A stretch of 64,000 nucleotides of DNA. Source: Allobosea sp. BH3 (GTDB lineage: Bacteria > Pseudomonadota > Alphaproteobacteria > Rhizobiales > Beijerinckiaceae). The stretch is from positions 496,001 to 560,000 of the forward strand of contig NZ_JAIMCA010000001.1 in the NCBI RefSeq assembly GCF_025499465.1, read 5' to 3'. Shown here in pieces: positions 1 to 64,000 of this stretch (its first letter is position 1; each line of letters opens with the position of its first letter). Both the position numbers and the translations under genes were made by a program. The notes beneath the pieces were generated by a model, which worked only from the letters and a program-made list of their open reading frames with translations, did not search any database and had not been told where the DNA came from.

Positions 1-2
1 GC

Positions 3-350
3 CGCGATGCGCTGGCCTATCGCGATGCGCTGGTGAAGGGGTTAGGGCTTGCCGAAGCGCCCCTGTTCCCGGAGATCGACCGCATCCTCGATGGCGAGCG
101 TCGCGACGGGCGGGCAAAGCGCACGCACCTATTACCGGCCGAACAGCTTCCGGACGGCGCGATGGTGCTGTCCGGCGCAGGCTTCCTCGCGCTGCGCGGG
201 GACGGCGCCCTGCTCTGGTCCCCGGCCGGCTACATCGCCCGCCGCGAGCGGCCTGCCGGCATGGCGACCGTACTCACGCCGCCCGCCACGCTGGCAGCAC
301 TGGCGCAGGGCTACCTGCCGCTCTGGCATGCGAGCGCAGCCGACCTTTAG
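3..350 (+). CDS. C-terminal part of an uncharacterised protein
   Basis: The frame is open from the first bases of the window, so the gene starts upstream and only about 115 residues are seen. The visible part is rich in Leu, Ala, Arg and Pro and ends in WHASAADL. It has no membrane segment and no motif I can assign. Codon choice (strong G/C third positions) matches its neighbours, which supports a real gene. I do not recognise the family. It is followed by a small membrane peptide gene and then a hairpin, so it may share a transcript with that peptide. Confidence 0.6.
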   Translation, partial: RDALAYRDALVKGLGLAEAPLFPEIDRILDGERRDGRAKRTHLLPAEQLPDGAMVLSGAGFLALRGDGALLWSPAGYIARRERPAGMATVLTPPATLAALAQGYLPLWHASAADL

Positions 351-409
351 GAACCTTCCTTCATCCGAAAGCGTTGCCGCAGCATCATCATTGCAACGAG
401 GGGCTGCTC

Positions 410-484
410 ATGCGCTCGATCCTTCTCTGGCTTGTCGGTGTTCCGATCCCGATCATCATCCTGTTGTGGTTCTTCATGAAATAA
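410..484 (+). CDS. 24-residue single-span membrane peptide
   Basis: A short ATG frame encodes 24 residues: a charged N-terminus (MRS), then an almost continuous hydrophobic stretch containing VGVPIPIII, ending FFMK. A GAGG ribosome-binding sequence lies 8-10 bases upstream, and a strong hairpin follows 10 bases after the stop. From memory, very similar peptides (MR-ILLWL-GVPIPIIIL) recur in other Hyphomicrobiales, so I take it as a genuine small inner-membrane protein. Its function is unknown. It is too short for standard ORF callers and is easily missed. Confidence 0.6.
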   Translation: MRSILLWLVGVPIPIIILLWFFMK

Positions 485-493
485 GGTGACGAA

Positions 494-519
494 GAAGGCC
501 GGGCCAGCGCCCGGCCTTC
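494..519 (+). terminator. Hairpin terminator after the small membrane peptide
   Basis: A perfect 10-bp stem (GAAGGCCGGG / CCCGGCCTTC) with a 6-base loop begins 10 bases after the stop of the peptide gene. There is no long T-run after it, so its strength is uncertain. Confidence 0.5.
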
Positions 520-610
520 GCATATAAGAGAGCTTCCCGCCGCAGGCTGACAGGCAGCCATGCTTTTCCGGCACGTCCCCGCCATCGCAACTCGTGCCGA
601 GCTGGCCTAT

Positions 611-1588
611 ATGCCGTCCATGTCCTCCTCTCCGACCTCTCCCCCGACAACCGAACCGATCATCGCGGTCTCCGGCCTGTCGAAGACCTATGCGAGTGGC
701 TTCAGTGCGCTGAAGTCGATCGATCTCGCCATCAACCGGGGCGAGATCTTCGCCCTGCTCGGCCCCAACGGGGCCGGCAAGACCACGCTGATCAGCATCA
801 TCTGCGGACTGGTGCGGCCCAGCACGGGCACGGTGCTCGCAGACGGCCACGATATTCTCGGCGACTACCGGGCGGCGCGTGCGGCCATCGGCCTCGTGCC
901 GCAGGAGCTGACCACCGACGCCTTCGAGACCGTCCGCGCCACGGTGAGCTTCAGCCGCGGCCTCTTCGGCAAGCCGAAGGATCCCGCCCTGATCGAGCGC
1001 ATCCTCAAGGAGCTCTCGCTCTGGGACAAGAAGGACACGCAGATTCGCCGCCTTTCCGGCGGCATGAAGCGGCGCGTGATGATCGCCAAGGCGCTGGCAC
1101 ACGAGCCGCGCATCCTCTTCCTCGACGAGCCGACCGCGGGCGTCGATGTCGAGCTCAGGCAGGATATGTGGCAGATGGTGCGCCGGCTCAGGGACGAGGG
1201 CGTCACCATCATCCTGACCACGCACTACATCGAGGAAGCCGAGGAGATGGCCGACCGCGTCGGCGTCATCTCGCGCGGCGAGATCATCCTCGTCGAGGAG
1301 AAGGCCGAGCTGATGCGCAAGCTCGGCAAGAAGGAGTTGACCCTTCAGCTCCAGCAGCCGCTGGCGGCGCTGCCCGAGACCCTTACCGATTTCGGCCTCA
1401 AGCTTTCCGCCGATGGCGACGAGATCACCTACTCTTACGACACCCAGGCTGAGCGCACCGGCATCACGGCGCTGCTGCAGGCCCTCTCCGAAGCCGGCAT
1501 CCGCTTCCGCGATCTCAGCACCAGCCAGAGCTCGCTGGAGGATATCTTCGTCAGCCTGGTGAGAGAGCGCACGAGGGAGCAGCCATGA
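611..1588 (+). CDS. ABC-2 type exporter, ATP-binding subunit (YadG/CcmA type)
   Basis: This is the nucleotide-binding subunit of a two-gene ABC exporter. It shows Walker [10 protein letters not shown], a Q-loop (LVPQELT), signature LSGGMKRR, Walker [13 protein letters not shown] and H-loop TTHY in the right order, then a C-terminal extension usual for ABC-2 ATPases. The frame is open back to an ATG at 560, but those residues are unlike the family. I prefer 611, with 620 also possible. The stop overlaps the ATG of the permease gene by 4 bases (ATGA), so the two are translationally coupled. The exported substrate cannot be read from the sequence; E. coli YadGH is the closest named relative I can recall. 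Confidence 0.85.
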
Positions 1589-2361
1589 CTGCCATGAGCT
1601 TCAACCCGCACGCCATCGCCGCGATCTATCGCTTCGAGATGGCGCGCACCTGGCGCACGCCGCTGCAGAGCATCGTCTCGCCCGTGCTCTCCACTTCGCT
1701 TTACTTCATCGTCTTCGGCGGCGCGATCGGCTCGCGCATGCAGTCGGTCGAGGGCGTGCCCTACGGCGCCTTCATCGTGCCGGGGCTGATCATGCTCTCG
1801 CTCCTGACGCAGAGCATCGCCAACGCCTCCTTCGCGATCTATTTCCCGAAGTTCACCGGCACGATCTACGAGCTGCTCTCGGCGCCGGTGGCGTGGTGGG
1901 AGGTGGTGATCGCCTATGTCGGGGCGGCTGCCACGAAATCGATCCTGCTCGGCCTCATCATCCTGGCGACGGCGACCTTCTTCGTGCCGCTCAGGATCGA
2001 GCACCCCTGGATGATGCTGCTCTTCCTCGTGCTGACGGCGACGACCTTCAGCCTGTTCGGCTTCATCATCGGCATCTGGGCGGACGGATTCGAGAAGCTG
2101 CAGGTCATCCCGCTGCTGATCGTGACGCCGCTCGCCTTCCTCGGCGGCTCCTTCTACTCGATCTCGATGCTGCCGCCCTTCTGGCAGACGGTGACGCTGT
2201 TCAATCCGGTCGTCTACCTGATCAGCGGCTTCCGCTGGAGCTTCTTTGGCATCGCCGATGTCAGCCTCGGCCTCAGCCTGGGCATGACCCTGTTCTTCCT
2301 GGCGGCCTGCATCGCCGCAGTCGGCTGGATCTTCCACACGGGCTACCGGCTCAAGAACTGA
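1585..2361 (+). CDS. ABC-2 type exporter, permease subunit (YadH type)
   Basis: A 258-residue integral membrane protein with about six hydrophobic spans, including the family stretch [22 protein letters not shown] before the final pair. Length matches E. coli YadH (about 256). It starts inside the stop of the ATPase gene and so forms the membrane half of that exporter. No accessory periplasmic or outer-membrane component lies next to it. Substrate unknown. Confidence 0.85.
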
Positions 2362-2370
2362 GCCGGTAGC
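2342..2370 (+). terminator. Hairpin overlapping the stop of the ABC permease gene
   Basis: A perfect 12-bp stem (GCTACCGGCTCA / TGAGCCGGTAGC) with a 5-base loop spans the TGA of the permease gene. It sits between convergent genes, so it could stop transcription from both sides. There is no clear T-run. Confidence 0.5.
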
Positions 2371-2382
2371 CCGCTTTCGGCA

Positions 2383-3231
2383 CTAGCTGCTGGAGCGCGT
2401 CGCCTGCCAGTCCTGGCTCGCGCCGGAACCTTCGCTGCGCCCCGTCATGCGGTCGTTCTCGACGCGGGCGGTATAGCGCTGCCCGCCGGCCATGAAGCTG
2501 ATCTCGGTGCCCTTCATCTTCGCTTCCGTGATCGAGTGCTCCTTGCCGCCGCGCGTCAGCGAGCCGGCAAGCATCTGGAAGTTCTGGCTCAGCTTCAGCT
2601 CGCCATCGCCGAGCCGCCAGGTGCCGGCGACCTTGGCGGGCACGACCCAGTGATAAGCCCGGCAATAGGTCGAGCAGTTGTCAGCGACGTTGATCGTCTC
2701 GTCCGGCTGCCAGTCTTCCATCATGAAGGTGTTGGAGACGACGCGCGTGCCCGGCTTCATGTTCAGGATCGTCGGGCGCAGCCGCATGTTGAGCTCCGGC
2801 AGCAGGAACAGCGTCAGCACCGTCGCCTCGCTGAAATCCGTCTCGAAGATGTCGCCCTGAACGAAGCGCGCCTTGTCACTGACGCCTTCGGCCTCGGCAG
2901 CACGGCGCGAAAGCGTGACCATGTCGGGATTGTATTCGACGCCGAGCGCCCTGACGCCACGCTTGGCCGCCGTAATGACCGTCCGGCCGTCGCCCGAGCC
3001 GAGATCTATGACGTAGTCCTGCGGTGTGACGCGAACGGTATCGAGCATGCGGTCGACCAGCGTCTGCTGCGTCGGCACCCAGACGACGTCCTTGCCCGCC
3101 TGGCCGGAGCGCGGGACATAGTCCGGAACCGTGCTGGGATCTTTCGTCGCCTGGACCGGCTGGGCGTAACCAGGCGCGGCTCCAACCCATGCGATGGCGC
3201 AGGCGGTCGCGAGAATGCGAAGGGTCTTCAT
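2383..3231 (-). CDS. Exported class I SAM-dependent methyltransferase
   Basis: The 282-residue product starts with a signal peptide (MKTLRILATACAIAWVGAAPGYAQ, predicted cleavage after GYA). It has methyltransferase motif I (VIDLGSGDGRT), an acidic residue at the end of strand 2 (GVEYNP) and the motif III area (VLTLFLLPELN). The ATG at 3231 is chosen over an upstream ATG at 3261 because GGGAGAG lies just ahead of it and the signal peptide begins there. The C-terminal ~100 residues (WRLGDGEL... to the end) form an extra domain with no motif I know. It lies 26 bases after the APC permease gene, so the two are probably cotranscribed. Having both a signal peptide and an SAM fold is odd, since SAM is cytoplasmic. 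Substrate unknown. Confidence 0.8.
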   Translation of the reverse strand: MKTLRILATACAIAWVGAAPGYAQPVQATKDPSTVPDYVPRSGQAGKDVVWVPTQQTLVDRMLDTVRVTPQDYVIDLGSGDGRTVITAAKRGVRALGVEYNPDMVTLSRRAAEAEGVSDKARFVQGDIFETDFSEATVLTLFLLPELNMRLRPTILNMKPGTRVVSNTFMMEDWQPDETINVADNCSTYCRAYHWVVPAKVAGTWRLGDGELKLSQNFQMLAGSLTRGGKEHSITEAKMKGTEISFMAGGQRYTARVENDRMTGRSEGSGASQDWQATRSSS

Positions 3232-3257
3232 TCTGTCTCTCCCTGTCTGACGGTCGA

Positions 3258-4628
3258 TCATTCGGCGGCGGCCGGGGCCGCGGCAGGCGCTGGTTGAGGA
3301 ACGGCTTCCGGCCGGCGCCGGAACAGCAGGAGCGGAAGCCCGGCCAGCACCACGGCAAGGCCAACCAGGGCGCCACGGCCGGTATAGGCGAGGCTGGCGT
3401 GCAGCATGTAGAGGCAGCCGAGGCAGAACAGGATCGGCGTCACCGGATAGAGCGGCACGCGAAAGGGCAGTTCCCGCCCGGGCTCGCGCCAGCGCAGGAT
3501 CGGCAGCGCCGCGCCAACCAGCAGCAGGAACGCCCAGAACACCGGCGCGCTGTAGTCGACCATCGACTGGAAGCCGTCCCGGCTCGCCGCTCCGAACACG
3601 ACGAGCAGCAGCGCCACGAGGCCTTGCAGGATCAGCCCGTTGGCCGGTGCCCGGCCCCTCTGGTCCCAGTCACCGACGCGCGGCAGCAGCGTCATGTCGC
3701 GGGCCATGGCATAATAGACCCGTGCGCCGGTGAAGATCGTTGCGTTCAGCGTGGAAAGCGCCGCCGCCACGATGGCGAGGCTGACGATCTTCGCGCCGGT
3801 CTCGCCCGCGACCAGCCGCATCATGTCGGCGGCCACGGCCTGGGAGCTGCGCAGGTTGTCCAGCCCGAGGATGGCCAGGAAGGCGAGGTTGGCGAGCACG
3901 TAGAGTGCCACCAGAACGGCGGTGCCAATGGCGAGGACGCGCGCCATGTTGCGCGCCGGGTCCTTCAGTTCCCCGGAAAGATAGGCCGCCTCGTTCCAGC
4001 CGCCATACGTCAACAAGACGAAGACCGTGGCGAGCCCGAGCGCAGCCTCCGGGGCCGCCGTCGTCGCAGCCGCAGCGGCGGGCTGCGGCGCGCCGCCCCA
4101 GACCAGGCCGATCACGATGATCGCACCGAGCGCGCCGATCTCGACGAAGGTCATCGCGATCTGCATCGTCTTGCTCTGGACGGTGCCGATCACGTTGAGC
4201 GCCGTCAGCGCCACGATCGAGACCGCTGCATAGATCGCCGTGCTGTAAGGTCCGATCGGCAGCACCTGTGCCGCGTAATCGCCCAGCACGAAGGCGACGG
4301 CGGCGATCGCACCCGTCTGGATCACCGCGCCCCGCGCCCAGCCGAACAGCATCGCCACCGGCCTGCCATAGGCTCGCGACAGGAAGTGATACTCGCCGCC
4401 GGCATGGGGATGGGCGGCAGCAAGCTCGGCATAGCAGAGGGCGCCGATCAGCGTGGCGATGCCGCCCGCAACCCAGACACCGATGAAGGCGATTTCGCTG
4501 CCGACATTGGCGGCGATCAGCGAGGGCGTCTTGAAGATGCCGATGCCGACGACGATGCCGACCATGATCGTGACGGCGTCGAACACCGATAAAGTCGGTT
4601 GCGGTTCGCCCGAAGCGGCGGATGCCAT
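3258..4628 (-). CDS. APC-family amino acid permease
   Basis: About 12 hydrophobic segments. The first carries the APC signature IMVGIVVGIGIFKTPSLIA, and an early loop has the GALCYAELAAAHPHAGGEYHFL pattern of LAT/SteT-like transporters, which move amino acids by proton symport or exchange. An in-frame ATG at 4655 exists, but AAGGGGA sits 6 bases before the ATG at 4628, so I use the latter. The C-terminus is a Pro/Ala-rich tail. The exported methyltransferase gene follows after 26 bases on the same strand. Which amino acid is moved is not evident. Confidence 0.85.
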   Translation of the reverse strand: MASAASGEPQPTLSVFDAVTIMVGIVVGIGIFKTPSLIAANVGSEIAFIGVWVAGGIATLIGALCYAELAAAHPHAGGEYHFLSRAYGRPVAMLFGWARGAVIQTGAIAAVAFVLGDYAAQVLPIGPYSTAIYAAVSIVALTALNVIGTVQSKTMQIAMTFVEIGALGAIIVIGLVWGGAPQPAAAAATTAAPEAALGLATVFVLLTYGGWNEAAYLSGELKDPARNMARVLAIGTAVLVALYVLANLAFLAILGLDNLRSSQAVAADMMRLVAGETGAKIVSLAIVAAALSTLNATIFTGARVYYAMARDMTLLPRVGDWDQRGRAPANGLILQGLVALLLVVFGAASRDGFQSMVDYSAPVFWAFLLLVGAALPILRWREPGRELPFRVPLYPVTPILFCLGCLYMLHASLAYTGRGALVGLAVVLAGLPLLLFRRRPEAVPQPAPAAAPAAAE

Positions 4629-4683
4629 GCCAGTCCCCTTATTATTGGTCGCCATCGCGATGCGCAGGATGCTGCAGAGAATG

Positions 4684-4710
4684 TGACCGGATGCCGGGTT
4701 GTTCCGGTCA
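4684..4710. promoter_or_regulatory. Inverted repeat in the permease/prfC divergent region
   Basis: Perfect 8-bp arms TGACCGGA / TCCGGTCA are separated by 11 bases. A second small palindrome, CTCACGG-aa-CCGTGAG, lies at 4728-4743. Both are in the gap between the divergent permease and prfC genes. No regulator is assigned. Confidence 0.3.
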
Positions 4711-4831
4711 CGAAAGCTCTGGAAATTCTCACGGAACCGTGAGCGCCAGCACGCCCGCCCGCCTTTCAGAACCCCGGCGAGGCGCTCTCGCCGATTGACT
4801 TCGCCCGGCTCATCCTGTCTTCACACCGGCC

Positions 4832-6454
4832 ATGACCGATCTTTCGACCAGTACGGCACCGGCCGCAGATGCTGCGCCGCATGCGCGCCGGCGCACCTTC
4901 GCCATCATCTCGCACCCGGACGCGGGCAAGACGACGCTGACCGAGAAGCTGCTCTATTTCGGCGGCGCGATCCAGCTCGCCGGCGAGGTGCGCGCCAAGC
5001 AGGGCCGCCGCCAGACCTCTTCGGACTGGATGAAGATCGAACGCCAGCGCGGCATCTCGGTCGTCACCTCGGTGATGACCTTCGAATATGGCGGCCACGT
5101 CTTCAACCTGCTCGACACGCCAGGCCACGAAGACTTCTCGGAGGATACGTACCGGACTCTGACCGCGGTCGACAGCGCAGTCATGGTGATCGACGCCGCC
5201 AAGGGCATCGAGGAGCGCACCAAGAAGCTCTTCGAGGTCTGCCGCCTGCGCGACATCCCGATCGTCACCTTCATCAACAAGGTCGACCGCGAGACGCGCG
5301 ATCCGTTCGACCTGATCAACGAGATCGAGACGACGCTGGCGCTGGACGTGGCGCCGATGACCTGGCCGGTCGGACGCGGCCGCGAATTCGTCGGCACCTA
5401 CGATCTCAAGGCGAACACCTTCCGCCGCAACCAGAAGGGCGACGAGAACGCCGAGGACAAGCGCGTCAACGGCTGGGACGACCCCTTCTTCGACGAGGCG
5501 CTCCCGAATGGCGATGTCGAAACCTGGCGCGAGGAGGTCTTCCTCGCCAGCGAGGGCCTGAAGCCGTTCGACCTGCAGGCCTTCCGCGAGGGACACCTGA
5601 CGCCGCTGTATTGGGGCGCGGCGCTGCGCGACTACGGCGTGCGCGACCTGATCGATGCGCTCGGGACCTATGCCCCCAGCCCGCGTGCCCAGCTCGCCGA
5701 CAAGCGCCCGATCGAGGCGGGCGAGCCGAAGATGACCGGCTTCGTCTTCAAGATTCAGGCGAACATGGACCCGAACCATCGCGACCGCATCGCCTTCATG
5801 CGCGTCTGCTCGGGCAAGCTGACGCGCGGCATGAAAGCGAAGCTGGTCCGCACCGGCAAGCCGATGCCGCTCAATGCGCCGCAGTTTTTCTTCGCACGCG
5901 ATCGCTCGATCGCGGAGGAAGCCTTCGCGGGTGACATCGTCGGCCTGCCCAACCACGGCACGCTGCGCATCGGCGACACGCTGACCGAGGGTGAGGACAT
6001 CGTCTTCAAGGGCGTGCCGAGCTTCGCCCCGGAAATCCTCCGCCGCGTCAAGCTCAAGGACGCGATGAAGGCCAAGAAGCTGCGCGAGGCGCTGCAGCAG
6101 ATGGCCGAAGAGGGCGTCGTCCAGATCTTCCTGCCGCATGACGGCGCGCCCGCCATCGTCGGCGTCGTCGGCGCGCTCCAGCTCGACGTGCTCAAGGAGC
6201 GCATGGACGCGGAGTATTCGCTGCCGGTCGACTTCGAGCCCTGCCAGTTCGCCCTCGCCCGCTGGGTCTCGTCCGAAGACAAGGTCGCGCTCGAGAAATT
6301 CGTCGGAGCCAAGCCCTCCGCCATGGCCGACGATCTCGACGGCGACCCGGTCTTCATGGCCTCCTCGCAGTTCACGCTGAAATACGACGCCGAGCGCGCG
6401 CCCGACGTCACGTTCTCGGACGTGAAGGACTACCAGAAGGTCGCAAAGGGCTGA
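4832..6454 (+). CDS. prfC: Peptide chain release factor 3
   Basis: RF3 is a translational GTPase that removes RF1/RF2 from the ribosome after peptide release. The 540-residue product has the P-loop SHPDAGKTT at residues 27-35, the effector-region ERQRGISV, DTPGHEDFSEDTYRTL (G3) and the G4 motif NKVD. These follow the RF3 rather than the EF-G pattern (KQGRRQTSSDWMKIE). Length fits RF3 (about 530), with a slightly longer N-terminus (MTDLSTSTAPAADAA...). It is monocistronic here and followed by an unrelated porin gene. Confidence 0.97.
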   Translation: MTDLSTSTAPAADAAPHARRRTFAIISHPDAGKTTLTEKLLYFGGAIQLAGEVRAKQGRRQTSSDWMKIERQRGISVVTSVMTFEYGGHVFNLLDTPGHEDFSEDTYRTLTAVDSAVMVIDAAKGIEERTKKLFEVCRLRDIPIVTFINKVDRETRDPFDLINEIETTLALDVAPMTWPVGRGREFVGTYDLKANTFRRNQKGDENAEDKRVNGWDDPFFDEALPNGDVETWREEVFLASEGLKPFDLQAFREGHLTPLYWGAALRDYGVRDLIDALGTYAPSPRAQLADKRPIEAGEPKMTGFVFKIQANMDPNHRDRIAFMRVCSGKLTRGMKAKLVRTGKPMPLNAPQFFFARDRSIAEEAFAGDIVGLPNHGTLRIGDTLTEGEDIVFKGVPSFAPEILRRVKLKDAMKAKKLREALQQMAEEGVVQIFLPHDGAPAIVGVVGALQLDVLKERMDAEYSLPVDFEPCQFALARWVSSEDKVALEKFVGAKPSAMADDLDGDPVFMASSQFTLKYDAERAPDVTFSDVKDYQKVAKG

Positions 6455-6504
6455 GGCGGTAACTGTGGCCTGAAAGTGACAGGCCGCCGCCGGCTCGTCC
6501 CCGA

Positions 6505-6518
6505 TTGATCCGCATCAA
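6505..6518. promoter_or_regulatory. FNR/FixK-type box upstream of the OmpW-like gene
   Basis: The 14 bases TTGATCCGCATCAA match the consensus TTGAT-N4-ATCAA exactly, and the symmetry extends one base further on each side. The site is centred about 98 bases before the ATG of the OmpW-like gene, a distance that would suit an activator at -40 with a leader of roughly 50-60 bases. It lies outside coding sequence. Confidence 0.65.
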
Positions 6519-6608
6519 TTCGCGGCCCGCGAAACGGGCGCTCATGGAGGCATGAATCGCAGACGCCAACCGGGCGCCCGCGCTTCGCTACTCCGGGGGC
6601 TGCCGCCT

Positions 6609-7298
6609 ATGATGTCTCGTTCGATCCGCCTTTCCCTTGCCACCGCGCTGCTCGGCGCCACGGCCCTCACCGGCGCACAGGCCGGCGACCTGCCCTCGAA
6701 GAAGGCCGCGCCCTTCGTTCCTGCGCTCGAGAGCTGGAGCCCGTGGATGGTCCGCGGCCGCGCCCTCTTCGTCATGCCGCAGGAAGAGGCCAACCTGAAG
6801 CTCGGCGGCGTGCCGGTCGTCGGCGGCAAAGTCGACATCTCGAACTCGGTCGTGCCCGAGCTCGACATCACCTACTTCTTCACGAAGAACATCGCCGCCG
6901 AACTCATCCTCGGCGTCACGCCGCACAACGTGAAGGGCGCGGGCTCGCTGGCGGGCGCGCGCATCGGTTCAGCCTGGCTGCTGCCGCCGACCCTGATGCT
7001 GCAGTATCACTTCACCGATTTCGGCGCCTTCAAGCCCTATGTCGGCGCCGGCGTGAACTACACCGTCTTCTTCAACGAGAAGGCCAAGGGCGGCTTCACC
7101 GATTTCGACCTGAAGGATTCCTTCGGCTTCGCCCTCCAGGCCGGCTTCGACTACATGATCGACAAGCACTGGGGCTTCAACTTCGACGTGAAGAAGATCT
7201 TCCTGGAGCCGAAGGTGAAGGTGAACAACGGGCTGGTCGCCGGCAAGGTCAAGATCGACCCGTGGCTGATCGGCGCCGGCGTGACCTATCGCTTCTGA
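6609..7298 (+). CDS. OmpW-family outer membrane protein
   Basis: The 229-residue product has a signal peptide (MMSRSIRLSLATALLGATALTGAQA, cut before GDLPSKK) and alternating amphipathic strands. It carries OmpW-family features: YFFTKNIAAELILGVTPHNVK, LPPTLMLQYHFTDFGAFKPYVGAGVNYTVFF, FGFALQAGFDYMIDKHWGFNFDVKK, and a terminal aromatic residue (VTYRF) for BAM recognition. OmpW forms a small eight-stranded barrel for hydrophobic or small solutes. The ATG at 6609 is preferred to the one at 6552 because the signal peptide begins there, after GGGGG. A perfect FNR-type box lies upstream, which agrees with the oxygen control known for ompW in enterobacteria. Confidence 0.88.
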   Translation: MMSRSIRLSLATALLGATALTGAQAGDLPSKKAAPFVPALESWSPWMVRGRALFVMPQEEANLKLGGVPVVGGKVDISNSVVPELDITYFFTKNIAAELILGVTPHNVKGAGSLAGARIGSAWLLPPTLMLQYHFTDFGAFKPYVGAGVNYTVFFNEKAKGGFTDFDLKDSFGFALQAGFDYMIDKHWGFNFDVKKIFLEPKVKVNNGLVAGKVKIDPWLIGAGVTYRF

Positions 7299-7322
7299 GC
7301 CGGAATTCGACTGGGGCGGCGG

Positions 7323-7350
7323 AGAGGGGAGCGGCTTGCCGCTCCCCTCT
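7323..7350. terminator. Bidirectional hairpin terminator between ompW-like and lrp-like genes
   Basis: A perfect 12-bp stem (AGAGGGGAGCGG / CCGCTCCCCTCT) with a 4-base loop is followed by TTTC on the plus strand. It sits between two convergent genes. Confidence 0.75.
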
Positions 7351-7375
7351 TTCGTTCAGGAGGCCCTGCCGCCGC

Positions 7376-7852
7376 TCATGAGCCGGCGAAGCCGAGCGGG
7401 ATCGCCGTCGTCGACTTCAACTCCTCCATCGCGAACATCGAGGTGACGTCGCTCAAGTCGATGCGCGAGATCAGCTTCTTGTACAGCGCGTCGTAGGCGG
7501 CGATGTCGGAGACACAGGCCTTGAGCAGATAATCGATCTCGCCGCTCATCCGGTAGAAATCGACGATCTCCGGCAGATCGTTCACCGCAGCGTGGAAGCG
7601 CTCCAGCCATTCCATCGAATGCCGCGCCGTCTTGACCGCGATGAAGACGGTGACACCCGCCTTGAGCTTCTCGCGGTCGAGCAGCGCCACGCGCTTGCGG
7701 ATATGCCCGCTCACTTCCAGCTTCTGAACGCGCCGCCAGCACGGCGTCGGCGAGAGGCCTACCGCCTCCGCGAGTTCGGCCAGCGGCAGGCTCGCATCCT
7801 CCTGCAGTTGCGCCAGGATGCGCAGATCGAAAGCGTCGAGCTTGCTCATCAT
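7376..7852 (-). CDS. Lrp/AsnC-family regulator, divergent from cysteine dioxygenase
   Basis: An N-terminal helix-turn-helix (LDAFDLRILAQLQEDASLPLAELAEAVGLSPTPCWRRVQKLE) is followed by the ligand-binding RAM domain. This contains YRMSGEIDYLLKACVSD and ends with SMFAMEELKSTTAIPL. The size of 157-158 residues is typical. The first two codons are both ATG, so the start is uncertain by one residue. It is divergent from the cysteine dioxygenase gene across a 182-base AT-rich gap. By the usual logic of this family it probably controls that gene and itself in response to an amino acid, perhaps cysteine. That last point is inference. Confidence 0.92.
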   Translation of the reverse strand: MMSKLDAFDLRILAQLQEDASLPLAELAEAVGLSPTPCWRRVQKLEVSGHIRKRVALLDREKLKAGVTVFIAVKTARHSMEWLERFHAAVNDLPEIVDFYRMSGEIDYLLKACVSDIAAYDALYKKLISRIDLSDVTSMFAMEELKSTTAIPLGFAGS

Positions 7853-8034
7853 ACCCCCAGACCGATTTAGAATCTGAATATCGCTGCGGCACCACTCACG
7901 GCAATAATTTTCTCCATTTTCCGAAAAAACGAGTTTGATTTTCCAACAACCGCGCAGGTAGCCGAATAACTCGCAAACCGATTCCAGCCGCTGACGCTAT
8001 CCTTTTCCGATCGGAATCGGGACTGGGACGAGCT

Positions 8035-8607
8035 ATGCAGGGACTTCTGGGCGAGAAGCGGCGTGAAGCCGTGCTGCGCAACCTGCGCACCGATGAAGGC
8101 ACGCTCTCGCAGGATTACCTGGCGGCTGCACGCAGCGTCCTGCGCGAGCTCGTGGCGGTTCCGGACCTGGTCCAGTCGCTGCCGCTATCGCGCAGGCCCG
8201 GCTGCTATGCGCGCAACCTGCTCGCCGGCGATGACGAGGTCAGCGTCTGGGCGATGGTTTGGGGCGAAGACTCGGCCACCTCGATCCACGACCACCATTG
8301 CTCCTGTTGCTTCGGCGTCCTCTCCGGCACCGTCACCGAGACCTGGTATCGCGCCATCGACGCGACCCGCGCCGTGCCGACCGGCGAGCAACGGCGGGAG
8401 GCGGGCTATGTCGCCTGCATGCTACCCTCGGGCCCGAACATCCACCGCATGCGGAATTTCGGACCGGGCGACGCGATCTCGATCCACATCTACGGCTTCG
8501 ACCACCGGCTGCATGCCTCATCGATTGAGACCGAATACACAGCCGTCAGCGAATGGAGCCTCCCGCCCCAGCCGGTTCGCGAATCGGCGCTCCACGTCGG
8601 GGGATAA
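8035..8607 (+). CDS. Cysteine dioxygenase (type I thiol dioxygenase)
   Basis: This non-haem iron cupin oxidises L-cysteine to cysteine sulfinate. The iron ligands are visible as H85 and H87 in SIHDHHCSCCFGVLSG and a distal His near 137 in GPNIHRMRN. The CYARNLL segment has Arg at residue 60, as in Arg-type cysteine dioxygenases rather than the Gln-type mercaptopropionate enzymes, which favours cysteine as substrate. Length 190 fits the family. It is divergently transcribed from an Lrp-type regulator, its likely controller. The product would feed sulfite/taurine metabolism or detoxify cysteine. Confidence 0.88.
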   Translation: MQGLLGEKRREAVLRNLRTDEGTLSQDYLAAARSVLRELVAVPDLVQSLPLSRRPGCYARNLLAGDDEVSVWAMVWGEDSATSIHDHHCSCCFGVLSGTVTETWYRAIDATRAVPTGEQRREAGYVACMLPSGPNIHRMRNFGPGDAISIHIYGFDHRLHASSIETEYTAVSEWSLPPQPVRESALHVGG

Positions 8608-8672
8608 TCTCCCGCACTTTTCCCCGCCAAGCGCACGCCGTCGATGATGCTGCCCTTTCGGGGGACATCATC

Positions 8673-9263
8673 ATGTCGATGCGCGGCGTTGCAGATTTCA
8701 TCGGGCTCGGCGCCTCGTCGTCGCCTGACCTATCCGTCACCTCCGAATTGCTGTTGCGCTTGGCGCCCTCGGCCAACCCGGCGATCCTTGCTGGCATCGC
8801 CCGGGGCTTCGACCGGCTGGCGCAGGAGCACGAGATCGAGACGCGGCTTCGCCTCTGCCATTTCCTGGCGCAGGCGGCCCATGAGACAGACGGCTTCCGG
8901 ACGCTGGAGGAATATGGCGGCGCGGCGTATTTCCTCCGCTACGAGGGCCGGCGCGATCTCGGCAACACCCAGGCCGGCGACGGCCTGCGCTATCATGGCC
9001 GCGGCATCTTCCAGCTCACCGGCCGCGCCAATTACCGCCGCCTCAGTGAGATCCTCGGCATCGATCTCGAAGCCGATCCCGAGCGCGCGAAGGAACCGGA
9101 GATCTCGCTCGCTGTCGCCTTCGCCTACTGGACCGAGCGCGAGATCAACCCCGCCGCCGACGCCGACGACCTCGCGCAGGTGACGAAGCTGATCAACGGC
9201 GGCCGCAACGGGCTGGCCGAGCGGACGCGCTATCTCGAGCGGGCGAAGGGGCTTTGGGTCTAA
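8673..9263 (+). CDS. GH19-type chitinase/endolysin-like protein
   Basis: The 196-residue product has the glycoside hydrolase 19 signature: an acidic catalytic site in FLAQAAHETDGFRTLEEYGG and the conserved YHGRGIFQLTGRANYRRLSEILGIDL segment, then INGGRNGLAERTRYLERAK. Such COG3179 proteins cleave chitin or peptidoglycan and are often phage endolysins. No signal peptide is present and no phage genes are nearby, so export would need a holin or another route. The ATG at 8673 follows a GGGGG stretch. An upstream ATG at 8553 would overlap the dioxygenase gene and is less likely. Confidence 0.85.
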   Translation: MSMRGVADFIGLGASSSPDLSVTSELLLRLAPSANPAILAGIARGFDRLAQEHEIETRLRLCHFLAQAAHETDGFRTLEEYGGAAYFLRYEGRRDLGNTQAGDGLRYHGRGIFQLTGRANYRRLSEILGIDLEADPERAKEPEISLAVAFAYWTEREINPAADADDLAQVTKLINGGRNGLAERTRYLERAKGLWV

Positions 9264-9280
9264 GCAGCCGACAAGGGTGA

Positions 9281-9311
9281 GGGAACCCTCTCCCTCCGGG
9301 AGAGGGTTCCC
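9281..9311 (+). terminator. Strong hairpin terminator after the GH19 gene
   Basis: A perfect 14-bp stem (GGGAACCCTCTCCC / GGGAGAGGGTTCCC) closes a 3-base loop. It is followed by CGCGCTTTTG on the plus strand. Confidence 0.75.
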
Positions 9312-9343
9312 CGCGCTTTTGTCTTGGGGCGCCTAGGCTGGAA

Positions 9344-10498
9344 TTAGCGGTGCCCCGCCTTCAACGCCTGATCCAGATCCCCATAGAGATCCTCGACATC
9401 CTCGATGCCCGTCGAGAGGCGCAGCAGATCCGTCGGGCAGGGCGAGCCTGCGCCTTCGATCGAGGCGCGGTGCTCGATCAGGCTCTCGACGCCGCCGAGC
9501 GAGGTCGCGCGCTTGTAGAGCCCGACATGGGCCGCGGCCTTGATCGCCGCGGCCTCACCGCCGGTGACCTGCACCGAGAGCATGTAGCCGAAGCCGTTCT
9601 CCATCTGGCGGGCTGCGATGTCGTGGCCCGGATGCTGCGGCAGGCCGGGATAGAGTACACGCGCCACCAGCGGATGCGCCGAGAGGCGCTGCGCCAGCTC
9701 CATCGCCGAAGCCGACTGGCGCTCCTGCCGGACATGCAGCGTCCGCAGGCCCCGCATCAGCAGATAGGTTTCGAACGGGCCAAGGATGCCGCCCTGCCCT
9801 TTCCGTACTGTCTTGACGCGGTTCCAGAATTCATCGTCCTCGCGTGCGCAGAGCACGCCTGCCACGACATCGGAATGGCCGTTCAGCACCTTCGTCGCCG
9901 CATGCATCACGATGTCGGCGCCGAGCGTCAGCGGGCGGGTATGGACCGGCGAGGCGCAGGTCGAGTCGACCGCCAGCTTGGCGCCGGCCTTGTGCGCGAT
10001 CTCCGCCGCCGCGGCTATATCGGTAATGGTCCAGAGCGGGTTGGACGGCGTCTCGGCCCAGACGAGCTTGGTCACGCCCGGCTTGACCGCCGCCTTGAGT
10101 GCAGCGAGGTCGTCGGTCTCGACGAAATCGATTTTCAACCCCCAGCGCGTCGCCTCGGTCAGCAGCCAGGCGCGCAGGGCCCAGTACATCACCTTGGAAG
10201 CGACGACATGGTCGCCTGGCGAAAGCGCCTGGAACACTGCCGTCGCTGCCGCCATGCCCGAGCCGAACAACAGCGCACCGGCCTTGGCCTCTTCCAGCAT
10301 GGCGAGCACGCTCTCGCATTCGCGCACGGTCTCGTTATCAGGCCGGCCATAGATGAAGCCGGAGGAATAGCCGTTGTCCTCGTCGCGGATATAGGTCGTC
10401 GAGATGTGGATCGGCGGCACGACGCCACGCGTCTGCGGGTCGATCTTGCCCATGGCCTGCGCGGCAAGGCTGCGGGGCTTCCAGCTCTTCGTGCTCAT
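9344..10498 (-). CDS. Cys/Met-metabolism PLP enzyme (cystathionine lyase/synthase family)
   Basis: The 384-residue product is a trans-sulfuration PLP-dependent enzyme. It has the PLP-phosphate contact FGSGMAAATAVFQAL, the cofactor-ring Asp in AVDSTCASPVHTRP, and the Schiff-base Lys in HAATKVLNGHSDVVAG. The C-terminal TSLGGVESLIEHRAS replaces the more usual SLG...ESL...P pattern of the lyases. The start at 10498 (MSTKSWKP) is chosen because the longer reading from 10552 adds non-conserved residues. It is divergent from an Lrp-type regulator, suggesting amino-acid control. The exact reaction (beta-lyase, gamma-lyase or synthase) cannot be settled from sequence alone. Confidence 0.9.
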   Translation of the reverse strand: MSTKSWKPRSLAAQAMGKIDPQTRGVVPPIHISTTYIRDEDNGYSSGFIYGRPDNETVRECESVLAMLEEAKAGALLFGSGMAAATAVFQALSPGDHVVASKVMYWALRAWLLTEATRWGLKIDFVETDDLAALKAAVKPGVTKLVWAETPSNPLWTITDIAAAAEIAHKAGAKLAVDSTCASPVHTRPLTLGADIVMHAATKVLNGHSDVVAGVLCAREDDEFWNRVKTVRKGQGGILGPFETYLLMRGLRTLHVRQERQSASAMELAQRLSAHPLVARVLYPGLPQHPGHDIAARQMENGFGYMLSVQVTGGEAAAIKAAAHVGLYKRATSLGGVESLIEHRASIEGAGSPCPTDLLRLSTGIEDVEDLYGDLDQALKAGHR

Positions 10499-10636
10499 CG
10501 TCTTTCGGTCCCGTCGTCCTGCGGCTGCGAATTGAAGGCCGTACCCGGCCAATGGAAGACATCCTAGCGACCGGCAGAAATTTTAGTTGGCGTTTTTCAT
10601 CGATGAGCGACTATTTCGGTCATCCAGGAACGCAGT

Positions 10637-11101
10637 ATGACGAAAACCACCGACCTCGATCGTTTCGACCACGCGCTGCTGGCAGAGATGCAGCGCGACA
10701 ACCAGACTCCGGCCCGCATTCTGGCGGAGCGAGTCGGGCTGTCGCAGAGCGCCGTCCTGCGCCGCCTGCGGCGGCTGCGGGCGGAAAAGGTCATCACGGC
10801 CGATATCTCGATCGTGTCTCCCGCCGTGCTCGGCGTGCCCGTCACCATTCATGTGCTGGTCTCGCTCGTTCGGGGTTCGCAGCTCGCCGACGAGTTCGCG
10901 CGCAGGCTGGGCTCCCGGCCGGAAATCCGCCAGGCATCCTATGTGACCGGGGGCGCGGATTTCGTCCTCCACCTCCAGGTCGAGAGCATGGAAGCCTATG
11001 CCGCCTTCGCCCGCGAAGTCTTCCACGACGATCCCAACGTCGCGTCGTTCTATACCTATGTGGCGATGCGCGAAGTCGTTGGGCCGACACAGAGGGACTG
11101 A
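10637..11101 (+). CDS. Lrp/AsnC-family regulator, divergent from the PLP enzyme gene
   Basis: The 154-residue protein has the family's HTH (LDRFDHALLAEMQRDNQTPARILAERVGLSQSAVLRRLRRL) and the RAM domain with SYVTGGADFVLHLQVESMEAY. It is the second divergent regulator/enzyme pair of this type within 3 kb, after the Lrp/cysteine dioxygenase pair. The two regulators are clearly different proteins. It probably controls the neighbouring trans-sulfuration gene from the 138-base gap between them. Confidence 0.92.
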   Translation: MTKTTDLDRFDHALLAEMQRDNQTPARILAERVGLSQSAVLRRLRRLRAEKVITADISIVSPAVLGVPVTIHVLVSLVRGSQLADEFARRLGSRPEIRQASYVTGGADFVLHLQVESMEAYAAFAREVFHDDPNVASFYTYVAMREVVGPTQRD

Positions 11102-11217
11102 GCGCAGTTGCCTGCATCTCGCCCTCGGCGGATCGGAAAAAGTTCCATGACCACGAAGCATGTCGGCGACCACCTGATGGCCTTGTCTCCCGCGCGAGCC
11201 CGACTCATTTTCAAGGC

Positions 11218-11727
11218 ATGAGTACGCTTCCGGGACTGTCCACCGAACGCCGCACGCCGCTTTGGGCCGCTCTGCTCATCGCGGCTCTTCCCGTCATCGC
11301 GGCCTCCCTGCTGGGCAGCGCGGCAACCGTCCCCCAGATCCCCGGCTGGTATGCAGGGCTGGCGAAGCCGCCGTTCAATCCGCCGAACTGGATCTTCGCG
11401 CCCGTCTGGACGGCGCTCTATGCGATGATGGCGCTGGCGGTGTTCCGCATCCTGCGCCTGCCGATCGGCATACCCGGGCGCCGCCGTGCCCTGCTGGCCT
11501 ATCACCTGCAGCTTCTGCTGAACCTCGCCTGGTCGTTCGCCTTCTTCGGCGCCAACAGCCCGCTGGCCGGCCTCGCGGTCATCCTGCCTTTGCTGGCGGC
11601 GATCCTCGCCACGATCGCGACCTTCAGGCCGCTTGACCGGCTCGCGGCAAACCTGTTCTGGCCCTATCTCGCCTGGGTCGGCTTCGCCACCCTGCTCAAC
11701 GCCTCGATCTGGTGGCTGAACCGCTAA
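11218..11727 (+). CDS. tspO: TspO/MBR-family membrane protein
   Basis: The 169-residue protein has five hydrophobic spans and the family signatures WYAGLAKPPFNPPNWIFAPVWTALYAMMALA, LNLAWSFAFFGANSP and WPYLAWVGFATLLNASIWWLN. TspO proteins bind tetrapyrroles and are linked to porphyrin handling and stress responses; in Rhodobacter TspO modulates photosynthesis genes. It stands alone here between a regulator and a palindromic repeat. The start ATG is the only good one, though its ribosome-binding sequence (AAGG, 3 bases away) is poor. Confidence 0.9.
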   Translation: MSTLPGLSTERRTPLWAALLIAALPVIAASLLGSAATVPQIPGWYAGLAKPPFNPPNWIFAPVWTALYAMMALAVFRILRLPIGIPGRRRALLAYHLQLLLNLAWSFAFFGANSPLAGLAVILPLLAAILATIATFRPLDRLAANLFWPYLAWVGFATLLNASIWWLNR

Positions 11728-11730
11728 GAT

Positions 11731-11772
11731 ATCAGACCGAAAAGTGGATTCCACTTTTCGGATGAATCTGAT
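11731..11772. repeat. Nested palindrome, CCGAAAAGTGG family
   Basis: An inner perfect palindrome, CCGAAAAGTGG-att-CCACTTTTCGG (11737-11761), lies inside outer arms ATCAGA / TCTGAT. Related elements occur at 12256-12305 and 18472-18519. The set looks like a dispersed intergenic repeat rather than a gene-specific terminator, though it may also stop transcription. Confidence 0.6.
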
Positions 11773-11832
11773 GCCAAACAAAAATCCAGATCGCCACTTC
11801 GCATCCGACAGGACGCGCGGCGATCTGCGGGC

Positions 11833-12207
11833 TCAGCCGATCGAGCGCTCGATCACCTTCATCACCGTCGCGCGCAGATCGGCGATGGTGAAGGGCTTGG
11901 TCATGACCTCCGCAACGATCGCCTCCAGGCTCTTGGCCCGCTCGCGCTGCTCGGCATAGCCCGTCATCAGCATGATCGTTAGCTCCGGAAACTGCGCCTT
12001 GGCGGCGAGCGCCAGCGCGATGCCGTCCATCAGCGGCATGCGGATGTCGGTCAGCAGCAGGTCGAAGCGGCCCTGCTCGGCAATCAGGATGTCGAGTGCC
12101 TCGGCGCCGTCGGCGGCGGTGAGGCAGCTATGGCCGTCCATGCCGAGGCCGCGCGCCACCAGCACGCGCAGCGGCTCCTCGTCATCGACGACCAGGATAC
12201 GGGACAT
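11833..12207 (-). CDS. Receiver-only response regulator (CheY/CpdR-like)
   Basis: A 124-residue single REC domain with no output domain. The acidic pair (VVDDEEPLR), the phospho-acceptor Asp in LLLTDIRMPLMDG, the Thr switch (LMTGYAEQRERA) and the conserved Lys (MTKPFT) are all present. In alphaproteobacteria, proteins of this layout include CpdR, the ClpXP adaptor controlled by CckA/ChpT, and this one resembles that group in the LMTGYA region. Assignment as CpdR itself is uncertain. No partner kinase gene is adjacent. A double palindrome lies between it and hpt. Confidence 0.85.
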   Translation of the reverse strand: MSRILVVDDEEPLRVLVARGLGMDGHSCLTAADGAEALDILIAEQGRFDLLLTDIRMPLMDGIALALAAKAQFPELTIMLMTGYAEQRERAKSLEAIVAEVMTKPFTIADLRATVMKVIERSIG

Positions 12208-12227
12208 CGCAGCTCCTCAGATCACGT

Positions 12228-12305
12228 CGCATTTTGACGACATCGTCAAAATGCGGAGCATTGCTCTATGCGAAAAACCGGTTCCCACTTTTTCGCGCAA
12301 TGCTC
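12228..12305. repeat. Two adjacent palindromes between hpt and the response regulator gene
   Basis: The first is CGCATTTTGACGA-ca-TCGTCAAAATGCG (12228-12255), a perfect 13-bp stem. The second (12256-12305) has outer arms GAGCATTG / CAATGCTC and an inner GCGAAAAA...TTTTTCGC pair around GGTTCC. It resembles the elements at 11731 and 18472. Confidence 0.6.
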
Positions 12306-12862
12306 TAGATGCCGGGCAGGCCGGCCTGGTCATCGGTCTCGACCACGCCGACGAAGGGCAGCTGCCGATAGGAGTGGGCCACATCCATTCCGTAACCGAC
12401 CACGAAATAATCCGGGCATTCGAAACCGACATAATCCGGGTGGATGTTGACGGCGCGCTTGCCCGGCTTCTCCAGCAGCACCGCGCTCCAGACCCGCGCG
12501 GCGCCGCGCGCCGCCAGCAGATCCTTGGCGAAGGCCAGCGTGCGGCCGGATTCGAGGATGTCGTCGACCAGCAGCACGTCGCGGTCGCGCACCTCGCTCT
12601 GCACGTCGCGCAGGATCTCGACCTGGCCCGAGGACACGGTGGCCGCGCGATAGCTGGACAGGTGCACGAACTCGACCTGCGGCGCGAGGCCAGCGCGATG
12701 CATGGCCCGGATCAGGTCGGCAGCGAACATGAAGCTGCCCTTCAGCACGGCGACGACGAGCAGATCCTTCGGGTTGCTGGCCGCGATGGCCTGCGCCATC
12801 TCCTCGTTGCGCCGCGCGATCGCGGCCTCGTCGTAAAGAACCCTGATACGCCGTTCCGGCAT
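12305..12862 (-). CDS. hpt: Hypoxanthine phosphoribosyltransferase
   Basis: This purine-salvage enzyme joins hypoxanthine (or guanine) to PRPP to give IMP (GMP). The PRPP-binding loop VLLVDDILESGRTLAFA is intact. So are the upstream VVAVLKGSFMFAADLIR stretch, the flexible loop (HLSSYR) and the base-contact region KRAVNIHPDYVGFECPDYFVVGYGMD. The ATG at 12862 (MPERRIRV) follows GGAG and is preferred to one at 12880. The final codons run into the palindromic repeat. Confidence 0.95.
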   Translation of the reverse strand: MPERRIRVLYDEAAIARRNEEMAQAIAASNPKDLLVVAVLKGSFMFAADLIRAMHRAGLAPQVEFVHLSSYRAATVSSGQVEILRDVQSEVRDRDVLLVDDILESGRTLAFAKDLLAARGAARVWSAVLLEKPGKRAVNIHPDYVGFECPDYFVVGYGMDVAHSYRQLPFVGVVETDDQAGLPGI

Positions 12863-12920
12863 GGCATCTCCGTCTCGCACTGGCGGCCCCGCTTCGTCGG
12901 AGCCGAGCCTCCCGGCCGCG

Positions 12921-13790
12921 TCAATTCACGCGGGCGATATTGGCGGCTGTCGCGACGGAAGTGAAGCGGACGCGCACGGACTGGCCTTTCTCCGGTGGAG
13001 AAGCCAGCCTCGCGCGGAAACGAACCAGCTCGGCCGGCTCCAGGCTGGGCCGCGGCGGCTGCGTCGTCCAGCTGTAGAGCGTCGCCCCGGTGGCGTCGGT
13101 CACCGCCACCTCGATCAGCGGCACCTCGGTCTTGCGCTTGGTGATGTTGGTGACGTCGCCTTCGACGACGAGGAAGCGCCCCTGGCCGTCCTCGACGAGC
13201 CCACTCTCAACCGAGCTCAGGCTCAAGCCCCTGACGTTGACGGGCAGGCCCGCCAGCGCGAACACATCGGCCAACTGCGGCGCCATCCGCACCGCCGCGT
13301 TGCGCTGCCAGACCAGGATGCCGAGCAGGGCAAGCCCGGCGAGCGCCGCGGCGGCCGGCTGCGCAGCGCCCCAACGGCCGAAGGTCATTTTTTTGGCAAT
13401 GGGTGGCTTGCGCGGGGACGGCTTGCGACGCCCGGCCGGCGCGGTGACGAAGGGGACGGGCTCCGCCTCGACGGCATCTTCGCTCCCGCCACCGCTCTCG
13501 CTTTCGATCGTTGTATCGACGTCCACTTCCGCCTCCGCGGCGGCGATCCGCGCATCGGCCTCGGCAGCGAGGGCCGTGATCTCCGCATCGATCGCGGCGG
13601 CGCGTTCCAGCTCCTCCTCGAGCAGGGCCTGCGTCTCCGCGGCGCTGGGCGCCGCGGGAAACGCCTCCGCTTCCGGCATGACGTGCCAGGCGGTCTTGCA
13701 GCTCGCGCAACGCACCTTGCGCCCGTCCGGCCCGATCTTGGCCGCATCGAGTTCGTATTGGCTGGCGCAGGAGGGGCAGACGATCAGCAT
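12921..13790 (-). CDS. MJ0042 zinc-ribbon protein with one membrane span
   Basis: The 289-residue protein begins with an MJ0042-type zinc ribbon (VCPSCASQYEL...VRCASCKTAW; two CxxC pairs). An Ala/Glu-rich, probably coiled-coil linker follows, then one membrane segment (AAAALAGLALLGILVW, about residue 175). The C-terminal extracytoplasmic domain has strands such as FLVVEGDVTNITKR and VPLIEVAVTDATGATLYSW, like the DUF3426-type domain of related proteins. It is divergent from ftsE, an arrangement I recall as common in Hyphomicrobiales, but its role is unknown. The start at 13790 places the zinc ribbon at the N-terminus. Confidence 0.85.
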   Translation of the reverse strand: MLIVCPSCASQYELDAAKIGPDGRKVRCASCKTAWHVMPEAEAFPAAPSAAETQALLEEELERAAAIDAEITALAAEADARIAAAEAEVDVDTTIESESGGGSEDAVEAEPVPFVTAPAGRRKPSPRKPPIAKKMTFGRWGAAQPAAAALAGLALLGILVWQRNAAVRMAPQLADVFALAGLPVNVRGLSLSSVESGLVEDGQGRFLVVEGDVTNITKRKTEVPLIEVAVTDATGATLYSWTTQPPRPSLEPAELVRFRARLASPPEKGQSVRVRFTSVATAANIARVN

Positions 13791-13954
13791 GGTGCCGGAG
13801 CTGGGGTAGGGAGACGGCCTCAGCCATTGAGCCGCGTTATGGTTAACGCCTCGTGAAGAAACTTGGGGCAAGCTCTCGCGGCCCCGATCTTTCTGCCGCG
13901 TTGCCGTGTAGGATCGGGCGCGGATTCGCGGATCGGAAGGACGAGGAAGACCGC

Positions 13955-14614
13955 TTGGTTCGGTTCGAAAATGTCGGCCTGCGTTACGGCATGGGCCCGG
14001 AGGTGCTGAAGGACATCAACTTCAGCATCGCGCCGCGCTCGTTCCAGTATCTCACCGGCCCCTCGGGCGCCGGCAAGACGACGCTGATGCGCCTGATTCT
14101 GATGGCTCTGAAGCCCACGCGCGGCCTCGTCAGCCTGTTCGGGCAGGATGTTTCGCGCCTCGACAGCCCGACGCTGACCGCCTTCCGGCGCCGCATGGGC
14201 GTCGTCTTCCAGGATTTCCGCCTGCTCGATCACCTGACCGTCTACGAGAATGTCGCTCTGCCGTTGCGCGTGCTCGGTAAGGAGGAGGCCAGCTATCGCG
14301 CCGAGGTCGTCGAGCTGTTGCGCTGGGTCGGGCTCGGCGAGCGCATGCATGCGGTGCCACCCGTGCTCTCCGGCGGCGAGAAGCAGCGTGCCGCCATCGC
14401 GCGTGCCCTGATCGGCCGCCCGGAGCTGCTGCTCGCCGACGAGCCGACCGGCAATGTCGACCCCGGCCTCGGCCGCCGCCTGCTCCGGCTGTTCATGGAG
14501 CTGCAGCAGCTCGGCACCGCAGTGGTCATCGCCACGCACGATCTCAACCTGATGGACATCTACGACGCGCCACGCCTCGTACTGGCCGACGGGCATCTCC
14601 ATGTCGACGACTGA
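13955..14614 (+). CDS. ftsE: Cell division ATP-binding protein FtsE (TTG start)
   Basis: FtsE is the ATPase of the FtsEX complex, which couples the division ring to peptidoglycan hydrolysis. The 219-residue reading begins at a TTG (VRFENVGLRYGMGPEVL) preceded by ACGAGGAAGA about 8 bases away. It matches the usual FtsE length; the longer reading from 13853 is not conserved. Walker A GPSGAGKTT, Q-loop VVFQDFRLL, signature LSGGEKQR, Walker B LLLADEPTGNVD and the switch His in ATHD are present. It overlaps ftsX by 14 bases. Confidence 0.93.
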   Translation: MVRFENVGLRYGMGPEVLKDINFSIAPRSFQYLTGPSGAGKTTLMRLILMALKPTRGLVSLFGQDVSRLDSPTLTAFRRRMGVVFQDFRLLDHLTVYENVALPLRVLGKEEASYRAEVVELLRWVGLGERMHAVPPVLSGGEKQRAAIARALIGRPELLLADEPTGNVDPGLGRRLLRLFMELQQLGTAVVIATHDLNLMDIYDAPRLVLADGHLHVDD

Positions 14615-15563
14615 GATCGGCTATCACGAGCAGGAGCGCGTAGAGCGCAGACTGCCCGCCAACCTGCGGCGCGACCAGCCGCTCGTCCCGGTGGATAGCG
14701 TCGCCGGCAAGGCGCTGATGGCCGTGATCGCGATCCTGACCTTCCTCGCCGCCCTGAGCGCCGGCGCCGCGGTCCTCGCCGCCCGCGCCTCGGACCAGTG
14801 GCGCGGCGCCGTCTCCAACGAAATGACCATCCAGATCCGCCCCGATTCGCGCCGCGACGTCGAGAAGGACGTGGCGCGCGCCGTCGCGATGGCGCAGACG
14901 CTGGAAGGCGTCGAGGGCGTGCGAGCGGTCCCGAAGGCGGAATCGGACAAGCTGCTCGAGCCCTGGCTCGGCACCGGGCTCGACCTCGTCGAGCTGCCGG
15001 TTCCGCGCCTGATCGTCCTCCGGCTGAAGGCGGGCGAAAGTCCCGATCTCGCGGCCTTCGGCCCGCTGCTGCGCCGCGAGGTGCCGACCGCGATCCTAGA
15101 CGACCACCGACTCTGGGTGCGGCGTCTCTCAGCCATGGCCGGCACCATCGTCATCTCCGGCTTTTCCATCGTCATGCTGATCCTGACGACGACCGCGCTC
15201 GCGGTCGCCTTCGCCACGCGCGGTGCCATGGCCGGCAGCCGGGACAGCGTCGAGGTGCTGCATCTCGTCGGCGCCGATGACGACTTCATCGCCCGCGAAT
15301 TCCAGAGCCGCTTCATCCGGCTGGGACTGAAGGGCGGAGCGGCCGGCGGGCTCGCTGCCATCATAGCCATCGCAGTGCTGGGGTTCATCGCCTCGCGCTG
15401 GAGCACGGCCCCGGAGGCGGAGCAACTCCAGGCGCTGTTCGGTGCCTTCGAGATCGGCTGGGCGGGTTATGCGGCGGTCGTAATGGTCGCCGTAGTCGTG
15501 GCGGCGATCGCGGGCCTCGTCTCGCGCGTCACCGTCCGTCGCTATCTCGGGGCGCTGGCGTGA
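14601..15563 (+). CDS. ftsX: Cell division protein FtsX
   Basis: FtsX is the membrane partner of FtsE. The 320-residue protein has an N-terminal cytoplasmic tail, a first span (ALMAVIAILTFLAALSAGAAVL), a large extracytoplasmic loop (residues about 65-170) and three C-terminal spans. The last two of these are AAIIAIAVLGFIA and AAVVMVAVVVAAIAGLVS. It overlaps ftsE, giving a two-gene unit. Sequence conservation in FtsX is low, so the call rests strongly on topology and on the ftsE overlap. Confidence 0.92.
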   Translation: MSTTEIGYHEQERVERRLPANLRRDQPLVPVDSVAGKALMAVIAILTFLAALSAGAAVLAARASDQWRGAVSNEMTIQIRPDSRRDVEKDVARAVAMAQTLEGVEGVRAVPKAESDKLLEPWLGTGLDLVELPVPRLIVLRLKAGESPDLAAFGPLLRREVPTAILDDHRLWVRRLSAMAGTIVISGFSIVMLILTTTALAVAFATRGAMAGSRDSVEVLHLVGADDDFIAREFQSRFIRLGLKGGAAGGLAAIIAIAVLGFIASRWSTAPEAEQLQALFGAFEIGWAGYAAVVMVAVVVAAIAGLVSRVTVRRYLGALA

Positions 15564-15663
15564 GCGCCGCGCCCTCGCCGGCGAGCGGCGTTTACGCTTG
15601 TGGCGCGAGAGGGCATCGCCCTGCCGTGGTTATGCCCGATTGGCGGGTTATCCCGGGGCTGTC

Positions 15664-16470
15664 ATGGCCATGACCGGTAGCAGAAACGCCCATCTCGCGA
15701 TGGCGCCGAGCGAAACCACGGCCCGACGCACGGAGCCTGCCGTACGCACCTCCCCGCTGCGGCTCCTGGCCCTGGCGGCCGTGGCTCTCGCCTGCGTGGG
15801 AACCCTTCTGCTCGCCCTCGGCTATATCCGCTTCGCCGCGGCGATCGACGCGCGGGAACCTGCGAGCACGCCGCGCACGGACGCTATCGTCGTCGTCACC
15901 GGCGGCGCCCAGCGTATCGGCGATGCGATCGGCCTGCTCGGCGCCGACCGCGGCGCGCGGCTTCTGATCAGCGGCGTCAACGAGCGAACCGGTCGCGAGG
16001 AACTCGCCAAGCTCAACCCGGCCGCGCGCGACCTTCTGGCCTGTTGCGTCGATCTCGACTACCGGGCCCGCAACACCATCGGCAATGCCATCGAAGCGCG
16101 GCGCTGGGTACGCCAGCACGGCTTCCGCTCGCTTCTGGTCGTCACATCGAATTACCACATGCCCCGCACGCTGGCGGAATTCGCCCATGCCATGCCGAAG
16201 ATCTCCCTCGTCGTGCATCCGGTGGTGACCGACCATGTCGACACCGCCGGCTGGTGGAGCCACTGGGGAACGGTCAAGGTGCTCGTGCCGGAGTATGTGA
16301 AATACCTGGCCGCAAGGCTGCGCAGCCTCATCGAGAGCGATCCCGAAACCTCCCGTCTCTCCGTCATCGTCGGCGGCCGCAAGCCGGTTTCGGCGAAGCC
16401 CGCCGAACTGCTCGGCCCGGCGGCCGAGAAGCGTTCCCGCCTCATCGATCGACCGCATCACGAAGGCTGA
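15664..16470 (+). CDS. YdcF/DUF218-family protein
   Basis: The 268-residue protein has one N-terminal membrane span (LRLLALAAVALACVGTLLLALGYI). The DUF218 fold follows: AIVVVTGGAQRIGDAIGLLGADRGARLLISGVN, an ENTIGNA-like segment (ARNTIGNAIEARRW), and LLVVTSNYHMPRTLAEF. Relatives include E. coli YdcF and SanA/ElyC, proteins tied to envelope or peptidoglycan homeostasis. It follows ftsX by about 100 bases and precedes plsC, so an envelope role would suit the context. No substrate can be named. Confidence 0.85.
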   Translation: MAMTGSRNAHLAMAPSETTARRTEPAVRTSPLRLLALAAVALACVGTLLLALGYIRFAAAIDAREPASTPRTDAIVVVTGGAQRIGDAIGLLGADRGARLLISGVNERTGREELAKLNPAARDLLACCVDLDYRARNTIGNAIEARRWVRQHGFRSLLVVTSNYHMPRTLAEFAHAMPKISLVVHPVVTDHVDTAGWWSHWGTVKVLVPEYVKYLAARLRSLIESDPETSRLSVIVGGRKPVSAKPAELLGPAAEKRSRLIDRPHHEG

Positions 16471-16584
16471 CGCGGCCTCCCGGCCGAAGCGCCGGTTGAA
16501 CCGCATGGGCCCGCTTTGAGAACGGCTCCCACTTTTCGGGCCGCCGCGCTTGACCCCGGCCTCGTCTCGGGCTCATTGCGCAGA

Positions 16585-17346
16585 ATGCTCGTCCTGCGCT
16601 CCCTCGCCTTCAACATCCTGTTCTATGGCGTTCTCATCCTCTGGCTGATCTTCGGCGTCCTGCCCTCGCTGGTGCTGCCGAGGCGCGTGTTGCTGGCGGT
16701 CGCATTGGCCTGGGCCAGCACCTCGCTCTGGCTGCTGCGCGTTGTCGCCGGCACGCGCTGCGAGATCAGCGGCCTCGAGAACATTCCCGAGGGCGGGCTG
16801 ATGGTCGCGGCCAAGCACCAGTCCTTCCTCGAGACCTTCGCGCTCGTCACCATCTTCCGGAACCCGGTCTTCATCCTGAAGCGCGAGCTGACCTGGATTC
16901 CGCTCTTCGGCTGGGCGTTGAGCAAGATGCGCATGATCCCGGTCAACCGCGGCGCACGGGCAAGAGCGCTCTCCCACGTCACCCGCCGCGCGAAGGTCGA
17001 GCTCGGCCAGAATGGCCGTCAGCTCCTGATCTTCCCGGAAGGCACCCGGCGCCCGCCGGGCGCTCCACCGGCCTACAAGTTCGGCGTCGCCCATATCTAT
17101 GCTGAGCTCGGCGTGCCCTGCGTACCTGTTGCGCTCAATACCGGGCTCTATTGGCCGCGCCGCAAATTCCTGCGCCGGCCGGGCACGGTCCATATCGAGA
17201 TCCTGCCGCCGATCCCGCCCGGGCTGGACAAGGTGTCCTTCCAGCACAGGCTGCAGGAGACGATAGAGACCGCCAGCGACCGCCTTCTCGCCGAAGGCCG
17301 CGCCGAACTTGCCGCGCGCGGCATCGACCCGCTCGCCAACTCCTGA
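16585..17346 (+). CDS. plsC: 1-acyl-sn-glycerol-3-phosphate acyltransferase
   Basis: This membrane-bound acyltransferase makes phosphatidic acid from lysophosphatidic acid. It has two N-terminal hydrophobic stretches (FNILFYGVLILWLIFGVLPSLVL and LLAVALAWASTSLWLLRVV), the catalytic block as KHQSFLETF and the acceptor block IFPEGTRRPPGAPPAYKFGV. The catalytic block reads HX4E, whereas the textbook form is HX4D. This may be a subfamily trait. The ATG at 16585 is used; an upstream TTG at 16516 is possible. Confidence 0.9.
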   Translation: MLVLRSLAFNILFYGVLILWLIFGVLPSLVLPRRVLLAVALAWASTSLWLLRVVAGTRCEISGLENIPEGGLMVAAKHQSFLETFALVTIFRNPVFILKRELTWIPLFGWALSKMRMIPVNRGARARALSHVTRRAKVELGQNGRQLLIFPEGTRRPPGAPPAYKFGVAHIYAELGVPCVPVALNTGLYWPRRKFLRRPGTVHIEILPPIPPGLDKVSFQHRLQETIETASDRLLAEGRAELAARGIDPLANS

Positions 17347-17417
17347 CAGGCCCTGACAGCAGTCAGCATCTCAAGCCCCGACACCGTCTCGGCCGACGCT
17401 TGACTTATCCCCATGTC

Positions 17418-17432
17418 GTTCCCATTTTGTTC
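17418..17432. promoter_or_regulatory. LexA (SOS) box, alphaproteobacterial type
   Basis: GTTCCCATTTTGTTC matches the alphaproteobacterial LexA operator GTTC-N7-GTTC exactly. It lies 20 bases before the ATG of an unknown gene and overlaps the expected -10 position of a promoter whose -35 is TTGACT at 17400-17405. That layout would give classical repression by occlusion. Confidence 0.7.
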
Positions 17433-17452
17433 CTATCTCAGGAGGAACGGAC

Positions 17453-17845
17453 ATGGCCGCTCTCGCCTACAATCACATTGCCGATCTCTTCGACGAGCCG
17501 CCGGTCGCGCGCGAACTGCCGATGCGCAGCACCGCCAGCCTCAGCGAGCGCCGCTTCACCGCCTGGCGCGGTCGCTCCGGGCGGCGCTACGTCGCCTCGG
17601 TCTTCGCGGCGGACGACACCCATGCGCTCGGCTTCACCGATGCCGTACTGCTCGCGGTCTCGCCCGAGCGGCGCATCATCGCGGCCCGGGACTCCGGCCC
17701 CTTCGGCGTCGAGGCGGCGCTCTCCCGCTGGCAGCGCGCCATCGCGGCGGCCGGCGCCTGCGAGATCCATGTGCATCTGCTGGCCGAGGACGGGATGAGC
17801 CGCCGCGCCGCCCTGCTCGACCTGATGCCGCAGATGGACTCGTGA
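17453..17845 (+). CDS. Uncharacterised protein, probably SOS-induced
   Basis: A 130-residue soluble protein with no signal peptide or membrane span. It has a mixed N-terminus (YNHIADLFDEPPVARELP), a basic patch (ERRFTAWRGRSGRRYVASVF), a beta-rich middle (GFTDAVLLAVSPERRIIAARDSGPFG) and a last part reading EIHVHLLAEDGMSRRAALLDLMP. I do not recognise the family. The ribosome-binding site is strong (AGGAGG, 8 bases before the ATG), and a perfect LexA box with a TTGACT -35 sits just upstream, so a DNA-damage role is inferred. It is convergent with chaC, 6 bases away. Confidence 0.8.
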   Translation: MAALAYNHIADLFDEPPVARELPMRSTASLSERRFTAWRGRSGRRYVASVFAADDTHALGFTDAVLLAVSPERRIIAARDSGPFGVEAALSRWQRAIAAAGACEIHVHLLAEDGMSRRAALLDLMPQMDS

Positions 17846-17851
17846 ACCGGA

Positions 17852-18421
17852 CTAGCCGCTCAGTGGCGGATGCGGCGCGCCGAGCCCCGGCGCGAGTTCC
17901 TGCGCCAGACAGGCCAGGACGGGATCGTAGATGCCCATCTTGCGCAGGTGCTCATGTGTCTGCAGCACGTAATCCGGGTTCTCGCCAGAGCTGCCGCGCC
18001 CGCTTCGGACCAGTCTGAGCAGGTCCGTCGGCGGCAGCTTGCCGGCGTATTGCAGATGCCGGCGGTCGGCGACATAGACCAGCCCGCGCACCTGCCGCCC
18101 ATCCTCCAGCTTCAGCGGAACCTGGCGCTCGATATAGACCGAGGTCGCCTGCTCGCGCGCCCTCAGATAGGCGACGGTCTCGATCGCCTCGGCGGCCGCG
18201 ACACGGAAGGCGAGCCCCCGGCAGACTCCGCCCCGGTCGAGTCCGAGCACGAGGCCGGGCCGCTCCGGCGTGCCGCGATGGACATGCGAGAAGATGCACA
18301 GCGAGCGGTGGTAGCCGTGCAGGCGCCCCTGCACGCTCTCCTCGAACGGAAAGCCCGGCCGCCAGATCAGCGAGCCATAGCCGAAGACCCATAGATCCGT
18401 CGCGCCGAATTCCTTGGTCAT
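17852..18421 (-). CDS. ChaC-like gamma-glutamylcyclotransferase
   Basis: ChaC-family enzymes split glutathione into 5-oxoproline and Cys-Gly. The 189-residue product has the signature FGYGSLIWRPGF at the N-terminus. It also has a likely catalytic Glu in VYIERQVPLKL, the GLVYVAD strand and the C-terminal HLRKMGIYDPVLACL helix. The ATG at 18421 follows GGGAAGG and starts just before the signature; the longer frame to 18556 runs into a palindromic repeat and is rejected. Its proximity to an SOS-controlled gene looks accidental, as the two are convergent. Confidence 0.88.
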   Translation of the reverse strand: MTKEFGATDLWVFGYGSLIWRPGFPFEESVQGRLHGYHRSLCIFSHVHRGTPERPGLVLGLDRGGVCRGLAFRVAAAEAIETVAYLRAREQATSVYIERQVPLKLEDGRQVRGLVYVADRRHLQYAGKLPPTDLLRLVRSGRGSSGENPDYVLQTHEHLRKMGIYDPVLACLAQELAPGLGAPHPPLSG

Positions 18422-18471
18422 CGCCTTCCCATGATCTGGCCATACTGGCGCCCGCCGGATTGGCGAGCTAT

Positions 18472-18519
18472 AGCATCGGACCGAAAACTGGAATCGGATT
18501 TTCGGACAAATCCGATGCT
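18472..18519. repeat. Nested palindrome, CCGAAAA family
   Basis: Outer arms AGCATCGGA / TCCGATGCT enclose an inner CCGAAAA...TTTTCGG pair around CTGGAATCGGA. It is a third relative of the elements at 11731 and 12256, here in the divergent gap before the DUF2125 gene. Confidence 0.55.
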
Positions 18520-18570
18520 GAAACAAACGGTTAGACCGCTGCCCGCCTCCGTGCAAGGAATGCCTGCCGC

Positions 18571-19611
18571 ATGACCGCTCCTCTCCCGACGCGCCGCCAC
18601 AGCCGCTTCTGGCTCTACGGCCCCTTCCTGATGCTCGTCGTGCTGGCCGCGGGCTGGTCCGCCTTCTGGTTTTACGCCCGCGGACGCGCCGCGGAAGCGA
18701 TTGACGCCGCGCTGGCGCGCGAGGTCACGCGCGGCCGGACCTGGACCTGCGCGGACCGCACCATCACCGGCTTTCCCTTCCGCATCGAGCTGCGCTGCAG
18801 CGCGCTAGGGCTGACCTCGACGCGTTGGGGCGATGCCGTGCGCGTCGAGACCGGCCCCGCGCTCGCCGTCGGCCAGATCTATTCGCCAGGCCTCGTCATC
18901 TTCGAAGTGTCGAGCCCAGCCCGCGCAACGCTGCCGGAAGGCCGCAATCTCGAGATCACCTGGAAGAGCCTGGAGGCCAGCCTCGGATGGCGTCATCCTG
19001 AGCGCTTCGCGCTCGTCGCCAGCGAGGCAAACGGAACGCTGACGACGCCCGGAGCCAATCCCGAGACCTGGCGCGCCGCCACGCTGGAAGCGCATCTGCG
19101 CCATAATCCGACGCGGCCCCCGGCCGACCAGGCCGTTGACATCGCGCTGACGGCCAAGGGCACGGTGCTGCCGGTGATCGACGCTCTGCTCGGAACCACC
19201 GATACCGGCGATATCGACCTCCAGGCGACGGTGACACAGGCCGAGAATTTCCGCCGGGGCTTCAATCCGGACACGCTCGAAGGCTGGCGCAATGCCAATG
19301 GCACGCTCGAGCTGACCCGCATCGTCTCGACCAAGGGCAAGGCGCGCGTCGAGGGCAGCGGCGAGCTGGTGCTCGATCCGATGCATCGCGTCGCCGGCGA
19401 TCTCAGGCTCGCGGCGGCCGGCATCGAGCAGATCGGCGGGCTGCGCATCGGCAACCTGCTCGGCGGCCTGGGCGGGCTCCTCGGCGGAGGACGCGGCAAC
19501 GCTGCCGCAGCCCCCGGCCTGACAACCCTGCCGACGGTCGTGCTGCGCGACGGCCGCGTCTTCATCGGCCCGTTCCGCCTGCCGGTCCAGCCGCTGCAGC
19601 CGCTTTACTGA
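18571..19611 (+). CDS. DUF2125 domain protein
   Basis: The 346-residue protein has an N-terminal signal anchor (RFWLYGPFLMLVVLAAGWSAFWFYARG). It continues with the DUF2125 hallmark of a Cys pair around a buried turn (TWTCADRTITGFPFRIELRCSALGL) and many beta strands. A Gly/Leu-rich stretch (GNLLGGLGGLLGGGRGN) precedes the C-terminal VVLRDGRVFIGPFRLPVQPL. The family is widespread in Hyphomicrobiales and probably periplasmic, facing the inner membrane. No biochemical function is established that I know of. Confidence 0.85.
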   Translation: MTAPLPTRRHSRFWLYGPFLMLVVLAAGWSAFWFYARGRAAEAIDAALAREVTRGRTWTCADRTITGFPFRIELRCSALGLTSTRWGDAVRVETGPALAVGQIYSPGLVIFEVSSPARATLPEGRNLEITWKSLEASLGWRHPERFALVASEANGTLTTPGANPETWRAATLEAHLRHNPTRPPADQAVDIALTAKGTVLPVIDALLGTTDTGDIDLQATVTQAENFRRGFNPDTLEGWRNANGTLELTRIVSTKGKARVEGSGELVLDPMHRVAGDLRLAAAGIEQIGGLRIGNLLGGLGGLLGGGRGNAAAAPGLTTLPTVVLRDGRVFIGPFRLPVQPLQPLY

Positions 19612-19668
19612 GCAGCGCTCAGGAGCCGTCATGCTCGGGCTCGACCCGAGAATGACGCGGAAATGAAA

Positions 19669-19692
19669 AAAGGGGCGCCGAAGCGCCCCTTT
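19669..19692 (-). terminator. rpoH terminator
   Basis: A perfect 10-bp stem (AAAGGGGCGC / GCGCCCCTTT) closes a CGAA loop. Read on the minus strand it is followed by a run of six T residues in all, giving a canonical intrinsic terminator 25 bases after the rpoH stop. It may also serve the convergent DUF2125 gene. Confidence 0.8.
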
Positions 19693-19716
19693 GAATACTC
19701 CGAACCCGTGACTGGC

Positions 19717-20613
19717 TTACGCCGCGGGCAGCGCCGCACGCGGCGCCTCGATGCGGGTGATCGCCTTCTTCACGGCGTCCTGTACCTTCTCGAAGGCGCG
19801 GACCTCGATCTGGCGGACGCGCTCGCGCGACACGCCGAACTCTTCGGAAAGCTGTTCGAGCGTGATCGGGTCATCAGCGAGGCGACGCGCTTCAAAGATG
19901 CGCCGCTCGCGCGGGTTCAGCACGCTCAGCGCCTCGCGCAGCGCGGTGTGTCGGTTGTCGGCTTCCTCCGAATCGGCGAGGCGGCGCTCCTGGCTTTCGC
20001 TGTCGTCGACGAGCCAGTCCTGCCATTCGCCGTCGCCATCCTCGCGCAGCGGCGTGTTGAGCGAGGCGTCGCCACCGAGGCGGCGGTTCATGTCGACCAC
20101 GTCCTGCTCGTTGACGCCGAGCTTGGTCGCGATCTGCTTGACCTGGTCGGGGCGCAGATCGCCCTCGCCCAGCGCCGAGATCTTGCTCTTGGCCTTGCGC
20201 AGGTTGAAGAACAGCTTCTTCTGGTTGGCCGTGGTTCCCATCTTGACCAGCGACCAGGAGCGCAGGATGTATTCCTGGATCGAGGCCTTGATCCACCACA
20301 TCGCATAGGTAGCCAGCCTGAAGCCCTTCTCGGGCTCGAACCGCTTGACCGCCTGCATCAGGCCGACATTGCCTTCCGACACGACTTCGCCGATCGGCAA
20401 GCCGTAGCCGCGATAACCCATGGCGATCTTGGCGACGAGCCGCAGATGCGAGGTGACGAGCTTGTGCGCCGCGTCGCGGTCGCCATGCTCGCGCCAGCGC
20501 TTGGCCAGCATGTATTCCTCGCTCGGTTCCAGCATCGGGAACTTGCGGATTTCGTCGAGATAACGTGAAAGCCCGCCTTCGGCGGACAGGACGGGCAGCG
20601 AAGCACTCGCCAT
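19717..20613 (-). CDS. rpoH: RNA polymerase sigma-32 (heat-shock) factor RpoH
   Basis: The 298-residue sigma factor has region 1.2/2 (LSRYLDEIRKFPMLEPSEEYMLAKRW), region 2 core (SHLRLVAKIAMGYRGYGLPIGEVVSEGNVGLMQAVKRFEPEKGFRLATYAMWWIKASIQEYILRSW), the RpoH box (SLVKMGTTANQKKLFFNLR) and region 4 (LEQLSEEFGVSRERVRQIEVRAFEKVQ). The ATG at 20613 follows AGGAG; longer readings to 20817 are unsupported. Alphaproteobacteria often carry two RpoH proteins, and which one this is cannot be told. It lies 219 bases downstream of rluD on the same strand, a gap large enough for its own promoter. Confidence 0.96.
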   Translation of the reverse strand: MASASLPVLSAEGGLSRYLDEIRKFPMLEPSEEYMLAKRWREHGDRDAAHKLVTSHLRLVAKIAMGYRGYGLPIGEVVSEGNVGLMQAVKRFEPEKGFRLATYAMWWIKASIQEYILRSWSLVKMGTTANQKKLFFNLRKAKSKISALGEGDLRPDQVKQIATKLGVNEQDVVDMNRRLGGDASLNTPLREDGDGEWQDWLVDDSESQERRLADSEEADNRHTALREALSVLNPRERRIFEARRLADDPITLEQLSEEFGVSRERVRQIEVRAFEKVQDAVKKAITRIEAPRAALPAA

Positions 20614-20832
20614 GCTCGTTCTCCTCATAGAGGCCCCCGCTTTGCGGCAGGCCCTCCGCGCGATCAACCTTCGCGCAGGCTCCGGACCCTGCAAAGCGAT
20701 CCAACGCATGAAACCGGCTCGCGGTTCGGCTGGATGCCTCGCATGCGGCGCCCCCTTGGCCATCCGCATCCGAATAGCCCCAGTATATGCGAACTCAACC
20801 CGGCGGAAAGGTGGCAAAGACGCCGGATTCGC

Positions 20833-21858
20833 TCACAGCCTCGCGAGCGTTGCTTGCAGATCTGCAAAATCCTGCGGCGGCTCGGACTCGAACAGCATCT
20901 CCTCGCCGGTGCGCGGATGCTCGAAACCGAGCACCGCCGCATGCAGCGCCTGCCGGCCTAGGCCAGTGAGCGCCGCCTGCGCGTCCGGCGGCAGTCTTGC
21001 GGCTTTCGTGGCGAAACCGGAGCCGTAGAGTGCATCGCCGAGCAGCGGATGGCCGATATGGCTCATATGCACGCGGATCTGATGCGTGCGGCCGGTCTCC
21101 AGCCGGCACTCGATCAGGCTCGCCAGCGCCTCCGCCTCGCCCACGCCCTTGAACAGGGGCGGATAGCGTTCGAGCAGGGTGATATGGGTGATCGCCTCGC
21201 GACCGCGCCCTTCCTTCACCACCATCATCTTCTCGCGGTTGCGGCTCGACCGTTCGATCGGCGCATCGATCGTGCCCTCGCGCAGGCGCGGCGCACCCCA
21301 GACGATGGCGAGATAGGCGCGCTGCAGCGGGCCGGTGCGGCCATGATCCGCGAACTGCTTGGCGAGTTTCTGATGCGCCCGATCGTTCTTCGCGACGACC
21401 AGCAGCCCGCTCGTATCCTTGTCGAGCCGATGCACGATGCCCGGCCGCCGGACACCGCCAATGCCGGAAAGGCTCTCGCCGCAATGGGCGATCAGCGCAT
21501 TGACCAGCGTGCCGTCCTCATGGCCGCCGGCCGGATGGACGACGAGCCCCGCAGGCTTGTCGATGACGATCAGGTCGTCGTCCTCATGGACCACGGTGAG
21601 CGGGATATCCTGCCCCACAGGGTCGGCGGGCTTGGCAGCCGGCATCACCAGAGCGAGCGTGTCGCCCTCGACCACCTTGCGGCTTCCGTCGCTGACGACA
21701 GCGCCGTTGAGGTGCACGCCGCCTTCCTTGATGACCTGCTGCAGCCGCGCCCGCGAAATCTCGCCCGCCAGCAGCGCCAGCGCCTTGTCGAGGCGCAGGC
21801 CCGCCTGCTCGGGCCCGACAGCGAGCGTTGTTCCATTCTGATCGATATTGGAGTCCAT
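20833..21858 (-). CDS. rluD: RluA/RluD-family 23S rRNA pseudouridine synthase
   Basis: The 341-residue protein has an N-terminal S4 RNA-binding domain (GLRLDKALALLAGEISRARLQQVIKEGGVHLNG) and a catalytic domain with the nucleophile Asp in HRLDKDTSGLLVVAKN. The PGLVVHPAGGH stretch and RTHQIRVHMSHIGHPLLGDALYG are as in RluD, which modifies helix 69 of 23S rRNA. The N-terminal S4 domain favours RluD over RluA. The neighbouring rpoH gene on the same strand is a familiar association in alphaproteobacteria. Confidence 0.92.
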   Translation of the reverse strand: MDSNIDQNGTTLAVGPEQAGLRLDKALALLAGEISRARLQQVIKEGGVHLNGAVVSDGSRKVVEGDTLALVMPAAKPADPVGQDIPLTVVHEDDDLIVIDKPAGLVVHPAGGHEDGTLVNALIAHCGESLSGIGGVRRPGIVHRLDKDTSGLLVVAKNDRAHQKLAKQFADHGRTGPLQRAYLAIVWGAPRLREGTIDAPIERSSRNREKMMVVKEGRGREAITHITLLERYPPLFKGVGEAEALASLIECRLETGRTHQIRVHMSHIGHPLLGDALYGSGFATKAARLPPDAQAALTGLGRQALHAAVLGFEHPRTGEEMLFESEPPQDFADLQATLARL

Positions 21859-21908
21859 CGCGCCGCTATAAGGCGCATGGCCGCCGGCCGCACGCCTTTT
21901 CCGCTGGC

Positions 21909-23606
21909 TCAGCTAAACAGCCGGAAGGTCTTCTTCGGTTCCGGCGGCGGCTCGTCTTCCGGGCCCGGATCGTCGGGCGCATGGGAAACCGGGAAGATCA
22001 CCGGCTTGGGCGATGCCTTCGGCGTCTCTTTGGGTGAAGCCGCGTCGCCCGAAGGTTTCGATTCCACGGGCTTCGCCTCGACAGGTTTGGCCTCGACCGC
22101 CATAGCCTCGACCACCGGGGCGGGCTTGAGCTCCGTCTTCGGATCCTCGTGTGGCGGCGGCTCGGGCACCGCGGCGGCGGCCGGTTCTGCTGTCGGCTGC
22201 GGCGCAGGCGGCGCGACGGCTTCCGGCTCGATCGTCGTCACGGCCTCGGCCCTGGCCTCGATCAGCTTGGGCGCGTCGTCGAGATCGGCCAGTACATCGT
22301 CGAGCATCGGGGCCTGGCTGCTCAGTGTTGCTGGCGGAACCGTCCAGACGAAGGCGTCGAGCCTGCCTGTGATCGGCGAGACGGGCATCCAGTGGTCGGA
22401 GACCAGCCCGTCCGCGACCCAGGCCGCGTCGCGCGGCGCCCGCGTCGCCCGCGCCAGCCATTCGCGCACGCGGCCGGCGGAACCGTGTTCGGCCTCCTCC
22501 AGCTCCGCCATCAGCAGGCAGGCACGCACTGAGGCTCCGCCCGCCAGCAGGGGCTTCAGCCCGTCGCGCGCCTTCTGGAATTCGCGGGCCTGGATCGCCG
22601 CCCCGGCCAGCGCCAGCACGCTCTCCGGATCGGAGGGCCGCAGCTTCGTCAGGGTCTGCGCGCGAGCCAGACGGTCGAGCGCGGAGTCGCCGGTGCGCGC
22701 ATCGAGATAGGCGGCCGCGATATCGGGATGAGGCGCTTCCTTCCAGGCCGCTTCGAGCAGCTTGGACGCCTTGCGGACGTCGCCGCGTTCCGAGAGCATC
22801 CGCCCGGCCAGCGCCACGGCAGGCGTCAGCGAGGGCGAGAGCTTCACGGCTTCCAGCGCCGCCGCCAGCGCCTTCTCCGGCTCGCTGTCGCGCGCCTGCA
22901 ACGCCTCGGCGGCGAGCAGCACCGCGCGCTGGCGCCGCGCCTCGGGCTTATCGGCTAGCCTGAGCGCCGCGCGCCGTTCGACGGCGGTGCGGGCGGCATG
23001 CCAGTCCCCGGCATTGACGTGGAAATCGAGCAGCGCGTCATTCGCCCAGGCGAGCGAGGGTGAGCGGCGCACGGCGTCGTCCGCAAAGGCGCGCGCGCCT
23101 TGCATGTCGCCGCGGCGCTTCGCCTCGACGAAGAGGCCGCGCAGGCCGAGCACCCGCGTCTCGGATTTGTCGAGCATCGCCTTGAAGGCGGCCTCGGCCT
23201 GGCCCCGGTCGCCTGAGAGCTGCGCGGTCTGCGCCTCCAGCAGCAGCGTCAGCGGCTCGCCCGGCGCGAAGCGGCGCGCCTCCCCGGTGTAGCGCCCCGC
23301 CGCGACAGGATCGCCTGCGCCGATCGCGACCATGCCGCGCGAGACGGCCTCGAAGCCCCGCGCCCGGCGCCGCGCCCGCGAGGACAGGCTGAAGGCGGAA
23401 GGCAGGCCGAAGACGAAGCGCACGATCGCCCAGACCAGCAGGAACAGGAAGGCGAGCACGACGACGCCGATCGCGGCGATCGCGACGCTGGTGTCGATGC
23501 GGTAGCCCTGCCAGAGCACCGAGACTTCGCCGGGCCGGTCGGCGAGCCAGACGGCGCCGAAGGCAAGGCAGGCAAAGACGGCGAGATAGACGAGAACGCG
23601 AACCAT
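21909..23606 (-). CDS. HemY-domain membrane protein with TPR-like helices
   Basis: A 565-residue protein with two N-terminal membrane spans (VLVYLAVFACLAFGAVWLAD and VAIAAIGVVVLAFLFLLVWAIVRFVFG), as in the HemY_N domain. A long helical-repeat region (residues about 95-400, pairs such as GDPVAAGRYTGEARRFAP) follows. The disordered Pro/Ala/Glu-rich tail has tandem VEAKPVEAKPVESKP repeats and ends TFRLFS. In alphaproteobacteria this protein follows hemD and the Mic60-like gene, as here (13 bases after it). Despite the name its enzymatic role in haem synthesis is not established. Confidence 0.85.
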   Translation of the reverse strand: MVRVLVYLAVFACLAFGAVWLADRPGEVSVLWQGYRIDTSVAIAAIGVVVLAFLFLLVWAIVRFVFGLPSAFSLSSRARRRARGFEAVSRGMVAIGAGDPVAAGRYTGEARRFAPGEPLTLLLEAQTAQLSGDRGQAEAAFKAMLDKSETRVLGLRGLFVEAKRRGDMQGARAFADDAVRRSPSLAWANDALLDFHVNAGDWHAARTAVERRAALRLADKPEARRQRAVLLAAEALQARDSEPEKALAAALEAVKLSPSLTPAVALAGRMLSERGDVRKASKLLEAAWKEAPHPDIAAAYLDARTGDSALDRLARAQTLTKLRPSDPESVLALAGAAIQAREFQKARDGLKPLLAGGASVRACLLMAELEEAEHGSAGRVREWLARATRAPRDAAWVADGLVSDHWMPVSPITGRLDAFVWTVPPATLSSQAPMLDDVLADLDDAPKLIEARAEAVTTIEPEAVAPPAPQPTAEPAAAAVPEPPPHEDPKTELKPAPVVEAMAVEAKPVEAKPVESKPSGDAASPKETPKASPKPVIFPVSHAPDDPGPEDEPPPEPKKTFRLFS

Positions 23607-23619
23607 GAACCCCTCTCCG

Positions 23620-25488
23620 TCAGCCCGCCGCGCCGAGCGCCGCGACCGCATCCTGCGCGATCTTGGCGATCGCCGCATCCGCCGCCGCACGCCTTTGCAG
23701 ATCGGTGCCGAAATCCGCACTGGCACGCCGCGCCGGCTCCGGCAATTGTCCCCATAGCGCGGCCGCCCGCACCATGTCGCCGGCGGCGATGGCGGCTTCG
23801 AGCCGGACAGGCAGCGTCGCGGGGTCGTTCGAGCCATTGTCGCCGACCGGGCGGACGGTGACGATCCGGCTCGTGAGGCCGATCAGCTTCTCCGTCCAGC
23901 TCTCGGAAGCCGGCATCACCTCGCGCTGGAACGTCGCGCCGTATTTGCGGAAACCCGCGAGCAGCGTCTCGCGCGTCGGCGCCCCGGAAGACGCTACGGC
24001 CGTCAGCGCCGAGACCTCGGCCGGTGCGACGCCGAGCTTGGTCAGCGCCGGAACCTCACCGGCGAAGGGGCGCCCGGCCGCGAGCGCCTGCCGTACCCGC
24101 TCGGCCAGCACGATGCGGGCCGCCGCCGTCGCTTCCGGGCTCAGCGAGGCCGAGCTCTTCGCCTGCGTCTCGACCGCACCGACCCTGCCGCTCACCTGAT
24201 CGAGCCGCTGACCGAGCGCCGCGACCGCGGCCTCGGCGCGCTGGGCCTGCGCCGCGAGAGCGCTCGTGTCGGTCGCCGGGGCATTGGCCAGCCCCGCGAT
24301 CCTGCTGGTAACCCCCTGGACGTCGGAGCCGGCCTTGGCCGCGGCCTCTGCAGCACCAGTCGCCTTGCGGTCGGTCGCTGCGGCGCTCGTCTGCACGGCA
24401 TCGATTCGGTTGCGCAGCTCGACGATCTGCTCGACGCTCACCGTCGGAGCGTCCTGGTTCAGGCCCAGGAAGACGAGCCCCGCCCCGACCACACCGCCGG
24501 CCAGCCCCGCCACGGCCACGGCGAGCCAGGGCATACGCGCCGGTGCAATGCGCTCGGCCGGCGCGGAAGCCGGCGCGACGGGCGGAGGCGTAAACTCCTC
24601 GGGCAGTGCCTCGGTCGGCGCGACAGCCTCCGGCGGATGCGCCTCGACGGCGGCATCCGCCTGCACTGCGACAGGCTCCGACTCCTCCGGAATGGCTTCG
24701 GCGGTCAGCTCGATGGTGGGCGGCGTGCGCTTCAAGCTGCCGCGCGGCTTCGTAGCCGGCTTGGCAGACGCGGCATCACGCGCCAAAACCTGCTCCAGCG
24801 CCGAAAGCATCGCCGCCTCCTCGGGATATTCGGCGACGAGCACCGTGCTGGCCCCCGACGCGATCAGCGGCGAGGCAACGTCGGCCGAGAGCGTGACATG
24901 TGTCAGCTCCATCGCCGCATCCACCACACCGGCGGCCTGCGCCAATGCGATGAAGGTGCGCGCCCCTCGCGCCGAATAATGCAGCGCCGCATCCACCTTG
25001 CCGAGCCGCAGCGCGGCAATCGCATCCTCGGGCAGGGCGGAAACCGGCTCGGCCGCATAGGCCGTCCACAGCGCGACGTCATAGCCTGCGGCCTTGAGCC
25101 GCTCGGAGACATCCTCCTTGCGATCGCGCGCCGCGATCATCAGCAGCTTCGCCGGGGCCGGCAGCGTCCGGCCAATCAGGTCGATCAGGTCGTTGCGGTC
25201 CCCATCGGCGCTGCGGGCATCGTCCAGCCCCGCCTCGCGGACCTTGGCGGCCGTGCGCGCACCGACGGTGAAGACCGGCAGGTCGCGCCAGTCGGCCGGC
25301 CCTTCCGCCAGCATCGGCACGGCATTGCCGCTGGTCAGCACGATCGCGTCGAAGCTTCCTTCAGGCGCGATGTCCGACAGCCGCACGACCTTGAAGAGCG
25401 GCGCGACCATGGGCTCGAAGCCGTGATCGGCCACAATGCGGGCCGTCCGTTCGGCATCGGGCTCGGGACGAAAGACGAAGACGCGCAT
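23620..25488 (-). CDS. hemD: HemD-Mic60 fusion: uroporphyrinogen-III synthase joined to a mitofilin-like protein
   Basis: One 622-residue frame holds two proteins. Residues 1-240 are uroporphyrinogen-III synthase (RPEPDAERTARIVADHGFEP; FDAIVLTSGNAV; FTVGARTAAKVREAG; ALHYSARGARTFI), which closes the tetrapyrrole ring. After an acidic, Pro-rich linker (about 241-318) comes a membrane span (321-343). Next is a coiled coil (about 350-440) and a helical C-terminus (LGVAPAEVSALTAVASSGAPTRETLLAGFRKYG...) as in COG4223, the alphaproteobacterial Mic60 relatives that bend inner membranes. In many relatives these are two neighbouring genes. The start has AGGAG 6 bases before the ATG. hemC, often the next gene, is absent: tsaD follows divergently. 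Confidence 0.85.
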   Translation of the reverse strand: MRVFVFRPEPDAERTARIVADHGFEPMVAPLFKVVRLSDIAPEGSFDAIVLTSGNAVPMLAEGPADWRDLPVFTVGARTAAKVREAGLDDARSADGDRNDLIDLIGRTLPAPAKLLMIAARDRKEDVSERLKAAGYDVALWTAYAAEPVSALPEDAIAALRLGKVDAALHYSARGARTFIALAQAAGVVDAAMELTHVTLSADVASPLIASGASTVLVAEYPEEAAMLSALEQVLARDAASAKPATKPRGSLKRTPPTIELTAEAIPEESEPVAVQADAAVEAHPPEAVAPTEALPEEFTPPPVAPASAPAERIAPARMPWLAVAVAGLAGGVVGAGLVFLGLNQDAPTVSVEQIVELRNRIDAVQTSAAATDRKATGAAEAAAKAGSDVQGVTSRIAGLANAPATDTSALAAQAQRAEAAVAALGQRLDQVSGRVGAVETQAKSSASLSPEATAAARIVLAERVRQALAAGRPFAGEVPALTKLGVAPAEVSALTAVASSGAPTRETLLAGFRKYGATFQREVMPASESWTEKLIGLTSRIVTVRPVGDNGSNDPATLPVRLEAAIAAGDMVRAAALWGQLPEPARRASADFGTDLQRRAAADAAIAKIAQDAVAALGAAG

Positions 25489-25694
25489 TCAATGCTCCTG
25501 ACGGCACCGGCAACGATCACAGAACGATCCGCGAAGCATGCGGTATCCCGCGATCATGCCGCATTGAGGCGGAACAATGATTCTGCGCACGCCCTCTCCC
25601 CTTTTTTGTCGTTGCGGCCCTCGGACCGGGCGTTCAGCCAGCACCCCGAGATAGGCCCATTGGCCTTGCGAGCTTCTGCGCACTATACGAAGGA

Positions 25695-25727
25695 ATTGCC
25701 GGCGGGACAGTGCCGGAACCCGGCAAT
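25695..25727. promoter_or_regulatory. Competing hairpin repeats in the tsaD leader
   Basis: ATTGCCGG (25695-25702) can pair with CCGGCAAT (25720-25727), while TGCCGG (25711-25716) can pair with CCGGCA (25720-25725). The two hairpins exclude each other and lie about 40 bases before the tsaD start. This may be chance in GC-rich DNA. Confidence 0.2.
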
Positions 25728-25765
25728 CGTCCCACCGCCCCTTCCGCGAGGTTAATCGAGCGATC

Positions 25766-26836
25766 ATGCGTGTCCTGGGGATCGAGACGACCTGCGACGA
25801 AACCGCGGCCGCGATCGTCTCGATCGAGCGCTCGGGCGAGCACAAGATCCTGTCGAACGAGGTCCTGAGCCAGATCGCCGCACATGCCGCCTATGGCGGA
25901 GTCGTGCCGGAGATCGCGGCGCGCGCCCATGTCGAGGCGATCGACCGCATCATCGCCCGTGCCTTTTCGGATGCCGGCCTGAAGCCCGGAGACATCGACG
26001 CGGTGGCAGCGGCCGCAGGGCCAGGCCTCGTCGGCGGCGTCATGGTCGGCCTCACCGCGGGCAAGGCGATCGCGCTCGCGACCGGCAGGCCCTTCATCGC
26101 GGTCAACCATCTCGAGGCCCATGCGCTGACCGCGCGGCTGACCGACGATCTCGCCTTCCCCTATCTCCTGCTGCTGGTCTCGGGCGGACACACCCAGCTC
26201 CTCGCCGTGCGCGGCGTCGGCGACTATCTCAAGCTCGGCGGCACCATCGACGATGCCGTCGGCGAGGCCTTCGACAAGATCGCCAAGATGCTCACCTTGC
26301 CCTATCCCGGCGGCCCCTCGGTCGAGCGCGAGGCGGCGAAGGGCGATCCCGAACGCTTCGATTTTCCCCGGCCGATGCAGGGCCGGCCGAACCCGGACTT
26401 CTCGCTCTCCGGCCTCAAGACCGCCGTGCGGCTCGTGGCCGAGCGGATCGCGCCGCTCTCCGAAAACGACGTCGCCGATCTCTGCGCCTCCTTCCAGGCG
26501 GCGGTCGTCGACGTCATGGTCGACCGGACCCGCGCCGGCCTGCGCGCCTGCCGCGAGGCCGGGATCGCGCCGTCGACTCTCGTCGTCGCCGGCGGTGTCG
26601 CGGCCAATCAGGCGATCTGCCGTGGCCTCGGCCGCTTGGCTACCGAGGCCGGCCTGCCGATGGTGGCTCCGCCATTGGTGCTCTGCGGCGACAATGGCGC
26701 GATGATCGCCTGGGCCGGGATCGAGCGGCTGCGGCTGGGCATGGTCGACGACATGGGCGCGGTCGCCCGCCCGCGCTGGCCACTGGACGAACTCTCGGCC
26801 CAGTCGCGTTCAGATAATCCCAAGACCGTCGCATGA
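25766..26836 (+). CDS. tsaD: tRNA N6-threonylcarbamoyladenosine synthase TsaD
   Basis: TsaD transfers the threonylcarbamoyl group to A37 of ANN-decoding tRNAs. The 356-residue protein carries the ASKHA fold. The metal site is [11 protein letters not shown] (HxxxH). Also visible are the nucleotide loop [32 protein letters not shown], and [13 protein letters not shown] with the final Asp in [13 protein letters not shown]. It begins a same-strand series: gpsA overlaps its stop by 4 bases. It is divergent from the HemD-Mic60 gene. Confidence 0.97.
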
Positions 26837-27831
26837 GCAGCATGCCGGACGATGCACGCATCGGCGTCGTCGGCGCCGGCGCCTATGGCACGGCGCTGGC
26901 CCTCGCCGCCAGCAGGGCCGGGCGCAACGTTCGGCTCTGGGCTCGCGATGGCGAGGCTGTCGCCGCCATCAAGCGCACGCGGCAAACGCCGCGCCTGCCC
27001 GGCATCGCGCTGCCCGAGACCATCAGCGCCACCGCACATCTCGCCGATCTCGCCGATTGCGACGCTCTCATCATCGCCGTCCCGACCCAGAGCCTGCGCA
27101 CCGCCTGCGAAGCCCTGCGCAAGACGCTGCCGCCGGACGCGCCGGTGGTCTCGGCCGCCAAGGGCATCGAACAGGCGAGCGGTCTGTTTCCGACCGAGAT
27201 CATAGCCGAAACCCTGCCGGGAGCTCCGGCCGCCATCCTCTCGGGCCCCAGCTTCGCAGCCGATATCGGGCGAGGACTGCCAACCGCCGTGACACTCGCG
27301 GCTCGCGACCCGGCTCTGGCACAAGGGCTTGCCGAAGCGCTGAGTTCGCCGGCCTTTCGCATCTATCACTCCGATGACCCGCGCGGCGTCGAGATCGGCG
27401 GCGCGGCCAAGAACGTGCTCGCCATCGCCGCCGGCATCGCCATCGGGCTGGGCTTCGGCGAGAGCGCCCGCGCCGCGCTGGTCGCGCGCGGCTTCGCGGA
27501 GCTGCGCCGCTTCGGAGAGGCATTCGGCGCGGAACCCGAGACGCTGATGGGGCTTTCGGGGCTGGGCGACGTCGTATTGAGCTGCGCTTCGGCGCAGTCG
27601 CGCAACTTCTCCTACGGGCTGGCGCTCGGCCAGGGCAAGACGCCGATGGAAGCAGCCGGCAACGCTTTGGCGGAAGGCGCCTTCACTGCGCCGGTACTGG
27701 CCGCCATGGCGAAAGACAAGGGCATCGAGACGCCGATCGCCGAGGCGGTGGCCGGGATCATTGCCGGACAAACCGGCGTCCGGGAGGCGGTCGCGGCGCT
27801 GCTGGCCCGGCCGATCCGGGCCGAACGATAG
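26833..27831 (+). CDS. gpsA: Glycerol-3-phosphate dehydrogenase [NAD(P)+]
   Basis: GpsA reduces dihydroxyacetone phosphate to sn-glycerol 3-phosphate for phospholipid synthesis. The 332-residue protein has the nucleotide loop [19 protein letters not shown], the VSAAKGIE segment, [19 protein letters not shown], and the catalytic Lys in [12 protein letters not shown]. It ends with the [12 protein letters not shown] and [10 protein letters not shown] elements. The ATG overlaps the tsaD stop (ATGA), so translation is coupled. Confidence 0.97.
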
Positions 27832-27840
27832 GAGCGGGAG

Positions 27841-28158
27841 ATGGCGGAAGACTGGACCAAGCGCGTCGCGCGCGGCATCGCGGAAGTCCGCAAGACGACC
27901 GGCTCGGAGCTCGTCGCCGAGAGCGAGCCCGTGCCGCTGGCGGGGCGAATCGCGAGCCCCGTCATCCAGCATCGCAAGCGCCGGGCCGAGGGCACGCATC
28001 GCTTCGTGCTAATCCTGCCCTTCGGCGAGGGCGAGGTCCGCGTCGAGCTCGACGCCAAGGATTACGCGGCGCTGACGCGCGAGATGGTGCGGTTCTGGAA
28101 CGAACAGGGCGCGGCGGCCTCGCAGCCGCCGGCGCCGCTCAAGGAGGACGAGGCCTGA
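27841..28158 (+). CDS. Small uncharacterised protein between gpsA and the EVE gene
   Basis: A 105-residue charged, soluble protein (RVARGIAEVRKTTGSELVAESEPVP...HRFVLILPFGEGEVRVELDAKDYAALTREMVRFW). It starts 9 bases after gpsA and its stop overlaps the next start. The position between gpsA and an EVE-domain gene is where many relatives have a YciI-family protein, but this sequence does not look like YciI to me. No function assigned. Confidence 0.75.
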   Translation: MAEDWTKRVARGIAEVRKTTGSELVAESEPVPLAGRIASPVIQHRKRRAEGTHRFVLILPFGEGEVRVELDAKDYAALTREMVRFWNEQGAAASQPPAPLKEDEA

Positions 28159-28565
28159 TGGCTCACTGGCTGATCAAATCCGAACCCTCGGTCTGGTCCT
28201 GGGATGACCAGGTCAAGGCCGGGGCGAAGGGCACCCATTGGGATGGCGTGAAGAATCATACCGCCAAGCTCAACCTGATCGCGATGAAGCAGGGTGACCA
28301 GGTCTTCTTCTACCATTCCAACGAAGGGCTCGAGGTCGTCGGCATCGTCGAGGTCATCAAGGAGTCCTACAACTGGATCCCCGGCGAGCCCTGGGTGCTG
28401 GTCGATTTCAAGGCCGTGAAGCCGCTCCCGAAGCCCGTGTCGCTGGCCGCCGTCAAGGCCGAGCCGAAGCTCGCCGGGATGTCCCTCGTCACCTCGTTCA
28501 GGCTCTCCGTGCAGCCCGTGACGGACGCGGAGTGGGACATGGTCTGCAGGATGGGCGGACTTTAG
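28158..28565 (+). CDS. EVE-domain protein
   Basis: The 135-residue protein has the EVE fold marks: [16 protein letters not shown] at the start, [41 protein letters not shown], and the closing [22 protein letters not shown] domains are PUA-related and thought to bind modified bases in DNA or RNA. Being encoded with tsaD, a tRNA-modification gene, makes an RNA-related role attractive, but this is inference. It overlaps the previous gene by 1 base. Confidence 0.9.
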
Positions 28566-28702
28566 TATTGCCACGAAAGTGCGAGCGCGAAGCGCTTGCC
28601 GCGCGGCGCTCGCTCCCTATGATGCGCCGAATTCCAAGGAAGCGACGCCCGGCCTCCCGGGCAAGCGCAATACAGACGGCCCAAGTCTGGGGAGACGCCC
28701 GA

Positions 28703-30655
<1,953 letters not shown>

Positions 30656-30884
30656 GGAAATCCCGCCAAGGCGAGTCCAGTGAAGCAGTCCGGGCCAGCG
30701 CCGCGCGCGCCCATGCCCGAACTGCTTCGTCGCTTTGCGCTTTGTGATGTCGTCAGCGGTACAACGCAGCCACGCACGCCGGAAAACGCTCCGGCAGGGG
30801 CTTGAATCATACTCATGCCGCGTTCAGGAAGTTCCTGTGATAAGGACGCACCCATTCGGCTGACCTGATCGGAACCCCCGCCGC

Positions 30885-31604
30885 ATGACGACGATGAAGA
30901 CCGCGACGCCCACACGCTTGGGCAAGGCGCTCGCCCTGCTGCCTCTGCTGGCGTTGACCGCCTGCGCCGGCTCCCAGCGTTTCACCGGCTCGCTGATGAA
31001 TCCGCCCTATTACGGCCAGCCGGCGCCGCCCTCGGCGCCGCCGATCGTCTCCGCGCCGGTCCAGTCCGAACCGCTGCCGCCGCCCGGCGGCTATCCGGCC
31101 GGCGCCGCCCCCCAAGCCGGTTACCCCTCGGCGTCTGCGGGCGCAGCCCCGGGCCTGCCGCCACCTCAGGACCCGTTCTTCGATCCGAATGCCGGCGCGC
31201 CGCCCCAGGGCCAGGCCATGCCTCCGGCCGGCCAGCCTGGGCAAGCGCCGGGTTTGCGCGGCAGCGACAACAATCAGGTCGCCGGCCTCGGCGCCGCACC
31301 TGCGGCGCCCCGCCCCACCTCGAGCCGCGACAGCGTGGTCGGCAGCTGGAACGCGCGTGAGGCGACCGGTGGCTCCTGCCGCGTTCAGCTCTCGAGCGCC
31401 CCGACGCTCGACCTCTACCGCGCCAGCTCCTCGGGCTGCGCCAACAAGGACCTGCAGCGGATTACGGCCTGGGATTATCGCGACGGCGAGGTCTATCTCT
31501 ACCAGCAGGGCGGCACGGTCGCCGCGCGTCTGCGTGCCACGAGCGGCAGTGCGCTGGACGGCGCCGTCACCAAGTCCGGCGCCGCGCTCTCGCTCAATCG
31601 CTGA
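30885..31604 (+). CDS. Lipoprotein with C-terminal AprI/Inh protease-inhibitor-like domain
   Basis: The 239-residue protein has a lipoprotein signal with lipobox LTAC (Cys 27). A long Pro/Gly/Ala-rich disordered region (residues about 35-150) follows. The C-terminal domain of about 85 residues (VGSWNAREATGGSCRVQLSSAP...SGCANKDLQRITAWDYRDGEVYLYQQGG) has two Cys placed as in the AprI/Inh metalloprotease inhibitors. Those inhibitors protect the periplasm from exported serralysins. No protease gene is adjacent. The ATG at 30894 is an alternative start. Confidence 0.78.
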   Translation: MTTMKTATPTRLGKALALLPLLALTACAGSQRFTGSLMNPPYYGQPAPPSAPPIVSAPVQSEPLPPPGGYPAGAAPQAGYPSASAGAAPGLPPPQDPFFDPNAGAPPQGQAMPPAGQPGQAPGLRGSDNNQVAGLGAAPAAPRPTSSRDSVVGSWNAREATGGSCRVQLSSAPTLDLYRASSSGCANKDLQRITAWDYRDGEVYLYQQGGTVAARLRATSGSALDGAVTKSGAALSLNR

Positions 31605-31612
31605 AACGAGCC

Positions 31613-31764
31613 GTCATTCCGGGGCAGGCCAAAGGCCTGAACCCGGAACCCACGACCGGGTGAGCGGACGGGGTTCGCTTCGGGCGTGCGTGGGAAGAAG
31701 CAGACGACGCGCGGCAGCCAGCCGTCGGTTCCGGGTTCGACGGCTCCCGCCGCCCCGGAATGAC
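31613..31764. repeat. Intergenic palindromic repeat, GTCATTCCGG ends
   Basis: The element begins GTCATTCCGGGGC and ends with the exact complement GCCCCGGAATGAC. Inside are nested arms such as GAACCCGGAAC / GTTCCGGGTTC. It fills the gap between two convergent genes. Similar ends occur at 40115-40203 and partly at 33465. Confidence 0.65.
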
Positions 31765-31772
31765 AAAGGGCT

Positions 31773-32387
31773 TCAAGCCCCCCAGGCCCTCGCCAGCAAG
31801 GTCGTCGGCCAGAAGCTCTTCTGGATCGAAAGCGCCATCGTCGCGAAGCCGGTGGCGTTGTCGAGCGCCTCGTCCAGGATGGTGAAGGGCGTCGGACCGC
31901 CGGTCGCGATCACGCCCTCGATATCGGCATAGCCCCCGACGAGATCGGCCTCGAACTTCGCCGCGAGCCGGCGCATCGGCGCGTTCCCCGGCAGGCAGGC
32001 CATGTAGAGCGTGCGGACGCCGCGGTTGCGCGCCGCCGTGATCAGTCGCCCGAACAGGTCCGAACCGATGCCGCGACGGCGCCAGTCGGTCTCGACGCTG
32101 AAGGCGGCCTCGCCGGTCTGCGCGACGATGTCATCGAGCCCGCGCAGCTCCGCCGCGCCGCGAACGACATCGTCCTCGACATAGGCGTAGACCAAGCCGC
32201 CGACGCCGAAGGTCGTCGTCGCGTAATTTTCCAGAAACGCGTCATTCACCGCCGTGCCGAAGCGCTGGTGGCGGGTCGTCGCATCCAAGCGGAGCAGGTG
32301 CTCCTTGAAGAGTTCGCGCTCCGTCGGCCACAACCGCCGGACGACGCCGTTGCCGGTCTTCTTGCCGGCAGATTTTGATCGAGCCAA
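31773..32387 (-). CDS. GNAT-family N-acetyltransferase (TTG start)
   Basis: The 204-residue protein has a GNAT core: LRLDATTRHQRFGTAVNDAFLENY, the strand AAFSVETDWRRRGIGSDLFGRLITAARNRGV (acetyl-CoA loop RRRGIG) and LYMACLPGNAPMRRLAAKFEADL. The start is a TTG at 32387 with GGGAG seven bases ahead of it; the nearby ATG at 32394 is out of frame. Substrate unknown. It is divergent from the cold-shock gene across 325 bases. Confidence 0.88.
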   Translation of the reverse strand: MARSKSAGKKTGNGVVRRLWPTERELFKEHLLRLDATTRHQRFGTAVNDAFLENYATTTFGVGGLVYAYVEDDVVRGAAELRGLDDIVAQTGEAAFSVETDWRRRGIGSDLFGRLITAARNRGVRTLYMACLPGNAPMRRLAAKFEADLVGGYADIEGVIATGGPTPFTILDEALDNATGFATMALSIQKSFWPTTLLARAWGA

Positions 32388-32712
32388 TTGTCATCTCCCG
32401 AACAGCGCATCTGTCGCGCTGCCGACCAGGAGGCGAATCTTCCCTAGCTCGCCCCTGACATCGTGCAGGATGATCGCGATTGCAAGATGCCCAGCTGCGG
32501 CATTTTCGCCGGGTCAGCACGGGAATCAGGTCGGAATGATGAATACCCATGCAACACAAGCATGTCATATCGATTAAACAGGCTGGGGATGGCGTAGAAA
32601 AAGGCGCTGTAACACCCTAAAATCTTATGAGATAATTTCGCTCAGACCCCGATGACGGCGCGCCCGGCATGAGCTAGGTTGTGTGCTCCCGGTCACTCAG
32701 TATTGAAGCTCC
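32388..32712. promoter_or_regulatory. Divergent gap upstream of the cold-shock gene
   Basis: The 325 bases hold no gene. The part from about 32560 to 32645 is markedly AT-rich compared with its surroundings and probably contains the cold-shock promoter and a leader. I could not fix -35/-10 boxes with confidence. Confidence 0.35.
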
Positions 32713-33393
32713 ATGTTCGATCGTCGCAAGCCTCCCTCCGCCCAGCCTTTCGTCACGCACGAAAATATCGAAGCCAAGGTTAAGTGGTTCGACCCCGAGA
32801 AGGGGTTTGGTTTCGCATCGCCGTCCGATGGTTCGGGCGACGTTTTCCTGCATGTTTCGGCAATCGGTCCGCTTGACCAGCAGGACCTGCAACCCGGAGC
32901 CACGATCATCGCCGATCTCGGCGAGGGACGTCGCGGCCTTCAGGTCGTCGCCGTCCATGAGATCGACGCCTCGACCGCATCGCAGACGGCGCCGGCCCCG
33001 CGCGGCGGCGGCTTCTCGTCCCGCCCGCCTCGCGATGATTTTGGCGGCGGCTATGGCGACCGGGATCGCGGCGGCTTCGGTGACCGCGGCGGCTTCGGTG
33101 GCGGTGATCGCGGCGGCTTCGGCGGCGGCGACCGTGGCCCTCGCGGTGGCGGCGGCTTCCAGGACCGTGACAGCGGCCCGGTCGAAGGCCCCTTCGACGG
33201 CGCCGTGAAGTTCTTCAATTCGGATCGCGGCTTCGGCTTCATTGCGCCGGACAAGGGCGGGCCGGATGTCTTCCTGCATGTCTCGTCACTGAGCCGCAGC
33301 GGCCTCCAGCCGCCGATGGACGGGCAGCGCGTGCGCTTCTCGATCCGCGCCGGCCGCAAGGGCCCGGAAGCAGCGGATGTCAGCTTCATCTGA
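32713..33393 (+). CDS. Double cold-shock-domain protein with a Gly/Arg-rich linker
   Basis: The 226-residue protein has two cold-shock domains: residues about 20-85 (KVKWFDPEKGFGFASP...DVFLHVSAI) and about 162-226 (AVKFFNSDRGFGFIAPDKGGPDVFLHVSSL). Each keeps RNP1-like GFGF and RNP2-like VFLHV. Between them lies a low-complexity linker (about 98-150) of GGF, GDRG and RGG repeats, an RNA-binding composition. It should act as an RNA chaperone. A strong terminator follows. Confidence 0.93.
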   Translation: MFDRRKPPSAQPFVTHENIEAKVKWFDPEKGFGFASPSDGSGDVFLHVSAIGPLDQQDLQPGATIIADLGEGRRGLQVVAVHEIDASTASQTAPAPRGGGFSSRPPRDDFGGGYGDRDRGGFGDRGGFGGGDRGGFGGGDRGPRGGGGFQDRDSGPVEGPFDGAVKFFNSDRGFGFIAPDKGGPDVFLHVSSLSRSGLQPPMDGQRVRFSIRAGRKGPEAADVSFI

Positions 33394-33416
33394 CGCTGCT
33401 TCCCTCTCGGAAACGC

Positions 33417-33441
33417 AAAGGCCCGCCAATGGCGGGCCTTT
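33417..33441 (+). terminator. Terminator of the cold-shock gene
   Basis: A perfect 11-bp stem (AAAGGCCCGCC / GGCGGGCCTTT) closes an AAT loop. It is followed by TTGTTTG, 24 bases after the stop. Confidence 0.85.
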
Positions 33442-33464
33442 TTGTTTGTCCGGTGCCTTGCCTC

Positions 33465-33640
33465 GTCATTCCGGGGCAGGCCGGGCCTGACGCGACATCC
33501 CTGGAGACGCCATGGCTCCGATGATGATGGCTCCGATGCCCGTCATGCTCGTCCTTGTGGCGAGCATCCACGCCTTGAACGCTGCCCTTGAACCGCGCGA
33601 AGACGTGGATGGTCGGGACAAGCCCGACCATGACTGCAAG
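33465..33640. repeat. Repeat-rich gap between the cold-shock and bfr genes
   Basis: This gap holds a GTCATTCCGGGGC end like the repeat at 31613. An imperfect palindrome (33542-33633) has outer arms GTCATG / CATGAC and inner CGTGGATGGTCG / CGAGCATCCACG-like pairs. Translated on the minus strand it gives the phrase MVGLVPTIHVFARFKG, which I recognise as a spurious protein produced by this repeat family in Hyphomicrobiales. There is no gene here. Confidence 0.55.
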
Positions 33641-33704
33641 CGTCGCGCCCTGGGGCTCCGGTTTCTTGGCTGACGCAAGGCGCAGATAACGACGCGCCTG
33701 CCGC

Positions 33705-34199
33705 TCAATGGCCGTGGTCGTCGCCTTCCAGGCCGCCGATATGCTTCTGGGTGTAGAGTTCCAGGCCGACGCGGCCGATCAGGTCCAGCTGCGTCTCGAG
33801 GAAGTCGATATGGCCTTCCTCATCCTTCATCAGCGCCTTGAACAGGTCCTCGGAGGGGTAGTCGCCAACCTCGCGGCAATACCGGGCGGCCTCCTGATAA
33901 AGCGCGCGGGCTTCGATCTCGGCCTTGAGGTCGCATTCGATGACCTCCTTGACGTTCTCGCCGATGCGCAGCTGGTCGAGCGTCTGCAGGTTCGGGAAGC
34001 CCTCGAGGAAGAGGATGCGGTCGACGAAGCGGTCGGCATGGACCATCTCCTCGATCGACTCCTTCTTCCAGGTCTTGGCCATATCCTTGAGGCCCCAGTT
34101 ATCGAGCATCCGGTAGTGGAGCCAATACTGGTTGATGGCGGTGAGCTCGGAACGCAGCCCCTTGTTGAGATACTCGATGACCTTCTTGTCGCCCTTCAT
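33705..34199 (-). CDS. bfr: Bacterioferritin
   Basis: Bacterioferritin stores iron as a 24-mer with haem at subunit interfaces. The 164-residue protein keeps every di-iron ferroxidase ligand at its usual number: E18, E51, H54, E94, E127 and H130. It also has the haem ligand M52 ([12 protein letters not shown]). The C-terminus is slightly extended ([13 protein letters not shown]). It has its own promoter region with an Irr-type palindrome and lies beside irr-bfd, making an iron storage and control block. Confidence 0.97.
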
Positions 34200-34216
34200 G
34201 GCGTGGACTCCGCGCT

Positions 34217-34241
34217 CTACATTAGAATGATCCTAATGTAG
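34217..34241. promoter_or_regulatory. Irr-type iron control element upstream of bfr
   Basis: Perfect 9-bp arms CTACATTAG / CTAATGTAG are separated by 7 bases, with an inner TTAG...CTAA core like the iron control element bound by Irr. It starts 18 bases before the bfr ATG, so binding would repress. Confidence 0.65.
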
Positions 34242-34304
34242 TTCGGCGGGAGAGAGAAGGAAAGAGGGAAAACTTCGTCTTCGCGCCCTAATCGGCGCAG
34301 GCGA

Positions 34305-34601
34305 TCAGGCTGCGACGTCGACCGGGGTGACGATGCCGTCGAGCATGCGCTCAACCGTGGCCTGGACGGAGACATGCACCGCGCATTCGATGTCGCGGCT
34401 GGCGCAGCTGCCGCACTGAGTCGCGCAGGCGGCACGCGCTTCTGCAAGGATCGCACGGACTTCCCGCGCGCAACGTCCGCAATCCGGGCTGCAGCCGAGG
34501 CAATCGTAAGCCTCGCCCGCAGTACGCGGACCGCTGCCGTCAGGGGCGACAGTGCCCTTGATCTGACCGCAGGAAAGGACGTTGCAGGAGCAGACGATCA
34601 C
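34305..34601 (-). CDS. bfd: Bacterioferritin-associated ferredoxin (2Fe-2S), GTG start
   Basis: Bfd supplies electrons to bacterioferritin so stored Fe(III) can be released. The 98-residue protein has the N-terminal CSCN motif (C4, C6) and the later CLGCSPDCGRC cluster, together offering the four [2Fe-2S] ligands. A second Cys group (CATQCGSCASRDIEC) in the C-terminal half is beyond the usual family plan. It starts at a GTG that overlaps the irr stop by 4 bases (GTGA), so the pair is coupled. Confidence 0.9.
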   Translation of the reverse strand: MIVCSCNVLSCGQIKGTVAPDGSGPRTAGEAYDCLGCSPDCGRCAREVRAILAEARAACATQCGSCASRDIECAVHVSVQATVERMLDGIVTPVDVAA

Positions 34602-35131
34602 GCGTGGTGGCCCACCACCCGCTTGGTCTCGATAACCTCGCCATCGGCGCGGCGCACCCGCACGATGACCTCGACCGACGAGATCTCCATGCCTTCCGGG
34701 GCCTCGGGCAGGCCGGAGACGAGAATGGTCGAGCCGGGGATGTCGGTGACCGTCTCGTCGTCCTCATTGTAGAAATGGTGATGCTCCGACACGTTGGTGT
34801 CGAAGAACGTCTTGGGGCCCGAAACCGAAACCTGACGGAGCAGCCCGGCTTCGGAAAACTGGCGCAGCGTGTTGTAGACGGTCGCGAGCGAGAGCGGCTC
34901 GCGGGCGCGCAGAGCCTCTTCATAAAGCATCTCGGCGCTGACATGCCGGTCGCCCTTGGCGAAGAGCAGCCAACCCAGCGCCATGCGCTGCCGCGTCGGA
35001 CGCAGGCCCGCCGTCCGCAGCCGCGCCTTCACAGCGCTGATCGGGCAGGAGCCCGGGCTCTTCTGCGGCCACGGAATATGATCGCTCGCCACCGGCTGGT
35101 GATCCCGATCCTTGCTCGTCAGAACGCTCAT
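34598..35131 (-). CDS. irr: Iron response regulator Irr (Fur family)
   Basis: Irr is the haem-responsive Fur-family regulator of Hyphomicrobiales that represses storage and haem genes when iron is low. The 177-residue protein has the DNA-binding domain ARLRTAGLRPTRQRMALGWLLFAKGDRHVSAEMLYEEAL...LSLATVYNTLRQFSEAGLLRQVSV. It also has the HHH haem/metal motif in SEHHHFYNEDD, which separates Irr from Fur. A Cys-Pro pair at 29-30 (GSCPIS) lies where Bradyrhizobium Irr has its haem regulatory motif, but lacks the following Trp-His. It is the first gene of irr-bfd and probably autoregulated. Confidence 0.95.
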   Translation of the reverse strand: MSVLTSKDRDHQPVASDHIPWPQKSPGSCPISAVKARLRTAGLRPTRQRMALGWLLFAKGDRHVSAEMLYEEALRAREPLSLATVYNTLRQFSEAGLLRQVSVSGPKTFFDTNVSEHHHFYNEDDETVTDIPGSTILVSGLPEAPEGMEISSVEVIVRVRRADGEVIETKRVVGHHA

Positions 35132-35168
35132 TCGCTACGCCTTCCAGATGCCGGCACGCGGCAACATG

Positions 35169-35191
35169 TAGTTTAGAAAGGATCTAAACTA
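35169..35191. promoter_or_regulatory. Irr-type iron control element upstream of irr
   Basis: Perfect 9-bp arms TAGTTTAGA / TCTAAACTA are separated by 5 bases. The core fits the TTTAGAA...TCTAAA pattern of Irr boxes. It is 37 bases before the irr ATG in an AT-rich stretch. Confidence 0.75.
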
Positions 35192-35315
35192 CTGATATTG
35201 TTATCATATTTGCCGATACCGCTACCGAATGTCAATCATTCCCCCCTCGCCGCGCCCCGCGACCCACAGCCGCATCATCCGCGAAGGGCAGAACGTTGGC
35301 CGCCGGGGCGTGGGC

Positions 35316-36902
35316 TCAGTGCCCGCCGCCGGCACCGGCGGGCGGCTTGCCAGGCTTGCTCATGAACAGCGCGAGGAGGACGAGCGAGGCGAAGATCACG
35401 GTCAGCCCGAGGAAGATGTCGCCGAAGGCCATGACGAGGGCCTGCTTGTGGATGCGTTGGTTGATCAGCGCCAGCGCCATGTTCTGGGCCGCATCGCCGA
35501 AATCGGTGAATCGCTGCGCGGTATTGGCGATCGCCTCCTCCGCCACCTGCCGCCCGGCCGCGACCCTCTCGTGCAGCCGCGTGATATGCAGGTCCGTGCG
35601 GGAGTTCAGCATGGTGTTGATGACGGCGAGCCCGACCGCGCCGCCGAGATTGCGGGTGAGGTTGTAGAGGCCCGAGGCGTTCTTGAGCTGATGCGGCGGT
35701 AGCGAGCCCAGCGCGATGTTGTTGACGGGCACCATGCACAGCATCAGCGAGCAGCCACGCAGGATCTGCGGGATGAGCAGCTCGTAGAAATCCCATTCGG
35801 AGGTGATGAAGGAGGCCCACCAGGTGCCGAGCGCGAAGCCCGCCGATCCGATCATCATCATCACGCGCGGGTCGAGCTTGGCGGAGAGGCGGCCGGCGAT
35901 CGGCGCGGTGAGGAACATGCACAGGCCGGTGACGAACATCGTCTCGCCGATCATCAGCGCGTCATAGCCACGAATGCGCCCCAGATAGACCGGGTAGAGA
36001 TAGGTCAGCCCGTAGAGGCCGATGCCCATGCAGAACGAGAACAGCGAGCCGAAGGCGAAGTTGCGGTTCCGGAAGGCGTAGAGATCGACCAGCGGCTCGT
36101 CGCGGGTCAGCGCGCGCCAGAAGAAGAGCACCGCGCCGGCGAGCATCACGCCTGTGAAGAACACAATCTCATGGCTCTCGAACCAGTCGAGCCGCGTCCC
36201 CTCCTCCAGCACATATTCCAGGCTGCCGAGGAAGGCCGCCATGCTGGCGAGCCCCAGCCAGTCGAAGCGCTTCAGCAGGTCGCGCTGCGGCTTGTCGAAA
36301 TCGATAAGCGTCCAGGCGGCGATGGTGACGCCGATGCCCGGCACGACATTGACGAGGAAGAGCCAGTGCCAGGAGAAGGCATGGCTGAGATAGCCGCCAA
36401 CCGTCGGGCCGATCGTAGGCGCCAGCGTTGCGACGAGGCCGATCAGCGGAGAGACGATCGGCCGCTTCGAGGGCGGAAAGATCGAGAAGGCCGCGGCGAA
36501 GACGCCGGGGATCATGCCGCCGCCGATGAAACCCTGCACGGCGCGCCACAGGATCATCTCGTTGATCGAGGTCGAGAATGCGCAGAGCACGGAGGCGACG
36601 GTGAAGCCCGCAGCCGCGATCGAGAAAAAGACGCGCGTCGACAGCGCCCGGCTGAGATAGCCGGAGAGCGGGATCATGATCACTTCCGCGATCAGATACG
36701 CCGTCTGCACCCACGCGATCTCGTCGGACGACGCCGAAAGACCCGCCTGGATCTCCGCCAGCGAGGCCGAGACGATCTGGATGTCCAGGATCGCCATGAA
36801 CATGCCGAAGACCATCGCCAGGAAGGCGAAGATCCGCCGCATCGGAATGGCGTCCGCCGCCGGCGCCGCAGCGGCCGGCGCGTTCAGGGTCGCGGTGGCC
36901 AT
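35316..36902 (-). CDS. emrB: DHA2-family multidrug efflux transporter (EmrB type)
   Basis: The 528-residue protein has about 14 membrane spans as in the DHA2 drug/proton antiporters. It has family motifs near the N-terminus (FMAILDIQIVSASLAEIQAGLSASSDEIAWVQTAYLIAEVIMIPLSGYLS) and motif C-like GLVATLAPTIGPTVGGYLSHAFSWHWLFLVNVVPG. It follows the EmrA-type gene by 21 bases and together they form an inner-membrane/periplasm pump that would use a TolC-type outer channel encoded elsewhere. A TetR regulator is divergent from the pair. Confidence 0.92.
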   Translation of the reverse strand: MATATLNAPAAAAPAADAIPMRRIFAFLAMVFGMFMAILDIQIVSASLAEIQAGLSASSDEIAWVQTAYLIAEVIMIPLSGYLSRALSTRVFFSIAAAGFTVASVLCAFSTSINEMILWRAVQGFIGGGMIPGVFAAAFSIFPPSKRPIVSPLIGLVATLAPTIGPTVGGYLSHAFSWHWLFLVNVVPGIGVTIAAWTLIDFDKPQRDLLKRFDWLGLASMAAFLGSLEYVLEEGTRLDWFESHEIVFFTGVMLAGAVLFFWRALTRDEPLVDLYAFRNRNFAFGSLFSFCMGIGLYGLTYLYPVYLGRIRGYDALMIGETMFVTGLCMFLTAPIAGRLSAKLDPRVMMMIGSAGFALGTWWASFITSEWDFYELLIPQILRGCSLMLCMVPVNNIALGSLPPHQLKNASGLYNLTRNLGGAVGLAVINTMLNSRTDLHITRLHERVAAGRQVAEEAIANTAQRFTDFGDAAQNMALALINQRIHKQALVMAFGDIFLGLTVIFASLVLLALFMSKPGKPPAGAGGGH

Positions 36903-36923
36903 GGCGGCCTCCTCGGAAGGGGT

Positions 36924-38150
36924 TTAGCGCTGGTTTGCCGGGCGCGGATCGATCGCGACGACGACCGACATGCCCGGCCGCAGCACATGCTTGCCGGTCG
37001 ATTCGCGGTCGAGCGCGATCCGGACCGGCACGCGCTGCACGATCTTGGTGAAATTGCCGGTTGCGTTGTCGGGCGGCAGCAGCGTGAAAACGGAGCCCGT
37101 GCCGCCGGCGATGCCGCTGACCGTGCCGTGGAAGACCTGGCCCGGCAGCGCATCGACGGTGATCTTCGCCTTGTCGCCGATCTTCAGCGGCCCGATCTGC
37201 GTCTCCTTGAAATTGGCGTCGACATAGACCTGATCGAGCGGGACGACCGACATCAGCCGCTTGCCGGCACTGACGAGGTCGCCGATCTGGAGATTGGTGT
37301 TGGCGACGATGCCGTCGATCGGCGCGGCGATCTTGGTGAAGGAGAGGTCGCGCTCCGCCTTCTGCTCGGCGACCTTGAGCTCGTCGATCTGGCGGGCCGC
37401 CTCGACGCGCTGGGCTTCCAGCACCTTGATATTGGCCTGCGCCTGCACGACGCCGGCCTTGGCGCTCGCGACCGAGGCGGCGGCCTGGTCGCGCGCAGCG
37501 ATCGCGGCATCGAGCGTGGCCTGCGAACCGTAGGACTTGGCGGCGAGGCTGTTGGCGCGCTCGTAATCGGCGCTGGTGCGCGTCACGGCCGCCTCGGCGG
37601 AATTCTGCTGCGCCTGTGCCTGGGCCTGCGCAGCGCGGGCAGCCTCGACCTGGCTGTCGATGCGCGCCAGCGTCGCCTGCGCCGTCGCGGTCTTGGCGCG
37701 GGCGCTGTCGAGCGCGATCCGCCAATCGCCATCGTCGAGCGAAGCGAGCGGCTGACCAGCCTTGATCTCCTGGTTCTGCACCACCGAGACGGTGGCGATA
37801 TTGGCGGCGAGCTTGGCTGAGATCGTCGCCATCTCGGCGCCGACATAAGCGTCGTCGGTCGAGATGATGAAGCGGCCATTGCGCCACCAATCCAGCCCGT
37901 ACCAGAGGCTGGCTCCCACCACGGCCGCGCCCACGACCATCAGCGCACCGCGCTTCAGCGGGCCGCGGTTGGGCTTGGCCTTGTCGGCCGCAGCCTCGGG
38001 ACGAGCTTCCGCGCCCAGCGGGGCGCGCGCTTCGGGAGCCGTGACCGGTTCGGCGGGAGCGGGAGGGACGGTTTCGCCCCTGGTGGGCTCGGCGACATCG
38101 ACGAGCTTGAGGCGGTCGCGGCGCGGCTCGGAAATGGTTTCAGCAGACAT
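36924..38150 (-). CDS. emrA: HlyD/EmrA-type membrane fusion protein
   Basis: The 408-residue adaptor has a long cytoplasmic N-terminus and one membrane span ([22 protein letters not shown], about residues 68-89). Next come the lipoyl half-motifs ([43 protein letters not shown] and [30 protein letters not shown]), flanking an Ala/Gln-rich coiled-coil hairpin. The C-terminal beta-barrel follows. It is the first gene of emrAB and lies directly downstream of a TetR-type operator. Confidence 0.92.
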
Positions 38151-38170
38151 CTTGCGTCCTGCACATCAAT

Positions 38171-38190
38171 TCGAACCGACTGGTTCGATT
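38171..38190. promoter_or_regulatory. TetR operator 1 (emrAB side)
   Basis: TCGAACCGACTGGTTCGATT contains perfect TCGAACC / GGTTCGA arms. It lies 20 bases before the emrA ATG. A copy differing in two positions lies 61 bases away. Confidence 0.75.
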
Positions 38191-38231
38191 GCGCTTGAAA
38201 TAGCGCGGTCGATAATGCATATCAAGTCAAA

Positions 38232-38251
38232 TCGAACTGATTGGTTCGATT
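38232..38251. promoter_or_regulatory. TetR operator 2 (regulator side)
   Basis: TCGAACTGATTGGTTCGATT matches operator 1 at 18 of 20 positions. It lies 47 bases before the ATG of the TetR gene, which suggests autoregulation as well as control of the pump. Confidence 0.75.
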
Positions 38252-38298
38252 CTTTTTTGATCGCTGCAGCGGTGGGGCCGCCCCTCGCGGAAGATGAG

Positions 38299-38967
38299 AT
38301 GACAGAAAGCCCTGAAGCCATCGTGAAGAAGGACGCGCGCAACCGCCGCGTCGCCGGTGCCGATCCCGACAAGCGCAGGCAGATCCTCGACGGGGCACTC
38401 CACGTCTTCACCGCGCGCGGCTTCGATGCCGCGAGCATGAACGACATCGCCGCCGCGGCGAACGTCTCGAAGGGCACGCTCTACGTCTATTTCGAGGACA
38501 AGGAGCATCTCTTCGTCGCGCTGATCGAGCGCGAGCGCGAGGCGCAGAAGCGCGGCGCCTTCGAAGCCCTGAACCACGATTCCGACCCGGTCCGGGCGCT
38601 GAGCAATTTCGGGCAGTGCCTCGTGGGCATGCTCAACAACGAGTTCGCTGTCAGCGCGCATCGCGTCGTCATCGGCGTCGCCGAACGCATGCCCGATCTC
38701 GGCCGCAGCTTCTACGAGAATGGCCCGGCCCAGGGCTCGAAGCTCATCGCCCGCTATCTCGACCGCATGGTCGCCGAGGGCAAGCTCGCAATCGACGATA
38801 CCCGTCTCGCGGCCGTGCAGTTCATCGATCTCTGCCAGGCGACGCTGATGCGTCCGCGCCTGTTCAATGCGATCCGCTCTGCGCCGAGCGAGGAGGAGAT
38901 CCAGCGCATCGTCGCCTCCGCCATCGAGATGTTCATGGCGCGCTACGGCGTGAAGCCGACGCGATAG
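38299..38967 (+). CDS. TetR-family repressor of the emrAB pump
   Basis: The 222-residue protein has a typical TetR helix-turn-helix ([55 protein letters not shown]) and an all-helical C-terminal ligand domain like TetR_C members of the AcrR group. The ATG at 38299 follows GGAAG. Readings from further upstream run through the operators and are rejected. The two 20-bp operators in the divergent region make control of emrAB and itself very likely. Confidence 0.92.
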
Positions 38968-39030
38968 GAGGTCGTCGCCCTCCCTCAGCCCTCATCCTGA
39001 GGAGCGCCGCAAGCTGGAGATGGAACAGTG

Positions 39031-39960
39031 TTAGCCGGCGGTTACGCGCTGCGCCCTGAGCCGCTCGCGATGGGCGGTATAGAGGCCCGATGCCGCGATG
39101 ATCACCGCCCCGACATAGGTCCAGAGATCCGGCAGCGCCGCCCAGAGGAGGTAGCCGCTCACAGTCGCCCAAAGCAGCTGGATATAGGAGAAGGGCGCCA
39201 GCAGCGACGCGCCGGCGAAGCGGAAGGCCACGATCACCAGCCAGTGGCCCGCGGTCGAGACAGCCCCGATAAAGAGCCCGATCAACGCGATCTCCAGTGT
39301 CGGCTCGACCCAGTGCAGCGGCAGCAGCAACGTTGTCAGCAGGGCGCCGAAGAGGGTGGAATAGGTTACCGTGGCGATGGGGTTCTCCGTGCCGCTCATC
39401 AACCGGGTTATGATGAGCGAGAAGGCCCAGCTCAGCGCCGAGGCTATCGGCAGCAGCGAGGCCAGCTGAAACCCCGCCCCGCCGGGCCGCACCACGATCA
39501 CCACGCCGACCAGCCCGACGATCGTCGCCAGCCAGCGGCGCCAGCCCACGCTTTCGCCGAGCAGCGGGATCGACAGCGCCGTGACGAAGAGCGGTGCGAC
39601 GAAGCTCGTCGCGGTCGCATCGGCGATCGGAAGGTATTTCAGCGAGGAGACGAACAGGATCGACGAGCCGATCAGGCCGATGCCCCGCAGCAGATGCAGG
39701 CCCGCGCGCCGGGTCCGCAGCGTCGTGGAGCGCCCCTGCCAGGCAATGATCGCCAGCAGGAACACCGCCGAGGTCGCATAGCGCAGCCAGACGATGTGCA
39801 GCGCCGGCACGTCCGCCGCGAGATATTTCGACGCCGCGTCCCCCGCCGAGAGGAAGATCGTGGCCAGCAGCATGATGCCGATGCCGAGCAGCCCGTTGTC
39901 GCGCCTAAGCGAGGTGACGGGAGCAGCGGGCTCGGGGCCGGGCGTGAGGGATTGCGGCAA
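39031..39960 (-). CDS. EamA/DMT-family transporter
   Basis: The 309-residue protein has about ten membrane spans in two EamA repeats (LLGIGIMLLATIFLSAGDAASKYLA... and LASLLPIASALSWAFSLIITRLMSG...). It has the family's TSFVAPLFVTALSIPLLGESVGWRRWLATIVGLVGVVIVVRPG at the end of the first repeat. The start is given as a TTG at 39960 without a clear ribosome-binding site, so the true N-terminus is uncertain. The substrate is unknown, probably a metabolite or drug exported. Confidence 0.85.
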   Translation of the reverse strand: MPQSLTPGPEPAAPVTSLRRDNGLLGIGIMLLATIFLSAGDAASKYLAADVPALHIVWLRYATSAVFLLAIIAWQGRSTTLRTRRAGLHLLRGIGLIGSSILFVSSLKYLPIADATATSFVAPLFVTALSIPLLGESVGWRRWLATIVGLVGVVIVVRPGGAGFQLASLLPIASALSWAFSLIITRLMSGTENPIATVTYSTLFGALLTTLLLPLHWVEPTLEIALIGLFIGAVSTAGHWLVIVAFRFAGASLLAPFSYIQLLWATVSGYLLWAALPDLWTYVGAVIIAASGLYTAHRERLRAQRVTAG

Positions 39961-40114
39961 GGGCTTTGAGAAAGGCTGCGGAAAGGCGCGGCGGGAAGAT
40001 CGTCAGCAGCACTCTAATCGGTTCAACTGGTGCTTCGCTGTGCAAAGAAGACAGGCGCTCCATGCGCCGGCCGACCTGTCTCGTTCGGCACCCGCCGACT
40101 TTTCAGAAGGCCGC

Positions 40115-40203
40115 GTCATCCCGGACGCAGCGAAGCGGAGATCCGGGATCCATCGTAGGGCGATGGCACTCTACGATGGATCCCGGGTCGAGCCCGGGAT
40201 GAC
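40115..40203. repeat. Intergenic palindromic repeat, GTCATCCCGG ends
   Basis: The 89-base element starts GTCATCCCGGACGC and ends AGCCCGGGATGAC. It has a near-perfect inner hairpin, GGATCCATCGTAG / CTACGATGGATCC. This is the common Hyphomicrobiales repeat type also seen at 31613 and 33465. Confidence 0.7.
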
Positions 40204-40230
40204 GGCGTGGTTCCTTCGCTCAAGAGAAAA

Positions 40231-40250
40231 GGCGGGCCTCTCGGCCCGCC
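40231..40250 (-). terminator. asd terminator
   Basis: A perfect 8-bp stem (GGCGGGCC / GGCCCGCC) closes a TCTC loop. On the minus strand it is followed by TTTTCTC, 33 bases after the asd stop. Confidence 0.8.
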
Positions 40251-40283
40251 CCTCGACAGTCATTCAATCGCGTTGATCGCCGC

Positions 40284-41318
40284 TCAGGCGGCCTGCTTGC
40301 GCGGCTGGATCAGCTTGCGGTTGACCAGCACCTCCGCGATCTGGATCGCGTTCAGCGCGGCGCCCTTGCGCAGATTGTCGGAGACGCACCAGAAGGCCAG
40401 GCCGTTCTCCACGGTCGCGTCCTCGCGGATGCGCGAGATATAGGTCGCATCCTCGCCGGCGGCCTCGTGCGGGGTGATGTAGCCACCGGGCTCGTGCTTG
40501 TCGATCACGAGGATGCCAGGCGCGCTCCGCAGCACTTCGCGCGCCTCGTCGGCGGTGATCGGCTTCTCGCACTCGATGTTGACCGACTCGGAATGGCCGA
40601 TGAAGACCGGCACGCGCACGCAGGTCGCGGTCAGCTTGATCTTCGGATCGAGGATCTTCTTGGTCTCGACCATCATCTTCCACTCTTCCTTGGTAAAGCC
40701 GTCCTCCATGAAGACGTCGATATGCGGGATGAGGTTGAAGGAGATCCGCTTCGGGAACTTCTTGGTCTCGACTTCGCCGGCCGAGAACACGGCGCGCGTC
40801 TGGTTGAAGAGCTCGTCCATGCCCTCCTTGCCGGCGCCGGAAACGGACTGGTAGGTCGAGACGACGACGCGCTTGATGCCGAACTTGTCATGCAGCGGCT
40901 TCAGCGCCACGACGAGCTGCGCAGTCGAGCAGTTCGGGTTGGCGATGATGTTCATCTTGGTGAAGCCGGCAGCGGCGGCGGCATTCACCTCCGGCACGAT
41001 CAGCGGAACGTCGGGATGCATGCGGAAGGCCGAGGAGTTGTCGATCACGACGCAGCCCTGCGCACCGATCTTCGGCGACCAGGTCTTCGAGATCTCGCCG
41101 CCCGCCGACATCAGGCAGATATCGGTATCGGAGAAGTCGTAATGCTCGAGCGCCTTCACCTTCAGCGTCCTGTCGCCGAAGGAAACCTCGGTGCCGATGG
41201 AGCGGGTGGAGGCCAGCGCCACCACTTCTCCGATGGGGAAGGCACGCTCGGCGAGAATGTCCAGCATCTCGCGGCCCACATTGCCGGTTGCGCCGACGAC
41301 TGCGACCTTGAAGCTCAT
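40284..41318 (-). CDS. asd: Aspartate-semialdehyde dehydrogenase
   Basis: Asd makes aspartate semialdehyde from aspartyl phosphate, feeding Lys, Met, Thr and diaminopimelate. The 344-residue protein has the NADP loop VVGATGNVGREMLDIL, the VVIDNSSAFRMHPDVPLIVPEVN segment, the active-site Cys in IANPNCSTAQL and the later VVSTYQSVSGAGKEGMDEL. The substrate-binding His lies in PVFIGHSESVNIE. It appears monocistronic. Confidence 0.97.
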   Translation of the reverse strand: MSFKVAVVGATGNVGREMLDILAERAFPIGEVVALASTRSIGTEVSFGDRTLKVKALEHYDFSDTDICLMSAGGEISKTWSPKIGAQGCVVIDNSSAFRMHPDVPLIVPEVNAAAAAGFTKMNIIANPNCSTAQLVVALKPLHDKFGIKRVVVSTYQSVSGAGKEGMDELFNQTRAVFSAGEVETKKFPKRISFNLIPHIDVFMEDGFTKEEWKMMVETKKILDPKIKLTATCVRVPVFIGHSESVNIECEKPITADEAREVLRSAPGILVIDKHEPGGYITPHEAAGEDATYISRIREDATVENGLAFWCVSDNLRKGAALNAIQIAEVLVNRKLIQPRKQAA

Positions 41319-41702
41319 TGGTTTGATCCTTTGCGGATGAATTCGGTTCGGGTCTCCCTTTGGGAGCCGCCCCGCCCGTCTCGGGCAGGTCCGGCGATCT
41401 ACCCCCGCCGGGGGGAGATGGACCCGGAACCGAGGCGAAGCGTCAGCGCGACGTACCGGCTTTGCCGGTCGTCGTTTTGGTCGTCGTGCTTTTCGTCGTC
41501 TGACGGAGCGTCACGGAACCGATCCTGAAACTTCGCATGTGGCGCCCATCGGGCACCGTGCAATCTCAGAACACCCACGGCGGAAAAAAGTCAATCTCCC
41601 TGCGGTTTTCGCTCCAGCCTCGCTCCATTAACCCTGCTTCTTGACCGGTTGTTCACGCTGCCGGCCGATTGCCCGGCTCCGGTAACCGGCCGGCGATACT
41701 CC
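41319..41702. other. Intergenic region upstream of asd and the next unknown gene
   Basis: 384 bases between divergent genes with no supported ORF. Reading toward asd, a TTGACT hexamer (minus strand, near 41590) could be a -35 box, but I see no convincing -10. No repeat of the families found elsewhere. Confidence 0.4.
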
Positions 41703-42878
41703 ATGCCCAACCTGCGCCCCGGATGGGAAGCTGTGCCGCCGTCGCGCGGCGCGGGGAGTAACGGGTTGCGTTTGCGTTCGGACCAGGCGGTATCACGGCT
41801 TCAGGACGGGTTGCACTGGTTGCGGCCTCGGCTCGCCATGGCCGCAACGCGCAGTGGCGTCGCCTGCCGGCGCCTCGGCATGCGGGCCGCCCGCACGGAC
41901 ATCGTGCCGTTCCTGATCACGACGGCCGATCTCGTCGAGTCGAGCCTCATCCGTTTCTCGAAGCTGCTGCGCCGTCTCGTTCCGCGCCGAGGCCTCGGCC
42001 TCACCGGCGCGCTGGCCTGGCGAGGCGCCGCCGCGCTCTGCGGCATCGGCCTCACGGCCATCCTGATCACCGGCCTGTCCGCGAAGGACGAGGAGCCGGC
42101 CCAGCTCGCGGCCCTGCGATTCACGCCGCCCTCCGGCTCGGACGCGCCGCAGCACCGCCCGCAGTTCTCTGCCGCAGCGGATGGCTGGATGCCGGTGGCC
42201 CGCCCCATCGCGATCTTCAGCCTCGAATCGCCCGAACTCGGCCGCGAGCCACCGAGCTTCGAGGCCCGTCGGAAACAGGAGGGCAGCGAGCGCGAGGACC
42301 TGATGAGCTTCGGCGGCTTCCCCGAAGCCGGGCCGCATCTCTCCCTCCACCTGCGTACCGGTGCGCCCACGGCCGCAGGCTCCGCCTCCTTCACCATCGG
42401 CCTCGTGCACGAGGCGGCCCGGCGCGGCCTCGCTGTCGAGCGCAGCAGCATGCCGGCCGCGATCGAGACGCGCTTCGGGCCGCTCGATACCGCCGATGTC
42501 GTGCTCGGGGACGGTTCCACGAGCCGCTCCTGCGTTGCCTTCCGCACCGCGCCTGGCGCAACAGCCTTCGCGATGAGCGGCTGGTGGTGCGCCGGAACCA
42601 AGCCCAGCGACCGCCGGCAGCTCACCTGCCTCGTCGACAGGCTCGATCTCGCCCATGCTGCGGCCGATGCCGAGCTGCGTTCGGCTTTCGCCCGCAGCGA
42701 GCTGAAGCGCCAGACGGATTGCGCGCCTCAGCGGCTTTCAGCGTCGGGCCGCAAGGCCTCCTGGCTCGATGTGGATGGCAATGTGCCCGCACTACGGATG
42801 AAGACCGCCAACTCGGAGCCGATCAAGATCCCCCCGGAGCGGCCCAAGCGCCGCACCAAGCCCCCTCGCGAGCTTTGA
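41703..42878 (+). CDS. Uncharacterised single-span membrane protein
   Basis: The 391-residue reading has an Arg-rich N-terminal cytoplasmic part, one membrane span (GAAALCGIGLTAILITGLS, about residues 110-128) and a periplasmic C-terminal domain. That domain has four Cys (SRSCVAF, WWCAGTK, QLTCLVD, TDCAPQ) that may form disulfides, and the tail is basic and Pro-rich (IPPERPKRRTKPP). A TTG at 41649 is an alternative start; neither has a clear ribosome-binding site. I do not recognise the family. Confidence 0.7.
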   Translation: MPNLRPGWEAVPPSRGAGSNGLRLRSDQAVSRLQDGLHWLRPRLAMAATRSGVACRRLGMRAARTDIVPFLITTADLVESSLIRFSKLLRRLVPRRGLGLTGALAWRGAAALCGIGLTAILITGLSAKDEEPAQLAALRFTPPSGSDAPQHRPQFSAAADGWMPVARPIAIFSLESPELGREPPSFEARRKQEGSEREDLMSFGGFPEAGPHLSLHLRTGAPTAAGSASFTIGLVHEAARRGLAVERSSMPAAIETRFGPLDTADVVLGDGSTSRSCVAFRTAPGATAFAMSGWWCAGTKPSDRRQLTCLVDRLDLAHAAADAELRSAFARSELKRQTDCAPQRLSASGRKASWLDVDGNVPALRMKTANSEPIKIPPERPKRRTKPPREL

Positions 42879-42994
42879 CCCAAAGGAAGGCTCGTCGCCT
42901 TCTAACAAAGTTGTTAACGTTGATGCGCTAGCCTAGTCGCTGGTCTTAGGATGCTTACATGGAGTGGGTGCGTCCACTCCCGGAGATTGCCGCC

Positions 42995-43300
42995 ATGATG
43001 CAGTTCAAGCGTGTTGCCGCCGTCCTCGCCCTCGCCGTGGCGGCCTCGACCGTCCTGGCGACGATCGCCGAAGCCCAGAGCCGCCGCGGACCGCTGCGCG
43101 TCACGGTCCAGAAGCGCAGCTACTTCGACGCTGGCAACGTCGTGCCGGTCGGCTCATTGAACCGCTATGCCAACCAGCACAGCTTCGCCTCGCCGGTCTA
43201 TGTCAACACGGGCGATCTCTATGGCGAAGGCACCCTGCCCGGCCGCATCGGCGCCGGCACGAACCCCTTCGCCAATACGTTCGCATCGCCGCGTTTCTGA
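42995..43300 (+). CDS. Small exported protein of unknown function
   Basis: A 101-residue product with a signal peptide (MMQFKRVAAVLALAVAASTVLATIAEA, cleaved before QSRRG). The short mature part reads LRVTVQKRSYFDAGNVVPVGSLNRYANQH...TLPGRIGAGTNPFANTFASPRF. The ATG at 42995 follows CCGGAGA. The Gly/Asn/Pro-rich mature region has no Cys. Similar short exported proteins occur in Hyphomicrobiales, from memory. The function is unknown. Confidence 0.75.
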   Translation: MMQFKRVAAVLALAVAASTVLATIAEAQSRRGPLRVTVQKRSYFDAGNVVPVGSLNRYANQHSFASPVYVNTGDLYGEGTLPGRIGAGTNPFANTFASPRF

Positions 43301-43310
43301 AGGGCGCTTG

Positions 43311-43433
43311 CCATCCCGTGCGCGCCGCAGCGTGAAACGCTGCTGCGCAGACACGGGACCGTGCTCCAGAAAGGCGCCTTCTCGTCATGCGATCCCGCAG
43401 CGGCACAACGGCCGCAGCGCCTGCGGGATGACA
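43311..43433. repeat. Palindromic repeat element, copy A
   Basis: Starts CCATCCCGTGCGCGC and ends CTGCGGGATGACAC. It shares the core words ACACGGGACCGT (43351) and AAGGCGCCTTCTCGTC (43371) with copy B at 46039. It lies immediately downstream of the transketolase-like gene stop. Confidence 0.7.
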
Positions 43434-43440
43434 CCTCCGA

Positions 43441-45840
43441 CTACGGCAAAGCCTTCAGATAACGCACCGGCCGCCCGGGTGACGCAGCATTCGCGGCGTG
43501 AACGATCGCATTCGCGTCGATCCCGAAATGGCGGTAGAGATCGGCCACCGTGCCGGTCTGGCCGAAATGCTCGACGCCGAGCGCCTTCTGCCGGTGGCCA
43601 TGCACGCTGCCGAGCCAGGCCAGCGTCGCCGGATGCCCGTCCAGCACCGACACGATGCCGCAATCGCGCGAGAGATCGCCGAGCAGCCGTTCGATATGGC
43701 TCGTAGCCTGATGGTTGCCGCGCTGGCGCGCCCGCTCCGCCGCCTGCCAGCCGGCATTGAGCCGGTCGGCCGAGGTGATGGCGAGCAGCCCGACATCGCG
43801 CCGGTCCTCCCCCAATAGCCCCACAGCCTCGATCGCCTCGGCTGCGACTGCGCCCGTATAGGCGATGACCACAGAGGCGTTCGGGCCGGGCTTCCTGAGC
43901 CAATAGGCGCCGTCGATGATGTCGCGCTCCAGCTCCGGCGTCATGGCGCGGTTCGGCTGCTCGACCTGCCGGGTCGAGAGGCGCAGATAGACCGAGCCGC
44001 CCGTCTCGTCGCGCAGCCACGTCCGCTCGTCCGGGTCGCCTTCGCCGTCGCGCTGCATGTAGTCGAAGGACCAGCGCATCATCACCGCGAGTTCGTCGAC
44101 GAAGGCCGGCTCGAAGGCGCAGAGCCCGTCCTGGCTCATGCCGATCAGCGGCGTCGCGATCGACTGATGCGCGCCGCCCTCGGGAGCCAGCGTCACGCCG
44201 GACGGCGTCGCCACCACCATGAAGCGCGCATCCTGGTAGCAGGCATAGTTCAGCGCATCGAGCCCGCGCGAGATGAAGGGGTCGTAGAGCGTGCCGATCG
44301 GGATCAGCCGTTCGCCGAAGATCGAATGCGAGAGGCCGAGCGCCGAAAGATTGATGAACAGGTTCATCTCGGCGATGCCGAGTTCGATATGCTGCCCCTG
44401 CGGGGAGAACTCCCATTTCTGCATAGAAGGGATGCGCTCGTCCTTGAACGTGTCGGCCATCGAGGCACGCGCGAAAAGACCGCGCCGGTTCACCCATGGC
44501 CCGAGATTGGTCGAGACGGTGACGTCCGGCGCCGTCGTCACGATGCGGTCGGCGAGGGGCCCGCCGGCCTTGGCGAGTTCGTCCAGAACCTTGCCGAAGC
44601 CCATCTGCGTCGACATCGTCGCCTGGATGCCGGCTTCGAGCTTGGCCGGGACAGGTAGCTTCGCGGCGCTGAGGCGGCGGCGCCCCTGCGCGAAGAACGG
44701 CACGGTATCGAGGAAGGCGCGCAGTTCGCCCTCGCCCATGCCCAACCCCTCGAACAGATCCCACTCATGCCCGGCGCGGATGCCGTTCGCCTTGCGGAAG
44801 CCGTCGAGCTGCTCCTTGGTCATCAGCCCGGCATGGTTGTCCTTGTGGCCGGCGAGCGGCAGGCCGAAGCCCTTCACCGTATAGGCGAGGAAGCAGACCG
44901 GCCGGTCGTGGTCGATCGACTCGAAGGCCTCCAGCAGCGACGGCAGGTCGTGGCCGCCGAGATTGCACATCAGCTTCGAAAGCTCGGCGTCGGAACGGCT
45001 CTCGATCAGCTTCGTCACCGGCCCCTGGTCGCCGAGATCGTCCATGAGGCGCTTGCGCCACGCCGCACCGCCCTGGAAGGTCAGCGCCGAATAGAGTTGG
45101 TTCGGGCAGGAATCGATCCAGGCTTTCAGCCGCTCGCCGCCCTTCTCCTTGAACGCGGCCTGCTGCAGCGAGCCGTATTTCAGCGTCACGACATCCCAGC
45201 CGAAATTGCGGAACATCGTCTCGAAGCGGTCGTAGAGCCCTTCGCGGATCACTGCGTCGAGCGATTGGCGGTTGTAGTCGATCACCCACCAGGTGTTGCG
45301 AACGCCGTGCTTCCAGCCCTCCATCAGGGCCTCGAAGATATTGCCCTCGTCGAGCTCGGCATCGCCGATCAACGAGACCATGCGCCCTTCCGGGCGGTCC
45401 TTCGCCCAGCCATGCGCCTTCACATAATCCTGCGTCAGCGAGGAGAAGAGCGTCTGCGCGACGCCCAGCCCCACCGAGCCGGTCGAGAAATCGACGTCGT
45501 CGATGTCCTTGGTGCGGGAGGGGTAGCTCTGCGCGCCCTTGTAGCCGCGGAAATTCTCCAGCTTCTCGCGCGTCTGCAACCCCATCAGGTAGTTGATGGC
45601 GTGGAAGATCGGCGAGGCATGCGGCTTCACCGCCACCCGGTCCTGCGGCTTCAGCGCGGCCATGTAGAGAGCGGTCATGATCGTGGCGAGGGACGCGGAC
45701 GAGGCCTGATGCCCGCCGACCTTCATGCCGTCATCGCTCGGGCGGATATGGTTGGCGTTGTGGATCGTCCATGAAGCGAGCCAGAGGATTTTTCTTTCCA
45801 GCTCGGCGAGAAACGGCAGGCGCGGATCTGTCGTTGTCAT
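43441..45840 (-). CDS. AceE-like transketolase-family TPP enzyme
   Basis: The 799-residue protein is a homodimeric-E1-like thiamine diphosphate enzyme. It has the TPP motif GDAELDEGN...DYNRQSLDAVI (about residues 159-198), an N-terminal MKVGGHQASSASLATIMTALYM similar to the AceE region, and the second domain FSPQGQHIELGIAEMNLFINLSALGLSHS. It also has the transketolase C-domain end LGVEHFGQTGTVADLYRHFGID. It resembles pyruvate dehydrogenase E1 in plan but is shorter (AceE is about 885) and lies far from any E2/E3 gene. It probably uses another substrate, or acts as a true transketolase. It is flanked by the two copies of the same palindromic element. Confidence 0.85.
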   Translation of the reverse strand: MTTTDPRLPFLAELERKILWLASWTIHNANHIRPSDDGMKVGGHQASSASLATIMTALYMAALKPQDRVAVKPHASPIFHAINYLMGLQTREKLENFRGYKGAQSYPSRTKDIDDVDFSTGSVGLGVAQTLFSSLTQDYVKAHGWAKDRPEGRMVSLIGDAELDEGNIFEALMEGWKHGVRNTWWVIDYNRQSLDAVIREGLYDRFETMFRNFGWDVVTLKYGSLQQAAFKEKGGERLKAWIDSCPNQLYSALTFQGGAAWRKRLMDDLGDQGPVTKLIESRSDAELSKLMCNLGGHDLPSLLEAFESIDHDRPVCFLAYTVKGFGLPLAGHKDNHAGLMTKEQLDGFRKANGIRAGHEWDLFEGLGMGEGELRAFLDTVPFFAQGRRRLSAAKLPVPAKLEAGIQATMSTQMGFGKVLDELAKAGGPLADRIVTTAPDVTVSTNLGPWVNRRGLFARASMADTFKDERIPSMQKWEFSPQGQHIELGIAEMNLFINLSALGLSHSIFGERLIPIGTLYDPFISRGLDALNYACYQDARFMVVATPSGVTLAPEGGAHQSIATPLIGMSQDGLCAFEPAFVDELAVMMRWSFDYMQRDGEGDPDERTWLRDETGGSVYLRLSTRQVEQPNRAMTPELERDIIDGAYWLRKPGPNASVVIAYTGAVAAEAIEAVGLLGEDRRDVGLLAITSADRLNAGWQAAERARQRGNHQATSHIERLLGDLSRDCGIVSVLDGHPATLAWLGSVHGHRQKALGVEHFGQTGTVADLYRHFGIDANAIVHAANAASPGRPVRYLKALP

Positions 45841-46038
45841 GATGTTTTGTCCGTACTCCCCAGTACGGCAGATCATGCACTGGACGCCTTGGCAGGACGA
45901 ACCAAATTTTCGCGACCACGCGCCCTGCTTTGGCGGTTTCCGCTATGGAACTTCGTCAAGGTGCGCGAAACCACCAAATAGTCCAGGAGTTCTCTCGTTG
46001 GAATTGATAACGCTGAGAAGCGGCGCGTGAATGCAGGG
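45841..46038. promoter_or_regulatory. Gap upstream of the transketolase-like gene
   Basis: About 200 bases, relatively AT-rich near 45840-46010, likely carrying the promoter of the transketolase-like gene. An inverted pair GTACT / AGTAC occurs near 45853-45866. No ORF is supported. Confidence 0.3.
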
Positions 46039-46172
46039 TGTCATCCCGTGCGCGCTGCGGCATGGAATGCCGCTGCGCTGACACGGGACCGTCTGCAGAA
46101 AAAGGCGCCTTCTCGTCGTACGATCCGTGTCTGCGCAGCAGCGTTACCCGCTGCAACGCGCACGGGATGACA
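46039..46172. repeat. Palindromic repeat element, copy B
   Basis: The 134-base element has perfect 16-bp terminal inverted repeats, TGTCATCCCGTGCGCG / CGCGCACGGGATGACA. It has an inner hairpin GCGGCAT-gga-ATGCCGC and the same core words as copy A at nearly the same spacing. Confidence 0.8.
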
Positions 46173-46272
46173 AGCGGCTCCCCCGCGCACCCCGCTTGTG
46201 AGCGACCACCGCCCCATGCCAGAAACCCAGCACGGAATCGGGCCGAACGAGCCGAGCAGGAGGAGCCTTCCC

Positions 46273-47694
46273 ATGAGCAACAGCAAGGAGGTCTGGCGCC
46301 TCATCGACGAGAAGAGCCCGGCCTATTTCGCGCTGTCGGACCGCATCTGGCACACGCCCGAGCTGAACTATCAGGAGGTTCGCTCCGCCGCCGAGCACCG
46401 CGCCATGCTGGAAAGCGAGGGCTTCCGCGTCGAGACCGGCATCGCCGGCCTGCCCACCGCCGTGATCGGCGAGGCCGGCGAAGGCGGCCCGGTCATCGCG
46501 ATCATGGGCGAATACGACGCGCTGCCGGGATTGAGCCAGGAGGCAGGCGTCGCGTCCGAGAGCCCGGTCGCGAAAGGCGGCAACGGCCATGGCTGCGGCC
46601 ACAACATGCTGGGCTCCGCCTCGCTTCTGGCCGCTACGGCCGTGAAGGATTATCTCGCCGCCAACGGAATCAAGGGCCGCGTGCGCTATTACGGCTGCCC
46701 CGCCGAGGAAGGCGGCTCGGCCAAGGGCTTCATGGTCCGGGCCGGCGCCTTCGACGATGTCGACATCGCGCTGTGCTGGCACCCGGCCTCGTTCAGCGGC
46801 GTCAACCGGGCCTTCTCGCTGGCCTGCGTCGAGATCGAATACACCTTCAACGGCCGCGCCTCGCATGCCGCCGCCGCGCCTCATCTCGGCCGTTCGGCGC
46901 TCGACGCCGTCGAGCTGATGCATATCGGCGTCAATTACATGCGCGAGCACATGCCTTCGACGGCGCGCGTGCATTACGCGATCATCAATGCCGGCGGCAT
47001 CGCTCCCAATGTCGTGCAGGCCACGGCCACCACGCGCCAGCTGATCCGCGCCGCCACGCTCAGCGAGATGTGGGACCTCGTCGCCCGCGTGAAGAAGATC
47101 GCCGAGGGCGCGGCGCTGATGAGCGAGACGACGGTTTCTGTCAGGCAGCTCTCGGGCGACGCCAACCTCGTCGCCAATCGCCCGCTCGAAGAAGCCATGC
47201 ACGCCAATCTGCAGGCGCTCGGCGGCCCGGGCTTCGACGCCGCGGACCACGAATTCGCCGCGAAATTCCAGAAGACGCTGAGCCCGCAGGATATCGCCGC
47301 CGCCTATGGCCGCTTCGACCTGACGCCAAAGCCGGGCGAGGCGCTGAGCGACGAGATCTATCCGCTCGGCGCCGGCAACGACACCTCCGTCGGCTCGACC
47401 GATGTCGGCACGGTGAGCTGGGTCGTGCCCACGGTCCAGTGCCGCACCGCGTGCTATGCGGTCGGCACCCCCGGCCATTCCTGGCAGCTTGTCGCGCAGG
47501 GGCTGGCTCCGGCGGCGCATAAGGGTCTGGCGCTCGCGGCCAAGGCCATGGCGGGTGTCGCCTCGGATGTGCTCGGCGACCCCGCTCTGCTCAAGGCGGC
47601 CAAGGACGAATTCGCGGCGTTCCGCGCCCGCAACCCCTTCGCCAATCCGATCACCGACGATGTCGAGCCCCCGCTCGACATGGCAGCGCACTGA
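46273..47694 (+). CDS. M20-family amidohydrolase (AbgB-like)
   Basis: The 473-residue zinc hydrolase belongs to the M20D group that includes p-aminobenzoyl-glutamate hydrolase subunit B. Metal-site elements are visible as MGEYDALPG, GHGCGHNMLGSA (His-Cys-Gly-His) and the catalytic Glu pair in CPAEEGGSAKGFMV. A dimerisation domain with FNGRASHAAAAPHLGRSALDAVELM follows, and the last His lies in VGTPGHSWQLVAQ. The ATG at 46273 follows AGGAGGAG. A second, distinct M20-type hydrolase starts 40 bases downstream, so the two are likely cotranscribed. The natural substrate is unknown. Confidence 0.88.
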   Translation: MSNSKEVWRLIDEKSPAYFALSDRIWHTPELNYQEVRSAAEHRAMLESEGFRVETGIAGLPTAVIGEAGEGGPVIAIMGEYDALPGLSQEAGVASESPVAKGGNGHGCGHNMLGSASLLAATAVKDYLAANGIKGRVRYYGCPAEEGGSAKGFMVRAGAFDDVDIALCWHPASFSGVNRAFSLACVEIEYTFNGRASHAAAAPHLGRSALDAVELMHIGVNYMREHMPSTARVHYAIINAGGIAPNVVQATATTRQLIRAATLSEMWDLVARVKKIAEGAALMSETTVSVRQLSGDANLVANRPLEEAMHANLQALGGPGFDAADHEFAAKFQKTLSPQDIAAAYGRFDLTPKPGEALSDEIYPLGAGNDTSVGSTDVGTVSWVVPTVQCRTACYAVGTPGHSWQLVAQGLAPAAHKGLALAAKAMAGVASDVLGDPALLKAAKDEFAAFRARNPFANPITDDVEPPLDMAAH

Positions 47695-47734
47695 TCACGA
47701 CACGTCCTTCGACCGCCGCCAAGAGGATCCGCCG

Positions 47735-48979
47735 ATGCCCCTGCCCGCCTCCGCCCGCATCGACATCGAGCGCTTCTGGACGACGATCGAGCGCTCCGCC
47801 GAGATCGGGGCCGGGCGCCCCGGCGGTCTCTCGCGGCTCGCGCTCGGCGATGCCGACAAGGCGATGCGGGATATCTTCGTCGGCTGGTGCAAGGAGGCCG
47901 GCCTCGCCTTGCGCGTCGACGCCATCGGCAACATCTTCGCCCGGCGCCCCGGCATGGACGACAGCCTGCCGCCGGTGGTGATGGGCAGCCATCTCGACAC
48001 GCAGATCAATGGCGGGCGCTTCGATGGCATCGCCGGCGTGCTCGGCGGGCTCGAGGTGATCCGCACGCTCGATGCGCTCGGCCACCGCACGCGCCGCCCG
48101 CTCGAGCTGGTCAACTGGACCAATGAGGAGGGCGCCCGCTTCTCGCCCCCGATGGTCGGCGCCGGCTGCTTCACCGGCGTCTACACGCTCGACTGGGCGC
48201 GCGAGCGCCGCGACGACGACGGCATCTCGATGGGCGAGGAGCTGGAGCGCATTGGCTACGCCGGGGAGGCGCAGGCCGCCCCGCCCCAGCTCGACGCCTA
48301 TTTCGAGTTCCATATCGAGCAGGGGCCGATGCTCGACCGCGAGGGCTTCGAGGTCGGCGTCGTCACGGGCGGCTATGCCAGCACGGGCATGATCGTCGAG
48401 TTCCGCGGCGAGACGGCCCATACCGGCCCCTGGCCGATGGAGAAGCGCCGCAACGCGCTCGCCGCCGGCGCGCGGCTGCTGACCGCGGTCGACGATCTCG
48501 GCTGGCAATTCGCCGGCACGGGCGGCAAGGCGACGGCGGCAAGGCTCGTCGCCTGGCCGAACAAGCCCGGCATCATCGCCGACTGGGCGCAGGCCACCTG
48601 CGATGTCCGCCATGCGGACCCGGAAGCCGCCGCCGTGATGGCCGAGCGGATGCTGCGCGCGGCGCATGAGGCAGCGGCGCGGGCCAATTGCAGCGTCGAG
48701 ATTCTCGACACCTGGCGCTGGGGCGGCAAGGTCTTCGACGAGGCGATGATCGGGCTCGTCCGCGACACGTCCCTCGGCCTCGGCTATCGCACGCGCGATA
48801 TCCTGAGCCAGGCTGGCCACGATGCCTATTTCCTCGCCCGCCACACGCCAAGCGCAATGATCTTCGCGCCCTGCAAGGACGGCATCACCCACAACAACAA
48901 CGAACTCTGCACGCGCGAGGATCTGGAGCCCGGCCTCAACGTGCTGCTGCGGGCCGTGGTCGCGCGGGCGGATCGGTAA
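47735..48979 (+). CDS. Zn-dependent amidase/hydantoinase-family hydrolase (M20C)
   Basis: The 414-residue protein belongs to the allantoate amidohydrolase / N-carbamoyl-L-amino-acid hydrolase family. It has metal-binding elements VVMGSHLDTQINGGRFDGIAGVLGGLEV and WTNEEGARFSPPMVG (metal-binding/catalytic Glu pair). It also has EFHIEQGPMLDREG, FRGETAHTGPWPMEKRRNAL, SQAGHDAYFLAR and the closing GITHNNNELCTREDLEPG. It follows the AbgB-like gene with an AGAGGA site 8 bases before its ATG. Likely substrates are ureido or carbamoyl amino acids, but the exact one cannot be read. Confidence 0.9.
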   Translation: MPLPASARIDIERFWTTIERSAEIGAGRPGGLSRLALGDADKAMRDIFVGWCKEAGLALRVDAIGNIFARRPGMDDSLPPVVMGSHLDTQINGGRFDGIAGVLGGLEVIRTLDALGHRTRRPLELVNWTNEEGARFSPPMVGAGCFTGVYTLDWARERRDDDGISMGEELERIGYAGEAQAAPPQLDAYFEFHIEQGPMLDREGFEVGVVTGGYASTGMIVEFRGETAHTGPWPMEKRRNALAAGARLLTAVDDLGWQFAGTGGKATAARLVAWPNKPGIIADWAQATCDVRHADPEAAAVMAERMLRAAHEAAARANCSVEILDTWRWGGKVFDEAMIGLVRDTSLGLGYRTRDILSQAGHDAYFLARHTPSAMIFAPCKDGITHNNNELCTREDLEPGLNVLLRAVVARADR

Positions 48980-48989
48980 GCCGGCGCGC

Positions 48990-49301
48990 TCAGCTCCGGC
49001 CGGCGCTACGCGGCGGCTGGGCCGGCACGAAATCGACCCGCTCATCGATCAGCGCGCCGTCATCCGACACCACCGCAAGCCAGAGCCGATTGCCGCAGAT
49101 CACCGAGAGCCGCCAGCGTCCTTGATCCTCGCCCTCGCCGCGCTCGACGCGGCTGGTGACAAGGCCGCGCCGTTGCATGTCGCGCCATTCCCCGGCCGAC
49201 CAGCCGAAGCGCGCAGCGATCCTGTCGGCGTCGATGATGAAGCTCCCGCCAACATCGCGCTGGACCGGGAACCCGGCCGGATCGGCTTGCTCTTGTACCA
49301 T
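48990..49301 (-). CDS. Small DUF6522-like protein
   Basis: A 103-residue soluble protein (SFIIDADRIAARFGWSAGEWRDMQRRGLVTSRVERGEGEDQGRWRLSVICGNRLWLAVVSDDGALIDERVDF). The order of a helical N-terminal half, the LVTSRVERGEGEDQG turn and three C-terminal strands resembles my memory of DUF6522. That match is tentative. It is 26 bases after the AGE-family gene on the same strand and convergent with the hydrolase gene. Function unknown. Confidence 0.65.
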   Translation of the reverse strand: MVQEQADPAGFPVQRDVGGSFIIDADRIAARFGWSAGEWRDMQRRGLVTSRVERGEGEDQGRWRLSVICGNRLWLAVVSDDGALIDERVDFVPAQPPRSAGRS

Positions 49302-49327
49302 TCCCGATGTCCCGCCTACGCGGCGAT

Positions 49328-50461
49328 CTAAGGGCGGACCCGCAGCGTCTCCGCCAGACACAGGAAGAGATGATAGAGGACGCGGGAGGGCAGCGCTATC
49401 GGCAGCGGCTGACCGTCCGGCCCAAGCTGGTTGTGCCAGTGCCCGGACGGCACATCGACGAAGTGCCCGAAGAGTAGCTCGACATGGCGCTGCAGCAGCG
49501 CGCCGGCCTCGGCGTCGCCGAGGAATTCGAGCCGCGCACCAAGCGCCTTGATGAACTCGGTCTGCGGCCAGAGGAGCTTGGTCGGCTGCACCACCGTGCC
49601 ATCGACCTCGATCCCGTCGAGCACGAGCGGCGGATGCCCGGGCCGCGCATCGAGGCCCTTCGACAGGCCGAAGCGATAGAGCCCTTCCGCCAGATCGACA
49701 GCCTTCGCCCATCCGGTCAGGCGGTGATGATGATGCAGCAGCCAGACCCATTCGAACTGGTGGCCGGGTTCGCGCAGCCGGCCGGGAGCCCCGGCGACCG
49801 GTTGCCACGCCCCGTCGAAGAACTCGCCGAGCGTCCCGTTGCCATCGATGAATCGCTCGGCAGAAAGCCGCACGATCCGATCCGCCGCATCGATCCAGCG
49901 CTCCCCGCCGGTCACGTCCGCGAGCGCGTGGAAAGCCTCGAGCAGATGCATATGCGGGTTCTGCCGGCGCGGCAGCGCGCCGAGATCATCCTCGGCATAG
50001 CCGCCGGCCGGATGGGCGAGATCGCGCTCGATCAGGTCCATCGTCGCATCGGCGAGCTGGAGCGCGGCCTTCTCGCCGGTCGCGGCGTGGTAATGCGCGC
50101 TGGCAAAGAGCACGAAGGCGAGGTCGTAGAGATCCCGCCGCGGCACGCTCGCCGAGCCGTCAGGACGGAAGCGCTTCGGCACGAAGCCGTTGATCTCGTG
50201 GGTCTTGAGCAGCAGCGAGAAGCCGTGCCGCGCGGCATACAGCGCCGCTTCGCTTCCGCTCAGGCGCCCCGCATGAGCAAAGGTATAGGCGAGCCGTGCC
50301 GTGGCGAGCGCGCTGCGATCGGGCGCCGGGACGGCGCTGCCGTCCGTCCGGAATTCCTCGACATAGCCACCCGCCTTGCGCTCGACGGCCCGCTCGATCC
50401 AGGCCGGGATCAGCGTCTCATCGGTCCAGCGTCTCAAACCCGCAGGCGTAAGATCGAGCAT
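49328..50461 (-). CDS. AGE-family (N-acylglucosamine 2-epimerase / mannose isomerase-like) enzyme
   Basis: The 377-residue protein shows the (alpha/alpha)6-barrel pattern of the AGE superfamily. Segments include GGYVEEFRTDGS, RLAYTFAHAGRL, DLYDLAFVLFASAHYHAATGE, QNPHMHLLEAFHALADVTG, PGHQFEWVWLLHHHHRLTGW (catalytic His region) and LLWPQTEFIKALGARLEF. Such enzymes epimerise N-acylglucosamine or isomerise mannose/fructose, and many lack assigned substrates. Its position between amino-acid hydrolase and transporter genes gives no clear clue. Confidence 0.85.
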   Translation of the reverse strand: MLDLTPAGLRRWTDETLIPAWIERAVERKAGGYVEEFRTDGSAVPAPDRSALATARLAYTFAHAGRLSGSEAALYAARHGFSLLLKTHEINGFVPKRFRPDGSASVPRRDLYDLAFVLFASAHYHAATGEKAALQLADATMDLIERDLAHPAGGYAEDDLGALPRRQNPHMHLLEAFHALADVTGGERWIDAADRIVRLSAERFIDGNGTLGEFFDGAWQPVAGAPGRLREPGHQFEWVWLLHHHHRLTGWAKAVDLAEGLYRFGLSKGLDARPGHPPLVLDGIEVDGTVVQPTKLLWPQTEFIKALGARLEFLGDAEAGALLQRHVELLFGHFVDVPSGHWHNQLGPDGQPLPIALPSRVLYHLFLCLAETLRVRP

Positions 50462-50531
50462 CAGGCAAAACCATATCGGGCAAATGCAAATACGCCCGGC
50501 TGGAAAGCCGGGCGCATCGGTTTCGTCAGGC

Positions 50532-51350
50532 TCAGAACTGCGGCATGGGCGGCAGCTTGGTCAGCGGGATGCCGAACCAGGCCTGGTTGATCTTCGACAG
50601 ATCGCCGCTCTTCTCGATATCGGCGATGAACTTGTTGACGTACTCCGCCAGCGCCGTGTCGGACTTGCGGAAGGCGATGCCGTTCGCCTGCTCGCGCAGC
50701 GTCAGCTTCGGCTCCAGGTTGAGCTGCGGGTAGTCCTTGGTCAGCTGGGCGAGAACGACGTTGCTCGCGCCGATGGCCTGGACCTGGCCGGAAATCAGCG
50801 CCTGCAGGGCGGTGGCGTCGTCATCATAGCGCTTCAGCGGCGTGCCGGCCGGCGCGACGGCTGTCAGCGCAGTGTCCTGCGTCGAGGCGCGGGCGACGCT
50901 GATCCCCGACAGCGACTTCATATCCTCCGGTGCCTTGACCGCCGCACTCTTGGGCGCCAGCAGGTAGATCGTGATCGCGCTGTAGGGGTTTGAGAACAGC
51001 ACCTGCTTGGAGCGCTCGGCCGTGATGCCGAAGGTCGCGATCAGCGCGTCGATCTTGTTGGTGAGCAGATACGGGATGCGGTTCGGGCCGGTCACCGGCA
51101 CGAGCTCGAGCTGCACGCCGAGCGCCTTGGCAAGCAGCTTCGCCACGTCGGCGTCGTAGCCGGCCGGCTGCTGCTGCGCATCGGTGCCGCCGAAGGGCGG
51201 GAAATCGGTCATGACGCCGACCGTGATCTTGCCTTTGGCCTTGATCTCTTCGGGCGTGGCGGCCTGGGCAGGGGCGAGCGATGCGGCGGCAAGGCCGCCG
51301 AAAACAAGCGCGCCAAGGCCGCGCCGGCAGATCGACTTGAACAGGGACAT
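50532..51350 (-). CDS. Amino acid ABC transporter, periplasmic binding protein
   Basis: A 272-residue family 3 solute-binding protein with a signal peptide (MSLFKSICRRGLGALVFGGLAAASLAPAQA). The family pattern follows: ITVGVMTDFPPFGGTDAQQQPAGYDADVAKLLAKALGVQLELVPVTGPNRIPYLLTNKIDALIATFGITAERSKQVLFSNPYS. It is the last gene of a three-gene unit with two permeases. The ligand is probably an amino acid. The nearby dialkylglycine decarboxylase suggests 2-aminoisobutyrate as one candidate, by inference only. Confidence 0.92.
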   Translation of the reverse strand: MSLFKSICRRGLGALVFGGLAAASLAPAQAATPEEIKAKGKITVGVMTDFPPFGGTDAQQQPAGYDADVAKLLAKALGVQLELVPVTGPNRIPYLLTNKIDALIATFGITAERSKQVLFSNPYSAITIYLLAPKSAAVKAPEDMKSLSGISVARASTQDTALTAVAPAGTPLKRYDDDATALQALISGQVQAIGASNVVLAQLTKDYPQLNLEPKLTLREQANGIAFRKSDTALAEYVNKFIADIEKSGDLSKINQAWFGIPLTKLPPMPQF

Positions 51351-51395
51351 GAGACGTTCTCCTCTGAAGACAGGCCGGTGTTGCGTCGTTCCGCG

Positions 51396-52046
51396 CTATC
51401 GGGCGGCGACGAGGAGCTTCTGCTCCATCCTTTTGCTGTAGGCCGAGAGCGGCCGACAGATGACATAGTAGACCAGCGCGACCAGCGCGAAGATCGTGAA
51501 GGGCCGGAAGGTGGCGTTGTTGATCACCTGCGCGGCACGCGTCAGCTCCACGAAGCCGATGATCGAGGCGAGCGAGGTGCCCTTGATGAGCTGCACCAGG
51601 AAGCCGATCGTCGGCGGGATCGCGAGCTTGATCGCCTGCGGCGCGATGACGAGCGCCATCTTCGGCCAGAAGCGCAGTCCGAGCGCTGTCGCAGCCTCCC
51701 ATTGCCCGCGCGGCACCACCTCGATGGAACCCCGCCAGATCTCGCCGAGGAAGGCGCTGGCATGGAGCGACAGGCCGAGCGCCGCCGCGGTCCAGGGATC
51801 GACCGACCAGCCGAACAACCCCGGCACGAAGAAGGCGAGGAAGAGCTGCATCAGCAGCGGCGTGCCCTGGAAGAGCTTGATGTAGCCGGTGGCCGCCAGC
51901 CGCAGCCACTTGAACTCGCTGGTGCGGGCAAGCGCCACCAGAACGCCGCCGATCGACCCGCCGATGAAGGCGACGAGCGAGAGCAGCAGCGTCCAGCGCG
52001 CCGCCATGATGATGAAGAGGAGATCGCTCGATCCGAGTGCGCGCAT
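51396..52046 (-). CDS. Amino acid ABC transporter permease (HisQM type), second
   Basis: A 216-residue permease with about five spans. The EAA loop reads VPRGQWEAATALGLRFWPKMALVIAPQAIKLAIPPTIGFLVQLIKGTSLAS, and the N-terminal YIKLFQGTPLLMQLFLAFF matches polar amino-acid permeases. It lies 9 bases after the other permease gene and 45 bases before the binding-protein gene. No ATPase gene is found within this unit. Confidence 0.92.
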   Translation of the reverse strand: MRALGSSDLLFIIMAARWTLLLSLVAFIGGSIGGVLVALARTSEFKWLRLAATGYIKLFQGTPLLMQLFLAFFVPGLFGWSVDPWTAAALGLSLHASAFLGEIWRGSIEVVPRGQWEAATALGLRFWPKMALVIAPQAIKLAIPPTIGFLVQLIKGTSLASIIGFVELTRAAQVINNATFRPFTIFALVALVYYVICRPLSAYSKRMEQKLLVAAR

Positions 52047-52055
52047 CTGTTCCTC

Positions 52056-52727
52056 CTACCGGCTCGGTGCCTTGCGCAGGAAGGTGCGCTCGATGGCTGC
52101 GAAGACCGTCCAGAAGAAGACGGAGAGGGCGAGATACATGCAGGTGACGACGAAATAGACCTCGAAGCTGCGGAAGGTGCGCGACTGGATGTCGCCCGCC
52201 ACCGCGGTCAGCTCGCTCGCAGCGATCGCCGAGCAGACGCTGGTGTTCAGCATCAGCAGGATGAACTGGCTGGTCAGCGACGGATAGATCGCCTGGATCG
52301 CGGGCTTCAGGATGATCAGGCGGAAGATCTGCAGGGGCCTCAGGCCGAGCGCCTTGCCCGCCTCGATCTGCCCCTTCTGGATGCTCTCGATGCCGGCGCG
52401 GATGATCTCGATGCCATAGGCGACGACGTTCACGACCAGCGCCAGCAAAGCAGCGGCGTCGGAGGACATCCGCAACCCCGTCGCCGGCAGGCCGAAATAG
52501 ATGACGAAGATCTGGATGAGAAAGGGCGTGTTGCGGATCAGCTCGATATACTCGTCGATGATCCAGCGCAGCCATTTCGGCCCGGAGGTCTTGCCGAGGG
52601 CGCCCGCGATCGAAAGCACCATGCCGATCGCCATCGCCAGCGCCGAGAGCACCAGCGTATTGACGAGGCCCTGCAGCAGCTCCGGCCAGGCGGCGAAGAC
52701 ATCCGCGAAATCGAACTCGTAATTCAT
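52056..52727 (-). CDS. Amino acid ABC transporter permease (HisQM type), first
   Basis: A 223-residue permease with the family's YIELIRNTPFLIQIFVIYFGLPATGLRMS and EAA loop IQKGQIEAGKALGLRPLQIFRLIILKPAIQAIYPSLTSQFILLMLNTSVCSAIAASEL. The start at 52727 (MNYEFDFADVF) is the family-like one; the frame is open to 53018 but those residues are not conserved. It is the first gene of the unit; the promoter must lie in the 297-base gap before it. Confidence 0.92.
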   Translation of the reverse strand: MNYEFDFADVFAAWPELLQGLVNTLVLSALAMAIGMVLSIAGALGKTSGPKWLRWIIDEYIELIRNTPFLIQIFVIYFGLPATGLRMSSDAAALLALVVNVVAYGIEIIRAGIESIQKGQIEAGKALGLRPLQIFRLIILKPAIQAIYPSLTSQFILLMLNTSVCSAIAASELTAVAGDIQSRTFRSFEVYFVVTCMYLALSVFFWTVFAAIERTFLRKAPSR

Positions 52728-53024
52728 CCGGCCTGCCTGTCGCGGGCGGCCGAGGCGGAACCGCCCGTCATGCGCCTTCTCCGATACGTGCCACCCGTCC
52801 GGCATGCCCCGGCTTCTCGTTCCCGCCGCTAGAACACGACAATTGGCCTGACAGCAACCCCTTGGGCGCATTTGACGCGCGCGCAGCATGAACGAATCAT
52901 TCTGAAGGCGGCGCAAATGGCTCTGCGATGCCGGGTTCGATGCGAAAATGCATTTTTCAGAGGCATTTCGCTGCGATGGGAGACAGTTGCTCGCAACACC
53001 GCCGCGCACCGGATGCAACTGCTC
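52728..53024. promoter_or_regulatory. Promoter region of the amino acid ABC operon
   Basis: 297 bases between the dgdR stop and the first permease gene. It contains an imperfect inverted repeat, GCGAAAATGC (52942) / GGCATTTCGC (52962), in an AT-richer patch. No other gene is visible. Confidence 0.35.
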
Positions 53025-53918
53025 CTAAAGCCCCGGCAGAACAGCCTCTGCCCCTGCGCGCTCCGAGCGCAGCGTGGGCAGCACGGCGCGGATGTGGCTC
53101 CCCAGCGCCTTCGCCGCCGACGAGGGCTTGAGTTCCGCAAATTCGAGCGCGATGCCGATCGTCGGCAGGGTCGGCAGCCCGGCCGCGACGATGTGAAGAT
53201 CGGGCGGAACCGCCATTCGGGTCAGCACGCTGATGGCGTGGCCGGAGCGGGCGATGGCGATCAGCCCGGCGAGGCTGTTGCTGGCGAAGGCGACCCGGTA
53301 GCGCCGGTTGACCGCCTCCATCGCGTCGCAGGCCGCGCGATAGTCGAGCGTCACCGGCGCCGAAAGGGCCAGAGGCAGGCTGTCCTGCGCGAGAATCGCT
53401 GGCTCCGGCTCGCTCGCGACCCAGACGAAGCTCTCCCGCCGGATCACTTCGTTGCCCTCCGGGTCAGGCACCGAGACCAGCGCCATGTCGATCTGCCGCC
53501 GGTGCAGCAGCGGCCGCAGCTCGGACGAGGGCGCGCAGACCATGCGCAGTTCGACGTCCGGATGTGCCGCCAGGAAGCCCCGCAGCAGATCGGGCAGGAA
53601 GGCGATGGAATAATCCTCGGGGCAACCGAGGCTGACCGAGCCCTTGAGACCCGCCCCGCCCATATCGGCCAGGATCTCGTCATGCCGCGCCAAGAGCGAC
53701 TCGGCATGGGCGAGCAGCTTTTCGCCCGCCACGGTCAGCCGCACCCCCGAGCCGCTGCGATGCAGCAGCGCCTGGCCCAGCGCCTCCTCGAGCCGCTGCA
53801 TCTGCATGCTCAGCGCCGACTGCGTCCGCCCGACCTGCAGCGAGGCGAGGCTGATCGAGCCCGAACGCGCGACCACCGCGAAATTCCTGAGCAAAGCGAG
53901 ATCGAGAAGTTGTCGCAC
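53025..53918 (-). CDS. dgdR: LysR-family regulator divergent from dgdA (DgdR-like)
   Basis: The 297-residue LysR protein begins at a GTG (VRQLLDLALLRNFAVVARSGSISLASLQVGRTQSALSMQMQRLEEALGQALLHRSGSGVRLTVAGEKLLAHAESL). It has a substrate-binding domain from about residue 90 (SVSLGCPEDYSIAFLPDLLRGFL). It is divergent from the dialkylglycine decarboxylase gene with a 126-base gap. In Burkholderia cepacia, dgdR is a LysR-type regulator placed the same way beside dgdA, which is why I use the symbol. Upstream readings overlap dgdA and are rejected. An inverted repeat at 53934-53955 may be its site. Confidence 0.85.
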   Translation of the reverse strand: MRQLLDLALLRNFAVVARSGSISLASLQVGRTQSALSMQMQRLEEALGQALLHRSGSGVRLTVAGEKLLAHAESLLARHDEILADMGGAGLKGSVSLGCPEDYSIAFLPDLLRGFLAAHPDVELRMVCAPSSELRPLLHRRQIDMALVSVPDPEGNEVIRRESFVWVASEPEPAILAQDSLPLALSAPVTLDYRAACDAMEAVNRRYRVAFASNSLAGLIAIARSGHAISVLTRMAVPPDLHIVAAGLPTLPTIGIALEFAELKPSSAAKALGSHIRAVLPTLRSERAGAEAVLPGL

Positions 53919-53933
53919 GCCATCAATCCAATC

Positions 53934-53955
53934 AATATCCGATTGAAGGAATATC
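53934..53955. promoter_or_regulatory. Possible DgdR operator
   Basis: An imperfect inverted repeat, ATATCC...GGAATAT, lies in the AT-rich divergent gap, in a stretch with several TCAAT/ATTGA words. It has the dimensions of a LysR T-N11-A site but matches poorly enough that it is only a suggestion. Confidence 0.3.
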
Positions 53956-53984
53956 AATTTGCCTTGATGGGCAAGCGTCGCTAG

Positions 53985-55355
<1,371 letters not shown>

Positions 55356-55374
55356 GCGAGCAGACAAAAAAAGG

Positions 55375-55406
55375 CCGGCCGCCACCTTCTTAGGTAGCGG
55401 CCGGCT
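55375..55406. terminator. Bidirectional terminator between dgdA and katG
   Basis: The stem GCCGGCCGC / GCGGCCGGC is extended past one mismatch by ACC / GGT around a 6-base loop. T-runs lie on both sides: TTTCTC on the plus strand and a run of T on the minus strand. It sits between convergent genes. Confidence 0.8.
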
Positions 55407-55420
55407 TTCTCATTTGAGGA

Positions 55421-57619
<2,199 letters not shown>

Positions 57620-57709
57620 TCAGGCTGTTTCCGACGTCAGGGGATCGGCCACGCAATGGCGGTCGTCGGCTCGTCCCCCTCCTGGCGCGACTCTTACCAA
57701 AGAGATTTC

Positions 57710-57750
57710 ATTATATTAATTCCGATTTTCTGATTGGCTCGATAAGCTGG
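57710..57750 (-). promoter_or_regulatory. katG promoter and presumed OxyR region
   Basis: On the minus strand a perfect TATAAT (57710-57715) lies upstream of katG without a good -35, as expected for an activator-dependent promoter. The adjoining 57716-57750 is AT-rich and would hold OxyR. I could not align a full OxyR consensus. Confidence 0.45.
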
Positions 57751-57754
57751 AATT

Positions 57755-58690
57755 ATGACAAACCTGACACTGAAGCAGCTCCGCTACTTCGAGGCGCTGG
57801 CCCGGCACGGTCATTTCGGGCGCGCGGCGGAGGCCTGCGCGATCTCCCAGCCGGCCTTGTCGATGCAGATCAAGGCCTTCGAGGAAGAGCTCGGCGGCGA
57901 TCTCTTCGAGCGCGGCGGGCGCCAGGTCCGGCTGACGGGCTTCGGCGAGGAGGTCGCGCAGCGGATCGGCGGCATCGTGCGCTCCATCGAGGAGCTGGAG
58001 GATTACGCACGCGCCTCACGCGACGGACGGGTCGGGCGGCTGCGCATCGGTGTCATTCCCACCGTCGCGCCCTATCTGCTGCCGGAGCTGATCGGCACCT
58101 TGAGCCGCCTCTATGACGGGGTCGACATCCATGTCCGTGAGACGCAGACGCCGAAACTGCTCCAGGAATTGCACGAGGGCCGGCTCGACCTCGCGATCAT
58201 CGCCCTGCCCGTTTCCGAACCCGCCCTGACCGAGGTCCCGCTGTTCACGGAAAACTTCGTCCTCGTCCGGCCGCAGGAGGACGCGGGCAAGCCGGTGCCG
58301 AGCCGAGAGGCGCTCCGCGAGATGAAGCTGCTGCTGCTGGAGGAAGGACACTGCTTCCGCGAGCAGGCGCTGTCGTTCTGCAACGGCAGCACGCGCACCG
58401 TCCAGCCGCGCGACATGCTGGACGCAAGCTCGCTCTCCACCCTCGTCCAGATGGTCAATGCCGGCATGGGCGTCACGCTGCTGCCGGAAATGGCGCTCCC
58501 GATCGAGACCCGCTCCGCTGCGGTCTGCATCGCCCGCTTCGAGGAGCCCGAGCCATCCAGGACCATCGGCATGGTCTGGCGCAAGACGAGCCCCCTCGCC
58601 AAGCAGCTTCTCCAGGTCGCGGACGTGGTGGGTGCATCAGCCCGAGGCCGGTGGCAGAGCCGCGAGACTGGATCGCCGGACCAGGGCTGA
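57755..58690 (+). CDS. oxyR: Hydrogen-peroxide regulator OxyR
   Basis: OxyR is the LysR-family peroxide sensor. The 311-residue protein has the N-terminal HTH (LKQLRYFEALARHGHFGRAAEACAISQPALSMQIKAFEEELGGDLFER). It has the two redox Cys at 200 and 209 in LLLEEGHCFREQALSFCNG, the spacing and context of E. coli C199/C208. It is divergent from katG, its expected target. The C-terminal tail after VADVVGASARG is poorly conserved. Confidence 0.96.
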   Translation: MTNLTLKQLRYFEALARHGHFGRAAEACAISQPALSMQIKAFEEELGGDLFERGGRQVRLTGFGEEVAQRIGGIVRSIEELEDYARASRDGRVGRLRIGVIPTVAPYLLPELIGTLSRLYDGVDIHVRETQTPKLLQELHEGRLDLAIIALPVSEPALTEVPLFTENFVLVRPQEDAGKPVPSREALREMKLLLLEEGHCFREQALSFCNGSTRTVQPRDMLDASSLSTLVQMVNAGMGVTLLPEMALPIETRSAAVCIARFEEPEPSRTIGMVWRKTSPLAKQLLQVADVVGASARGRWQSRETGSPDQG

Positions 58691-58870
58691 ACGCGTTCGG
58701 CCCGCTGGCCGTCATGAAGGCCGAGCCACCGACCCGCGGGAACGGCCCAGCGCCGATCGATCAGCAGCATTGACCGGTTGTCCACATGCCAGGACCCGGG
58801 CAAGCCGTTGCCGTTCGGTAAAGTTTTAGTTAATTCAGGCCCAGAAACTTAACCCTGTGCCGGTTGCGTC

Positions 58871-58966
58871 ATGTTCGAGGCAGTGTTCATCGCGGTGCTG
58901 ATGGTCTCCACGGCGGGGCTCGCCTGGGCCATAGCCGATTATTCGCACCAGCCGCTGGTGTTCTGA
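58871..58966 (+). CDS. Possible 31-residue membrane peptide
   Basis: A short ATG frame gives MFEAVFIAVLMVSTAGLAWAIADYSHQPLVF, one hydrophobic span with a polar C-terminus. It lies after an AT-rich patch (58815-58855) that could hold a promoter, but there is no clear ribosome-binding site. It may be real or chance. Confidence 0.35.
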   Translation: MFEAVFIAVLMVSTAGLAWAIADYSHQPLVF

Positions 58967-59282
58967 CGAGAAGACCGGCCTCGTAGATATCGAAGCGATG
59001 ACGCCGCTGCGGGTCGCTTGGATCGGGCCGTCATCGGCATCCTCGTCGATGCGGCGCCAACTGTGCTGCCGGACCGCGATCCCGCCCGTTCCTGCCAACC
59101 TAACGCTCTCGTAACCTCGGCGCCACCGCCCGATGAGCCGGAACGGCCTAAGCGGGGTTCCTCACTCCGGAATGGGCCCGCGCAACGTGGCACTCGGAGC
59201 GGGGCGAGCGCTGGTCGCACGCGGAGAGGGAGCGCTCCGTTGGGAGGCGGGTCGTTCCCTCTCCACCCCGCTGTAGCCGTGG
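58967..59282. other. Gap downstream of the zinc-finger gene
   Basis: 316 bases without a supported gene. An inverted repeat GGAGAGGGA (59223) / TCCCTCTCC (59256) lies just after the stop of the minus-strand zinc-finger gene and might act as its terminator. Nothing else is recognisable. Confidence 0.35.
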
Positions 59283-59546
59283 TCAGCGGAGTTGGCTGTC
59301 CTTGCTGCCCCGTCGATTATAGCTACTCGCAGCGGCAGGGCGATCATGGCCGGCCTGGCAATGCACGCAGAGGCGCGCGCCCGGCATGGCTCGCCGGCGG
59401 GCTTCCGGAATCTCTTCACCGCAGTCATTGCAATGGACCCCGCCCGGACCGGTCGGCAGCCGTGCGCGGGCGAGCCTGACGGCATCCGTTATCGAGTCGT
59501 CGATCTGATCTTGGACAGCTCCGTCCGGAGCCCAGCCACTGGCCAT
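59283..59546 (-). CDS. DksA/TraR-type C4 zinc-finger protein
   Basis: The 87-residue protein has a short helical N-terminus (DGAVQDQIDDSITDAVRLARARL) and a C4 zinc finger (VHCNDCGEEIPEARRRAMPGARLCVHCQAGHD) of the DksA/TraR family. The arrangement is most like the small E. coli YbiI type, which lacks the full DksA coiled coil. The ATG at 59546 follows AGAGG. Family members bind RNA polymerase's secondary channel, but for such short forms this is unproven. Confidence 0.85.
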   Translation of the reverse strand: MASGWAPDGAVQDQIDDSITDAVRLARARLPTGPGGVHCNDCGEEIPEARRRAMPGARLCVHCQAGHDRPAAASSYNRRGSKDSQLR

Positions 59547-59748
59547 GAGGCACCTCTTCACGACTCGGAAGATGGGGTCTCGCCGCCAGCTCCGCCAGCT
59601 GCTGCATACTGTCCTCAAGAACAGTAGCGCAGCGCCCCTCTTCAGGCGTCATCTGCCGAAGCGATCCGTGAGCGCGAGGCAGGCTTGGCCAGCGGCCTTG
59701 CACTTCACCGAGAAGTTGCGGGCGAAGACGTGTTCGACGGAGGAGAAA

Positions 59749-59997
59749 ATGAAGCTCCTGTTGGCGTCCCTTGCTACTGCGATGAGCATGGCAGGCACGG
59801 GCGATGTTCAAGCCGTCGTCTACTGCCAATATGTCGGCTATCCGGTCGGCTGTATCGCGCGACCGGGTGTGGTGCTGCACCCTCGGCCTGTCGCGCGTGC
59901 GGTCGCGACCCCGGGTGTCGGGGCGCCGGGCGTCGGAGTGCGCCCCGGAACGCCCATGAACCGAGGTGGCCCGGTCAACCGCGCCGGCCGCCGCTGA
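59749..59997 (+). CDS. Small secreted Pro/Gly/Val-rich protein
   Basis: The 82-residue product has a signal peptide (MKLLLASLATAMSMAGTGDVQA) and a short mature part with two Cys (YCQYVGYPVGCIARPG). A low-complexity tail of VATPGVGAPGVGVRPGTPMNRGGPVNRAG follows. The ribosome-binding site AGGAG is good. Similar proteins occur in related genomes, from memory; the function is unknown. Confidence 0.7.
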   Translation: MKLLLASLATAMSMAGTGDVQAVVYCQYVGYPVGCIARPGVVLHPRPVARAVATPGVGAPGVGVRPGTPMNRGGPVNRAGRR

Positions 59998-60186
59998 CGC
60001 GATGGCGTTCCGCACTGGCCGGTCCTGACGAAACGTCGAAAGCTGCGCGGCCGCATGGCGGCCAGGAGCGATTTTCGCGAACTGGGGTGCCCCCTCGCTT
60101 CTAGGCGCCGAATGCTGGCTGGGTTGGCGTTGAAGCGCGGATCGGTCTCTCCGCCTCCCGTTCCGGCACTTATAGGAGGTTGTCCC

Positions 60187-60450
60187 ATGTGGGTGCTGAT
60201 GTACGTCTTCTCATACTCCGTCAGTCCGATCGCCACGAGCGACCGGGCCGAATGGCGGCTGCTGCCGACCGTGATCTTTCAGGAATTTACCAGCGAGGAC
60301 AGATGCCAGTCGGCGAAGGCGAAGCTGGAGGGCAGCCTGAAGGACGCCGGAACGCGGCTCAAAAGCGCTCTCGACGAACTCAAGCTCATCGGCACTGCCG
60401 GCCCCAAGGATATCATCGTCGCATACAACGTCGAATGCCTCCCGAAATAG
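60187..60450 (+). CDS. Small uncharacterised protein
   Basis: An 87-residue product beginning MWVLMYVFSYSVSPIATSDRAEWRLLP, with a charged helical middle (SEDRCQSAKAKLEGSLKDAGTRLKSALDEL) and the end DIIVAYNVECLPK. The strong site AGGAGG precedes the ATG. The N-terminal stretch is hydrophobic but short for a signal peptide. Family not recognised. It is followed 43 bases later by the SpoIIAA-like gene. Confidence 0.65.
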   Translation: MWVLMYVFSYSVSPIATSDRAEWRLLPTVIFQEFTSEDRCQSAKAKLEGSLKDAGTRLKSALDELKLIGTAGPKDIIVAYNVECLPK

Positions 60451-60493
60451 GTCGGCGTCGCTCGCACTGACCGCCACAGCAGAGGGAGCAACA

Positions 60494-60865
60494 ATGCTGC
60501 AGATCAATCTTCTTGAAGACGAGGGAATCGTAACGCTGGCGCCTCACGGCCCCCTTGAGAAGGCGGACTTCGAACGGCTCTCCGGCATCGTCGATCCCCA
60601 CATCTCGGCGAAAGGCTCGCTCAAAGGCGTGATGCTCGATGCGGCTGCCTTTCCGGGCTGGGAGGATGTCGGTGCCCTGATCTCCCATCTCAAATTCGTG
60701 ATGGGCCACCATGACAAGGTGGCGCGGGTCGCCGTCGTTTCGGACAGCGAAATCCTGAAGCTCGCGCCTCATGTCGCGAAGCACTTTGTCGCGGCCGATA
60801 TCCGACGATTTCCGTCAGGCGAGAAGGACCACGCGCTGGCCTGGCTGAAGGGAGAGCCGGCCTAG
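60494..60865 (+). CDS. SpoIIAA-like (STAS-related) protein
   Basis: The 123-residue protein matches the SpoIIAA-like family: LEDEGIVTLAPHGPLEKADFERLSGIVDPHISAKGSLKGVMLDAAAFPGWEDVGALISHLKFVMGHHDKVARVAVVSDSEILKLAPHVAKHFVAADIRRFP. These have an anti-sigma-factor-antagonist-like fold, but their binding partners are mostly unknown. The position just upstream of DUF3141 and phosphotransacetylase genes suggests a shared stress or energy role. Confidence 0.88.
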   Translation: MLQINLLEDEGIVTLAPHGPLEKADFERLSGIVDPHISAKGSLKGVMLDAAAFPGWEDVGALISHLKFVMGHHDKVARVAVVSDSEILKLAPHVAKHFVAADIRRFPSGEKDHALAWLKGEPA

Positions 60866-61046
60866 GGATTTTCGCGGGTGCGATGACTTCGAGAGCGATG
60901 CGGCTTGAAGGCATTTTTGCCGCCGCAACCTGTCCCTAAGGACAATACGCCGAAACCGCTCGTTGTGGTGGTGTGGTCCGCGTATGCGGTGGAGATGCCC
61001 GACAGAGGCAGCACCACGCGACGGGGAAACGCGCGCTGGGCGGCGA

Positions 61047-63365
61047 ATGAACAGCGACGCGGCTTTGGGCTGCGCTCAAGCATCGTGTCTGATGGATCGC
61101 AGGATCCCCCGCAGCGACGTCGAACATCAAATCCAACCTGAAGCGGTTCGGAGTGCGGCCATGGCCAAAGATCCCACCGATGCCTTCGCCGACGCACTCG
61201 CCTATGCAACCGATGCCGGGCAGCGTCTCGTCCTGATGTTGGACGCTTTGAGGCAGCGCGCCATCCAGTACGAGGAGCACGTCTCTCAGCCAGCCCCGCA
61301 TGTGCTCGACTATGAGGCCGAGCTGATCTGCGACGGGCGCGGCCTACCCAAGCCGGTCAATTATGTCCTGGTGCGGATCGTGCCGCCTCAAGGCATGCTC
61401 ATCGATCCAACCAGGCGCCCCTTCGTCGTCGTCGATCCGCGCGCCGGCCACGGGCCAGGCATCGGCGGCTTCAAGGCCGACAGCGAGATCGGTGTGGCCA
61501 TGAAGGCCGGACATCCCTGCTATTTCGTCGGTTTCCTGCCTGACGCGGTTGCCGGGCAGACCATCGAACATGTGGCTCTTGCCGAGGCGACCTTCCTGGA
61601 AATGGTCATTGCGCGGCATCCGGAGGCGGACGGCAAGCCCTGCGTCATCGGAAACTGCCAGGCGGGCTGGGCCGTCATGATCCTGGCCGCGCTCAGGCCG
61701 GAACTCTTCGGGCCGATCATCCTCGCCGGCTCGCCCTTGTCCTACTGGGCCGGCGTCAAAGGCCAGAACCCGATGCGGTACACCGGCGGCCTGCTGGGCG
61801 GGAGCTGGCTGACCGCCCTGACGAGCGATCTCGGCGCGGGAACCTTCGACGGCGCGTGGCTCGTCCAGAACTTCGAGAACCAGAACCCGGCCAATACGCT
61901 CTGGAGCAAGCAATACAACCTGTATTCGAAGATCGACACGGAGTTGGAGCGCTATCTCGGCTTCGAGAAATGGTGGGGCGGGCATGTCACGCTGAACGCG
62001 GAGGAAATCCAGTTCATCGTCGACGAGCTCTTCATCGGCAACCGCCTGGCCTGCGGCGAGATCAGGGCCTCCGACGGCACGGCCATCGACCTCCGCAATA
62101 TCCGCTCGCCGATCGTGGTGTTCTGCTCGAAGGGCGACAACATCACCCCGCCGCAACAGGCGCTGGACTGGATCCTCGACCTCTATGGCAGCGTCGACGA
62201 GATTCGCTCCTACGGGCAGACGATCGTCTACGCCATTCACGACAAGATCGGGCATCTCGGCATCTTCGTCTCGGCCGGGGTCGCGCGGAAGGAACATGAC
62301 GAGTTCGCCTCCAACATCGACTTCATCGACGTCCTGCCGCCGGGGCTCTACGAGGCGGTCTTCGAGCCCAAAGCCGGAGCCGACGCCAATCCTGATCTGG
62401 TCACCGGCGAATGGGTGATGCGCTGCGAGGCGCGGACGCTCGACGACATCCGCGCGCTTGGCGGCAACGACCTCGACGACGAACGCCGCTTCGCGACCGC
62501 CGCCCGTGTCTCCGAGATCAACCTGTCGCTCTACCGCGCGCTCGTCCAGCCATGGATCAAGGCGACCGCTAACCCGGTCGTCGCAAAGGCGATGCAGGCC
62601 ATGCATCCGCTGCGCCTGCAATACGAGATGTTCGGGCCGAAGAACCCGTTCCTGTCCTGGCTGGACGCCGCCGTGTCCGGGGTTCGCCAGAAACGTCAGC
62701 CCGTGGCCGGCGACAACGTCTTTCTGAACGCCCAGGAAGCTGCCTCCGCGCAGATCGTCAATGCCCTCGACAACTGGCGCCAGCTGGTCGAGCAGATGTC
62801 CGAGCAGGCGTTCCGCAGCATCTACGGCGCGCCCTTGCTGCAATCGGCCGTCGGCATCGACACGAGTTCGGAGCGTCGCCCTCGCAGCGCCCCGAAGAGC
62901 CGGCTGCACGCCGAACTGCTGGCGAAGCGGATCGACGAATTGCGCGCCGGCATGGCGGCAGGGGGCGTGCTCCACGCCAGCGTCAGGGCACTTCTTTATG
63001 TCGGCATGGCGCGGGAAAGCGCGGATGAACGCAGTTTCGAGGCGATCCGGCGGCTTCGCGAGCAGGGCGATTCCGCTCGCCGCCTGACGCTGAGCGAGTT
63101 CAAGTCGCTGGCGCGCGAACAGTTCTTCATGCTGCTGATCGACCAGGAAGAGGCGCTGAGGACGCTTCCCGGCCTGCTACCCCCGGATCAGGAGGAACGC
63201 ACCGCCGCATTCGAGCTCGTTCAACAGGTCGCGACGGCACGCGGTCCGCTGTCGGGGGACCCGGCGGGTCGTCTCGACGAAATCCGACGCCTGTTCGAGC
63301 TTGCTGCGCCGGTGGGCTCGAATCCGCCCGGAAAGTTGCGCATCGTCACACGGCAGAGGGCCTAG
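61047..63365 (+). CDS. DUF3141 alpha/beta-hydrolase (PhaC-like)
   Basis: The 772-residue reading is a DUF3141 protein with an alpha/beta-hydrolase core. It has FVVVDPRAGHGPGIGGFKADSEIGVAMKAGHPCYFVGFLPD, then VIGNCQAGWAVMIL, where a Cys (about residue 204) takes the nucleophile place in a PhaC-type G-x-C-x-G box. An Asp region (VFCSKGDNITPPQQALDWI) and a His region (YAIHDKIGHLGIFVSAGV) complete a likely triad. The C-terminal 300 residues are helical and specific to the family. The start is uncertain (61047, 61092 or 61161). The next gene starts one base after its stop. Confidence 0.88.
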   Translation: MNSDAALGCAQASCLMDRRIPRSDVEHQIQPEAVRSAAMAKDPTDAFADALAYATDAGQRLVLMLDALRQRAIQYEEHVSQPAPHVLDYEAELICDGRGLPKPVNYVLVRIVPPQGMLIDPTRRPFVVVDPRAGHGPGIGGFKADSEIGVAMKAGHPCYFVGFLPDAVAGQTIEHVALAEATFLEMVIARHPEADGKPCVIGNCQAGWAVMILAALRPELFGPIILAGSPLSYWAGVKGQNPMRYTGGLLGGSWLTALTSDLGAGTFDGAWLVQNFENQNPANTLWSKQYNLYSKIDTELERYLGFEKWWGGHVTLNAEEIQFIVDELFIGNRLACGEIRASDGTAIDLRNIRSPIVVFCSKGDNITPPQQALDWILDLYGSVDEIRSYGQTIVYAIHDKIGHLGIFVSAGVARKEHDEFASNIDFIDVLPPGLYEAVFEPKAGADANPDLVTGEWVMRCEARTLDDIRALGGNDLDDERRFATAARVSEINLSLYRALVQPWIKATANPVVAKAMQAMHPLRLQYEMFGPKNPFLSWLDAAVSGVRQKRQPVAGDNVFLNAQEAASAQIVNALDNWRQLVEQMSEQAFRSIYGAPLLQSAVGIDTSSERRPRSAPKSRLHAELLAKRIDELRAGMAAGGVLHASVRALLYVGMARESADERSFEAIRRLREQGDSARRLTLSEFKSLAREQFFMLLIDQEEALRTLPGLLPPDQEERTAAFELVQQVATARGPLSGDPAGRLDEIRRLFELAAPVGSNPPGKLRIVTRQRA

Positions 63366-63366
63366 C

Positions 63367-64000
63367 ATGCACGCGGCCGACGACAGGTCATCCACTGCAG
63401 GCCCCGGGCAGCCGGGCTCCAAATACGAAAGGCTGATCGCGGCGGCCCGGAGCGACGCGCCGGCCGTGACGATCGTCGCGCACCCCTGTGATGCGACCTC
63501 CCTGCGCGGCGCGCTCGAGGCGCGCGATGAGGGCCTGATCACGCCGATTCTGGTGGGGCCGCGGTCCAGGATCCTGGAAGTCGCCAAGGCCGAGGGGCTG
63601 GATCTGGACGGCATCGAGATCGTCGATGCGCCCCACAGCCATGCCGCGGCAGCCCAGGCCGTGAAACTCATTCGGGAAGGGCGCGGCGAACTGCTGATGA
63701 AGGGCAGCCTGCATACCGACGAGCTGATGCGGGAGGTCGCCGCCTCCGCGACCGGGCTGCGCACGGAGAGGCGCATCAGCCATGTCTTCATCATGGATGT
63801 GCCCGGCCATGCCGAGACGCTGTTCATCACGGATGCCGCGATCAACATCTTCCCCGACGTCGACGCCAAGCGGGACATTGTCCAGAACGCCATCGATCTC
63901 TGGACAGGCATCGGCCTCGGCGTGCCGCGCGTCGCGATCCTGTCTGCCGTCGAGACCGTGACAACCAAGATCCCTTCCACGATGGAGGCCGCGGCGCTCT
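63367..64000 (+). CDS. Phosphate acetyl/butyryltransferase, partial
   Basis: The frame starts at ATG 63367 and is open to the window end (211 residues seen), so the gene is cut by the edge. The sequence is that of a PTA/PTB domain: VTIVAHPCDATSLRGALEARDEGLITPILVGPRSRILEVAKAEGLDLDGIEIVDAPHSHAAAAQAVKLIREGRGELLMKGSLHTDELMREV, then RRISHVFIMDVPGH and FITDAAINIFPDVDAKRDIVQNAIDLW. In relatives this domain is often fused to or paired with an enoyl-CoA hydratase domain and followed by acetate kinase. No hydratase domain precedes it here. It is immediately downstream of DUF3141. Confidence 0.9.
   Translation, partial: MHAADDRSSTAGPGQPGSKYERLIAAARSDAPAVTIVAHPCDATSLRGALEARDEGLITPILVGPRSRILEVAKAEGLDLDGIEIVDAPHSHAAAAQAVKLIREGRGELLMKGSLHTDELMREVAASATGLRTERRISHVFIMDVPGHAETLFITDAAINIFPDVDAKRDIVQNAIDLWTGIGLGVPRVAILSAVETVTTKIPSTMEAAAL

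Follow-up and report, generated by a model that had tools for sequence, protein, structure and literature searches.

A small gene behind a conserved SOS box in much of the Rhizobiales is predicted to encode a GIY-YIG-derived protein lacking the canonical catalytic residues

Descriptions of the SOS response in the Rhizobiales usually rest on genes already known in other bacteria. In the 64-kb stretch of DNA analysed here (the window), a small reading frame lies directly behind a putative LexA operator, which raises the questions of whether it is a further member of this response and what its product might do. The locus is laid out as follows.

14601–15563: upstream neighbour that we take to be FtsX-like; no Pfam match at E ≤ 1e-5; matched in 42/120 loci of the order
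16516–17346, + strand: upstream neighbour, acyltransferase (PF01553); a similar protein precedes the gene on the same strand in 63/120 order loci
17400–17405, + strand: TTGACT, a −35-like element, read directly
17418–17432, + strand: predicted LexA (SOS) box GTTCCCATTTTGTTC, of the form GTTC-N7-GTTC, overlapping the expected −10
17434–17448, + strand: eroded second operator in reverse orientation; many relatives have GAACAAAGGAGGAAC at the same place
17440–17446, + strand: ribosome-binding site AGGAGGA
17453–17845, + strand: 130-residue open reading frame, P0001, with its ATG at 17453
17852–18424, − strand: convergent downstream neighbour, ChaC (PF04752), with a predicted start; a similar protein lies downstream on the opposite strand in 73/120 order loci

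An earlier note on this DNA had described a lone exact GTTC-N7-GTTC 20 bases 5′ of a 130-residue gene with a strong ribosome-binding site, overlapping the expected −10 of a TTGACT promoter, and each of these elements is seen in the window. They follow one another in the order TTGACT, box, AGGAGGA and ATG, with a gap of 20 bases between box and start codon. A 17-bp spacer counted from TTGACT puts the −10 region (CATTTT, 17423–17428) inside the box. Of the reverse operator the window retains just the second GAAC (17445–17448). GTTC-N7-GTTC is the LexA motif of α-Proteobacteria in the parts of two papers that we covered (PMC3323433, PMC12700426). Its single exact occurrence on the two strands of the 64-kb window is no evidence by itself, because 1.09 are expected by chance, and 64 of 100 shuffled windows contained at least one exact box. 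In the window alone the position of the box over the promoter is suggestive; what lifts it above the level of chance is its conservation in relatives.

We searched 61 genomes, namely that of the window and 60 relatives, with the protein and found the gene in 47: its own, all 36 others of the same genus (Bosea) and 10 of the 24 from elsewhere in the order. The upstream DNA was readable at 36 of the 37 genus loci, L020 being cut by a contig end, and all 36 have at least one exact box (forward in 27, reverse in 20) with TTGAC upstream of it. The reverse boxes, GAAC-N7-GAAC, mostly read GAACAAAGGAGGAAC and lie over the ribosome-binding site. At genus loci that have no exact forward box (most read GTTC-N7-GTTT) the reverse box is intact. 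Forward and reverse forms of the operator thus seem to replace each other within the genus, one of them always being kept. An overlapping set, the best 80 of 140 relatives, had the box in 43 of 44 genus-type loci, the 44th being cut at a contig end, and in 18 of 36 non-genus loci. Two opposed boxes, GTTC-N7-GTTC followed by GAAC-N7-GAAC, stand near the start at L014, L028–L037, L039, L060, L064, L069, L085 and L088; such pairs possibly form a double LexA operator.

The operator extends well beyond the genus. Of 199 genomes sampled from the order, 120, that of the window included, have the protein family according to a profile of 24 members (alignment A1, drawn from the first 47 loci). A 108-row profile (A2, from which sequences more than 85% identical and loci L130, L149 and L160 were left out and into which L144 was put) found it in at least 8 of 289 genomes of a class-wide sample, no more than 14 candidates being scored in each; these are the genome of the window, two of the same taxonomic family and five outside it. 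At 120 order-level loci outside the genus we sought the box from −200 to +45 relative to the start of the matched domain. It is present in forward orientation at 74 and in either orientation at 79, spanning 26 of 35 families; leaving out the odd paralogue L144 brings these figures to 78 of 119 loci and 25 families. The family counts carry more weight than the locus counts, because members of a single family cannot be treated as independent. For comparison, other start sites in these loci were set mechanically at the first Met or Val of each open frame of at least 150 codons, so that not all of them belong to real genes; of 1007 such controls, 8 have a forward box and 26 a reverse one. The 71 forward boxes at L049–L165 share a T/A-rich middle, the commonest base at each position giving GTTCTATTTTTGTTC. 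TTGAC occurs within 45 nt upstream of 40 of these 71, starting 18–20 nt before the box in 35, compared with 169 of 5850 random positions.

The conservation upstream of homologues that the earlier note had proposed as a check was thus found throughout the readable genus loci and in most families of the order, and its reading of the layout as LexA-repressed gains strong support from these comparisons, although there are whole lineages that have no box. None was found in f33 (0/7), f34 (0/7), f12 (0/3) or the orthologues of f2 (0/7), the eighth f2 locus, which has a box, being L144. The box is also absent from 3 of 5 f28 loci, from the single loci of f3, f9, f19, f26, f39 and f45, from individual loci of other families, and from all 12 Hyphomicrobium loci. 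In genus g28 of family f1, all four loci have a reverse box alone. As a benchmark, an exact box in either orientation lies within 350 nt of recA in 16 of 28 hand-picked genomes, two of whose recA loci (L395 and L397) were cut at contig ends and unreadable; the operator is about as frequent at our gene (79/120) as at recA in the genomes compared. In f33 and f34 recA retains the box (2 of 2 readable loci and 3 of 3, respectively), which suggests that the gene has escaped exact-box control in these two families. In f2, where recA has no box either (0/4), the operator sequence itself may differ.

In the genome of the window, exact boxes number 110, compared with 64 matches to a control pattern. 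From the matches listed we hand-picked 20 stretches, mostly with T/A-rich boxes, and at 12 of these compared the adjacent genes with family profiles. Of the genes behind a box, lexA, recA, ssb, rmuC, a YifB-type ATPase gene and an umuD-like gene score above the cut-off of a matching model; two imuA-like genes score below it, as does a dnaB-like gene truncated by the end of its stretch. The box of the umuD-like gene, GTTCCTATTTTGTTC, stands at −36, almost the same distance as that of GTTCCCATTTTGTTC from the window gene, −35. The window gene shares its layout with this umuD-like gene and its motif with the α-proteobacterial LexA regulon, whose core comprises lexA, recA, dinB and/or polB, uvrA and imuA-imuB-dnaE2 in the part of PMC3323433 that we covered. 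Taken together, these comparisons make LexA control of the gene very probable.

The neighbours on either side help to identify orthologues. Within 1.5–2.5 kb, both the acyltransferase and the ChaC neighbour are found at 48 of 120 order loci and at least one of them at 88; many family members at 20–40% identity can be taken as orthologues by place because these neighbours are conserved. The box is equally frequent with them (58/88) and without them (21/32). No phage record matched the family, and among plasmid records there was one match, at NZ_LR743510.1:1085403–1085747 on a 2.8-Mb replicon of Methylobacterium bullatum. The gene table of that replicon, incomplete by its own description, lists no gene under this homologue.

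What does the gene encode? P0001 consists of an N-terminal tail of about 30 residues modelled with low confidence, a hairpin W-x-G-x-S-G-R-R-Y at residues 38–46 and a degenerate GIY-YIG-like domain at about 64–125. W38, G40, S42, G43, Y46, H108, D123 and L124 are conserved in more than 90% of A2 rows, and Arg45 of the hairpin, in 81%, is also a family feature. The protein is not net basic (15 Lys and Arg versus 16 Asp and Glu; L160 was left out of charge counts). In 13 pairs from the genus, dN is 0.005–0.18, dS 0.09–0.74 and dN/dS 0.03–0.32, and the frame is under purifying selection, because dN is well below dS in all of them.

The earlier note had placed the protein in no known family, and the curated libraries bear this out: Pfam, NCBIfam (E ≤ 1), PHROGs and PADLOC gave no fitting family, the anti-phage profiles of PADLOC-DB matched P0001 with 0 families at E ≤ 1, none of the 24 A1 members matched PF01541 at E ≤ 5, and a search of PDB sequences with the protein, its relatives or the profile returned nothing usable. 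Profile comparisons, in contrast, identify a remote, catalytically eroded relative of GIY-YIG domains. The A2 profile, one of whose 108 rows (L144) itself bears the motif, retrieved L253 (E 3.4e-9) and L254 (E 1.2e-7) from outside the order, and both read G-x-SG ... GIY or GLY ... YIG ... R ... E ... N. We assembled nine motif-bearing rows, picked by eye for a visible motif, as alignment A4 (L253, L254, L368, L370, L371, L373, L374, L144 and L337; L252, L255, L256 and L372 were retrieved but not used), and 24 Pfam-positive GIY-YIG domains of the same order as A3. A1, which does not contain L144, matched A4 with a probability of 98.8 (E 1.3e-16) over 98 aligned columns, and A4 matched A3 with a probability of 91.9 (E 7e-7), whereas 30 column shuffles per pair reached at most 0.3 for A1–A4 and 1.0 for A4–A3. 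Direct comparison of the family with canonical GIY-YIG domains was not significant (probability 2.7 for A2–A3 and 0.2 for A1–A3). By these profiles the family is homologous to GIY-YIG domains transitively, through intermediates. Eight motif-bearing relatives were also tried against Pfam: PF01541 is the best match, below the cut-off, for L253 (E 0.026), L370 (E 0.0032) and L374 (E 0.015), and L144, L254, L337, L368 and L371 have no GIY-YIG match.

AlphaFold2, run on the 108-row alignment, gave a model with a mean pLDDT of 79.9 and a pTM of 0.74, in which the low-confidence N-terminal tail is followed by strand-strand-helix-strand-strand-helix-strand-helix in an α/β domain, an element order compatible with the GIY-YIG fold. 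Foldseek searches with two models returned zero matches at E ≤ 0.001. Among the 50 matches listed per model, only 1yd6, the N-terminal GIY-YIG domain of UvrC, and 2lwf, which we take to be the GIY-YIG-like N-domain of a plant glutaredoxin, had a query-normalised TM score above 0.35; the best Foldseek probabilities were 0.72 and 0.47 for 1yd6 chains and 0.97 and 0.54 for 2lwf in the two models. TM scores to GIY-YIG domains in these weak matches were 0.36–0.53 under either normalisation. We consider GIY-YIG descent highly probable.

Descent from a nuclease need not mean nuclease activity, and the catalytic positions argue against it. At positions 66, 77, 87 and 121, eight of the nine A4 rows read Y/Y/R/E and one, L144, Y/F/R/E, although that eight keep all four partly reflects the choice of these rows for showing the motif. 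Among the 107 family rows (A2 without L144), 61 keep none of the four residues, 33 keep one and 13 keep two, none keeping more than two of four. Y66 occurs in 30 of 107, R87 in 9 and E121 in 19, and the seven commonest residues at 77 do not include Tyr. P0001 has L66, A77, E87 and L121. The GIY and YIG tyrosines and the catalytic Arg and Glu are not retained as a rule in the family, which differs in this from the GIY-YIG superfamily (PF01541; the UvrC N-terminal domain, 1yd6; Cho), as it does in its N-terminal W-x-G-x-S-G-R-x-Y hairpin. The motif-intact A4 proteins, which do keep Tyr, Tyr (Phe in L144), Arg and Glu, have the same domain and mostly the same W-x-G-x-SG-x-x-Y hairpin, missing or partial in L337 and L374; at hairpin position 45, Arg is found in none of the eight hairpin-bearing A4 rows and Lys in one (L374). 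L252 and L255 look intermediate. Because the catalytic Tyr, Tyr, Arg and Glu have been lost, the product most likely does not cut, and we think it is probably a non-nuclease.

Motif-bearing relatives are rare (5 of 249 and 3 of 240 genomes), and a forward SOS box was seen only before L144. L144:2447–2809 (G150:C6:911900–912262) encodes a second, motif-bearing GIY-YIG-like protein with Y/F/R/E and PPLN, whose box, GTTCTAGATATGTTC, lies 49 nt before the ATG; the same genome has the degenerate protein too. This is apparently an intact GIY-YIG gene behind an SOS box. Some bacterial GIY-YIG nucleases are SOS genes, such as Cho of E. coli.

Repression by LexA bound over a −10 region, and its release after damage, are well established. 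Given this knowledge and the operator layout, LexA would occupy GTTC-N7-GTTC across the −10 region and block transcription, and RecA-driven cleavage of LexA after DNA damage would free the promoter. The product would be a small protein made from a GIY-YIG nuclease domain and an N-terminal W-x-G-x-S-G-x-x-Y hairpin, in which the retained fold and the basic turn of the hairpin (SGRRY) may bind branched or damaged DNA, or a partner in repair or replication. As a whole, this explanation (an SOS regulon member in much of the Rhizobiales, encoding a GIY-YIG-derived pseudonuclease that acts after damage) has in our judgement about an even chance of being right; sequence comparison gives good support to its regulation and descent, and LexA binding, induction by damage, binding of DNA or of a partner and a role in repair are what we infer. 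For the product itself, a non-catalytic repair accessory factor is the reading that we place ahead of a regulator of nucleases, a rebuilt enzyme and a division inhibitor, with a probability slightly short of even. Among the functions guessed at in the earlier note it fits best.

The alternatives differ in what they make of the operator and of the residues that remain. That the box is coincidental or ancestral, and the gene not inducible by damage, would agree with the one box per window expected by chance and with the box-less lineages that retain the gene. We regard this as very improbable in view of the counts (36/36 readable genus loci and 79/120 order loci, versus 8 and 26 of 1007 controls), the matched spacing to TTGAC and the interchange of forward and reverse operators with one always kept in the genus. 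The protein might still be an enzyme, a nuclease of GIY-YIG fold or another hydrolase, with a site rebuilt from E104, H106, H108 and D123; these residues are frequent in the 107 family rows (H108 in 101, D123 in 106, E104 in 86 and H106 in 83), and the BapE protein of Caulobacter is an SOS-regulated endonuclease in the part of PMC4211646 that we covered. However, H108 (5/9) and D123 (8/9) also occur in the motif-intact relatives selected and may therefore be structural, and the family retains none of the four canonical positions as a rule. A rebuilt site thus seems unlikely to us, and some other activity of the family is possible given the conserved H108, D123 and E104.

If the box is real, the protein could instead act on an active GIY-YIG enzyme, for example UvrC, inhibiting it or serving as its regulatory partner. 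It is an inactive relative of the same fold, and its own genome has PF01541 matches in a 716-residue frame, presumably UvrC, and in two short ones; yet 60 of the 61 genomes have PF01541 proteins and the distribution of the family does not follow them, and we hold this reading to be improbable. An SOS-induced inhibitor of cell division, functionally like SulA or SidA, would suit a small protein under predicted LexA control and the recurrent FtsX-like neighbour upstream, although the place of the gene says little because it has its own promoter. SidA, DidA and BapE of Caulobacter are damage-induced α-proteobacterial proteins, SidA being 29 residues long and SidA and DidA both small transmembrane proteins (PMC4211646, in the part covered). 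The structure prediction that the earlier note had proposed gave an α/β domain instead, so the division inhibitor that it had suggested fits poorly, as does any SidA/DidA-like one. GIY-YIG ancestry points to nucleic acids, and we judge a division inhibitor to be quite unlikely.

A more specific form of the repair accessory reading is that the protein is an order-wide SOS factor whose dead GIY-YIG domain is brought to stalled forks by a clamp-binding motif in its disordered tail. The tails of some relatives contain QxDLF, QLNLL, QISLDF, QVAFDF, QLSLW, QVDLF, QLELL or QLDLL, which resemble the clamp-binding motifs of polymerases. Of 93 sequence clusters, 7 have such a tail motif, where 1.2 would be expected and 0 of 300 shuffles were as high, and one cluster has the motif in the core. 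For this count the pattern was chosen after looking, two of the seven clusters come from one family and 86 clusters are motif-free (L160 was left out of the clamp counts, and L144 also out of the cluster count). None of 156 proteins contains the motif in its strict form, QL[SD]LF, and P0001 has only IADLF, in which the Gln is missing. We consider this clamp-directed variant doubtful. Clamp-like motifs were seen in the N-terminal tails at L017–L021, L023–L026, L028 and L030–L037, and in the C-terminal tails at L090, L095, L109 and L125.

A description of the gene was not found in the literature searched, mainly the main text of open-access papers. The text covered of PMC8565304, PMC12700426, PMC4211646 and PMC3323433 does not describe it, and the text of section 7 of PMC3323433 names no such gene. 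If our explanation is true, it would add to the damage response a factor not found described in the literature searched, and one in which a nuclease fold has been retained for a non-cutting job under LexA control.

The genome of the window contains other genes with a similar arrangement. The two imuA-like genes, at L203 and L213, each lie behind SOS boxes, those at L203 being two that overlap. T/A-rich boxes also stand 37–71 nt before L201:1020–1418, L200:1083–2099 and L208:479–1042, which encode, respectively, a 133-residue protein with no Pfam match, a radical-SAM protein and a protein with a weak match to RNA 2′,3′-cyclic phosphodiesterase. These three are candidates for further SOS genes.
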